Part shown: piece by piece, positions 1 to 44,491 of the stretch | Numbering within the stretch: position 1 is the first letter of the stretch | Layout of the letters: each line of letters begins with the position of its first letter | DNA from: Thiotrichaceae bacterium | GTDB lineage: Bacteria > Pseudomonadota > Gammaproteobacteria > Thiotrichales > Thiotrichaceae | Length of the DNA stretch: 44,491 bases | Assembly (NCBI GenBank): GCA_015486375.1 | Contig: WFRR01000092.1 | Span: 1 to 44,491, forward strand | Reading direction: 5' to 3' | Notes under the pieces: model-generated | Told to the model about the DNA's origin: nothing | The model's database searches: none | What the model saw: the letters and a program-made list of their open reading frames with translations, nothing else | Program-made: the position numbers and the translations under genes

Positions 1-1
1 A

Positions 2-427
2 GCACTCCTCGATACCTTGGGTAAACGACTCCTCAATAGCACTGATCCACTCAAAAACCCAATGGCTTATATTTCCAGTTTGGTGAGTAAACTAGAAACG
101 GGAACATTAGATGTACAGTCTTTTCTTAGCAATACCGAACTAGCAGCAAGGGAAGAAGCGAGAATTACCCAACAAAAATCCGAAAAACATGAACAATTAC
201 AACAAAAAATAGATCAATTAACACAGGATTATTTAGCCGAATACGAGGTCTATAAGCCGACTCATGCCAAAATTGAGCAAGCGGCAAAAGAGACAGGTTT
301 AAACTATCGGGAAGCCGCTAAAAAGCTAGCACTCTTTGAAACTATCACCCCCATATTGAATAAATTGGATCGTTTACTAAATGAAGTCAAGCGTTTAGAA
401 GTAGAACAAGAGAAGCTAACCGTATAA
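2..427 (+). CDS. C-terminal fragment of a coiled-coil protein, possibly replication-protein-like
   Basis: The reading frame is open to the left edge of the window, so only the last 141 residues or so are visible and the real start lies outside. The visible part begins with a short segment containing the run DPLKNPMAYISSLVSKLETG, which resembles the end of helix-turn-helix replication or primosome-type proteins where a NP-x-x-Y-hydrophobic stretch precedes a glutamine/lysine-rich tail. About 75 residues of strongly charged, predicted alpha-helical coiled coil follow. No catalytic motif is seen. It ends 36 bases before the convergent bolA gene. A replication-associated role is only a resemblance. 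It could be any DNA-binding or structural coiled-coil protein. Confidence 0.6.
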   Translation, partial: ALLDTLGKRLLNSTDPLKNPMAYISSLVSKLETGTLDVQSFLSNTELAAREEARITQQKSEKHEQLQQKIDQLTQDYLAEYEVYKPTHAKIEQAAKETGLNYREAAKKLALFETITPILNKLDRLLNEVKRLEVEQEKLTV

Positions 428-448
428 TCCATATAATCCATATAATGG
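423..448. repeat. Short tandem repeat, TATAATCCA-like, about three copies
   Basis: Just after the first gene, two exact copies of the 9-mer TATAATCCA are followed by a third imperfect copy ending TATAATGG. It lies between convergent genes and has no obvious hairpin. It may be simple slippage. Confidence 0.5.
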
Positions 449-462
449 AAAACCAGCAATGC

Positions 463-771
463 TTAAGCACCGCCACCCATACACTGAGGAGATTCTGGAA
501 TTTTACCAAATTTCTTAAAGTACTCTTCTTCTGTCATGGTGTGTAATGCCAATGCATGGATATTACTAATTTCTTCTGCAAGGGTTTTATTAATCATACG
601 ATGACGAGCCACTAACATTTTGCCTTCAAAGTCATTACTGACAAGGGTCACTTTAAAGTGAGATTCGGCATCGGCAGGGACATTGTGCATATGGGTTTCA
701 TTGACGACTTCTAAGAAGTTAATATTGAATGATTGATTTAATTTTGCTTCAATCTGGGTTTGCATATTCAT
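463..771 (-). CDS. bolA: BolA family transcriptional/iron-sulfur regulator
   Basis: This 102-residue protein matches the BolA family in length and sequence. It has the central HNVPADAESHFKVTLVSNDF-type segment followed by a conserved ARHRMIN helix start and a short C-terminal tail, PQCMGGGA. BolA proteins bind monothiol glutaredoxins and iron-sulfur clusters and affect cell shape and stress genes in the cytoplasm. The conserved histidine of the RHR motif is present. The ATG at 771 is supported by a GAGGA ribosome binding site about 8 bases upstream. It is a single gene, convergent with the coiled-coil fragment and divergent from the MoxR operon. Assignment to BolA rather than IbaG is based on length and the full HNVPxxAESHF block. 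Confidence 0.93.
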   Translation of the reverse strand: MNMQTQIEAKLNQSFNINFLEVVNETHMHNVPADAESHFKVTLVSNDFEGKMLVARHRMINKTLAEEISNIHALALHTMTEEEYFKKFGKIPESPQCMGGGA

Positions 772-964
772 CGGGGTTTCCTCATAAAATAAGCAGCATA
801 GTCTATGTTAGACTCTGATCGAATATTAAAATTATGAACATAAATTGATAGTATCCACTATGCTTAGGCGAATTTATGTTTATGACTTAATTATTTAGTG
901 TAAAAATATAATTCAATAAGCATAATACTAAGAAAATATCTCAAGGAAAAATACAGATACAATC

Positions 965-1936
965 ATGCCACATAAACAAAAATTCGATCAGTTACAAGCA
1001 TTTATCGAACGTAAGATTGTTGGTCAAAAACGTTTAATCAATCGTTTACTGGTTGCCTTACTCGCCGATGGACATTTATTGGTTGAGGGTGCGCCAGGTT
1101 TAGCGAAGACGCGTGCCATTCAGGCATTAAGTGAGGGAGTACACAGTGACTTTCACCGTATTCAATTTACGCCCGACCTTTTACCTGCTGACATTACGGG
1201 TACAGAAATTTTTCATCAACAAAAAGCCAGTTTTAAGTTTCAAAAAGGGCCTTTATTTCATAATTTAATTTTAGCGGATGAAATTAATCGTGCGCCTGCG
1301 AAAGTGCAATCGGCCTTGCTCGAAGCGATGGCAGAACGGCAAGTCACCGTTGCAGGGACGACTTATCAATTACCTGATTTGTTTTTGGTTATGGCGACTC
1401 AGAACCCAATTGAGCAAGAGGGGACATATCATCTTCCTGAAGCACAAATGGATCGCTTTTTAATGCACGTCACGGTGGATTATCCCAGCTTAGCGGAAGA
1501 ACGCGCCATTTTACATTTATCCCGTCGAGAGATGTTAGCAGAAGTACAACAGCGAAAAGAGCAAGAAGCGGCTGTTATTACCATTGAAGATATTCGTGCT
1601 GCGCGGGAACAAGTGTTAAATATTCATATGGCTGAAAACGTAGAGCATTATTTACTGCATTTGGTCATGGCAACCCGAGAACCTGAAAAATATGCCTCGG
1701 CATTACAGGGAAAGATTGCCTATGGTGCGAGCCCTCGGGCAAGTTTAGCTTTGGATCGTTGTTCTAGAGCGTATGCATGGTTAGCAGGACGTGATTTTGT
1801 TAGCCCAGAAGATATACAAGCAGTCGCCCATGATGTATTACGCCATCGCGTCTTACTTAATTTTGAAGCCGAAGCCGATGGTCATAATAGTGACTCTGTG
1901 ATTGATGAACTACTTTCTTTGGTCGCCGTTCCTTAA
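965..1936 (+). CDS. MoxR-family AAA+ ATPase
   Basis: This 323-residue AAA+ ATPase has Walker A GAPGLAKT at residues 42-49, Walker B LILADE near 101-106 and a sensor-1-type ATQNP motif. The order and spacing are those of the MoxR subfamily. MoxR ATPases work with von Willebrand factor A proteins as chaperone-like remodelling systems, often at the envelope or on metal-containing complexes. It is the first gene of a compact operon that continues with DUF58, DUF4381 and two VWA membrane proteins, the classical MoxR-Bat arrangement. The start ATG at 965 lacks a strong ribosome binding site; an AAGGA lies about 20 bases away. It is distinct from the CbbQ-type ATPase encoded at 10073-10879. Confidence 0.95.
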
Positions 1937-1954
1937 ACAAACGACAACATTGAT

Positions 1955-2878
1955 ATGAATGAAGATGGAGAAGGCGTAGTATTCAGCCGCTTACATTCAT
2001 TACTGGCTTTGCAAGCAAAAGCGAAAGTACTGAGTTTAAGTAAACATAAAATACGCGCTAAAAATACAGGTCAGCACCTTTCAGTATTTAAGGGTCGAGG
2101 CATGGACTTTGCTGAATCACGTCCTTATCAAGCAGGTGATGATGTTCGTACATTAGATTGGCGAGTCACGGCAAGAACAGGTAAACCCCACACGAAATTA
2201 TTTCAGGAAGAACGCGAACGTCCTGTCTTAATTTGGGTGGATATGCGTAATGCGATGTTTTTTGCCACGAAAGGCGCATTTAAATCAGTGGTTGCAGCAC
2301 AGTTGGCGGCTTTGTTGATTTGGAAAAGTAAACAAGATGGTGATCGCGTCGGGGGAATATTAGTCAGTGCGAATCAGCATACCGAGATTCAACCTGCACG
2401 CAGTAAAGCAGGCATGGTACGTTTTTTAAAACAGATTGCCCTCGCCACACAAAATTATCAGCAATTACCCGATCCAGAAAAACCGATTATCTTAAGTGAT
2501 GAATGGCGACGATTACGCCGTGTCGTTGCAACAGGTAGTCGCGTGTTTATTCTAAGTGATTTTCGAGGTGTGGATAAAGCGGCATTACAACAACTCGTTG
2601 CGATTCAAAAACAAGCCGAAGTCACTTTAATTCCGATTAGCGATCCATTTGAACACCGTTTGCCTGAAGTCGATAAAATCCGTTTAAGCGCAAAACGACG
2701 TTTTTTCACGATTAATTTAAACAATCGTCGCTGGAAAAAAACCTATCAACAACGCACTCAGAATCGATTTGAACACTTAAAACAATTTACGCGTAAATAC
2801 CGTATGGGTTGGGTCAGTATTTCCAGTGCAGATAGTCAAAATAATCGCTTACGTAAATTGATTGGAGCATTGCGTTGA
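1955..2878 (+). CDS. DUF58 domain protein of the MoxR operon
   Basis: This 307-residue protein has the signature of DUF58 proteins: RGMDFAESRPYQAGDDVRTL at about residues 48-67, then DWRVTARTG and a VWA-like fold beginning with the strand VLIWVDM. The family is cytoplasmic and almost always encoded beside MoxR ATPases and VWA proteins, probably as an adaptor. No transmembrane segment is evident here, unlike longer DUF58 proteins. It starts 18 bases after the moxR stop, and its stop overlaps the start of the next gene, so translational coupling is likely. The molecular function is not established for the family. Confidence 0.93.
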   Translation: MNEDGEGVVFSRLHSLLALQAKAKVLSLSKHKIRAKNTGQHLSVFKGRGMDFAESRPYQAGDDVRTLDWRVTARTGKPHTKLFQEERERPVLIWVDMRNAMFFATKGAFKSVVAAQLAALLIWKSKQDGDRVGGILVSANQHTEIQPARSKAGMVRFLKQIALATQNYQQLPDPEKPIILSDEWRRLRRVVATGSRVFILSDFRGVDKAALQQLVAIQKQAEVTLIPISDPFEHRLPEVDKIRLSAKRRFFTINLNNRRWKKTYQQRTQNRFEHLKQFTRKYRMGWVSISSADSQNNRLRKLIGALR

Positions 2879-3402
2879 ATCCATTAACAACCCCATTAGC
2901 GAATGCAGCCAATCATGCGGCTAATAGTGAAATTGCAATTAAAGATATTCATTTACCCGAGGCTATTTCATGGTGGCCGTTAGCAATGGGTTGGTGGTTG
3001 TTACTGATATTAATCATTCTCGTAACAGTGGGAATCGTTTTTTGGTTGAAAAATAGAGAGCAAAGGCTTCAACAAAAATCACAGCTCTCATTGCGTAAAC
3101 AAGTGATGTTAGAATTAGTCACTATTCAAAAAATCGAAGATGAACACCTTTTTATTGAGCGTTTATCCGCTTTATTAAAACGAGTTGCAATCACTCAATA
3201 TGGTCAGAAAGTTGCTGGTTTATCAGGGCAGCAATGGCTAGAATTTATGGATAAACACTGGGAATTGACCAGCTTCAGCCAAGGTGCAGGACGGGTATTA
3301 ATTGATTTACCCTATCAAAAAGACCCACAACCTGATCGCCACTTACTCTTACGTATCTGTAAAAATTGGTTAGAAAATCAAATGTCAAAGGAAGCTCATT
3401 AA
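2875..3402 (+). CDS. DUF4381 membrane protein of the MoxR operon
   Basis: This 175-residue protein has one strong transmembrane helix at about residues 33-58, starting WWPLAMGWW. A charged helical cytoplasmic domain follows, with the motif LSGQQWLEFMDK typical of DUF4381. The probable start is a TTG at 2875 whose bases overlap the stop of the DUF58 gene (TTGA), with GGAG about 8 bases upstream. Its own stop overlaps the next start (TAATG). Its partner is expected to be the two VWA proteins in the inner membrane. The role is unknown beyond membership of the MoxR-Bat gene set. Confidence 0.88.
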   Translation: MNPLTTPLANAANHAANSEIAIKDIHLPEAISWWPLAMGWWLLLILIILVTVGIVFWLKNREQRLQQKSQLSLRKQVMLELVTIQKIEDEHLFIERLSALLKRVAITQYGQKVAGLSGQQWLEFMDKHWELTSFSQGAGRVLIDLPYQKDPQPDRHLLLRICKNWLENQMSKEAH

Positions 3403-4391
3403 TGTTTGAATTCCAATGGTTATGGATGTTTATCCTATTACCTTTACCGCTCTTAGTACGTCACTTTTTAAAACCTGCACCTGTTCAAGCCAGTATTGCT
3501 TTGAAAGTGCCTTTTATTGAAGATTTTCAGCAAGATAAAATGCCTCTAAGCCTTGCTCAGTCACAACGATTTTTACTACTTTTAGCGTATTTAGCATGGT
3601 TCGCATTAATTACCGCTGCTGCGCGTCCAATATGGATTAGTGATGCAGTTGAACTGCCTGTTTCTGGTCGTGATTTAATGTTGGCGGTGGATTTATCAGG
3701 CAGTATGCAAGAGCAGGATTTTCAATTAAATGGACGTTTTGTAGATCGTTTGGTTGCCACTAAAGCCGTGGCGGGTGAATTTATTAAACGTCGTGAAGGT
3801 GATCGTATTGGTTTAATTCTATTTGGTGATCGTGCTTATTTACAAACACCGCTGACCTTTGATCGAAAAACCGTGTATAGCTTGCTTAATGAAGCGGCTT
3901 TAGGTTTAGCAGGTGAAAAAACCGCCATTGGTGATGCCATTGGTTTAGCGGTCAAACGTTTGCGTAAACAAAAAGACCAACAACATATTCTGATTATTAT
4001 GACCGATGGGGCAAATACAGCGGGTGTTGTTAGTCCGCATGAAGCAGCGAGTTTAGCCGCACAAGAAGGTTTGAAAATTTATACCGTGGGGATTGGTTCG
4101 GAACAATCAGGACAAACTTCTTTTATGGGTTTTGTTGTACCCAATACGAATACCGATTTAGATGAAAAAAGCCTTAAAGATATTGCAGAAGTTACAGGAG
4201 GCAAGTATTTTCGCGCCCGTGATACGCAAGAATTTCAGCAGATTTATCATGAGTTAGATCAATTAGAACCTGTTGAAAAATCAGTAGAAAGTTGGCGACC
4301 ACAGAGTGAACTATTTCGTTGGCCATTAGCCATGAGTTTATTACTGATTTTATCGGTCTTAATAATAAAAAGAGTCCTTAAAGACGAGTAA
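3402..4391 (+). CDS. BatA-type von Willebrand factor A membrane protein
   Basis: This is a VWA domain protein of 329 residues. The ATG at 3402 is chosen because it overlaps the previous stop (TAATG) and has AAAGGAAG upstream; a longer TTG reading from 3366 lacks that support. Two hydrophobic helices lie at the N-terminus. The metal-ion-dependent adhesion site follows, DLSGS at about residues 97-101, with later TDGAN, and a C-terminal transmembrane helix precedes a KRVLKDE tail. The arrangement TM-TM-VWA-TM is that of BatA/aerotolerance-type proteins. With the MoxR ATPase it probably remodels envelope or periplasmic targets. All MIDAS residues appear intact, so metal binding is likely retained. 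Confidence 0.92.
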   Translation: MFEFQWLWMFILLPLPLLVRHFLKPAPVQASIALKVPFIEDFQQDKMPLSLAQSQRFLLLLAYLAWFALITAAARPIWISDAVELPVSGRDLMLAVDLSGSMQEQDFQLNGRFVDRLVATKAVAGEFIKRREGDRIGLILFGDRAYLQTPLTFDRKTVYSLLNEAALGLAGEKTAIGDAIGLAVKRLRKQKDQQHILIIMTDGANTAGVVSPHEAASLAAQEGLKIYTVGIGSEQSGQTSFMGFVVPNTNTDLDEKSLKDIAEVTGGKYFRARDTQEFQQIYHELDQLEPVEKSVESWRPQSELFRWPLAMSLLLILSVLIIKRVLKDE

Positions 4392-4406
4392 ATATAAGGG
4401 AATACA

Positions 4407-6314
4407 ATGACACAATTTATACAGGATTTTCATTTTATTTACCCGATGTGGTTAGTATTAATTCTGCCTCTGATCGCTGTTTTAATGGCTTTATTTTTAT
4501 TCCAAAGTAAAAAGAATACGGCACTACAACAATTGGTTGAACCTCAACTTGCCCCCTTTGTATTAACAGGGCAACAACAAAAAACTTCCTATCGTTTATT
4601 AGCTCTGATTGGTACATTGGCTTTAATTGCGATTATTGCAATGGCAGGGCCTAGCTGGGAAAAACGTAAACAAGCCAGTTTTAAACAGCAACAGGCATTA
4701 GTGATTGCTTTAGATTTATCGACCTCGATGTATGCTAAGGATGTACAACCCAGCCGTTTGGTGCGCGCCCGTTTTGAGTTAATTGATTTACTCAAACAAC
4801 GTAAAGAAGGACAGACTGCATTGATTGTTTATGCAGGGGATGCTTTTGTAGTTTCGCCTTTAACCGATGATGCAGAAACCATTGAAGCCCAAGCAAAATT
4901 GCTCAATCCCGCCATTATGCCTGTGCAAGGCAATCGTACCGCCGTCGTTATTCAAAAAGCTCAGCAATTATTAGCGCAAACACAGTTAAAGCAGGGACAT
5001 ATTCTCTTAATTACTGATGAAATTGTGGATCAAAAAGAAACCTTAAAAGCGATTAATACGGCTCGATCTGCGAATATACAAACCTCTATTTTGGGCGTAG
5101 GCACATTAGAAGGTTCACCGATTCCCTTATCGCAAGGGGGCTTTGTTAAAAACAATGCAGGTAATATCGTACTGGCTAAACTCAATGCGAATGTGATGCA
5201 AAGCGTTGCTAATGCAGGCGCGGGTATTTTTGTACAGTCTGTGATTGGTGATCAAGATTTAAATCGTCTTAGCCAACAATTTTCTAATAATAATGCTCAA
5301 TCTTTAGTTAAAGATGAACAAACGGAAATTTCAATCTGGATTAATGAGGGTATTTGGTTAATATTTTTATTGATTCCAATCGTTTTACTCCTATTTAGAA
5401 AAGGTTATTTAGCCAGTATTAGTTTGGTCTTTTTTATGTTGCCACAGAGTGAGCCAAGTCTGGCGTTATCATGGGATGATTTATGGTCAACCCCTAATCA
5501 GCAAGGACAACAGGCTTTTAGTGCAGGAAACAGCAAACAGGCGGCAAACTTATTTGAAAATCCAAATTGGAAAGCCAGTGCCGCATATCAAGCAGGGGAT
5601 TATCAAGCCGCATTACAGGGTTTTATTAAAGATCAAAGTGCAGAAGGTTTTTATAATACAGCTAATAGCTTGGTCAAATTAAATAAAATTCCAGAAGCAA
5701 TGGCTGCCTATACGCAGGCACTTAAATTGGATAAAAACCATTCGGATGCAAAATACAATTTAGAGCTACTTAAGCAACAGCAAAAACAAAAACAGCAGCA
5801 ACAAAAGCAACAACAGAAATCATCTTCTGATCAACAAGACTCGCAACAGCAAAAAAATCAAGATAATAAGGCTGAACAACAAGATCAGTCAGGCAGTCAG
5901 ACCAAGCAAGATGATAAAAATGAAAAAGATGCACAAGCTTCTGAACAACAAGATCAGTCAGGCAGTCAGGCTGAGCAGGACGATCAAGCTAAAAAGGATG
6001 CACAGGCTTCTGAAGATGCAAAGCAGGACAATGCGGATCAACAAGATGCACAGCAAAAATTGGCTCAAGAAGCTGAAAAGCAAGCCTTAGAAGATTGGAA
6101 GAAACAGCAAAAAGACTCAGAAGACGATAAAGATAAAGCCTCTGCTAGTTCGGAATCGACAGAGGCGCAAGATCAACAACAACGCGAACAACAACAAGCA
6201 ACAGAACAATGGTTACGTCGCATTCCTGATGATCCCACTGTTTTATGGCAACGAAAATTTCAATATCAGTATAAACAAGGCGATCAATACAAAAACACGG
6301 GACAAACGTGGTAG
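4407..6314 (+). CDS. BatB/BatC-type VWA and TPR fusion protein with Gln-rich tail
   Basis: This 635-residue protein has two N-terminal transmembrane helices, a VWA domain with MIDAS DLSTS at about 103-107, a third transmembrane helix near 310-330, and TPR-like repeats at about 370-455. A long tail rich in Gln, Asp, Lys and Ser follows. It ends with a conserved block containing WLRRIPDDP and WQRKFQYQY, typical of BatC-type proteins. It therefore combines the functions split between BatB and BatC elsewhere. The low-complexity tail contains a 69-bp in-frame tandem duplication (5874-6011). The gene lies 15 bases after the BatA-type gene and overlaps the next start. The TPR region probably recruits partner proteins in the periplasm. 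Confidence 0.93.
   Translation: MTQFIQDFHFIYPMWLVLILPLIAVLMALFLFQSKKNTALQQLVEPQLAPFVLTGQQQKTSYRLLALIGTLALIAIIAMAGPSWEKRKQASFKQQQALVIALDLSTSMYAKDVQPSRLVRARFELIDLLKQRKEGQTALIVYAGDAFVVSPLTDDAETIEAQAKLLNPAIMPVQGNRTAVVIQKAQQLLAQTQLKQGHILLITDEIVDQKETLKAINTARSANIQTSILGVGTLEGSPIPLSQGGFVKNNAGNIVLAKLNANVMQSVANAGAGIFVQSVIGDQDLNRLSQQFSNNNAQSLVKDEQTEISIWINEGIWLIFLLIPIVLLLFRKGYLASISLVFFMLPQSEPSLALSWDDLWSTPNQQGQQAFSAGNSKQAANLFENPNWKASAAYQAGDYQAALQGFIKDQSAEGFYNTANSLVKLNKIPEAMAAYTQALKLDKNHSDAKYNLELLKQQQKQKQQQQKQQQKSSSDQQDSQQQKNQDNKAEQQDQSGSQTKQDDKNEKDAQASEQQDQSGSQAEQDDQAKKDAQASEDAKQDNADQQDAQQKLAQEAEKQALEDWKKQQKDSEDDKDKASASSESTEAQDQQQREQQQATEQWLRRIPDDPTVLWQRKFQYQYKQGDQYKNTGQTW
5874..6011 (+). repeat. Two tandem 69-bp coding repeats in the Gln-rich tail
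   Basis: Units 5874-5942 and 5943-6011 both encode a 23-residue block that begins EQQDQSGSQ and ends KDAQASE, with a few substitutions between copies. The duplication keeps the frame and lies in the disordered linker before the conserved C-terminal block, so copy number could vary between strains. Confidence 0.85.
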
Positions 6315-7324
6315 TAAGGCTCTTAAAGTATTTGAGTTTGCTGGGTTCTGTATTATCCATTTCAGCTTGTAGTACGCTGGGTTATTATGCCCAGAGTGCT
6401 AAAGGGCATTTTGAGTTAATGCAACAACAGAAACCCATTGTGCAATTACTCAAAGATCCTAAGCTTTCAGAAACTCGTAAGCAGAATTTACGTTTATTAC
6501 AAGAAATTCGCCAATTTGCCTCGCAACGCTTGAAATTACCCAATAACGCCAGTTATACCCAATTTGCTGAGCTGAATCGAAAAGCGGTAACATGGAATTT
6601 AGTGGTAACAGGAAAATATTCTATGCAGCCTGCCCAATGGTGTTTTCCGTTGATTGGCTGTATTAGTTACAAAGGCTACTTTTCCAAACAACAGGCAGAG
6701 CGCGAAGCCGCTAAACTATCCCCAAAAATCTATGATGTTTACCTCGCGCCTGCAACGGCTTATTCTACTTTAGGTTGGTTTCATGATCCTGTGGTTAGCC
6801 CAATGTTGGATCAAGGTATTATTCTCGCGGCTGAAACTATTTTTCATGAATTAGCTCATCAACGCGTTTATCATAAGAGTGATTCTAATTTTAATGAAGC
6901 CTTTGCCACAGCAATTGGACAAGTCGGTACACGCTTATGGTTAGCAGAAAAACATCCAAAGAGTCTCCCTGCTTATCTGATTCATCTGCGTAAACAACAA
7001 CAGTTTATTCAATTAATACTTGCAACTCATGATAGTTTGAAACAATTTTATCAACGTAAAAATACTCCCGCAGCTTATGCAGAAGGTAAGCAACAGCGAA
7101 TTGATATTTTTAAGAAAAATTATCAACAGCTTAAACACCGTTGGGGCGGAGATAGCCGTTATGACACTTGGTTTAATCAACCCATTAATAATGCGCGTTT
7201 GATTTTAGCGGGAGTTTATTATCAAAAAGTGCCTAAATTTACGCAACAGTTACAGCAATACAATAACGACTTTGAACAGTTTTATCGTCATGTGGAACAC
7301 TCTGAAACTTGCGATTACTGCTGA
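6308..7324 (+). CDS. Lipoprotein zinc aminopeptidase-like protein (COG4324/PF10023 type)
   Basis: This 338-residue protein has a lipoprotein signal: a hydrophobic N-terminus ending LSISAC with the lipidated cysteine at about residue 21. A metallopeptidase motif HELAH at 180-184 is followed by NFNEAFA with the presumed third ligand Glu near 197. This pattern matches the predicted aminopeptidases of the DUF2265 family. The GTG start at 6308 overlaps the end of the VWA-TPR gene, so it is part of the MoxR operon. Its 3' end overlaps the convergent gene at 7315-7728 by 10 bases. The substrate is unknown. An outer-membrane periplasmic location is inferred from the lipobox. Confidence 0.85.
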   Translation: MVVRLLKYLSLLGSVLSISACSTLGYYAQSAKGHFELMQQQKPIVQLLKDPKLSETRKQNLRLLQEIRQFASQRLKLPNNASYTQFAELNRKAVTWNLVVTGKYSMQPAQWCFPLIGCISYKGYFSKQQAEREAAKLSPKIYDVYLAPATAYSTLGWFHDPVVSPMLDQGIILAAETIFHELAHQRVYHKSDSNFNEAFATAIGQVGTRLWLAEKHPKSLPAYLIHLRKQQQFIQLILATHDSLKQFYQRKNTPAAYAEGKQQRIDIFKKNYQQLKHRWGGDSRYDTWFNQPINNARLILAGVYYQKVPKFTQQLQQYNNDFEQFYRHVEHSETCDYC

Positions 7325-7728
7325 TGATTCTGACCTGCAACAAAGGCTTGTAATAAAGCATTTTGTATTGCAATATGTTTATCTAAATCACTAATTTTTA
7401 AGGTTTTATTAGCAATATCTGCCAATATATCCGTCACACCTGTTTGTTTTATACAAGCCTTAAAGCCTTCAAAATCAAACTCTTCGTTATTTAGAAACTG
7501 ACAAGCTGCTCCTGTTGCTTGACTATATCGAATGTGTGAAGACTCCAACACTTCGTATTGATAAGAATAGGTATCAATACTATTTTCAATAGCGACAAGG
7601 CGAAATAGAACACTGGCATCTACATCTTTTTTAGCAAAGTCATTTAAATCAACTTTAAGTGAAGGTGTATAGTCTTCACCTCGAAATGAAAAGGGTATAG
7701 TGACGATAATTGTATTCATAATTGACAT
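7315..7728 (-). CDS. Unknown 137-residue protein encoded directly after cbbO
   Basis: I do not recognise this protein family. The sequence is soluble, with no signal peptide or membrane helix. It begins with a beta-rich segment (MNTIIVTIPFSFRGEDYTP) and ends with a helical, leucine-rich region. Two starts are possible, ATG at 7728 or 7719, and neither has a strong ribosome binding site. The gene begins only 7 bases after the cbbO stop, so it is very probably co-transcribed and may be translationally coupled. The context suggests an accessory role with the CbbQ/CbbO RuBisCO activase, but nothing in the sequence proves that. The 10-base overlap with the convergent peptidase gene is unusual but small. 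Confidence 0.8.
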   Translation of the reverse strand: MSIMNTIIVTIPFSFRGEDYTPSLKVDLNDFAKKDVDASVLFRLVAIENSIDTYSYQYEVLESSHIRYSQATGAACQFLNNEEFDFEGFKACIKQTGVTDILADIANKTLKISDLDKHIAIQNALLQAFVAGQNHQQ

Positions 7729-7735
7729 TATTGAT

Positions 7736-10009
7736 CTATTTGGTTAAAGCTAAAAAGAGTTGCGGTAAGCGTTCAGGTAGTAATTGTACATTATCAATAA
7801 CAGAATAATGATTGCCAAAAATATCCTGAACATATTCATCTGCTTGATTATCAAGACTAATACAATAGGTATAAATACCTTTTTGATCTAATTCTTTGAC
7901 TGCCTGAGCCGTATCTTCAATCAATGAACGCTCGTCATCCATATCAATATCAGAAGGTTCACCATCGGTTAGAATTAACAATAATTTCTTATCTGTTTTT
8001 TGATGTTCTAAATAATGTCCAGCATGGCGCACTGCGGCTCCCATACGAGTTGAATAACCTGCTTCCATAGCACTTAAGCGTGATTTAACTTCATCATCCC
8101 ACTTTTCATTAAAGCCTTTAATATGTTGATAACGTACTTCATGACGGGTATTAGAAGAGAAACCTGCGATTGCAAAAGGATCACCCAATCCATCAATAGC
8201 AATACTTAATAATGCCACTGCTTCTTGGCTTAACTCTAAAATAGTTTGGCTACAGCCTTCAGGAATTTCATTTAAGGATGCCGATAAATCTAATAATAAG
8301 GTTACAGCAATATCACGTCCATCATGTTTATGACTCATATTGATACGGGGATCAGGGGTTGCTCCGCCTTTGAAATCAATTAAGGAACGAATAGCGACAT
8401 CTAAATCCAGTTCACTGCCATCTTCTTGGTAACGTACCCGTACAAAGTTTTGTGGTTTAAGCAGTTCTAACATTTGTTTCAGTCGTTTCGCTAATGCCGC
8501 ATGTTTGTTTAGTAAAGACTCAATTTTTGCTGGGCTAGTGGAAGGATGTAAGCTCTCATATAAGCTAACCCAATCTGGACGATAGCTTTTTGCATTATAA
8601 TCCCACTCGGGATAATGCCGAGGGGGCAGGCGATCAACTTCATCTTCTTGCTGTTTACGTTTTGCTTGTTCAAATTGTTCTTCATCATCACCCTCTTCAA
8701 TATAAATCCAAAGGTGTCGATTATCATCATGGTAATCAATTTCAGTATCTTTAAAATACATTTGGGGTTTTTGATCACTTTGAAGACGCGTTCTAGCAAT
8801 AAAAAGAACAGCAATGGATGCCATTTCTTTTAGACTTGATTCACCTTCTTCCATCGCTTTATAAAAACGTTGAGCCGCTTTTATAATTTCTTCATTTTTA
8901 TATTGATGATCGGGGTTTAAACAAGCCCAAGACAGCATGGCTAAACGATGTCGAATACACGATTCTTGTTCTGCATTACACGCATCTTCTTCTGGTTCAG
9001 GGTGTAGTTGCAGAAATAATTTGGCTAAACCCGGATAGCGTTGCATGGTCAAGTAATCAACCCGACAATCTTCTAATCGTTCAATCGCAATTCGTTGAAA
9101 GGGACTGTAATTATCAACGACAATTTTAGTACTCCAACGGCGATGGGCTTCCATATGTGCCAGCAAGGCTCGATAACGGTCTAAACCTGAAATAGTATCG
9201 TTATAATCATCCAATACATCAGGAATACGAATACCTAATTTATCAAAATAAGGTTTAGGCTTGCGTAATTCATCAAAGCCAAGTGAATAGGGAATCAAGA
9301 GTTCTTGATCATTCCACATCGCTCTGAGATACATATTTAAACGACGTTCGTTATCGACAAATAAAGTCCCGTGACGTTCACGCTGTAAAATAGCTTTACT
9401 ATCTGCTGATTGCAAAGAGAAATAATCTTTTTGACGTTCAGGGTGGTTACTATAATAACGTATGCCATATTCAACCCAATTCTTAACCCCTTGCAAGGAC
9501 AATTGATTGAGTAAGAAGGCGGTATTATTGAGTAAATCCGATAATGCAGGGCTAGGAATAGTGGTATGGAAACCATGAATCGAACCCGTGGTTTTTTCCA
9601 TAAAGTCGAATATCATATCCAAAAAATGTTCAAACTGTTCTGGAGTACTTAAACGACGTGCCGCCGAAGGCAAGGCTTGTAAAAAGGGTAGAATTGAAAC
9701 GCCATTGGGAGTACGAGTCATATCCCAAACCCGTTGGGATATTTGTTTGGCGGCTTGCTCACCCACCAACGTACAAATTTGAGGGACTTCTTCTAAATAA
9801 ACCAAGACAGGTTCAAACCCACGCCCGATCATACACACTAATGATGCACCACTAAGATAATCTTTTAAACCTTGATCAGACAGTAATGCGGTGGCTTCAT
9901 CCATACAATCATCATAAACATCTTCCAATTGTGGAAAAGTACATTTTAATGCAGGACGATAAATTTGATGACGGCTTTCGGTTGCTATTTCAGTCTGGGG
10001 TATATTCAC
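7736..10009 (-). CDS. cbbO: RuBisCO activation protein CbbO (VWA adaptor)
   Basis: This 757-residue protein has a long helical N-terminal region and a C-terminal VWA domain. Its MIDAS DLSAS lies near residue 573, with a downstream TDGEPSD loop. This is the architecture of CbbO, which bridges the CbbQ hexamer to inhibited RuBisCO and lets the motor pull on the enzyme so that bound inhibitory sugar phosphates are released. It acts in the cytoplasm. The start is GTG at 10009 with GAGGA about 7 bases upstream. It lies 63 bases downstream of cbbQ and two genes downstream of cbbM, which fits the CbbQ2/CbbO2 type that serves form II enzymes. The MIDAS residues are intact. Confidence 0.96.
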   Translation of the reverse strand: MNIPQTEIATESRHQIYRPALKCTFPQLEDVYDDCMDEATALLSDQGLKDYLSGASLVCMIGRGFEPVLVYLEEVPQICTLVGEQAAKQISQRVWDMTRTPNGVSILPFLQALPSAARRLSTPEQFEHFLDMIFDFMEKTTGSIHGFHTTIPSPALSDLLNNTAFLLNQLSLQGVKNWVEYGIRYYSNHPERQKDYFSLQSADSKAILQRERHGTLFVDNERRLNMYLRAMWNDQELLIPYSLGFDELRKPKPYFDKLGIRIPDVLDDYNDTISGLDRYRALLAHMEAHRRWSTKIVVDNYSPFQRIAIERLEDCRVDYLTMQRYPGLAKLFLQLHPEPEEDACNAEQESCIRHRLAMLSWACLNPDHQYKNEEIIKAAQRFYKAMEEGESSLKEMASIAVLFIARTRLQSDQKPQMYFKDTEIDYHDDNRHLWIYIEEGDDEEQFEQAKRKQQEDEVDRLPPRHYPEWDYNAKSYRPDWVSLYESLHPSTSPAKIESLLNKHAALAKRLKQMLELLKPQNFVRVRYQEDGSELDLDVAIRSLIDFKGGATPDPRINMSHKHDGRDIAVTLLLDLSASLNEIPEGCSQTILELSQEAVALLSIAIDGLGDPFAIAGFSSNTRHEVRYQHIKGFNEKWDDEVKSRLSAMEAGYSTRMGAAVRHAGHYLEHQKTDKKLLLILTDGEPSDIDMDDERSLIEDTAQAVKELDQKGIYTYCISLDNQADEYVQDIFGNHYSVIDNVQLLPERLPQLFLALTK

Positions 10010-10072
10010 AATAATTCCTCTTGGATTTCTATTCCTTCTTAAGCTCTGCTACAGAGACAGAAATAAGCGTTT

Positions 10073-10879
10073 TTAGCGAGTAAATACTGCATCAATAGCA
10101 TGATCTAAAGTACTACGAATATCCGCATCATCCGTAATCGGTCTAACCATTGCTAGACGACAAGCATCATTAGCAGGAATACCCCCATCAATAAGGCTTG
10201 CTGCATAAATCATGAGGCGTGTAGAGATACCTTCATCTAAACCATGCCCTTTTAAGTTACGCGCGGTTTCACCCACAATGACTAATTTAGCGGCAAGCTC
10301 TTCACTAATACCACTTTCTTTGGCAATAATAGAGGCTTCTATTTTTGCAGGCGCATAGTCAAAATCCATTCCAATAAAGCGTTGCTTAGTCGATTGCTTA
10401 AGATCTTTCATTAAACTCTGATAACCAGGGTTATAAGAAATAACTAACTGAAAATCAGGATGAGCATTAACGACTTCGCCTTTCTTATCCAACGGTAAAG
10501 AACGACGGTGATCAGTTAATGGATGAATGACGACAGTCGTATCTTGACGGGCTTCTACAATTTCATCTAAATAGCAAATTGCACCAATACGGGCAGCAAT
10601 AGTTAAAGGTCCATCAACCCAACGCGTTCCATTCGCATCTAATAAATAACGTCCAACTAAATCAGAGGCGGTCATATCTTCGTTACAAGCAACGGTAATT
10701 AATGGCTTGCCTAATTTCCATGCCATATGCTCAATAAAACGTGATTTACCACAACCTGTAGGCCCTTTGACCATGACAGGTAAGCGTTTGTTATAAGCAG
10801 TCTCATACCACTCAACCTCTTTATCTTGGGCAAAATAGAAAGGCTCGTCATTAACCCTATATTGTTCAATGTCACTCAT
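10073..10879 (-). CDS. cbbQ: RuBisCO activation motor CbbQ (MoxR-type AAA+ ATPase)
   Basis: This AAA+ protein of 268 residues has Walker A GPTGCGKS at 39-46 and Walker B ICYLDE at about 101-106, followed by EARQDT and a sensor asparagine in ISYNPGYQS. These are CbbQ/NorQ features. The ATG at 10879 is preferred over an upstream in-frame TTG because AGGA lies about 8 bases before it, overlapping that TTG. CbbQ forms hexameric rings that hydrolyse ATP and, together with CbbO, restore activity of RuBisCO blocked by tight-binding sugars. The gene follows cbbM in the same direction, but two hairpins lie in the 221-base gap, so it is probably expressed at a lower level than cbbM. Confidence 0.96.
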   Translation of the reverse strand: MSDIEQYRVNDEPFYFAQDKEVEWYETAYNKRLPVMVKGPTGCGKSRFIEHMAWKLGKPLITVACNEDMTASDLVGRYLLDANGTRWVDGPLTIAARIGAICYLDEIVEARQDTTVVIHPLTDHRRSLPLDKKGEVVNAHPDFQLVISYNPGYQSLMKDLKQSTKQRFIGMDFDYAPAKIEASIIAKESGISEELAAKLVIVGETARNLKGHGLDEGISTRLMIYAASLIDGGIPANDACRLAMVRPITDDADIRSTLDHAIDAVFTR

Positions 10880-11013
10880 GTTTGGAATCCTCAAATTAAC
10901 CCAATTAGCTATCTACATAAACATAATTGATAAAGTTATCAATGCAATATCTATTACACTTATGTAGCTATCCAAAAAAAATAGTTTATAAAATAAAATT
11001 ATTATGTAAATAC

Positions 11014-11043
11014 GAAAAAGCCCCGAACTGGCGGGGCTTTTTC
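11014..11043 (-). terminator. Strong intrinsic terminator after cbbM
   Basis: A perfect inverted repeat has 11-base arms GAAAAAGCCCC and GGGGCTTTTTC around an 8-base loop. Read on the minus strand, a GC-rich stem ends in a run of U. It lies 58 bases after the cbbM stop and before cbbQ. The arms are symmetrical, so it could also act on the plus strand. Confidence 0.88.
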
Positions 11044-11053
11044 TTAGGTATTC

Positions 11054-11077
11054 ACCTAAACCCGTGACGGTTTAGGT
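11054..11077 (-). other. Second hairpin between the cbbM stop and its terminator
   Basis: Arms ACCTAAACC and GGTTTAGGT (9 bases, perfect) enclose a 6-base loop. It lies 24 bases after the cbbM stop and just before the terminator hairpin. No U tract follows. It may protect the cbbM 3' end or reinforce termination. Confidence 0.65.
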
Positions 11078-11100
11078 TAAAACGTAAATAAGCACTTAGC

Positions 11101-12483
11101 TTACTTATGAACACCTAATTTCTCTCTCCATCCAGAGTAAAGCAAATCAGCATCCGCAGGGAATGATTCAAACGCACGCGCAAATTCTTTATGCTCTTTT
11201 GCGTATTCGATAGGATCAGAACCTGATTTCCAGCAATCATAGGCTTGACGTAGAGAGGTTGCACCTGCAGCAGGGCTGTCGATGTGACCGTATGAACCAC
11301 CACCAGAAGTGTTGATTACATTACCATGACCTAAGTTCTCGAAGAAACCAGGTAAACGTAGTGCATTCATTCCACCAGAGATGATAGACGTTGTTGGCTT
11401 CATTCCATACCATTTTTGGAAGAAGAATGGACCTTGGCACTCTTCTCTTTCTAGCATGTAACAAATAATTTTATCTTCGTTACCGCCTTCCATCTTACCG
11501 AAGCCCATTGTACCGACGTGAATACCTGATGCTCCCATTAAGCGAGAAAGCTTGCCAAGTACAAATGAAGTATAACCACGAACAGAACTTGGTGAAGTAA
11601 TCGCACCATGACCTGCACGATGATAATGTAAATACTGATCAGGATAATTACGACGTGCAGTCGTTACCATTCCACAACCCCCTACATAACCGTCAACGAG
11701 AAATGCGACGTGATGTGCATTTTCACCGAAAGTCTCTAGGATATAATCAGCACGAGCAACCATTTCGTGATGGTCATCAGCAGTAATATTTGCAGAGAAT
11801 ATTTTGGCTTCGCCCGTCTCATCTTGAGCACGTTTCATTGCATCAGCAACAAGAGGCGTTACATCCTTCATACGTGCATATTTTTGGTTACCTTGTGGCT
11901 CATCATTCTTGATGAAGTCACCACCTAACCAGAACTGGTATGCCGCGTCAGCGAAAGGTTTAGGACGTAAACCAAGCTTAGGCTTGATAATAGTACCTGC
12001 GATATAACCACCGTCTACACGTGGACGATCTAAAAGATTCCAAAGGTCTGAAATATCTGTAGCAGGACCATCAAAAATGTCTAGCATTTGCTTTGGTACC
12101 CAAAAATCTTGCATTTGAGCACATTGTACATCACCCATGCCTTGGTTATTACCAATAGCAAGTGTGAGGAATGAAACAACCATTGCACGACCATCAATCA
12201 CGTTGCGATCGAATAGGTCACATGGATATGCAATTTTCATGTAGCCTTCAGCTTCATCAATTTCATAAACCATTGCATCTAGGTCTTTAGTGAAGTCATC
12301 TGTAGTAGAAACTTCGACGTTAGTACCTGTTGATGATTCTGCTGCAAAGTGAGCAGCAGTCTCTAAATAACCACCAAAACCAGGCATCGGTGTCATTGTG
12401 TATGCAACTAAGATATGGTTGCCATCTGCAATAAGCGTATCTTCGTCAAGACTTAAGTCTGCATAACGTCCGGATTGATCCAT
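11101..12483 (-). CDS. cbbM: Form II RuBisCO large subunit
   Basis: This 460-residue ribulose-1,5-bisphosphate carboxylase/oxygenase fixes CO2 onto RuBP to give two 3-phosphoglycerates. It is form II: it has the MDQSxRYADLSL start and the motif [14 protein letters not shown], with the carbamylated lysine at about 192 and metal ligands Asp194/Glu195. The catalytic loop [11 protein letters not shown] has a lysine at 167, and HYHRAGHGA is present. No small subunit is encoded nearby, as expected for form II. The length is close to the 466 residues of Rhodospirillum rubrum CbbM. The ATG at 12483 has AAGGAG about 7 bases upstream. It is divergent from cbbR and is followed by cbbQ and cbbO. Confidence 0.99.
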
Positions 12484-12521
12484 GAAAATCTCCTTGAGAG
12501 TTTTAAAGGGGTAAAATTAAA

Positions 12522-12546
12522 TACTACAAATAGCCTATTTGTAGTA
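12522..12546 (-). other. Perfect inverted repeat in the cbbM leader
   Basis: Arms of 11 bases, TACTACAAATA and TATTTGTAGTA, enclose a 3-base centre. It lies 39 bases upstream of the cbbM start codon and well downstream of the predicted promoter, so it would form a stem-loop in the 5' leader RNA. It could stabilise the message, regulate translation, or be a protein operator. Confidence 0.75.
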
Positions 12547-12689
12547 CTTATGAGGTATCTCAATAAGTAGATAAATGTATTTGAATTTTAAAAATTTTCA
12601 AACCACATTGCCCAAAATACAAAGAGATACCCGTAAAAAATTGAGTGTTGATCAAATCAACTACAAAGCATTATACAGATTCTTAAAAT

Positions 12690-12709
12690 AAGTAAAAGAC
12701 ATTTTACTT
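12690..12709. promoter_or_regulatory. Candidate CbbR operator at the cbbM promoter
   Basis: A perfect 8-base inverted repeat, AAGTAAAA and TTTTACTT separated by GACA, overlaps the position expected for the cbbM -35 box. LysR-type regulators bind interrupted palindromes in such positions. A looser inverted pair, ATAAG and CTTAT, lies next to it at about 12713-12732. Confidence 0.55.
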
Positions 12710-12801
12710 GAAATAAGTATAAGCTTTTCTTATATATTAAGGAATATGATATACACTACTGAGTCATTGTAATTATTACTTAAACTAGGCTGTAATTTTT
12801 G

Positions 12802-13725
12802 ATGCGAATATCAATACGACAACTGCAAATTATTGATGCAATAGTACAAACGCATAGTTATTCATCTGCTGCAGAACGTCTACATATGACTCAGCCTGCG
12901 GTATCAATGCAAATGAAAAATTTGGAAAGCAATATTGGTTTAACCTTATTTGAGCGTAAGGGGAAGCATATTGTTTTAACCTCTGCGGGAAAAGAAGTCC
13001 ACCGATGTAGTCACAATATTACAGTGCAATATGATGATCTTTTAGAAGCGATCCATGAGATAAAAGAGTTGCATCATGGACGAATTAAAGTTTCTTCAGC
13101 AACAACCGCTAATCATCTGATTACACAGATGATTGCTAACTTTTCTAAAGTACATACAGGAATCTCAGTGGCTTTGGATATTACTAATCGACAGCAACTA
13201 TTGACTCAACTGGCCGATATGGAACCTGATATTGTGTTAATGGGAGAACCGCCGACAACAATGGACGTTATTTCAGAAAAATTAATCCCCAATCCATTAG
13301 TGATTATTGCTCATCTAGAACACCCTCTTGCTTCCCAAGATAATATCCCCTTTACCGATATGGAAAAATACGATTTCATTATTCGCGAAGAAGGCTCAGG
13401 GACACGAGCAACAATTGAGCGTTTTTTTTATGAAAGACAAATTGAATTTAATAGTAATTTAACGATGGGTAGCAATGAGGCCATAAAACATGCAGTAATC
13501 GCAGGGCTAGGTTTAGGAATAGTTTCCCTACACACATTGAAATTAGAACTTGAAGCAGAAAAGTTAATAATTTTGGATGTGGAGCATTTTCCGCTTCAGC
13601 GCTATTGGCATATTGTGCGTCGTAAAGGTAAACATCTACTTCCTGCTGTGGCTCAGTTTCAAAAGTTTATGGTACAAGAAGCCAAACGATATGCAGAAGG
13701 TTATCAACAGTTTTTAAAAAAATAA
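12802..13725 (+). CDS. cbbR: LysR-type regulator of the RuBisCO genes, CbbR-like
   Basis: This 307-residue LysR family protein has an N-terminal winged helix-turn-helix, RQLQIIDAIVQTHSYSSAA...HMTQPAVSMQMKNLE, and a LysR substrate-binding domain from about residue 90. CbbR proteins sense metabolites such as RuBP or PEP and activate Calvin-cycle operons. The name is given because the gene is divergent from cbbM with 318 bases between them, the standard cbbR position, and the sequence resembles CbbR throughout. The ATG at 12802 follows directly after an in-frame TTG at 12799. Neither has a strong ribosome binding site, and the ATG is preferred. It is followed by the convergent cbbY-like gene. 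Confidence 0.92.
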   Translation: MRISIRQLQIIDAIVQTHSYSSAAERLHMTQPAVSMQMKNLESNIGLTLFERKGKHIVLTSAGKEVHRCSHNITVQYDDLLEAIHEIKELHHGRIKVSSATTANHLITQMIANFSKVHTGISVALDITNRQQLLTQLADMEPDIVLMGEPPTTMDVISEKLIPNPLVIIAHLEHPLASQDNIPFTDMEKYDFIIREEGSGTRATIERFFYERQIEFNSNLTMGSNEAIKHAVIAGLGLGIVSLHTLKLELEAEKLIILDVEHFPLQRYWHIVRRKGKHLLPAVAQFQKFMVQEAKRYAEGYQQFLKK

Positions 13726-13745
13726 GGCTTTGATCAAAGTAAGCC
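13726..13745 (+). other. Small hairpin after cbbR
   Basis: Directly after the cbbR stop codon, GGCTT pairs with AAGCC around an inner TTTGATCAAA palindrome. No U run follows, so it is a weak terminator candidate at best. Confidence 0.35.
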
Positions 13746-13807
13746 CGATTGATAAATCAAGTATTTATGATTTTTCTAATCAGACTCAACAAAAGTTGCT
13801 AGAGGGT

Positions 13808-14575
13808 TTAAATTCCTTGATGTAATTGCTCTAATAAAGCTAAATTAACATAATTTTCATCCCCTGCATTGCCCTTTAATATCGTAAAGGGTTGATCTGA
13901 TTCGCCAAATTGATCTACAACTAAAATTGCACCACTGAAATCTTGAGCATGAGTGTAACCATTAATAGTGACTAGTGTTTTCAAATCTGCACCGACGGAA
14001 GAACGTACACCATTATCAGAGTCTTCAAAAGCAAGACAATCTGCGGAAGTTAAATTCATTTTATTCATCGCATATTGATAAATATCAGGAGCAGGTTTTT
14101 TCGCTGGAACAATATCACCTGCGGCAATAACCTCAAACCAATCAATCGATTCTTTACCTAAAGTTGCCGTTAATAAATAGCTCACATTAGCAGGTGTCGT
14201 TGTGGTAACAATAGCTAAACGATAGCCTGCGGCACGGGCTTCTTTGATTAATCGTTCTGCCCCTACTCGTAGTGGAATTTCACCATTTTGTAGCATTTCT
14301 AAATAAAAATAGGTTTTTCGTTTGTGCAAATCTGCTGAGAATTGCATCAAATCGCCTTCAGGAATAGCATCACCTTGACAGTAGTTTTCAACGTGATAAC
14401 GAATGCGTTCTTTGCCTCCTGTGACGGTTAATAATGCACCATAATGTTCAACCGTCCAATCCCAGTCGATACCTGCTTCCTGAAATGCTTTATTAAAAGC
14501 AACCCGATGTCCATCCCGCTCAGTATCTGCTAAAGTCCCATCGACATCGAATAGCAATGCTTTAAGTTTGCTCAT
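13808..14575 (-). CDS. cbbY: CbbY-type HAD family sugar-phosphate phosphatase
   Basis: This 255-residue HAD-superfamily hydrolase has motif I DVDGT with nucleophile Asp at 10 and acid/base Asp at 12. A helical cap domain lies between about residues 18 and 90, followed by motif II TTTTPAN, the lysine in PAKKPAPD and motif IV FEDSDNG. The start KALLFDVDGTLADTERDGHR and length match CbbY, which dephosphorylates xylulose-1,5-bisphosphate, a RuBisCO misfire product that inhibits the enzyme. The position beside cbbR and cbbM supports that role. It is transcribed toward cbbR (convergent). The ATG at 14575 has AAGGTGA upstream. Another phosphoglycolate-like substrate cannot be excluded. Confidence 0.88.
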   Translation of the reverse strand: MSKLKALLFDVDGTLADTERDGHRVAFNKAFQEAGIDWDWTVEHYGALLTVTGGKERIRYHVENYCQGDAIPEGDLMQFSADLHKRKTYFYLEMLQNGEIPLRVGAERLIKEARAAGYRLAIVTTTTPANVSYLLTATLGKESIDWFEVIAAGDIVPAKKPAPDIYQYAMNKMNLTSADCLAFEDSDNGVRSSVGADLKTLVTINGYTHAQDFSGAILVVDQFGESDQPFTILKGNAGDENYVNLALLEQLHQGI

Positions 14576-14716
14576 AAATCACCTTAACCCTTTAAGAAGT
14601 TTCAAAAAATGGATGATTCTATAAAGTTCACCTTGTTGAGACAATAATCCATAATCCATTAGGGAATATCAAATAAAGGAATTATCCACGCAAAGGGGGA
14701 TTAGTTACAATTTTTC

Positions 14717-14745
14717 TTGATAAGTCAGGTTTAAATTCCTATCCT
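14717..14745 (+). promoter_or_regulatory. Possible promoter of the proA operon
   Basis: TTGATA is followed after 17 bases by TATCCT, a fair sigma-70 pair, about 100 bases before the proA start. A perfect TTGACA at 14745-14750 overlaps but lacks a good -10 at normal spacing. Confidence 0.4.
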
Positions 14746-14841
14746 TGACAGAATTAAGTAAAAAGACACCATAACAATGGATTATAGATCGTTATAACTG
14801 TCTTTATGCACCATAAAAAATCGTTTAACTTAGGAAAAAAC

Positions 14842-16104
14842 GTGAGCTTAGATATTCCAGAATATATGCAGAATGTGGGTAAAAAGGCCAAAAAGGCCGC
14901 TAATATTTTATCCGCAGCGACATCTGCACAGAAGAATTTAGCCTTAATCAGTATCGCTGATTTATTAATTGAAAAGGCTCAGTGGCTAGAACAAGAAAAT
15001 GCCAAAGACCTTAAAAAAGGTCAACAGAAAGGGCTTAGCGATGCAATGTTAGATCGTTTGCGCCTAAATGATAAAGTAATATTGGGCATGGCAGAAGGGC
15101 TACGCCAAATTGCCGCTTTAGCCGATCCTATCGGTGAATTGACCAATATGAGTTACCGCCCTTCAGGTATTCAAGTCGGTCATATGCGTGTACCGCTGGG
15201 TGTGATTGGTATTATTTATGAATCGCGTCCTAATGTGACCGCAGATGCAGCGGGTTTGTGTCTTAAATCGGGTAATGCCACTATTTTACGGGGTGGCTCA
15301 GAAGCGATTCATTCTAATCAGGCGATTGCTCAATGTATTTATGCAGGCTTACAAGTCGCGGGTTTACCTGAAGACAGTATTCAGGTAATTGAAACCGTCG
15401 ATCGTGCCGCTGTGGGTGAGCTGTTACGTTTAAAAGACTGTGTTGATGTCATTATTCCTCGGGGTGGAAAGAGTTTGATTAAACGGGTCAGTGCGGAATC
15501 ACAAGTGCCTGTTATTAAACATTTAGACGGTATTTGTCATGTCTATATTGATAGCGATGCAGATTTAGATAAAGCGGTTGAAGTCTCTTTCAATGCTAAA
15601 ACGCATCGTTACGGGGTGTGCAATGCAATGGAAACCCTGCTGGTTGCTGAGTCTATTGCTGATCAAGTTTTACCTGTTCTTTCACAACTTTACTATCGTG
15701 AAGGAGTTGAATTACGCGGTTGTCCGCGTACCCAAACAATTTTAAAAGAGTGTATTGCTGCGACAGAGGAAGATTGGAATACGGAATATTTAGCCGCAAT
15801 TTTATCAATAAAGGTTGTTGATAACTTGCAAGCAGCGATTGAACACATTAATCATTATGGATCACATCATACCGATACCATCATGACGGAGAAACTGGCA
15901 AATGCTCAGCAATTCTTACGTCAAGTGGATTCGAGTTCCGTCATGGTAAATGCATCCACTCGTTTTGCCGATGGGTTTGAGTACGGTCTAGGTGCTGAAA
16001 TTGGGATTAGTACAGATAAATTGCATGTTCGTGGCCCTGTGGGACTAGAAGGTTTAACCACCAAGAAGTTTATTGTACTCGGTGATGGACACGTACGCCG
16101 ATGA
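14842..16104 (+). CDS. proA: Gamma-glutamyl phosphate reductase
   Basis: This protein of 420 residues reduces gamma-glutamyl phosphate to glutamate semialdehyde with NADPH, the second step of proline synthesis in the cytoplasm. It shows the family blocks [35 protein letters not shown] and [15 protein letters not shown], which carries the catalytic cysteine. The GTG at 14842 is chosen because AGGA lies 6 bases before it and the resulting [13 protein letters not shown] start and length match E. coli ProA (417). A longer ATG reading from 14806 has no ribosome binding site. Its stop overlaps the nadD start (ATGA). proB is not in the window. Confidence 0.96.
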
Positions 16105-16739
16105 GTTCAGCACGTTTGCGCTGTATCGGTTTATTAGGTGGCACATTTAGTCCGATTCACTTTGGACATTTGCGCCCCGCTTTAGATATTGTAGAGCAAT
16201 TAGATTTAGATGAAGTGCGTATTATCCCTGCAAAATTACCGCCTTTACGGGATAAACCTTGTGTCGATGCAGCACATCGCTTAACAATGGTTAAATTAGC
16301 GATTCAGTCTGAGCCACATTTTGTCCTCGATAGCCGAGAATTTCAACGGACTGATACCTCTTATACAGTGGATACGGTTTTATCACTGCGAAAAGAACTG
16401 GGTGAATCAGTTTCATTGTATTGGATTATGGGTATGGATGCGTATCAAAACTTCACGCGTTGGCATCAATGGCAAACCATATTGAAGTTATGTCATTTGG
16501 TTGTTGCTCAGCGTCCCAATTATTCTCCTGCCAAGAATGATCCCTTGAAAATCTATCATAGACAAAATCAGGCTGATTTGTTACAAACGCCCGCAGGTTA
16601 TATTCACTTCGTCAATGTGACACAATTGGATATTTCTGCCACGATGCTTCGACAGTATCGCAAGGAAAATCGTAGTTTGCGTTATTTATTACCTAATGCG
16701 GTTAACAATTATATTAATGAAAACGACTTATACCGATGA
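16101..16739 (+). CDS. nadD: Nicotinate-nucleotide adenylyltransferase
   Basis: This 212-residue enzyme of NAD synthesis joins nicotinate mononucleotide and ATP to nicotinate adenine dinucleotide. It has the nucleotidyltransferase motif [12 protein letters not shown] at about residues 13-24 and the C-terminal [10 protein letters not shown], a variant of the usual ISSTxIR. The Ser in GGTFSPIH replaces the commoner Asp. The gene overlaps proA at its start and rsfS at its end, each by four bases (ATGA), so the three form a coupled operon. proA-nadD-rsfS is a standard gammaproteobacterial order. Confidence 0.96.
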
Positions 16740-17074
16740 ATAGAAAAGAAACCCAAGCACAGATTATTAATGCATTGGAAAATACCAAAGCACAAGAAAT
16801 TACCATTTTAGATGTTCGTAAAAAATCGGATATGACCGATTTTATGATTATTGTCACAGGTAACTCGACTCGACACGTTAAATCAATGGCAGGCAATCTA
16901 ATCAAGGCGATGAAAGATTTAGGTGAACAGCCATTTGGTAGTGAAGGGGAAACTAATGGTGAATGGGTATTAGTCGATTTTGAAAATATCGTGGTGCATA
17001 TTATGCAACGTGATGTACGAGAATTTTATAACTTAGAAAAATTATGGGGAACACCTTCACAAGATGAAGCATAA
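16736..17074 (+). CDS. rsfS: Ribosomal silencing factor RsfS
   Basis: This 112-residue member of the RsfS/Iojap family has the expected length and the motifs DMTDFMIIVTGNSTRHVKSM, GEWVLVDF and VVHIMQ. RsfS binds ribosomal protein uL14 on the large subunit and blocks subunit joining in poor nutrient conditions. Its start overlaps the nadD stop. In many relatives rlmH follows at once. Here the next gene is the unrelated DUF4231-like gene, after a hairpin and a 214-base gap. Confidence 0.96.
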   Translation: MNRKETQAQIINALENTKAQEITILDVRKKSDMTDFMIIVTGNSTRHVKSMAGNLIKAMKDLGEQPFGSEGETNGEWVLVDFENIVVHIMQRDVREFYNLEKLWGTPSQDEA

Positions 17075-17084
17075 TTAATGCAAT

Positions 17085-17115
17085 TTTTATATCACTCTGC
17101 TGGAGTGATATAAAA
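17085..17115 (+). terminator. Hairpin after rsfS
   Basis: A perfect inverted repeat has 13-base arms TTTTATATCACTC and GAGTGATATAAAA and a 5-base loop. It begins 10 bases after the rsfS stop. The plus-strand flank after the stem is A-rich, so termination efficiency is uncertain, but the position fits the end of the proA operon. Confidence 0.6.
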
Positions 17116-17288
17116 AATATCGTGTACAGAGTCCCTTCTTTTCATCTATGCCACCCTCCACTAATCAGCCGAACCCCTTTCTCTATCCTAATTTTTCCCC
17201 AAAATAGCTATTCCATCAGCTACAAGCCTTAAACTTACGCTAAGCAAGCTAAAAATCAGATAAATTTATATAACAAGTAAGAATATAT

Positions 17289-17783
17289 ATGTCAGAGAAT
17301 AAGAATAAACATCCTGCACATCAAATCCTGCGAGAATTTGGCAGCATTACACCCGAAGAATATATTGATGAAAGATTAAACCATTTTAGAGAGTGGTACG
17401 ATAAGGAAGCCAGTAAGGCAAAAAGATTATACCAATGGATGAAAGCGATAGCAGTTATCGGGGGTGCAATCGTGCCTGTACTCATCAACCTTCCTTTTCA
17501 GTATGTTGATTTGATTGCTACGGTTATCAGTTTAATCGTTGTTATCTTGGTGTCACTAGAAAGTGTATTTCATTATAGGGAACGTTGGAAAAACTACCGT
17601 GCGACGGGGCAGTTATTATCAAAAGAGTATTTTAATTTTGTCTCTGCGGATGGCTCATACCGTGATTTTGAGCAAAAAGAGGCTTTTGTACACTTTGTTA
17701 ATCGAGTGGAAGGAGCAATAGAATCTGAAAATGTATCGACTTTAAATATTATGACAACGCTTTCAAATAAGCCAAAATCATAA
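17289..17783 (+). CDS. DUF4231/SLATT-like two-helix membrane protein
   Basis: This 164-residue protein has an N-terminal helical segment YIDERLNHFREWYDKEASKA, two transmembrane helices at about 50-66 and 72-90 (IAVIGGAIVPVLINL and LIATVISLIVVILVSLE), then HYRERWKNYRATGQLLSKEY and a cytoplasmic helical tail. This is the layout of DUF4231 and the related SLATT domains, which are predicted pore-forming effectors in some nucleotide-signal defence systems. No cyclase, nuclease or other defence partner is encoded beside it, so a defence role is only a possibility. It stands alone between rsfS and ppc, and its own promoter must lie in the pyrimidine-rich 17116-17288 gap. Confidence 0.82.
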   Translation: MSENKNKHPAHQILREFGSITPEEYIDERLNHFREWYDKEASKAKRLYQWMKAIAVIGGAIVPVLINLPFQYVDLIATVISLIVVILVSLESVFHYRERWKNYRATGQLLSKEYFNFVSADGSYRDFEQKEAFVHFVNRVEGAIESENVSTLNIMTTLSNKPKS

Positions 17784-17862
17784 GAATGAGGTGATAAGGT
17801 GCGAAGGTGAATCGTTTCGCTGAAGAATTAAATCCCTCCACAACCTTATCTAAACCGAAGAG

Positions 17863-18024
17863 TTACGGCTTTTTTGGCGTGCTATAGGGAACTTCTTTCT
17901 GGAATTCTGCCCAGATAGTTTCATATCCAACAAAGCCTTTTTCATTAGGCGGAAGTTGGCGAGTTGTTAAGTAAGCTGCCTTACCTGTAGGAACTTTAGG
18001 TCGAACTGGAGCATTTCCACTCAT
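17863..18024 (-). CDS. Small 53-residue protein, unknown
   Basis: This short gene encodes 53 residues, from MSGNAPVRPKVPTG to EVPYSTPKKP. It has a very good ribosome binding site, AAGGTGA, 6 bases before the ATG at 18024, and no internal irregularities. The protein is soluble, proline- and lysine-rich at both ends, with a central aromatic segment GFVGYETIWAEFQ. I recognise no family. It lies 145 bases downstream of ppc on the same strand, so it may be transcribed from the ppc promoter or from its own. The strong ribosome binding site and plausible amino-acid composition argue that it is real. Comparison with related genomes would decide. Confidence 0.65.
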   Translation of the reverse strand: MSGNAPVRPKVPTGKAAYLTTRQLPPNEKGFVGYETIWAEFQKEVPYSTPKKP

Positions 18025-18169
18025 AAATCACCTTAAAAATAATAGAATAATAATAAATCGAGATAGTCACTGCACAAAATTGTAACCAAAACTATCTCAG
18101 CGGGGCAAGTCTCTCATTTTTCAGATCAGAAATAAATAGCAATTTTTCCAATCTGAAATTTAAATGTCA

Positions 18170-20989
18170 CTAACCCGTATTACGCATACCACTTGCAATC
18201 GCATTGATTGTACGCAGTAAAAGGTCAATCCACTCTTCATTATCCGCATTACGATGACGACTCAATAGGGTAATTTGAATATGATTTAACGGATCAAGGT
18301 TGGGATCTCGGCGTTCCATTGAGTATTGTAATAAGGGATCTTTTTCAATCAATTGCGTAATTTGAGCAATATCCAGAATCTCTGCTTTAGTTTGCTCGAA
18401 TTCGCTACGGATTTTCTCAAAAATAGACTGAGAAAGTTCCTGATCAGGCATAAGCTGTGCATATTCCTTGGCAATATCCATCTGCCCTTTAAACAATGCC
18501 ATTTGCACATTACTGAGTAACGCTTTGAAAGCAGGCCATTCTTGATACATCTGTTTTAAGATTTGACCTGCATCGTCATGACTCGCACGGAAGGCTTTAA
18601 TGGCTGAACCAATGCCATACCATGCAGGTAAGGTATGACGGGCTTGTGACCAACCAAATACCCACGGAATCGCGCGTAATGAGGATTTCGAACGGTCGCC
18701 TGTATTTCGATGTGAAGGACGTGAGCCAATATTGAGCTGTCCAATCTCTTGTACAGGCGTGTTTTCATAGAAATAATCTAAAAATCCGACCGTATTTTCG
18801 GTTAAATCACGATAGCTTTCTTCACCCACACGAGCCAGTTCTGACATCGTTGTTAAGAATTCAGTTTTTGCAGGAGCAGGTTTCTCAATTAAACACTGAC
18901 TGGCTTTTAATAAACCTGTGACACCCACACTTAATTCATAGACTGCCGTTTCAATATTACTGTACTTATTGGAAAGTACTTCACCTTGCTCGGTGAATTT
19001 GATTTGCCCATGCACTGTTCCCGCAGGCTGTGAAACAATAGCTTCATGAGTTGGACCACCACCCCGTCCCACTGTACCGCCCCGTCCGTGGAATAAACGA
19101 CACTGCACCCCGTATTGATCCGTTAGCGCAATCACTTGTGTTTGTGCATTATATAAATTCCAGTTTGAGGCTAAGATACCGCCATCTTTACAAGAATCGG
19201 AGTAACCCAACATCACTTCTTGTAGGTCACCTGAAATTGATAATAGTTGACGATACACTGAATTTTTAAACAATTGACTCAATACCGCTTCAATATGTTT
19301 AAGGTCTTCAATGGTTTCAAATAAAGGTGAAACAGCAATATTACAAAATGCTTGTTCCTTATCGTCTTGTCCCACTAGACCTGCGAGCTTAGCGAGGAAC
19401 ATCACTTCCATCACATGACTTGCGGTGTGCGTCATGGAAATAACATACGTTCCAAAGACATTCTCACCCGACTCTTGACGCATTTCTACCATAACATTGA
19501 ATACTTCTAGCGTTTCAATCGCTTGTGCAGTCAACGGCTTAGGATTTGGAATCGGTAAATTATTGCGCTCTAATAAAGCACTCAGCTCTTCTACACGTTG
19601 CGCTTCATCCAACGTAGGGTAATCCAGTTCTGGCGCAATCTGTTGTAACACTTCAACCACTGTTTCGGTATGAATAGTGGATTCTTGCCGAATATCCAAC
19701 TTATAAATACTAAAACCACAGGTTTGAATCAAACGGACTAAATCTTTGATACTACGACTGGCAATATCATGATCATCATGGGATTTTAGAGAGGCTTTGA
19801 TTAAACAAATATCCTGAAGAAATTCACTGGATTTAGGGTAGCCATGTATATTGCCCTTCTTCAGTGTTTTCTGCCCAAGCCGTTGGTTAACCCCTTTTAG
19901 CGTTTGTTTTAAGCGATATAAAATAATGCTTAAGGCACGACGGTAAGGTTCTGATTGGTATAGTTCAGGTCGCTCTTTAAAGGTTGCTTTAGCATAGTCT
20001 CGATCCAGCGTACTTAAACGTTGTTTAAATTCAGGTGATACCTGAATAAAATCTTCTGAATGCGTCAAAGAGCTTTCTAGTGCTTGTACTTTGCCAATAT
20101 ACATTTGCAAAGCTTCTTGCATATGACGACGGACAGCATAGCGAGTAATATCAGGAGTTACAAAAGGATTACCATCACGGTCGCCCCCGATCCATGAGCC
20201 AAAACGTAAAAAGCTTGGTACTTCGACTTGACTATCTCGACCGTAGGTTTTGCGAATTGCCCGTTCAAAATAGCGATACACGGCTGGAATTGCTTCAAAT
20301 AAACTTTCTCGGAAGTAATACAAACCGTAATTAATTTCATCAAATACGGTCGGCTTACGGGTTCTTACTTCATTGGTACGCCATAAGAGTTGAATCTTAG
20401 CCTTAAGCTGACGCTTTAGAGAAGCTTCTTCTTCTTCGATCAAGTTGCTATCTTGCATCGCATCAAAGATTAAGAAAATACTACGCTGTAAATCCATCAA
20501 GGTACGGCGACGGGCTTCGGTTGGATGTGCGGTAAATACAGGCGTATATTGCATCTGATTGACAATTTTTTGTAACTGTGCCTCAGTAATACCGCTGTTG
20601 TCGTGTAGGTCTTGCACCGTATCTGCAAATGAACCCTTCCATAAAGATCTGCCCTTTTCTTCACGGAATGTTTTACGACGTAAACGATGTGAATAATCTT
20701 CTTCAACCAAATTTGATAAGGCATAAAAAGTATTAAACGCGCGAATAACATGCAGTAGTTCTTGCTTATCAAGCCCCTGAATTAAGTGCATTAATTCTTG
20801 GCGTTTTAGATCATTTTCTGCTTCACTTAAATCATTGCCTCGCAGTTCAATATAGCCCTTCCTGAGTCGTTCAATAATCGTAACTAAAGGTTTATCGACT
20901 TGCTCCTCAATGACTTCACCCAACAAGTGTCCCACCATTTTGACTTGTTGTTTCAGAGGATCAATTAATGATTCTGTGCTTACATTCAT
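18170..20989 (-). CDS. ppc: Phosphoenolpyruvate carboxylase
   Basis: This 939-residue enzyme converts PEP and bicarbonate to oxaloacetate and phosphate, the main anaplerotic reaction. Conserved motifs are VFTAHPTEARRR with the catalytic histidine at about 155, GSWIGGDRDGNPFV, FHGRGGTVGRGGGPTHEAI, GSRPSHR and the C-terminal MRNTG that closes the active site. The length is that of a full bacterial enzyme. In an autotroph it would feed oxaloacetate for amino acids from CO2-derived PEP. It is divergent from the rpsP operon with 253 bases between. The ATG at 20989 has AGG about 8 bases upstream. Confidence 0.98.
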   Translation of the reverse strand: MNVSTESLIDPLKQQVKMVGHLLGEVIEEQVDKPLVTIIERLRKGYIELRGNDLSEAENDLKRQELMHLIQGLDKQELLHVIRAFNTFYALSNLVEEDYSHRLRRKTFREEKGRSLWKGSFADTVQDLHDNSGITEAQLQKIVNQMQYTPVFTAHPTEARRRTLMDLQRSIFLIFDAMQDSNLIEEEEASLKRQLKAKIQLLWRTNEVRTRKPTVFDEINYGLYYFRESLFEAIPAVYRYFERAIRKTYGRDSQVEVPSFLRFGSWIGGDRDGNPFVTPDITRYAVRRHMQEALQMYIGKVQALESSLTHSEDFIQVSPEFKQRLSTLDRDYAKATFKERPELYQSEPYRRALSIILYRLKQTLKGVNQRLGQKTLKKGNIHGYPKSSEFLQDICLIKASLKSHDDHDIASRSIKDLVRLIQTCGFSIYKLDIRQESTIHTETVVEVLQQIAPELDYPTLDEAQRVEELSALLERNNLPIPNPKPLTAQAIETLEVFNVMVEMRQESGENVFGTYVISMTHTASHVMEVMFLAKLAGLVGQDDKEQAFCNIAVSPLFETIEDLKHIEAVLSQLFKNSVYRQLLSISGDLQEVMLGYSDSCKDGGILASNWNLYNAQTQVIALTDQYGVQCRLFHGRGGTVGRGGGPTHEAIVSQPAGTVHGQIKFTEQGEVLSNKYSNIETAVYELSVGVTGLLKASQCLIEKPAPAKTEFLTTMSELARVGEESYRDLTENTVGFLDYFYENTPVQEIGQLNIGSRPSHRNTGDRSKSSLRAIPWVFGWSQARHTLPAWYGIGSAIKAFRASHDDAGQILKQMYQEWPAFKALLSNVQMALFKGQMDIAKEYAQLMPDQELSQSIFEKIRSEFEQTKAEILDIAQITQLIEKDPLLQYSMERRDPNLDPLNHIQITLLSRHRNADNEEWIDLLLRTINAIASGMRNTG

Positions 20990-21242
20990 AGCATATGCCT
21001 ATAAAAAGAGAAAAAATATTTCGTTTAATCTACCTAAAATCAGGCAGGCTAAGCAAGCTTTGAGGCAAATTCTAATACAATATGGCTTTTTGATTGCAAT
21101 TTATGCCTTAATATTACGAAATCACTTCACTTTTTTACGTAAGTCCGTACAATCACGCGTTTGCTTTTTCGGTGAAAGGTTTAGTTGTTTCTAAAATATT
21201 GCCGATTGAATTAGTATCATAATTTTTTAAAGGTGTTGATCA

Positions 21243-21530
21243 ATGGTCAAAATCCGTTTAGCAAGAGGCGGTTCTAAGAAACGTCCTTTTTACAGTATTG
21301 TTGTTAGTGACGAACGTAAACCTCGTGATAGTGGTTACATTGAGCGTATTGGTTATTTTAACCCAATGGCTCGTGGTCAAGAAGTTCGTTTACATATCGA
21401 ACATGATCGTGTTGCATTTTGGCAAGGTCGTGGCGCACAAGCCAGTCAACGCGTTAGTACATTATTGAAAGATGCAGCTAAAGCAGCCGCAGCAAATAGT
21501 GCAAACTCTGAAGCAGCGACGGCTGAGTAA
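21243..21530 (+). CDS. rpsP: 30S ribosomal protein S16
   Basis: This 95-residue small-subunit protein is needed for 30S assembly. The sequence [20 protein letters not shown] and [10 protein letters not shown] is diagnostic. The C-terminal Ala/Ser-rich tail is a normal extension. It is the first gene of the conserved rpsP-rimM-trmD-rplS operon, with AAGGTG about 8 bases before the ATG. The promoter must lie in the 253-base gap shared with ppc; I could not define it confidently. Confidence 0.99.
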
Positions 21531-21558
21531 TTAGCACTAGGCTACGGATTGTAAGATT

Positions 21559-22080
21559 ATGCCAATAGGATCAGCCAGTGATTTTGTTACATTGGGAAAA
21601 ATATCAGGTGTGTTTGGTGTTAAGGGCTGGATAAAAGTCTATTCCCATACTAATCCACGTGAAGGAATTCTTGATTATTCCACATGGCATCTTAAACAAG
21701 CAGGTCAATGGAAAGCCGTTAAGCTGAAAACAGGACACAAACAAGGTAAAACCGTTGTTGCCAAATTAATTGGTGTCAATGATCGCAATCTTGCCGAAAG
21801 CATGATTGGAACAGAAATTGCCATTAAAACGGCGCAATTACCTCGCTTAAACAGTAATGAATATTACTGGTCAGATTTAGCAGGTTTACAAGTCATTGAC
21901 CTTCGTGGAGAAATCCTTGGTGTGGTTGACTATGTATTTGCCACTGGTGCAAATGACGTATTAGTCGTTAAAAAATCAGACGGTGGCGAATGTCTTATTC
22001 CCTTTATTGGTGATGAGGTCATTAAGTCCGTGGATTTAGACAAGAAAACCGTACAGGTTGATTGGGATCCTGAGTTTTAA
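21559..22080 (+). CDS. rimM: 16S rRNA processing protein RimM
   Basis: This 173-residue assembly factor for the 30S head binds S19 and 16S rRNA. The N-terminal domain carries [18 protein letters not shown]. The C-terminal PRC barrel includes [23 protein letters not shown] and [14 protein letters not shown]. It is the second gene of the operon, 28 bases after rpsP, and its stop overlaps the trmD start (TAATG), indicating coupling. Confidence 0.98.
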
Positions 22081-22823
22081 TGCGTTTTGATGTTATTACC
22101 CTGTTTCCCGAATTAGTGGAATCACTCTTAGAGTCGGGTATTCCACGTCGAGCCAGTGAAAGCCAAGCGATTGAATTACATTGTTGGAATCCACGCAATT
22201 ACAGTACGGATAAACACCGCACTGTCGATGATCGCCCTTATGGCGGTGGACCGGGCATGTTAATGAAAGCCGATTGCTTGCTAGACAGCATTGATGCTGT
22301 AAAAGCTGAAAATGCACCGAATACAGCAAAAGTTATTTATTTAAGCCCACAAGGTAAACGCTTAGATCAAGCTGCGGTGGAAACCTTAGCCAATGAAAGT
22401 AGTTTAACTTTGATTTGTGGTCGCTATGAAGGCATTGATGAGCGAGTCATTGAATTAGCCGTTGATGAAGAATTGTCAATCGGTGACTATGTACTCAGTG
22501 GTGGTGAATTAGGCGCAATGGTGTTAATTGATGCAGTGAGTCGTTTATTGCCCAATGTATTAGGACATCAAGACTCAGCACAACAAGATTCGTTTAGTGA
22601 TGGACTATTAGATTGTCCCCACTATACTCGTCCTGCGTTGGTCAATGCGTTAGCCGTACCCAATGTGTTACTGAGTGGCAATCATGCAAAAATTGCCCAG
22701 TGGAGAAAGCAGCAAGCTTTAGGAAGAACGCAACAACGTCGCCCTGATTTGCTGAAAAAAAAGAGATTGAGTCAAGAAGACCAAAGTCTTCTGACCAAAT
22801 ATTTAGAGGAGCATTCCAAGTGA
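22080..22823 (+). CDS. trmD: tRNA (guanine37-N1) methyltransferase
   Basis: This 247-residue SPOUT methyltransferase modifies G37 of tRNAs with S-adenosylmethionine to prevent frameshifting. Motifs include [33 protein letters not shown] and the trefoil-knot segment [25 protein letters not shown] is also present. The length is normal for the family. Its start overlaps the rimM stop and it precedes rplS by 39 bases. Confidence 0.99.
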
Positions 22824-22862
22824 ATGGCTTCTTAAGTTATTTAGATTAAAGGTAGATGTAGT

Positions 22863-23210
22863 ATGAGCACGATTATTCAGGAAATTGAACAAGAGCAAAT
22901 GCAAGGAAAAACGATTCCTGAGTTCGCTCCAGGTGATACAATTGTTGTACAAGTTAAAGTAAAAGAAGGCAAAAATGAGCGTCTACAGGCGTTTGAAGGC
23001 GTTGTTATTGCTAAGCGTAATCGCGGCTTAAACTCAGCCTTTACAGTACGCAAAATTTCACACGGTGAAGGCGTTGAACGTGTCTTTATGACTTATAGTA
23101 CTTTAGTTGACAGCATTGAAGTTAAGCGTCGTGGTGATGTTCGTCGTGCCAAGCTATACTATTTACGTGGTCGTACTGGTAAGGCAGCCCGTATCAAAGA
23201 AAAGGTTTAA
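22863..23210 (+). CDS. rplS: 50S ribosomal protein L19
   Basis: This 115-residue large-subunit protein sits at the 30S-50S interface. Diagnostic segments are [34 protein letters not shown] and [16 protein letters not shown]. It is the last gene of the rpsP-rimM-trmD-rplS operon and is followed by a strong terminator. Confidence 0.99.
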
Positions 23211-23222
23211 ACCTTATTCTAC

Positions 23223-23263
23223 AAAAAAGCTGCTTATTGTATTTGCAATAAGCGGCTTTTTTT
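23223..23263 (+). terminator. Intrinsic terminator of the rpsP-rplS operon
   Basis: Stem AAAAAAGC-T-GCTTATTG pairs with CAATAAGC-G-GCTTTTTT around a 6-base loop, ending in a long U tract. It begins 13 bases after rplS. The symmetrical A/T flanks mean it may also stop the convergent replication-like gene. Confidence 0.93.
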
Positions 23264-23270
23264 GTGCCTG

Positions 23271-24512
23271 TTATTTTTGGCTATAATATATGTTATTAAA
23301 CATCTTTCCTAAAATCCCGAATGGCATATTCACTTTAGTTAAGTAATCATAATATCTTGAAGTATCAATAAGTTTTTGTTTTATAAAGTTCTCTATCTCA
23401 ACTTTATTCGCCTCTGTCTGTTGTTGAAAGTGCTGTTTTAACTCATTTTGATCAATATCGCGTTCTTGTCTAAATAAATGCTCTAATTCTGCTTGAGCGG
23501 ATTGTCTTTGTTGCATAAATAACGCTTCTAAGGCGATCTGAGTTTCTCGGTTTTCTTGCTGATGTTGCTCAATTAATTCCGTTTGTTGCTGCACAAATTT
23601 ATCCAGTTCCACTTGACCGATTTGGTTGTGTTGATTCAGACTAAATTGTTGTTCAGAAAAGGCTTCTAGCATATTAATTCGGGCTTCAAATTTATCCAGT
23701 TGCTTGATTTTATCGTCTAATGTTGTTCCCAGCGTTTGTGCTAATGCCTCCATATGTTGTGTGACTTCTGAGAGCATATTATCGCTAAACTGTGATAATT
23801 TTTGCTGAATCTCCGCTTCCACTTCAACATTAAGGGCTGGATGATCTTCAGGAATATTTAAATTAACCACTTGGGATACTTCTTGTCGTTCAGAGGGTAT
23901 TTGAGTTTGAGACAGGTTAGCTACTTGCATGGGTGTTGAAATGGTTTGTGCGGGTGCTTGGATTGGTGTCTGCGAGGCTTGAAGCTGTGCGGCAGTTATG
24001 GCGGGTGCTTGCGGGGGTGTTGTGGCTGTTTCAGACGGATTATCAATACAATAGCCTGCATCCACAGGTTCAGTTTCTTCAGGTAACAATTGAGTCGGGT
24101 CATTACTGCTGGGGTGAATATCAATATTGGATTTGCCCCATGTGCTGAAATTAAAATTAATTGACATCCAAAAACCATGAAAGCCTTTGCGTAAAATCAA
24201 TATATTTTTAGCGGCTAATTTTTTAACAATCACATTGACATGATCATAACGAATTTTAGTAATTTGTTGTAAACGCGCCCCATTCATATCATCTTCATGC
24301 TTCCAAAAACCGATGGTATGCCGAAAAACCGCATTTAATACGCGCATTTCATTCCCTGAAAATTGCCATTGCACCAGATGGCTTAGCCATGCAGAGGTAA
24401 TAATATTGAGTTGATTGGGAAGTAAGTTTTTTAGAGAATTATCAGACGCAGAGGTAGATTCCTCTGGATTGCTCAGAGCGAGTTCGTCAGGGTAGAATGC
24501 AGCATTATGCAT
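23271..24512 (-). CDS. Phage/plasmid replication protein O-like protein with coiled-coil tail
   Basis: This 413-residue protein has an N-terminal winged-helix region at about residues 28-125, including FSGNEMRVLNAVFRHTIGFW, a NGARLQQITKI-type recognition segment and VIVKKLAAKNILILRKG. This matches the pattern of the phage replication O domain (PF04492), which binds origin repeats. A Pro/Gln-rich linker at about 135-225 and a long Gln/Glu coiled coil at about 240-395 follow, which is unusual for RepO proteins. No helicase or polymerase motif is present. It is convergent with rplS. Upstream of it lies an array of about nine 22-bp repeats (24913-25124). The combination suggests a replication initiator with its iterons, but an autoregulated transcription factor is also possible. 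Confidence 0.75.
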   Translation of the reverse strand: MHNAAFYPDELALSNPEESTSASDNSLKNLLPNQLNIITSAWLSHLVQWQFSGNEMRVLNAVFRHTIGFWKHEDDMNGARLQQITKIRYDHVNVIVKKLAAKNILILRKGFHGFWMSINFNFSTWGKSNIDIHPSSNDPTQLLPEETEPVDAGYCIDNPSETATTPPQAPAITAAQLQASQTPIQAPAQTISTPMQVANLSQTQIPSERQEVSQVVNLNIPEDHPALNVEVEAEIQQKLSQFSDNMLSEVTQHMEALAQTLGTTLDDKIKQLDKFEARINMLEAFSEQQFSLNQHNQIGQVELDKFVQQQTELIEQHQQENRETQIALEALFMQQRQSAQAELEHLFRQERDIDQNELKQHFQQQTEANKVEIENFIKQKLIDTSRYYDYLTKVNMPFGILGKMFNNIYYSQK

Positions 24513-24912
24513 AAATCAATCCTATTGCGATTGGTTAACTGAAGTGCTGTTGAGTTCGTAAAAACTCAGCAGAGCGATGTCGTCGAAATTGGCAAGGATG
24601 CGAAAAATCAACGCCCATTACTCTAAACCAAATTAAATACATAATGCAAGGCTTTTTTTCTGATGATTGTTTCAGCAGTCTGCTTAGCTATTGCCCCAAT
24701 CGTTGCAATGGCACGGCTCTTTCTCGTGTTAAATCGCTCTTTTGAATACTGTGATTTAGCACAGGTCGTTGCTACTGAAGCTATTAAACCCATGACTAAT
24801 CCACACCACTACCCACCCTACATCCAGTCAAATCGCGCCTCAATCTAACAAATCAATCGAATCTCCTCGCGCGATTGTTAGTCTGTATTATTGTTAATAA
24901 TTGTCTATTGTG
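24513..24912. other. Gap between the RepO-like gene and its iteron array
   Basis: This 400-base stretch has no convincing gene. It holds an inverted repeat near the RepO-like start (24547-24572: CTGTTGAGTT and AACTCAGCAG around 6 bases). A second, imperfect one lies at 24845-24881 (CTAACAAATC and GATTGTTAG). An AT-rich segment at about 24882-24910 touches the repeat array and could be a DNA unwinding element. Confidence 0.5.
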
Positions 24913-25124
24913 ACCCCTAAGGTGGGGTAGATTTGCAGATTTTTTAGGCAATCTTAACCTAATGTAGGGTGAGTTAATACCCTGAGTTAGGGTGGCAAGA
25001 TAACCTACCTTGGGGTGGGAGTAACCTAGATTAGGGTGGTCGATTTCCTGAGTTAGGGTAGGGGTAACCTAGTTTGGGGTAGGGCTTACCCTAGAGTCGG
25101 GTGGTGTATAACAAGGGTTAGGGT
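24913..25124. repeat. Iteron-like array, about nine repeats with 21-23 bp period
   Basis: A core reading roughly AACCTAGNTTAGGGTGG recurs. The GGGT cores end at 24928, 24970, 24993, 25016, 25037, 25059, 25080, 25102 and 25124. Steps are 21-23 bases except the first, which is 42. Two helical turns per step place every core on the same DNA face, as in plasmid origins. Each unit is also an imperfect dyad (ACCTA against TAGGGT). The array ends 23 bases before the fimV stop and lies upstream of the RepO-like gene. Confidence 0.85.
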
Positions 25125-25147
25125 GTTAAAAATCTGCTTATCACCTA

Positions 25148-27946
25148 CTAACCCGTTTGGTGTAATAAGTCTTCTGCTTCTCGTTTTTGGTCATCACTGC
25201 CTTCAACGATTACTTCTTCTAAGGTGCTGCGTGCGCCTTCAATATCACCCATATCAAGGTAGGCGCGGGCGAGTTCTAACTTAGTACTAATATGTGCTTC
25301 ATGTAAGTCAAAGTTTTCATCAGGTAGATCAAGGAAAGCTAAAATATCGTCTTCTTCTTGAGAAAACATATCATTACGTTGACTGCTATTGGACGAATTT
25401 GTATAAGGTGTTCCCTTAGGAAGAATTTTATCAATGCCTGTCGCACTATTAACACTTAAGTTTAAACTGGCTAAAGCAAGTTTATTATCAGCGTTATCTT
25501 TATCTTTATTATCATCATTAAAAGCCGTTTCAAAATCAATAATATTGCTTGCATCATGATGATTATCATTTTTAGCCTGAGCATCTAATTCTTTCTCTAG
25601 ATCATCAAGACTAAAATCATCACTATCAACTATTTGTGACTGCTGCTTTGTGGATGGATTACTATGACTACCTTTGACAGCTTTTGCGGTGAATTGCGTG
25701 TCAATCAGAGTGAGTGCAGAGGGTTTAGGAGTATTACTTGCATCCTCTATCGATGTAGCATTATTAACTTTTTTATTTGTTTTGGTATCTTTTGTTTTAG
25801 TAACTGTCGCTGTTTCTAATGGGCTGTCTATTTCAGAAAAGACCACAGTATCAATATCGGCTGTCTTTTTATTTTGATACAGGCTGTTATCGGGACTGAT
25901 TTTAAGTCCCATTTCTTGTACTTTTTTCCAGATTTCTGGCTTATTATTACCTTCAAGTGACTGAAGTTTTTCAGCATGCTGATCAAAAGCGGCTTGATTA
26001 TTAGAGGCAAGATAGTTTTCTAACAGTTTCTGTCGATATTCAAGTTTTTGAGGTTGATCCGCAATGGCCTTTTTTAACTCGGCTTCAGCTTGATCATGTA
26101 AGCCATAAACAATATAAACATCGGCTTCCTGCAAAATATCGTCTTCAATCGCATTATCAATGGTCAAAGAGGTTTTTGTAGTAGAGCGAGTACTACTAAC
26201 ATCACTTTTTTCAGTGGCATTATCAATATTGCTAAAGAAATCCTGATGACCTTTGGTATCAAGATTATCATCCTGCTTAATATCATTATCTAAACTCTCG
26301 AAACTTTCATCAAAGTTATCGAGTGACTCCATTAGGTCATTATCATTAATGGCTTTTTCTTGACGACGGGCAATAAGCAACCATGCTAATAGCAACAGTA
26401 ATATAACTCCTGTTCCTGCTGCTGCGGCAATCGGGGATGAAAGAAATGCTGTGATACTGCTTGGATTATCTTTAAAACCACCATTATCACTATTAAACTG
26501 CTCAGTATTACCATCAGATTGTATAGATTGATTAGACTCACGGCGTTTTTCAGCAATTTGGGCAGCAGTGAGTAATGTCTCAGCTGCATTTACATCGGGT
26601 GTTTCATTATTCGCATTAATATTCGAAGGGATATTGGCAGTTTCTGCTGTATTTTCTACTTGATTGGAGCGAGCTTCTTGATCAGAATTGGGCAGATTTT
26701 CTTGTAATTTAGCCAGCTGCTGATTCTTAAGCGTAATTAAGCGATCTTTTTTACTAATTAGTGATTGCAAATCATTCACGCGGGATTTTAATTCTGTATT
26801 CTCGCGCTTCTTACTTAGTAAAGATTCTTGTGCTAATAGTAACTGTTGTTCTAATGCGCTAATTTGCGCTTTGCTACTGCTAGATGCCGTTGCATTTTCG
26901 TTCACAGTGCTTTGTGTCGATTTACCCAGTACTTCTAAATGGGCAGTTACTTTATCCTCTGCTGCTGTGGCAACTGAAGTAACATTAGTATCACTCGTCT
27001 TTGTTATCTTTTTTATAACGCTATCAGGTGGGGTTGATAAGCTAGGCTGTGCGACGGTTTGCCCAGCAAGCTTTTTTCGAAATTGTTTCCACTCGGTGTA
27101 ATGTTTACGAACAGCCTGTTGTGCTTGTCTGCCTGAAATCGCTTGAACTGTTTGCTTGTTCGGTACGCCTAAAGACACTCCTGCTTTTAAACCGTTGATA
27201 TTATTATTTCGGAACGCGCTGGGGTTAGCACGGAACAATGCCAGCATCATTTGATCCGTACTCATACCTGAATTTTTTACTCGTGCTGCAACCTTATATA
27301 AGGTATCCCCTGATTTAACCCGATACTTAGCTTGTGTTTTGAGTGCTGCTGTCTTAACGTCACGATTTACACTTTTATCTAGACTTGGGGGAATGCTGAG
27401 TTTTACGGAATTTTCAGGGGCAGTAACAACGGCGGCTGCTGTGGGTATAATCGTGTTATTCGTATTGTTTTTAGGGACACGTTGCACAAAGCCTGTTGCT
27501 TTAGGTTCAGCCCGTACAGAGGCTGTATTATTTAAAGAATTACCTGATTGCATCAATATCGGGGTATCTAACTGTACGGTATATTCTTTTAGCAATTGTC
27601 CTTGTGGCCAACTGACTTCCAATAAAAAGTTAAGAAACGGCTCTTTAATGGGTTGTTGCGAAGAAACAATAATGACAGGTTTACCATTTTGAATACTAGA
27701 GCTGAACTTTAGACTATTCAAATAGGCAGGACGATCAATACCAACACGATTAAACACTTCCGCTGAAGCAAGACGCACTTTAATGTCTTGTGCTTCTTTG
27801 TTACTGATTGAAAGTAGTTCTATTTTCGCGTTGAGTGGTTGATTAAGATGAGAACTTGACCGTATATCACCAAGACCAATAGCACCTGAATTTAATGGAT
27901 ACGCCCCAGCAATGCATACAGCTAGACTCAAAGCCTGTTTATTCAC
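25148..27946 (-). CDS. fimV: FimV/TspA family inner-membrane polar protein
   Basis: This 932-residue protein has a signal peptide and then the FimV N-terminal domain LGDIRSSSHLNQPLNAKIEL. A LysM peptidoglycan-binding domain begins near residue 207 (YRVKSGDTLYKVA), followed by a coiled coil at about 360-410 and one transmembrane helix near 505-527. A very acidic cytoplasmic region follows with TPR-like segments, and the conserved FimV C-terminal motif KLELARAYLDMGDIEGARST ends it. FimV organises polar type IV pili and twitching. The GTG at 27946 has GAGGGG upstream. leuB-asd-fimV is a conserved gammaproteobacterial order. The usual next gene, truA, is absent here and the iteron-like array lies instead. 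Confidence 0.96.
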   Translation of the reverse strand: MNKQALSLAVCIAGAYPLNSGAIGLGDIRSSSHLNQPLNAKIELLSISNKEAQDIKVRLASAEVFNRVGIDRPAYLNSLKFSSSIQNGKPVIIVSSQQPIKEPFLNFLLEVSWPQGQLLKEYTVQLDTPILMQSGNSLNNTASVRAEPKATGFVQRVPKNNTNNTIIPTAAAVVTAPENSVKLSIPPSLDKSVNRDVKTAALKTQAKYRVKSGDTLYKVAARVKNSGMSTDQMMLALFRANPSAFRNNNINGLKAGVSLGVPNKQTVQAISGRQAQQAVRKHYTEWKQFRKKLAGQTVAQPSLSTPPDSVIKKITKTSDTNVTSVATAAEDKVTAHLEVLGKSTQSTVNENATASSSSKAQISALEQQLLLAQESLLSKKRENTELKSRVNDLQSLISKKDRLITLKNQQLAKLQENLPNSDQEARSNQVENTAETANIPSNINANNETPDVNAAETLLTAAQIAEKRRESNQSIQSDGNTEQFNSDNGGFKDNPSSITAFLSSPIAAAAGTGVILLLLLAWLLIARRQEKAINDNDLMESLDNFDESFESLDNDIKQDDNLDTKGHQDFFSNIDNATEKSDVSSTRSTTKTSLTIDNAIEDDILQEADVYIVYGLHDQAEAELKKAIADQPQKLEYRQKLLENYLASNNQAAFDQHAEKLQSLEGNNKPEIWKKVQEMGLKISPDNSLYQNKKTADIDTVVFSEIDSPLETATVTKTKDTKTNKKVNNATSIEDASNTPKPSALTLIDTQFTAKAVKGSHSNPSTKQQSQIVDSDDFSLDDLEKELDAQAKNDNHHDASNIIDFETAFNDDNKDKDNADNKLALASLNLSVNSATGIDKILPKGTPYTNSSNSSQRNDMFSQEEDDILAFLDLPDENFDLHEAHISTKLELARAYLDMGDIEGARSTLEEVIVEGSDDQKREAEDLLHQTG

Positions 27947-28381
27947 TTTTTTTCCCCTCGCAGGTATATCATCGTTCCTTTGCCCTCTTACACTATTATT
28001 AGCCTTTTTATTTAGAGGATAAAGTTTTAAATTATTATAGACGTATTCGTGCGTATACTACATTAAATTAATATTATAGGTATGCACAAAAAGGTTTCAC
28101 CTTGGATAGATATTTGATTACATTTAGAATGTAGCCATCTTTAGGTGGCTTAATAATTGTGTTTTGAAAATTTTTATAATGCTGTTATTTGATTTATTGA
28201 TTCAATAATATCAGCAGCTTAGCCCTGAGGACATCATACCTATAGAGACTTAACATTAGCTTAATCATTAGGCATTTATCTTTCAGCTATTTATATATTT
28301 TATTTTTTGGCTATCACAAATTTTTTTGTACACCTTAAGTAAATATTAGCATTACCTAAGGTATACATTAGAACACTATTT
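27947..28381. other. Intergenic region between asd and fimV
   Basis: No gene is seen in these 435 AT-rich bases. A hairpin at 28328-28366 closes the asd side. A small near-perfect hairpin lies at about 28133-28150 (AGCCATCT and AGGTGGCT), and an imperfect one near 28180-28216. The fimV promoter must lie in the 27947-28100 part; I could not assign it. Confidence 0.5.
28328..28366 (-). terminator. Hairpin at the end of the leuB-asd transcript
   Basis: Arms of 15 bases, GTACACCTTAAGTAA and TTACCTAAGGTATAC, enclose 9 bases. In minus-strand RNA all 15 pairs form, two as G-U wobbles, whereas the plus strand has mismatches. It starts 16 bases after the asd stop. The following minus-strand run is A-rich rather than U-rich, so it may protect the 3' end rather than terminate. 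Confidence 0.5.
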
Positions 28382-29407
28382 TTAGTCTAGATAATCTCGA
28401 ATCAGGACTTCTGCAATTTGAATACTATTCAATGCAGCGCCCTTTCGCACATTATCTGCGACAACCCAAAGGTTTAAACCCGATTCGTGGGAAATATCTT
28501 CACGAATCCGTCCTACATACACCGCATCATTATTAGCACCTTCTGTGACTGCGGTCGGATAAGCACCATCTTTATGCTCATCTAAGACCTCAACTCCTTC
28601 TGCATTTTCTAATAATTCCCGGGCTTGTTGTGCCGTTAATTTATCACGGGTTTCTAAATGAATTGCTTCCGAGTGTCCAAAAAATACAGGGACTCGTACT
28701 GCAGTGGGATTCACTAAAATATCGGGATCTTCCAAGATTTTATGCGTTTCCCAAACCATTTTCATTTCTTCTTTGGTATAGCCATTATCCTTAAAAACAT
28801 CAATTTGTGGTATACAATTAAACGCAATTTGTTTTGGATAAACAGTTGCTTCGGCCTCTTGACCATTAAGCAATTTTGCTGTTTGTCCTGCAAGCTCCTT
28901 AATCGCTGGTGTACCCGTGCCAGATACCGCTTGGTAAGTGGCTACGTTGATACGAGTGATCTTAGCCGCATCATGTAGAGGTTTTAAAGCAACGAGCATT
29001 TGAATGGTAGAACAATTCGGATTAGCGATAATACCCCGGTTTTTATAGTCTGCAATTGCATGAGGATTGACCTCTGGAATCACTAATGGAATGTCATCGT
29101 CATAGCGAAAATGAGCGGTATTATCGATAACAACACAACCAGCTTCCGCTGCTTTAGGGGCGTAAATAGCCGAAATTGCTCCACCCGGTGAGAATAAACC
29201 AATCTGTACTTTAGAAAAGTCAAAGGTCTCTAGATTCTCGACCCGCAAGGTACTATTACCAAATTTAATCGGCTTTCCCACTGAGCGTTCACTGGCTAAA
29301 GCATACACTTTACCCACGGGAAATTTGCGCTCAGCTAAAATTGATAATAGGGTTTCACCCACCGCACCTGTTGCACCAACGACTGCAATATCATAAGTTC
29401 TAGACAT
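28382..29407 (-). CDS. asd: Aspartate-semialdehyde dehydrogenase
   Basis: This 341-residue enzyme reduces aspartyl phosphate to aspartate semialdehyde, the branch point to lysine, threonine and methionine. It has the NADP-binding VVGATGAVGE at the N-terminus, the active-site cysteine in NPNCSTIQM and the HFGHSEA-like VFFGHSEAIHLET. The ATG at 29407 has AAGGAG about 8 bases upstream and lies 4 bases after the leuB stop. A longer reading frame reaching into leuB to 29548 is not a real start. It is co-transcribed with leuB. Confidence 0.97.
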   Translation of the reverse strand: MSRTYDIAVVGATGAVGETLLSILAERKFPVGKVYALASERSVGKPIKFGNSTLRVENLETFDFSKVQIGLFSPGGAISAIYAPKAAEAGCVVIDNTAHFRYDDDIPLVIPEVNPHAIADYKNRGIIANPNCSTIQMLVALKPLHDAAKITRINVATYQAVSGTGTPAIKELAGQTAKLLNGQEAEATVYPKQIAFNCIPQIDVFKDNGYTKEEMKMVWETHKILEDPDILVNPTAVRVPVFFGHSEAIHLETRDKLTAQQARELLENAEGVEVLDEHKDGAYPTAVTEGANNDAVYVGRIREDISHESGLNLWVVADNVRKGAALNSIQIAEVLIRDYLD

Positions 29408-29411
29408 CGGT

Positions 29412-30503
29412 TTACGCTCCTTGTTTAAGTGCTGCAACAACTGCATCACCCATTGCCGCTGTACCCACTTTTTCTTCCTGTAACCCCTCGACATAAATAT
29501 CGGCAGTCCGCAAGCCTTGTTGTAATACCGTTTTAACCGCAGCATCAACTTTATCAGCTAAATCTACTTTACCTAAAGAATAACGTAACATCATCGATAC
29601 TGACATAATCGTTGCTAATGGATTCGCAATGCCTTGACCTGCAATATCAGGTGCAGAACCATGAATGGGTTCATACATGCCAATACCTTCTGAATTGAGT
29701 GAAGCCGATGGCAACATACCAATTGAACCTGTTAGCATCGCCGCCGCATCCGATAAAATATCGCCAAACATATTTTTAGTGACCATCACATCAAATTGCT
29801 TAGGTTCTTTGACCAACTGCATAGCTGCATTATCAACATACATATGACTTAACTCGACTTCAGGATATTCTTTGCCTATCCGAGTAATCACTTCACGCCA
29901 TAGCTCAGATACTTCTAGGACATTTGCCTTATCCACCGAGCAAAGACGTTTATCACGCTTCATGGCAGTTTTGAAAGCAGAGTGTGCAATACGTTCTATC
30001 TCAGATTCACGATAGACCAGTGTGTTATAGCCTTCACGCTCACCATTTTCTAAAGTACGAATGCCACGAGGTTGACCAAAATAAATGCCACCCGTAAGTT
30101 CACGAACAATCATAATATCCAAACCTGCAACAATTTCAGGTTTGAGTGAAGAAGCATCTGCTAATTCTTCGGTGAGAATGGCGGGGCGTAAATTTGAAAA
30201 TAGATCTAAATCAGAGCGGATTGCAAGTAAGCCACGTTCGGGGCGTAATTCACGGGGCAAATCATCGTACTTATACCCTCCAACGGCACCTAATAAAATA
30301 GCATCTGCTTTAGCGGCTAATTGTTGACTTTCTTCAGGGTAAGGGTGTCCTGCTGCATCATAGCCAGCACCACCAATATGTCCGTATGTCAGTTCAATAT
30401 TTAAGCCATAGTCATCTTTAAGCACATTTAATACTTTAACCGCTTCTGTAACGATTTCAGGACCAATGCCATCACCTGGCAATACGAGGATATTTTGTGA
30501 CAT
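29412..30503 (-). CDS. leuB: 3-isopropylmalate dehydrogenase
   Basis: This 363-residue NAD-dependent enzyme of leucine biosynthesis carries [10 protein letters not shown] at the N-terminus, [25 protein letters not shown] and [18 protein letters not shown]. The ATG at 30503 is preferred over the GTG at 30509 because GGAG lies about 7 bases before the ATG and only 2 before the GTG. leuC and leuD, which often precede it, are not here. It is divergent from the OmpA-like gene. Confidence 0.97.
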
Positions 30504-30570
30504 TCGCACAACTCCGCAAAAACCATGAGTATATCATTAACGATTTTTTTTAAAACTAACGCTTTATCAC

Positions 30571-30599
30571 TTGAAAAAATTGATTACTCTATCTATAGT
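30571..30599 (+). promoter_or_regulatory. Sigma-70 promoter of the OmpA-like gene
   Basis: TTGAAA at 30571-30576 and TATAGT at 30594-30599 are separated by exactly 17 bases. Transcription would start near 30606, about 54 bases before the OmpA-like start codon, which has AAGGA upstream. Confidence 0.7.
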
Positions 30600-30659
30600 G
30601 CATGTGCTATATCATAGTCTGAATAACACAATAGAATGAATGATTTATAAGGATACAGT

Positions 30660-31655
30660 ATGAGAACATTGGTTTTGATTGCTGCCCTCCTCTGGGCGAG
30701 TACGAGTGGTTGGTGGTATGTTTGCAATATAAAAGGTCACTGTGGAGGCGATTCAAAAGTGACTTTAGCGAATACAACAGATATAGAAAAGGATAAAAAT
30801 AAAGAAACTAATCCCAATGATGAACCAGAAAAATCAACTGAATCCCTTGATACTAATGAGAATACCTCAGAAAATGAAACGACAGAGATAGACATCGCAT
30901 CAGAAGATAATGAAGAAAGTAGCTCCAGTATTGCTTCGCAGATGACAGAGGAAGAACTGGCAGAGGCAACCGCAAATCTTGGTGAAGCAATTAAAGCAGA
31001 TAATGCCGAGGCAGCACAATCTGAAGAAATTGTCACTAATGATGCCGAAAATAACACGGATAACAGTAATACTGATAGCTCAGATTCTAATAGTGAAGTA
31101 GTTGCAATAGATGATACTGATAATAGTGGGACTGATGGTTTAGATTCTAATAGTGAAATAGATAATTCAGTTGAAGATATTACTATTCTAGAGAGTATTA
31201 ACTTAAAAGAAGATAAAGATTTAAGTAAAATTAAAATTGATCGTGCAAAAAAATCCAGTTCAGATGCTAATCAAGATAGCACTCTTAAAATCAAGAAAGT
31301 TCGCGTTTATTTACCTCGTACGGTATCTAAGCAAACGGCTTCTAATACGAATGCTGAACTTTATCTTGATAAAGTGGTTGAAATGTTGAATACGGATGAA
31401 GGTCTTAAAATAAGCTTAATTGGCTATACTGATAGTACGGGTGGAAACGCACGTAATAAAGCGATTGGACTGCGTCGAGCTAAAATATTAAAAAGCATAC
31501 TCGTTAATAAGGGCGCACCTGCTGCCCGTATTATCGCAGACTCAAAAGGTGAAGAAGATCCTATTTGGAGTAATAAATCGAAATCAGGTCGAGAGAAGAA
31601 TCGTCGTGTTGAACTGACACAATTTATTGAAGTAGAGAATAAGGAACAAGAATAA
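30660..31655 (+). CDS. OmpA-family protein with N-terminal anchor and acidic linker
   Basis: This 331-residue protein starts with a hydrophobic helix (residues 1-20) that runs into WWYVCNIKGHCG, with two cysteines five residues apart, so it may stay membrane-anchored. A low-complexity linker rich in Asp, Glu, Asn and Ser fills about residues 35-200. The C-terminal OmpA peptidoglycan-binding domain is recognisable from YLDKVVEMLNTDEG, LIGYTDSTGG, NKAIGLRRAKIL and GREKNRRVEL. It probably tethers an envelope layer to peptidoglycan. A small membrane protein gene follows two bases after its stop. It is divergent from leuB. Confidence 0.88.
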   Translation: MRTLVLIAALLWASTSGWWYVCNIKGHCGGDSKVTLANTTDIEKDKNKETNPNDEPEKSTESLDTNENTSENETTEIDIASEDNEESSSSIASQMTEEELAEATANLGEAIKADNAEAAQSEEIVTNDAENNTDNSNTDSSDSNSEVVAIDDTDNSGTDGLDSNSEIDNSVEDITILESINLKEDKDLSKIKIDRAKKSSSDANQDSTLKIKKVRVYLPRTVSKQTASNTNAELYLDKVVEMLNTDEGLKISLIGYTDSTGGNARNKAIGLRRAKILKSILVNKGAPAARIIADSKGEEDPIWSNKSKSGREKNRRVELTQFIEVENKEQE

Positions 31656-31657
31656 TT

Positions 31658-31837
31658 ATGTTTGAAAATATAATGACCCGCCATGATGGTACAAATGCCA
31701 GCTTAGAAATTATTATTATGTTAGCGGTAATGTTTGCTTTAGGTTACCTTTTAGGTCGCTTTAAAGACCGCAAAGGCAAGTCCAAAAATTCTAGTCGCTA
31801 TGACCAACGTATGCAGGAACTTGAAGGAAATAGTTAA
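31658..31837 (+). CDS. Small 59-residue single-pass membrane protein
   Basis: It encodes 59 residues. A short polar N-terminus precedes one transmembrane helix (LEIIIMLAVMFALGYLLGRF, residues 16-35), and a basic tail of Lys, Arg and Ser follows. The start lies only two bases after the stop of the OmpA-like gene, with AAGGA 12 bases upstream, so translational coupling is likely. Its stop overlaps the convergent hydrolase by 4 bases. The family is unknown. Topology with the positive tail inside is predicted. It is probably a partner of the OmpA-like protein. Confidence 0.75.
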   Translation: MFENIMTRHDGTNASLEIIIMLAVMFALGYLLGRFKDRKGKSKNSSRYDQRMQELEGNS

Positions 31838-32922
31838 AATAATTCCTGTTCCATTTCTCGATAGACAAAATCAATATTCTTTTTATGATTGAGTTTGTAG
31901 AGTGGTACATCTTGCCAGTCTGCAAATTCATTATTGTCCACGGCTTCCTGTAGCTCAATATCATTATTCAGTGCATCACTCATATTTTTACGTAGGTGCT
32001 GCATATACGCTTGAGTTTTACTAACCATAGAAAAAGGTGCAGTTTGTGTACTACCATGCCCCGGTAGCATTAATCGAGCATTTTTAAATTGTTCTAATAA
32101 CCAAGATTGTGTGCTGATCGCTGCTTGTGAATGACCATCTGCCATGAAAGTTGTACGATTGTTAAAGGCAAGGTCAGAAATCCAAACAAAGTTTTCATCC
32201 ACTTGATGCACAATAAGGTCTCCAAAAGAGTGATGACTACCCGTATTGTAAATATCAAAGTGTTGCTGTCCTAAGGTAATACGTGTTTTGCTATACTCTT
32301 CCCCTCCAATCAGTATATCGGGTTTAACTGCCTTAAAACCCTGCATATCTCGTGCGATAAAAGTTTTACGGTAATTGACAGAGTGTTCAATACGTCCTGA
32401 TTCAATATATTTGATTGTGCCTTGATGACCAATAATTTTTACGCCGCCTAAATTACGAAAAGCAATCGCACCATAAGCATGATCAGGGTGATTGTGAGTC
32501 ACAATTAAATATTTAATCGGCTTATCCGTAATGGCTTTAATTGTGCTGATAATTCGTTGACCTAAGAGTGGACTACCGAGTGAGTCAATTACAACAACCC
32601 CCTCCTCAGTGACAACAAACCCTGCATTTGCATTGAAACCGCGATTATTTTCATCAACTTCTGCAATATTAGCGTAGAAGAAATAAGTATTTGGACTAAT
32701 CTTATAAACAGGTAATACATCTGCCGCATTTGCATTAGCTGCTAAGGCAATATTAGGGACTTCATCAGTATTAAAAGGTGTCTGAGGTAATGAAACTTTA
32801 TTGTGTTTTGTGCCAAAAGCATGATCAACTTGTTGACGTGTTAGTGCTTCCTCGGCATAAAGATTAACACTGCTGACAAGTAAGCTTATAGCAATAAAGG
32901 CAGGGTATAATAATTTCAACAT
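31834..32922 (-). CDS. Exported metallo-beta-lactamase-fold hydrolase, SoxH-like
   Basis: This 362-residue protein has a cleavable signal peptide ending at about LYAEE. A metallo-beta-lactamase fold carries HNHPDH, a later HHSFGD, SDLAF and PGHG, which together supply the zinc ligands. The periplasmic location and general layout resemble SoxH and the quinoprotein-relay hydrolases of methylotrophs and sulfur oxidisers. The substrate is unknown and SoxH-likeness is a weak assignment. It is convergent with the OmpA pair and divergent from the PASTA gene. Confidence 0.82.
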   Translation of the reverse strand: MLKLLYPAFIAISLLVSSVNLYAEEALTRQQVDHAFGTKHNKVSLPQTPFNTDEVPNIALAANANAADVLPVYKISPNTYFFYANIAEVDENNRGFNANAGFVVTEEGVVVIDSLGSPLLGQRIISTIKAITDKPIKYLIVTHNHPDHAYGAIAFRNLGGVKIIGHQGTIKYIESGRIEHSVNYRKTFIARDMQGFKAVKPDILIGGEEYSKTRITLGQQHFDIYNTGSHHSFGDLIVHQVDENFVWISDLAFNNRTTFMADGHSQAAISTQSWLLEQFKNARLMLPGHGSTQTAPFSMVSKTQAYMQHLRKNMSDALNNDIELQEAVDNNEFADWQDVPLYKLNHKKNIDFVYREMEQELF

Positions 32923-32995
32923 TGCTCTGGAATCCTTATGGTTTTTACTAGAAAGATGTAATCGAAGATTCTACATATATACGGGTATATAAAAC

Positions 32996-35536
32996 ATGTT
33001 ATTTCAGTCTTTTTTTCAGCGCATACTCAGATGGAGTTTGCTTATTGTCGTGGGTTTATCTCCCTACGTTGTACTTGCAGATGATGAAATTGTAGAAACA
33101 GATACGTCACCACAAACAGAAAATAATTTTAAAAGCGTTGTCCCTTTGCTTATTGGTTTAAGGGTGGAAGATGCCATCGTACTTCTCCCCCAATATGATT
33201 TATCGTTGGGAACCGTGACTGAAATAATAACAACAGATAAAGATAAAGTTGGCAAAATTATCACACAAAGTATTACAGAAGGTGCTGAAACTAACCGTTG
33301 GGGAAATATTGATGTCAGCGTCCATGTTTCTTCGGGAAAAGATAATACGGCTAAACCTCAAGCAGAACTTAAACAAGAAATAGTCTCTACACCTCAAACA
33401 CCTGTTAACGAAGTGATTGTTATTCCTGAAGTTGCAGAAGTTAAGGGAGAAATTAGTAATAAGAAACAATCAGTATCTGAAAATATAGAACAAGCAGAAG
33501 TTGAAGTTAAGCAAATCCCACTTAATGAAGAGCTTAAATCAATTGCTATTCCTGAAGTTACTGAGCTTAAAGAAACTGTATCTACAAGTGCAAAAACTGC
33601 TTTAGTGCCAAAAGTTAGTCAGGATAAACCGTCTATTGAAATCAAAGAAGTTAGTCAGAATAAGCCGATTGCTGAAATCAAAGAAGCTAGACAAGATAAA
33701 CCATCCATTGCAGTAAAGACAGTTAGTACAGAAGAAAAGTCAGAAGTTAGTTCTGTTGAAATTATTGATAATGAAGATAAAAAGGATAAAGATGAAAATA
33801 GAGCTAAGGACAATATTGCTACAGAATCGAAAAAAACGACGCTAAGTACCACAGCATCTACAACCCCTGTATCTCGATCAGTAAATTATGGGGGGAGTCA
33901 AGTGAGAGTGAGTATTTCTCCGAGTGAAATACAAGTAACTCGTAAAATTACTATGGAAATACAACTTGACCCTCCGATTGAAAGCGATAAATTAGTGTAT
34001 CAATTTAATCTTTCAGGTAAATCTTATACCCGTAAAACCCCTGTATTTACTCATACCTTTCAAGAAGAAGGTAGTCAAATTATTACGGCTAGTGCGCGTA
34101 TTTTAGGAAAGCCTTGGATTCATTCCAATTCGCGCCGAATTAGCATTGGTAAATATATTGCTAAGAAAATCAAAGTCCCTAATCTTGTTGGCTTAGATGA
34201 AGCCGCAGCAAAGACCTTATTGGAAAGCAAGGGTTTATTAGTCGGCAATACACAAGAAAAAATCATTAAAGGCGGCAAAGGTATTATCAAACAAATGCCA
34301 GCCGCAGGCAGTATTCGTACCGAAGATGATAATAAAATTCATTATGTAAAAGCGATTGATGAAAAATTCAAGCTCAGTGTTGCCCCCCCTAGTACCGAAG
34401 TAGATACAGGTAAAGTGGTGACTATTTCGGCACAACTTAGTCCCAAAGCATCAGGGAAAAAAGTACGTTATCGTTTTATTGTTAATGGCACACCGTACTT
34501 TAGTACGTCCTCTCACTGGAAACATACCTTTGAAAAATCAGGTAATAACACCGTAGTGGCTGAAGCTATTATTACAGGAGAAGGCACATTCACGAGTCCA
34601 GCAATGAACTTCGGAGTACAAGAGAAATGGAGTTTACCTAAAGCGGTTATTACCCCCTTTACTGTTAGTGTTGAAGCAGGTAAAACGGTGACCTTTAAAA
34701 GTGCCTCATCTTATGATCGACGCGGTGGCGTTAATATTGTCTGGGTTGATGCCAAAGGACGTTTATTGGAACAAAACCAACTAGCCATTGATACCACAGG
34801 TTTAAGTGCAGGTGAGCATACCGTTAATTTGCGTATTAAAGATGAAAAAGGTTATGAAGATAAGATTAGCGCGCAATTAATTATCACTGCTACATCAAAG
34901 GATAGTAAAAAAGATGAGAAGGATATAGCCGTAGGCACTACTGATATAGATAAGGAGACTAAAACAGCAGAGGAGCAAACAGAAAGTCAAACTCAACTGA
35001 CTGAAGCAGAAATTATCCAGCAACAACTCTTAGAAGAAGCGCAACGAATGAATGCTGCAAATCTTGTCTTGGAAGCAGAAAAAGCCAATGGTGCTGGTGC
35101 AGAGGAGGAGGAAGAAGTGCTAGAAATTGATTTATCCAATCAATATGCTGAAAATGTAATGACTTCCCCATCCACAGAAATGAGCGAAACAACGAATACA
35201 CAACTAATAGCAGCCAGTGAGACTCAAGCAGCAGAGAAGAGTCCTATGAAGGTTAATGTTGTGATTTGGTTAGGCAGCATTATTGCTATTTTACTAGCAA
35301 TTTTTTGGGTCTTGCGTCGATCAATTAAAGGTCAGAAAAAACCTACCCCAGAACTTGAGCCTGATCTTGAAGTACGGGCTGAAATTCCAGCTTCACCTTA
35401 TAAGAAATCAGGGGATATAAGTAGTAATAAGACTCAAGTTGAACCGCATTTAGTTGACTTTGATTTGGGTGATAAACTCAATAAAACACTAACTGATAAG
35501 GAGAGTTTGACTGATTTTAAACTGGATGATAAATAG
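32996..35536 (+). CDS. Exported protein with PASTA domains and C-terminal membrane anchor
   Basis: This 846-residue protein has a signal peptide ending near residue 29 (VVLADD). A first PASTA-like domain spans about 45-110 (PLLIGLRVEDAIVLL). A Lys/Glu/Val-rich linker with a 12-residue tandem repeat is followed by Ig/PKD-like segments and a second PASTA domain near 395-450 (KVPNLVGLDEAAAKTLLESK). PKD-like repeats at about 455-635, an acidic coiled region, one transmembrane helix near 753-775 and a basic cytoplasmic tail complete it. PASTA domains bind peptidoglycan and are usual in Gram-positive kinases and PBPs. No kinase domain is seen here. A cell-wall sensing or scaffolding role is inferred. 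Confidence 0.82.
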   Translation: MLFQSFFQRILRWSLLIVVGLSPYVVLADDEIVETDTSPQTENNFKSVVPLLIGLRVEDAIVLLPQYDLSLGTVTEIITTDKDKVGKIITQSITEGAETNRWGNIDVSVHVSSGKDNTAKPQAELKQEIVSTPQTPVNEVIVIPEVAEVKGEISNKKQSVSENIEQAEVEVKQIPLNEELKSIAIPEVTELKETVSTSAKTALVPKVSQDKPSIEIKEVSQNKPIAEIKEARQDKPSIAVKTVSTEEKSEVSSVEIIDNEDKKDKDENRAKDNIATESKKTTLSTTASTTPVSRSVNYGGSQVRVSISPSEIQVTRKITMEIQLDPPIESDKLVYQFNLSGKSYTRKTPVFTHTFQEEGSQIITASARILGKPWIHSNSRRISIGKYIAKKIKVPNLVGLDEAAAKTLLESKGLLVGNTQEKIIKGGKGIIKQMPAAGSIRTEDDNKIHYVKAIDEKFKLSVAPPSTEVDTGKVVTISAQLSPKASGKKVRYRFIVNGTPYFSTSSHWKHTFEKSGNNTVVAEAIITGEGTFTSPAMNFGVQEKWSLPKAVITPFTVSVEAGKTVTFKSASSYDRRGGVNIVWVDAKGRLLEQNQLAIDTTGLSAGEHTVNLRIKDEKGYEDKISAQLIITATSKDSKKDEKDIAVGTTDIDKETKTAEEQTESQTQLTEAEIIQQQLLEEAQRMNAANLVLEAEKANGAGAEEEEEVLEIDLSNQYAENVMTSPSTEMSETTNTQLIAASETQAAEKSPMKVNVVIWLGSIIAILLAIFWVLRRSIKGQKKPTPELEPDLEVRAEIPASPYKKSGDISSNKTQVEPHLVDFDLGDKLNKTLTDKESLTDFKLDDK
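33614..33721 (+). repeat. Three tandem 36-bp coding repeats in the PASTA protein linker
   Basis: Units 33614-33649, 33650-33685 and 33686-33721 encode VSQDKPSIEIKE, VSQNKPIAEIKE and ARQDKPSIAVKT. They lie in the low-complexity linker between the signal peptide region and the Ig-like part. Confidence 0.85.
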
Positions 35537-35558
35537 TTGAGTAATTTTTACTAAAACA

Positions 35559-36056
35559 ATGAAAAGATTAGAAATAATCAAAGAATACTTGACCCAACAG
35601 AGCTATAAACTTGCTATTGCAGAAAGTTTAAGTTCTGGAAATATTCAAGCTAAAATAGGCGGTATTTCAGGAGCAAGTTCGTTTTTTGAGGGTGGGATGA
35701 CGGTCTATAGTGTAGAGCAGAAAGTTAAAATACTAAAGATTGATAGAGCTCATGCGGTACAGGTAAATAGTGTTTCAAAGAGAGTTGCTAGAGAAATGGC
35801 GATGGGTGTTTGTCGGGTATTTAACACAGAGATTGGAATATCGACAACAGGTTATGCTGAAGCTTATCCCGCAATGCAAATAGAAAATGCCTTTGCCTAT
35901 TTTTGTGTATGGAATAATGTGACTCAAAGAATCATATTAGAAAATAGAGTGAATTTATCAGAAGATTCTCGGATTGCGAATCAACAATTTCTTACAGAGA
36001 CAGTCATCGTGCAATTAGCTGAATGCTTCAAGAAAGGTAAAAATAATAGTATTTAA
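35559..36056 (+). CDS. CinA C-terminal (nicotinamide-nucleotide amidase-like) protein
   Basis: This 165-residue stand-alone protein is of the CinA C-terminal/PncC fold, with AESLSSGNIQAKIGG at about residues 20-35, SGASSFFEGGMTVYSVEQKV, SKRVAREMAMG and ISTTGYAEAYP. Ordinary gammaproteobacterial PncC has AESCTGG and other spacing. The present motifs (ESLSSGN, FFEGG, TTGYAE) resemble a subfamily I associate with Bacteroidetes. PncC deamidates nicotinamide mononucleotide. Whether this variant does so is uncertain. It is monocistronic or follows the PASTA gene by 22 bases and is convergent with fba. Neither recA nor recX is nearby. Confidence 0.83.
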   Translation: MKRLEIIKEYLTQQSYKLAIAESLSSGNIQAKIGGISGASSFFEGGMTVYSVEQKVKILKIDRAHAVQVNSVSKRVAREMAMGVCRVFNTEIGISTTGYAEAYPAMQIENAFAYFCVWNNVTQRIILENRVNLSEDSRIANQQFLTETVIVQLAECFKKGKNNSI

Positions 36057-36118
36057 GCCTGTAATAATGACTTAAATACTACTTTGCTTAGCGAAAAAGC
36101 ATACTTATACTAAATCGT

Positions 36119-37168
36119 TTAGTATTTGCCTGCTGTGTAAGCTTGAGCCATATCATCTAAAGAGATAATATCAATTTTAGACGCATTACCTGCTGATCCA
36201 AAGGCTTCATAACGGGCTTTACAGATTTCTTTCATCGCATTCGTAGATTCTTTTAAGAATTTACGTGGATCAAAGTTACTGGAATTTTCAGTAAGGTGTC
36301 TACGAACTGCACCTGTCGATGCCATACGTAAGTCAGTATCGATATTAACTTTACGCACACCGTTCTTAATACCTTCAACAATTTCACTCACGGGAACACC
36401 ATAAGTCTGTCCCATATCACCACCATAGTTATTGATGATTTCTAACCACTCTTGAGGCACTGAAGAAGAGCCGTGCATAACTAAGTGGGTATTAGGAAGA
36501 CGGGCATGGATTTCCTTAATACGATCAATACGTAAAACTTCACCTGTAGGCTCTTGCGTAAACTTGTATGCGCCATGAGAAGTACCAATTGCGATTGCAA
36601 GTGCATCAACATTGGTTTGTTCAACGAAGTCAGCCGCTTCTTCAACCGAAGTCAGTAACATATCAAGGTCAAGTTTGCCTTCTGCACCGTGACCATCTTC
36701 TTCGCCCATCATGCCTGTTTCAAGTGAACCTAAACAACCTAGCTCACCTTCAACAGAAGCACCACCCGCATGAGCCATTTTAACCACTTCTTTAGTGACC
36801 GCCACGTTGTACTCAAATGAAGAAGGTGTTTTCATGTCCGCTTCTAAAGAACCATCCATCATGACTGATGTAAAGCCAGACTGAATTGAACGTAAACAAA
36901 CCGCAGGTTCAGAACCGTGATCCTGATGCATAACAACAGGGATATGTGGGTACATTTCTGTTGCAGCGATAATTAGGTGGCGTAAGAATGGTTCGCCTGC
37001 ATAAGAACGTGCGCCTGCAGAACCCTGCATAATAACAGGAGAATTAGTTTCATCCGCTGCCTGCATAATTGCATGGACTTGTTCCATATTGTTTACGTTA
37101 AATGCTGGCATACCGTAACTATTTTCAGCAGCATGATCTAGCAACTGACGCATTGAAATAAGAGCCAT
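36119..37168 (-). CDS. fba: Class II fructose-bisphosphate aldolase, Calvin-cycle type
   Basis: This 349-residue zinc enzyme joins or splits glyceraldehyde-3-phosphate and dihydroxyacetone phosphate (and can form sedoheptulose bisphosphate). It has the HQDHGSE-type metal motif, [27 protein letters not shown] and [11 protein letters not shown]. The length and the sequence type correspond to the Calvin-cycle subtype of class II aldolases (CbbA). The ATG at 37168 has AAGGAGG about 5 bases upstream. It is the last gene of the tkt-gap-pgk-pyk-fba block. Confidence 0.97.
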
Positions 37169-37345
37169 TAGCTCCTCCTTAATCTTGGTTAAAAATATAA
37201 TGATTGTGTATTTATTTTACGCAACTAAACAAACAAATACATTAAAAACTTAAGAATATCAGTCAAATATCATAATTATTAGACGAATATCCCAAATTTT
37301 GAGATAGGTGTAAAATTATCTCAAATAAAAATATTAGTACTTAAA

Positions 37346-38788
37346 TTACCCGTTATGATGATCCCCTACACGAATAATTTTCATTTGATTTGTACCGCCT
37401 TTATTACCCATAGCATCCCCTTTTGTAACGAGGACTAAATCACCATCTTGAACAACATTATTTTCAATTAATTGTTCAACTGCAATTTTGTTTGCCCTTT
37501 TAGGATTAGCAGGAAATTCTTTGAATAAAACAGGGCAAACACCACGATACAATGCAACGCGACGACAAGTTTTCTCTGAACGGGTTAAGGCATAAATGGC
37601 AATACTGGAGCTAATCCGTGACATCCATAATGGAGTTGACCCCGTTTCCGTTAAGGCAGCGATACCCTTAATGTCCATGTGATTAGCAATATACATACTT
37701 GCCATGGCGATGCCTTCGTCACGTTGAGAAAACTTAATTTCCATACGATGATGCGAGTTTGTGGTGATGGCACTTTCTTCTGCTTTTTCACAAATTCTAG
37801 CCATGGTTTTAACCACACGACAAGGATGTGCGCCTGCGGCGGTTTCACCTGAAAGCATGACAGCATCAGTACCGTCCATAACTGCATTGGCAACATCAAA
37901 TACTTCTGCACGGGTCGGAATGGGATTTTCTACCATTGTTTCCATCATTTGCGTGGCAGTAATTACGACACGATCCATATCACGCGCTAACTTGATCATG
38001 TGCTTTTGGGCTTGAGGTAAACGCTCATCCCCAATTTCAACCCCTAAATCACCTCGTGCAATCATAATAACTTCAGAGGCGAGAATAATCTCCTTTAGCG
38101 TTTCTTCCACCACCGCTTCGGCACGTTCAATTTTAGCGACTAAGGCAGCATCACCGCCTGCGGCTAACATTAATTCGCGCGCATAATTCATGTCTTCTGC
38201 GTTTCTAGGAAAAGAAACAGCAAGATAATCAACATTCATTTCAGCGGCTGTTTTAATATCTTGCTTGTCTTTTTCAGTCAGTGCTTCTGCGGATAAACCA
38301 CCCCCACGGCGGTTAATACCTTTTTTATTAGAAAGATAACCGCCATTGACGACCGTTGTATGCACTTCTGCACCGATGGTTGAATCAACAGATAGGACAA
38401 TACGACCATCATCTAACCAAAGCTCATCACCCTGAGTCACTTCACTCGGTAGTGTTTTATAAGCGATACCGACGCGTTCTTGGTTGCCTGCATCACCGTC
38501 TAAATCGGCATCAAGAATAAATTTATCATCTGTACGTAGGAAAATTTTATTATTTTCAAAACGTTCAATTCGAATTTTAGGGCCTTGTAAATCAGCAAGA
38601 ACAGCAACGATTTTGCCATATTTTTTAGCAGCAATACGCACCATTTCAGCACGGCGTTTATGTTTTTCAGGCGTATCATGCGAGAAATTCATACGAACTA
38701 CATCAACACCAGCTTCGACCAAGGAGTCGACGCGTTCTTGCGTGTCCGTTGCAGGCCCCATTGTTGCTACAATTTTTGTTCTTCTCAT
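37346..38788 (-). CDS. pyk: Pyruvate kinase
   Basis: This 480-residue enzyme transfers phosphate from PEP to ADP. It has MRRTKIVATMGPATD, RMNFSHDTPEKH, KIERAEAV, IARGDLGVEIG and the catalytic-site segment MDGTDAVMLSGETAAGAHP. It is complete for the family. In this block it gives the cell pyruvate from Calvin-cycle intermediates. It lies between pgk and fba with gaps of 119 and 177 bases, so separate promoters are possible. Confidence 0.98.
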   Translation of the reverse strand: MRRTKIVATMGPATDTQERVDSLVEAGVDVVRMNFSHDTPEKHKRRAEMVRIAAKKYGKIVAVLADLQGPKIRIERFENNKIFLRTDDKFILDADLDGDAGNQERVGIAYKTLPSEVTQGDELWLDDGRIVLSVDSTIGAEVHTTVVNGGYLSNKKGINRRGGGLSAEALTEKDKQDIKTAAEMNVDYLAVSFPRNAEDMNYARELMLAAGGDAALVAKIERAEAVVEETLKEIILASEVIMIARGDLGVEIGDERLPQAQKHMIKLARDMDRVVITATQMMETMVENPIPTRAEVFDVANAVMDGTDAVMLSGETAAGAHPCRVVKTMARICEKAEESAITTNSHHRMEIKFSQRDEGIAMASMYIANHMDIKGIAALTETGSTPLWMSRISSSIAIYALTRSEKTCRRVALYRGVCPVLFKEFPANPKRANKIAVEQLIENNVVQDGDLVLVTKGDAMGNKGGTNQMKIIRVGDHHNG

Positions 38789-38907
38789 GGAATTTCCTAT
38801 TTGATTCTATTAATTCAGCCTATTTTATGCGATTAGCCCTAACATAAGGTTAAATCTAATCACATATTATTAGCGTAACGTAATAGGATCTTAGTATTGG
38901 CTATTTG

Positions 38908-40089
38908 TTAGCCTTTCGCCTTTTCTTCCAGCATTTCAACAACGGGCAATTTTTTGCCTTCTAAAAACTCAAGGAATGAACCACCACCTGTTGAAATATA
39001 AGAAACGCGATCAGCAATGTCATATTTATCAACTGCAGCTAGCGTATCACCACCACCTGCAACAGAGAAGCCATCAGATTCTGCAATTGCCATTGCAATC
39101 GCTTTCGTACCTGCACCAAATTGATCAAATTCAAATACGCCCACTGGACCATTCCAAACAATTGTGCCTGCATTTCTAATAACTTCGGCTAAAGCTTCCG
39201 CCGACTTTGGTCCAATGTCAAAAATCATATCGTCATCGGTAGTGTCTGCAACATCCTTTGTAGTCGCTTCTGCCGTTTCAGAGAATGCCTTCCCGCAAAC
39301 AACATCTGTCGGTACAGGAATATCACCACCATTGGCTTGAGCCGCTGCTTTTAATTCTTTAGCGGTTTCAACTAAATCTGCTTCATACAAAGATTTGCCT
39401 ACGTTGTGACCTTCAGCCGCAATAAAGGTATTGGCAATACCCCCCCCTACGATTAATTGATCAACCACTTTAGAAAGTGATTTTAAGACGGTTAATTTAG
39501 TCGAAACTTTTGAACCACCGACTAATGCAACCATTGGACGGGCTGGATTATCCAGTGCTTTGCCTAACGCTTCTAATTCACCTGCAAGTAAAGGTCCTGC
39601 TGCTGCTGTATCCGCAAATTTACCTGCACCATGTGTTGATGCTTGTGCGCGGTGAGCGGTACCAAAAGCATCCATAACATAAACATCACAAAGTGCTGCA
39701 TATTGTTGTGATAAGCCTTCATCGTTTTTCTTTTCACCGACATTAAAACGGACATTTTCAAGTAAAACCACTTCGCCATTCTCAAGCTCAGGTGCATTAT
39801 CTAAATAGTCACTAATTAGTGCAACATCTTTACCCAGTAAACCGCCCATATGGTTAGCAACAGGGGCTAAAGAGAATTGATCTTCAGGAGAACCTTCTGT
39901 TGGACGACCTAAGTGAGACATAATCATCACTTTTGCACCTGCCGCGACCAATACTTCGATTGAAGGCAGTGAGGCACGAATACGTTTATCAGAAGTTACT
40001 TTGCCCTCTTTTATAGGTACATTGAGGTCTTGACGAATAAGAACGCGCTTACCCGCAAGGTCGAGATCAGTCATCTTAATTACAGACAT
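38908..40089 (-). CDS. pgk: Phosphoglycerate kinase
   Basis: This 393-residue enzyme phosphorylates 3-phosphoglycerate to 1,3-bisphosphoglycerate with ATP, the step right after CO2 fixation. It has [44 protein letters not shown] and GGGDTLAAV. The ATG at 40089 is chosen over a longer frame to 40128 because AAGGAG lies about 9 bases before it. It is separated from gap by a small lipoprotein gene, an insertion into an otherwise common order. Confidence 0.97.
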
Positions 40090-40218
40090 AGGTGAACTCC
40101 TTAAAAATTTAATTAAATTATTTAGCAAAATAACACCCAGTCACTTTGCTAAATAATCTACATTTGAAGATGGTGAACATATTATTACTTACATAATGAA
40201 TATGCTCTTAAATGAATA

Positions 40219-40533
40219 TTATCGACAACCTTTTTTTGAGCGTAATTTCATTAAATGTGCTTTTCTATCACGGGCTGCATTAATCGCATCATTAGCATTT
40301 TTATAAGTACCAATCATTGCAGGCCAAAACAATACTGCTGCGGCAACATTTGTACCTGTAACCCCTTTTGCATCTCTTGCTTTTTGCTCAAATCGATTCG
40401 AATCGATTATCTCTGCTTCTAACTGAGTACATGTTAAACGAGTATCAGAAACTTTATTGACTTCTACAACTTTTGGCGTCGAACAAGCACCTAAAAGTAG
40501 TACTGAAAAAATTATAATACCTAGTCTTTTCAT
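40219..40533 (-). CDS. Small lipoprotein between gap and pgk
   Basis: This 104-residue protein has a lipoprotein signal (MKRLGIIIFSVLLLGACS, lipidated Cys at 17). A short mature part follows with the segment TCTQLEAEI, a hydrophobic stretch TNVAAAVLFWPAMIG that may be a second membrane or glycine-zipper-like helix, and a basic tail ending KKGCR. A family of small lipoproteins with this pattern exists, but I cannot give a function. The ATG at 40533 has AGAGG upstream. It is in the same direction as gap and pgk and could be co-transcribed. Confidence 0.8.
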   Translation of the reverse strand: MKRLGIIIFSVLLLGACSTPKVVEVNKVSDTRLTCTQLEAEIIDSNRFEQKARDAKGVTGTNVAAAVLFWPAMIGTYKNANDAINAARDRKAHLMKLRSKKGCR

Positions 40534-40670
40534 TAAAATTGACCTCTGAATAAATTTTATTAACGTAATCTAACTGAAAATTTTTTCTATAATATTAAAT
40601 TACTTACTAATATTTCTCGCTAAATGCAAGTCACATCTTTTAAATGAGACTTACATTAATTGATATGCTA

Positions 40671-41675
40671 TTAAGCAGAAACATGCTCAACTAAACGTAG
40701 CATGTTACAAGTATAACCATACTCATTGTCATACCATGAAACCACTTTAACAAATGTGCTATCAAGAGAGATACCTGCACCTGCATCAAAGATTGAAGAG
40801 AAACCAATACCACGGAAGTCAGAAGAAACCACTTTCTCATCAGTGTATGAAAGTGTCTTAGACATATCACCTGACTCAGAAGCCGCCTTCATTTCTGCAC
40901 AGATTTCTTCATAGCTTGCTTCGCTGTCTAACTCAATGGTTAAATCAACAACAGAAACATCAACAGAAGGAATACGGAAAGCCATACCTGTTAGTTTGCC
41001 GTTTAATTCAGGAAGAACAACGCCTACCGCTTTAGCAGCACCTGTTGAAGATGGGATGATATTCTCAAATACAGAACGACCACCACGCCAATCTTTCATT
41101 GAAGGACCATCAACGGTCTTTTGAGTGGCAGTTGAAGCATGAACAGTGGTCATAAGACCCCGTTTGATGCCCCACTTATCATTGATGACTTTAGCCATAG
41201 GTGCCAAGCAGTTGGTGGTACAAGATGCCGCAGAAACAATCGCTTCGCCATCATATTTATTATGGTTAACACCATAAACAAACATAGGACCACCATCTTT
41301 AGAGGGTGCAGATTGAACCACCTTCTTTGCGCCTGCGTCGATGTGTGCTTGGCAGCTTTCTTGAGTCAAAAAGAAACCTGTGCAATCAATAACTAAATCA
41401 GCACCGACTTCGTCCCACTTAAGATCAGCAGGGTTACGCTCAGCGGTTAAACGAATTTTTTGCTCGCCATCAATAATGAAGTTATCACCATCAACGTCAA
41501 CTGTACCTGCGAAACGACCTTGTGCTGTATCATACTTAAGCATGTAAGCAAGGTAATCATTATCAAGAAGGTCGTTGATTCCAACGACTTCTAAACCTGG
41601 GAATGAAGCGTGAATTGCACGAAATGCCATACGACCAATACGACCAAAACCATTAATACCGACTTTAACTGTCAT
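40671..41675 (-). CDS. gap: Glyceraldehyde-3-phosphate dehydrogenase, type I
   Basis: This 334-residue enzyme interconverts 1,3-bisphosphoglycerate and glyceraldehyde-3-phosphate. It has [11 protein letters not shown], the active-site [12 protein letters not shown] and WYDNEYGY. The second-strand segment INDLLD carries the acidic residue that favours NAD over NADP, although Calvin-cycle enzymes may use either. The ATG at 41675 has AGGAG about 8 bases upstream. It is the second gene of the tkt-gap-pgk block. Confidence 0.98.
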
Positions 41676-41727
41676 GAGTTAACTCCTAAAAGGGATAAGA
41701 AATAAATAAAACGAATTTGTTTTGAAA

Positions 41728-41762
41728 CCCTACTATCTCGATTGCTCTTGACTAGCAGGGTA
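41728..41762 (-). terminator. Weak hairpin between tkt and gap
   Basis: ACCCTACTA and TAGCAGGGT pair with one mismatch around a 17-base loop, 30 bases after the tkt stop. No U tract follows on the minus strand. It could attenuate rather than end transcription into gap. Confidence 0.35.
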
Positions 41763-41791
41763 AAAAACAAATATTGGAAAATTAAGTGAAA

Positions 41792-43792
41792 TTAAGCCAC
41801 TTCATTAATAGCAGAAACTACATTCTCTACTGTGAAACCGAAGTATTTAAATAATTCAGGTGCAGGGGCAGATTCACCAAAGGTTGTCATGCCAATCACT
41901 TTGCCATTTAAGCCAACGTACTTGTACCAACCATCAGGAGTCGCTGCTTCAACGGCTACTCTTGCAGTGACTGATGCAGGTAAAACAGACTCTTTATAAT
42001 CCGCATCTTGTGCTTCAAATACATCTGTCGCAGGCATAGAAACAACTCGAACATTCTTATCAGATGCTTCAGCGGCTTGCATGGCTAAATCAACTTCAGA
42101 ACCTGTTGCAATTACGATAGCGTCGGGTGTGCCGTCCGTATCTTTAAGAATGTAGCCACCCTTAGCGATATTAGCAATTTGCTCATCGGTACGATTCTGG
42201 TGTGCTAGGTTTTGACGAGAATAGATTAAGCAAGAAGGACCATTCTTCTTCTCAATCGCTGCACGCCAAGAAACGGCTGTTTCGACTGCATCACAAGTAC
42301 GCCATACTGACATGTTAGGAATCATACGTAGTGTAGGAATTTGCTCAACCGCTTGGTGAGTGGGGCCATCTTCGCCTAAACCAATGGAATCATGCGTATA
42401 GACAAAGATGCTTTGAATTTTCATCAATGCTGCCATACGCAGTGCATTACGTGCATATTCAGAGAACATTAGGAAAGTTGCACCGTAAGGCAATAAACCA
42501 CCGTGCAAGGTCACACCATTCATAATGGCTGACATACCGAATTCACGTACACCATAAGAGATGTAGTTACCCGCGAAATTCATTTCCTTAGAACCGTTGT
42601 TATCATTGATCTTAACACTGGTTTCACTAAAGGTATTATTCGATGGAGTCAAATCCGCAGAACCACCTAAGAACTCAGGTAATAGAGGAGAGAAACCATT
42701 TAATGACATTTTTGAAGAAATACGCGTCGCTTGAGTGGGCGCATTCTCGTTAACTTCTGCAATAAACTTATCTGCATGTTCTGTCCAATCCGCAGGAAGA
42801 TCACCCGCCATACGACGATTGAACTCAGCCGCTTCAGTCGGATAAGCAGCGGCATAGGCTGCGAATTTTTCATCCCATGCTGATTCTGCTGCTGCACCTG
42901 CTTCTTTCGCATCCCAACCTGCATAAACATCGGCTGGAATTTCAAAAGGAGCATGTGACCAATTTAAGGCTTTACGGGTTGCTGCAATTTCATCAAGACC
43001 GAGTGCTTCACCGTGAACGTGGTGTCCACCTTCTTTATTCGGTGCGCCTTTACCAATGACTGTCTTACAACAAATCATCGTTGGCTTTTCTGTTTCAGCT
43101 TTCGCTTGCTCAGTGGCCGCTTTGATTTCGTCAGCATTGTGACCATCAACAGAAATTACCTGCCAGCCGTAAGCTTCAAAACGCTTAGGGGTATCATCAG
43201 CAAACCAACCATCAACATTACCATCGATAGAGATATTGTTATCGTCATAGAAACAAATAAGTTTGCCTAGACCAAATGAGCCTGCTAATGAACACGCTTC
43301 ATGAGAAATACCTTCCATCAAACAACCATCACCAAGGAAAACCCAAGTGTTGTGATCAACAATGTCATGTCCTTCTTTGTTGAACTGTGCTGACATGACT
43401 TTTTCAGCTAATGCAAAACCGACGGCATTAGTGATACCTTGACCCAAAGGTCCTGTCGTCGTTTCAATACCTGCGGTATAGCCGTACTCAGGATGACCTG
43501 GAGTTTTAGAATGTAATTGTCGGAACGCCTTAAGATCATCTGTCGATAAATCATAACCTGTTAAATGCAGTACAGAGTACGGCATCATGGAACCATGACC
43601 ATTGGACATAATGAAACGATCACGGTCAGCCCAATTAGGGTTGCTTGGATTGTGTTTCATAAAATCGTTATAAAGGACTTCGGCAATATCTGCCATGCCC
43701 ATTGGCGCACCAGGATGACCTGAATTGGGAATTTGAATCGCATCCATTGTTAAGGCGCGAATGGCATTCGCTAATTCTTGGCGTGTTGGCAT
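41792..43792 (-). CDS. tkt: Transketolase
   Basis: This 666-residue thiamine-diphosphate enzyme moves two-carbon units in the Calvin cycle and the pentose phosphate pathway. It has the HPGAPMG start region, [12 protein letters not shown], the ThDP-binding GDGCLMEG followed by DDNNISIDG, and [14 protein letters not shown]. The length is normal. The ATG at 43792 has AGGAG about 8 bases upstream. It is the first gene of the Calvin-cycle block transcribed leftward. Confidence 0.98.
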
Positions 43793-43864
43793 TGATAATC
43801 TCCTGTAAATTTGAATATGTTTTTCAACTGAATGTAAGCTAGCATGTACACCCGAGATGAAAGA

Positions 43865-43900
43865 TACCCATAGAGTCTTAACTAGGAGACTCTATGGGTA
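43865..43900. other. Perfect 13-bp inverted repeat upstream of tkt
   Basis: Arms TACCCATAGAGTC and GACTCTATGGGTA flank a 10-base loop. Neither side is followed by a clear U tract. It lies 73 bases before the tkt start and could be a leader hairpin, an operator or a terminator for rightward-origin leftward transcripts. Confidence 0.7.
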
Positions 43901-44094
43901 TATTCCATCAAGCTACTATTCCGAGGGGAAGGAAGATAACTTGTCTATAAGTCAGACCTACATTCAAGCACGAGCTATTGTGGCTGATTTTTCGCTTTTG
44001 AACAACCTTCACTAAAGAGATACAAGGAGTTTACCTAGTGCGATTTTGAGCTTACGCATCTAGCAGTACTGCTTAAATTTTACTATTGTCATGC

Positions 44095-44132
44095 TTGAAA
44101 TATAAATTCAATTAATAATGATTCTCATTATT
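44095..44132 (+). promoter_or_regulatory. Fur-box-like operator overlapping a promoter
   Basis: AATAATGATTCTCATTATT (44114-44132) is a perfect 8-base palindrome with a 3-base centre and agrees with 15 of 19 bases of the Fur consensus. TTGAAA at 44095 and AATGAT 16 bases on give a promoter whose -10 sits inside the box. It points toward the gene starting at 44347. Confidence 0.7.
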
Positions 44133-44346
44133 TTGCTTATTAATGGATCAAATTCACGCTAATTCGCCAAAAAATCACTCAAAATAAATATTTTTTTAAA
44201 AAAGTTATGATTTTCCATTATTTTTTCAAATATCTCGAAAAAACCAACTATGCTCTCTATTAAAGACTGAAAGGAATCTCAGAAAAAAGTCTAATCTTAT
44301 AGCAACTCAAAATGAATTGATAAATTTAAGGTGAAGTCGAAGCAGC

Positions 44347-44491
44347 ATGGATGAACAGGCGACAATCTCTATAGCAAGTACAGGTTTAGAAGCATCTCAT
44401 ATAAGGATATTAAAATTTCTTATCTCCTACTATTTTGAGACTAAGTTTTTTTTAAGTACAAAAGAAAATGCTAACGTTCATATTATTAATC
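44347..44491 (+). CDS. N-terminal fragment of an unknown protein
   Basis: The frame stays open to the right edge. The visible 48 residues start MDEQATISIASTGLEASHIR, then run into an aliphatic/aromatic helix LKFLISYYFETKFF and a VHIIN strand. The alternating strand-helix pattern could be the beginning of a receiver-like or other alpha/beta domain, but I do not recognise the family. An AAGGTG lies 15 bases before the ATG, farther than ideal. The Fur-box-like site upstream may control it. Confidence 0.55.
   Translation, partial: MDEQATISIASTGLEASHIRILKFLISYYFETKFFLSTKENANVHIIN

Follow-up and report, generated by a model that had tools for sequence, protein, structure and literature searches.

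A C-terminally truncated phage O-like initiator gene with upstream iterons and a two-hairpin leader, and its dispersed paralogs in a Thiotrichaceae genome

The locus and its gene

The window, by which we mean the whole 44,491-nucleotide stretch that was analysed, is contig C92 of a Thiotrichaceae genome (G000; 2.67 Mb in 175 contigs). On its minus strand it carries a gene, here called repO, with a structured leader, an A/C-rich strand and a repeat array on its 5′ side. The features are given below, with the basis for each in brackets.

1..441, plus strand: C-terminal end of a second repO paralog, at the contig start (92.5–94% DNA identity)
22863..23210, plus strand: rplS, the convergent neighbour of repO (ORF neighbourhood)
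23271..24512, minus strand: repO paralog, 413 aa, C-terminally truncated (ORF and profile searches, paralog comparison)
23274..23363, minus strand: tail of ∼30 residues that is absent from paralogs, the C-terminal domain being missing (comparison with paralogs, e.g. L022 and L041)
23334..23828, minus strand: predicted long helix or coiled coil, residues 229–393 (AlphaFold2 at low confidence, composition)
23853..24062, minus strand: Pro/Gln/Thr-rich linker, approximately residues 151–220 (composition; pLDDT <50)
24138..24386, minus strand: Phage_rep_O winged-helix domain, residues 43–125 (PF04492 match)
24470..24498, plus strand: predicted antisense promoter TGCTCA-N17-TAGAAT, inside the repO coding region (−10 scan; −35 weak)
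24505..24582, plus strand: predicted cis-antisense RNA over the repO leader (the RNA and its ends by inference)
24510..24582, minus strand: two-hairpin leader over the ribosome-binding site and start codon, the R1/R2 element (covariance models, covariation)
24870..24913, minus strand: A/C-rich strand beside the last iteron, a candidate unwinding region (sequence inspection)
24914..25125, no strand assigned: iteron array of about nine sites with 21–23 bp spacing and one gap (pattern and eye)
25148..27946, minus strand: gene that we take from its sequence to be FimV-like, the neighbour on the iteron side (ORF neighbourhood)

The rplS terminator hairpin (∼23224–23265, located by eye) adjoins the repO stop with its end. 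The paralog fragment at the contig start belongs to the subfamily of the copies on contigs C133, C36 and C103. Elsewhere in the window, tandem repeats occur within open reading frames (69 bp at 5872–6014 and 36 bp at 33612–33702).

The original prediction described the gene as a RepO-type winged helix joined through a Pro/Gln linker to a long, Gln-rich coiled coil that replaces the C-terminus. The winged helix was recovered: PF04492 (Phage_rep_O) matches residues 43–125 with 37 bits against a curated cut-off of 28.7 (E = 5e-9), and PHROG O-like families match the protein with E-values of 1e-11 to 2e-7. The score against TIGR01610 (phage_O_Nterm) was 35.6 bits, below its equivalog cut-off of 45.5 bits. 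An AlphaFold2 run on a 4-row alignment gave a mean pLDDT of 49.5, and the model is therefore usable for secondary structure alone. It predicts helices and a two-strand wing at residues 32–119, and a single long, broken helix at residues 229–393. Proline and glutamine are enriched in residues 151–220, and glutamine content reaches 24% in residues 301–350, in agreement with the proposed linker and, as far as the predicted helix goes, with the proposed Gln-rich helical part.

The proposed replacement of the C-terminus applies to this copy and not to the family. In most full-length paralogs, the winged helix is followed by a linker or coiled coil that varies and then by a C-terminal region that is conserved. 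Compared with a 71%-identical paralog and others, the window protein is truncated and ends in ∼30 unrelated residues beside the rplS terminator. Since the paralogs keep both linker and C-terminal domain, the C-terminus has been lost in the window copy rather than replaced throughout the family; C99 and C166 also hold truncated or decayed copies. The C-terminal region of paralog L079 is predicted to be helical (pLDDT ∼70–80); a fold search with this model returned no PDB matches at E ≤ 0.001, and PDB sequence searches gave nothing useful. At two loci, genes of the AAA-ATPase_like + PDDEXK_9 type lie directly 3′ of repO (L022:2591-4150 and L026:1972-4414; Pfam assignment for the L022 gene only).

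The iterons share the core YACCCYAANNTAGG on the repO strand, seven of the sites in the window being found by pattern and the others by eye. The best 80-bp self-match of these repeats is at lag 21 (p = 0.01 against 200 dinucleotide shuffles). The array thus consists of directly repeated, helically spaced sites adjoining an initiator gene, as in iteron replicons, and the predicted link between repeats and gene holds at this locus. As a constant feature it holds in part. Periodicity reached p ≤ 0.01 in 11 of 17 upstream regions (through iterons in eight and the A/C-rich strand in three) and fell short of it in six (C143, C54, C78, C13, C85 and C99), making the linkage common rather than universal. 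Judged by eye, the iteron sequence varies by repO subfamily.

A covarying leader and a predicted antisense RNA

The leader spans ∼73 nt ending with the start codon, and is predicted to fold into a mismatch-interrupted hairpin followed by a second hairpin around the ribosome-binding site. In the window it scores 26.1 bits with covariance model R1 and 52.5 bits with R2, the training set of which included the window row. When all 26 leaders were aligned with MAFFT, misaligned hairpins left RNAalifold without a structure; the fold was recovered from a nine-row subset and the covariance model. Across 41 distinct rows, 15 of 17 pairs have two-sided changes (131 cells, compared with 44 in shuffles and at most 26 in slid controls), in an alignment that was fitted to the model and leans towards it.

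Of 63 family genomes, 22 have the element according to the first model, which was built from the leaders of nine relatives; its sites include some without repO. With R2 and a limit of E ≤ 1, the leader was found at 17 of the 21 repO 5′ ends of G000; five of the 17 have E-values between 0.05 and 1, and eight were included in the training set. Where matches without repO were inspected (a part of them), the leader lies downstream of Rep_3 initiator genes on plasmids or contigs (L118, L121, L123 and L125), near a TrfA gene (L122), in an inovirus-like contig (L117) and before an integrase gene (L119 and L126); named Thiothrix plasmids have similar DNA at leader sites. Outside the family, R2 occurs as single copies in seven genomes from other gammaproteobacterial families (L156–L163), and one of these elements precedes an ORF that is presumably ArdA-like. 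Where tested, the R2 element gave no Rfam match at gathering score, and a leader pattern search of viral contigs gave no match. In the closed genome G067 and in G066, the repO genes (L091–L097 and L110) have a different, longer, structured-looking leader with the motifs GGGACT, GGCGGTTTTTTT and CGGGTATGCGTGGATTACAA, which again corresponds to no Rfam family at gathering score.

In the genomes of other families, Rfam SymR (52.1 bits, E = 5e-7) or PtaRNA1 matches lie opposite the R2 matches at L156, L160 and L161, at scores below gathering (52.1 against 61 bits and 34 against 47 bits, respectively), and L156 also has a weak R1162-type match on the leader strand. No Rfam antisense family was found at the window leader or at the six loci searched in relatives, so the antisense assignment for the window is made by extension. 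Given that SymR and PtaRNA1 lie opposite related leaders, a promoter is expected inside the gene on the other strand. An opposite-strand −10 (TA...T, with at least four of six consensus bases) is present 7–11 nt inside the gene, a range chosen post hoc after an earlier look at the promoters, in all 42 leader-bearing genes tested, compared with a mean of 2.1 in 500 shuffles (maximum 8) and with 32 of 215 other genes; the 42 encode proteins of several unrelated families, and copies among them share ancestry and are hence not independent. The window promoter was not listed by a generic promoter scan, and the −35 boxes are weak. According to PMC1891008, SymR pairs with the 5′ end of symE mRNA by full complementarity, and replication proteins are limited by many plasmid antisense RNAs.

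Copies of repO and their genomic places

In a protein search, repO had 29 matches in G000 and no match in either of two congeners. A profile run against 63 family genomes yielded 27 rows in G000; beyond it, genera g3 and g8 had a few strong rows and g2, g4 and g6 had weaker ones, and the family was not found in the two congeners or in 40 of the 63 genomes. G000 holds at least 21 copies, with 21 readable 5′ ends, 21 readable 3′ ends and the decayed copy on C166; because many contigs end inside repO, starts and stops on separate contigs may belong to the same genes. Relatives are also present in Cocleimonas sp. SW_1_6 and a Leucothrix MAG (contig scan, four-row alignment). With one paralog as query, tblastn found no relatives among 72,556 plasmid records and 50,697 phage records, and none turned up when viral contigs were scanned for the family.

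All 23 N-domains from G000 form one clade (UFB 89, SH-aLRT 92; 92% of 200 bootstrap trees), and dN/dS was 0.13–0.34 in each of the 24 repO pairs tried, pairs that are not independent because the copies share ancestry. The repO genes are under purifying selection. Together, the single clade, these ratios and the absence from congeners fit amplification within the lineage with function kept.

By eye, the neighbours of repO include rplS, folP-glmM, aspC, hemH, grpE-dnaK-rimI, kdsB, sbcC, mltG, queC, comEC, a GAPDH gene, a mutT-like gene and gidB-parB, among others. Complete copies with other genes on both sides lie inside contigs C4, C13, C85, C95, C124 and C133 as well as in the window. The gene converges on the next gene in 15 of 21 cases, compared with 83 of 256 other ORFs on the same contigs (Fisher p = 6e-4, for copies that share ancestry and are hence not independent).

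Filled and empty sites were seen in relatives. In G020, amiC is followed by repO, whereas in the five relatives readable at this site (G014, G049, G052, G053 and G054) it is followed by the next conserved gene without repO; in G050 and G009 the sequence ends before that gene. The G020 insert holds another gene besides repO, and the mobile unit may therefore exceed the module. Similarly, repO comes after ispH in G050 and G053, and a different gene takes that place in G009 and at one of the two G020 copies. Rearrangement in the congeners G001 and G002 is too extensive for an empty rplS site to be seen there. Of the eight repO genes (280–330 aa) in the single-contig genome G067, seven are solitary among ordinary genes and one lies by a resolvase gene; one pair (L091 and L096) is 93% alike over ∼1.1 kb, a stretch that takes in promoter and leader as well as most of the gene, and differs thereafter. 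Neither exact boundaries nor target duplications were found in the G067 pairs or at the amiC site. In the modules no recombinase was recognised and no target duplication or terminal repeat was found, and their 5′ and 3′ limits vary between copies.

Two loci (L097:10073-13926 and L110) hold a small element with a leader, two small ORFs, repO, membrane proteins and a serine resolvase, which is possibly a complete mobile relative. Clusters of REP-like short palindromes (of the GACTTTAAGTC and GGACTTTAGTCC type) are present at contig ends by repO modules (L022:1-155 and L031:7173-7328), and on C172 REP-like palindromes occupy the place of the iterons and the first hairpin.

Interpretation and comparison with known systems

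We consider it rather probable that the locus is a minimal replicon, one of many dispersed copies, consisting of iterons, an A/C-rich strand, an O-type initiator and translation under cis-antisense control. The protein family, its copy number and location between core genes, purifying selection, leader covariation and a repeated antisense −10 site are observed, and beyond them we propose how such a unit might operate. The RepO protein would bind its own iterons via the winged helix, open the A/C-rich region and recruit the host DnaB helicase through the C-terminal domain, with the antisense RNA over the ribosome-binding site limiting the initiator level and hence firing. Small plasmid- or phage-like elements may have given rise to the units, which would have been amplified in this lineage with no recombinase of their own. 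As the window copy keeps the iterons, leader and DNA-binding domain and has lost the C-terminal domain, its sequence leads us to expect iteron binding without helicase loading, that is, a defective or inhibitory copy.

A different function, that of a nucleoid or segregation factor, had been suggested in the original prediction. Here, a domesticated host factor would act on the (perhaps polyploid) chromosome through its winged helix and coiled coil, organising or segregating it, and the iterons would be dispersed landing sites. Purifying selection, the many dispersed sites, the intact DNA-binding domain and a multicopy family limited to G000 within its genus are what such a factor might display, but the gene is missing from the two congeners and 40 of the 63 family genomes searched, decayed and truncated copies exist, and subfamily-specific iterons run contrary to one common landing site. 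Moreover, the leader is common to plasmids and an inovirus, which, with the predicted antisense control, the multicopy accessory distribution and the filled and empty sites, fits a mobile replicon better; host domestication is not supported, and we regard this reading as improbable. It is similarly unlikely that each module is the decayed leftover of a lambdoid-type prophage. While the PF04492 and PHROG O-like matches and the truncated copies (C99, C166 and the window) are in keeping with prophage remnants, by eye no other phage genes lie beside most copies, the neighbours being core genes; most ORFs are intact with dN/dS below 0.35, the iterons lie outside the gene, and the G000 copies form one clade.

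The complete origin-initiator layout, at no fewer than 21 sites in 2.67 Mb, might also be read as a set of working auxiliary origins that fire regularly and help to replicate the chromosome. We think this very unlikely, as there is no GC-skew switch at the modules (upstream +0.021, s.e. 0.011, n = 13; downstream +0.007, s.e. 0.009, n = 22), dnaA is present in the genome, and the modules are missing from congeners. With no GC-skew signature of regular firing, the modules are probably mostly silent, passive or young. Least credible of all is an assembly or binning artefact in which plasmid modules were wrongly joined to chromosomal contigs; a 175-contig genome in which many contigs end within repO invites the suspicion, but it is countered by the complete copies within contigs, flanked by genes on both sides, and by single-contig G067, where solitary repO genes likewise lie among ordinary genes.

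A wider and distinctly tentative extension of the minimal-replicon reading is a class of solo replicons, each an origin, an initiator and an antisense RNA, that might multiply in the chromosome by (over)replication and recombination without a recombinase, with more than 20 coexisting through diversified iteron specificity without cross-talk. Bacterial chromosomes are usually described as having one origin and as tolerating few extra ones. With at least 21 initiator genes, most having a linked origin-like region, silencing, movement and initiator-iteron divergence become testable here. A covarying leader common to initiator, integrase and inovirus genes also suggests that one antisense switch is reused across the small replicons of this family. 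Comparable dispersed modules were not found in the literature listings and abstract openings searched, which cover few subscription journals.

Several known systems resemble parts of the module. Archaeal chromosomes have several origins, each adjoining its own Orc1/Cdc6 gene, and G000 likewise has several origin-initiator pairs per chromosome; in contrast to the archaeal case, GC skew gives no sign that repO modules drive chromosome replication. The STY4528-family island replication protein (NF040582) gives weak C-terminal matches at profile positions 254–321 in L049, L052 and L047, and at 141–316 in L026, although the best score is 23.6 bits against a cut-off of 130, and the window protein, in which this region is missing, has no match. 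The SymR, PtaRNA1 and R1162 RNAs (RF01809, RF01811 and RF00043), like the predicted RNA, cover the ribosome-binding site and start over ∼75 nt, but the window leader is unmatched by their models and the target here is a replication initiator.

The closest likenesses are in replication initiation. Lambda-type O proteins (PF04492/TIGR01610), like RepO, have an N-terminal winged helix and an iteron array nearby. The lambda iterons are inside the O gene, whereas those of repO are upstream (∼24914–25125) and outside it, and RepO differs further in its long linker, its different C-terminal domain and its chromosomal dispersal. Unlike in lambda O/P, no P-type helicase-loader gene was recognised by eye adjoining repO, the neighbours in the window being rplS and the FimV-like gene. 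Iteron plasmids of the Rep_3 and TrfA types, like the repO module, have helically spaced iterons beside one initiator gene, and the Rep_3 plasmids of Thiotrichaceae have the same leader as repO modules. In the Rep_3 cases the leader lies 3′ of rep3 and 5′ of another small ORF; compared with these plasmids, the repO unit is chromosomal and its initiator is of the O type.
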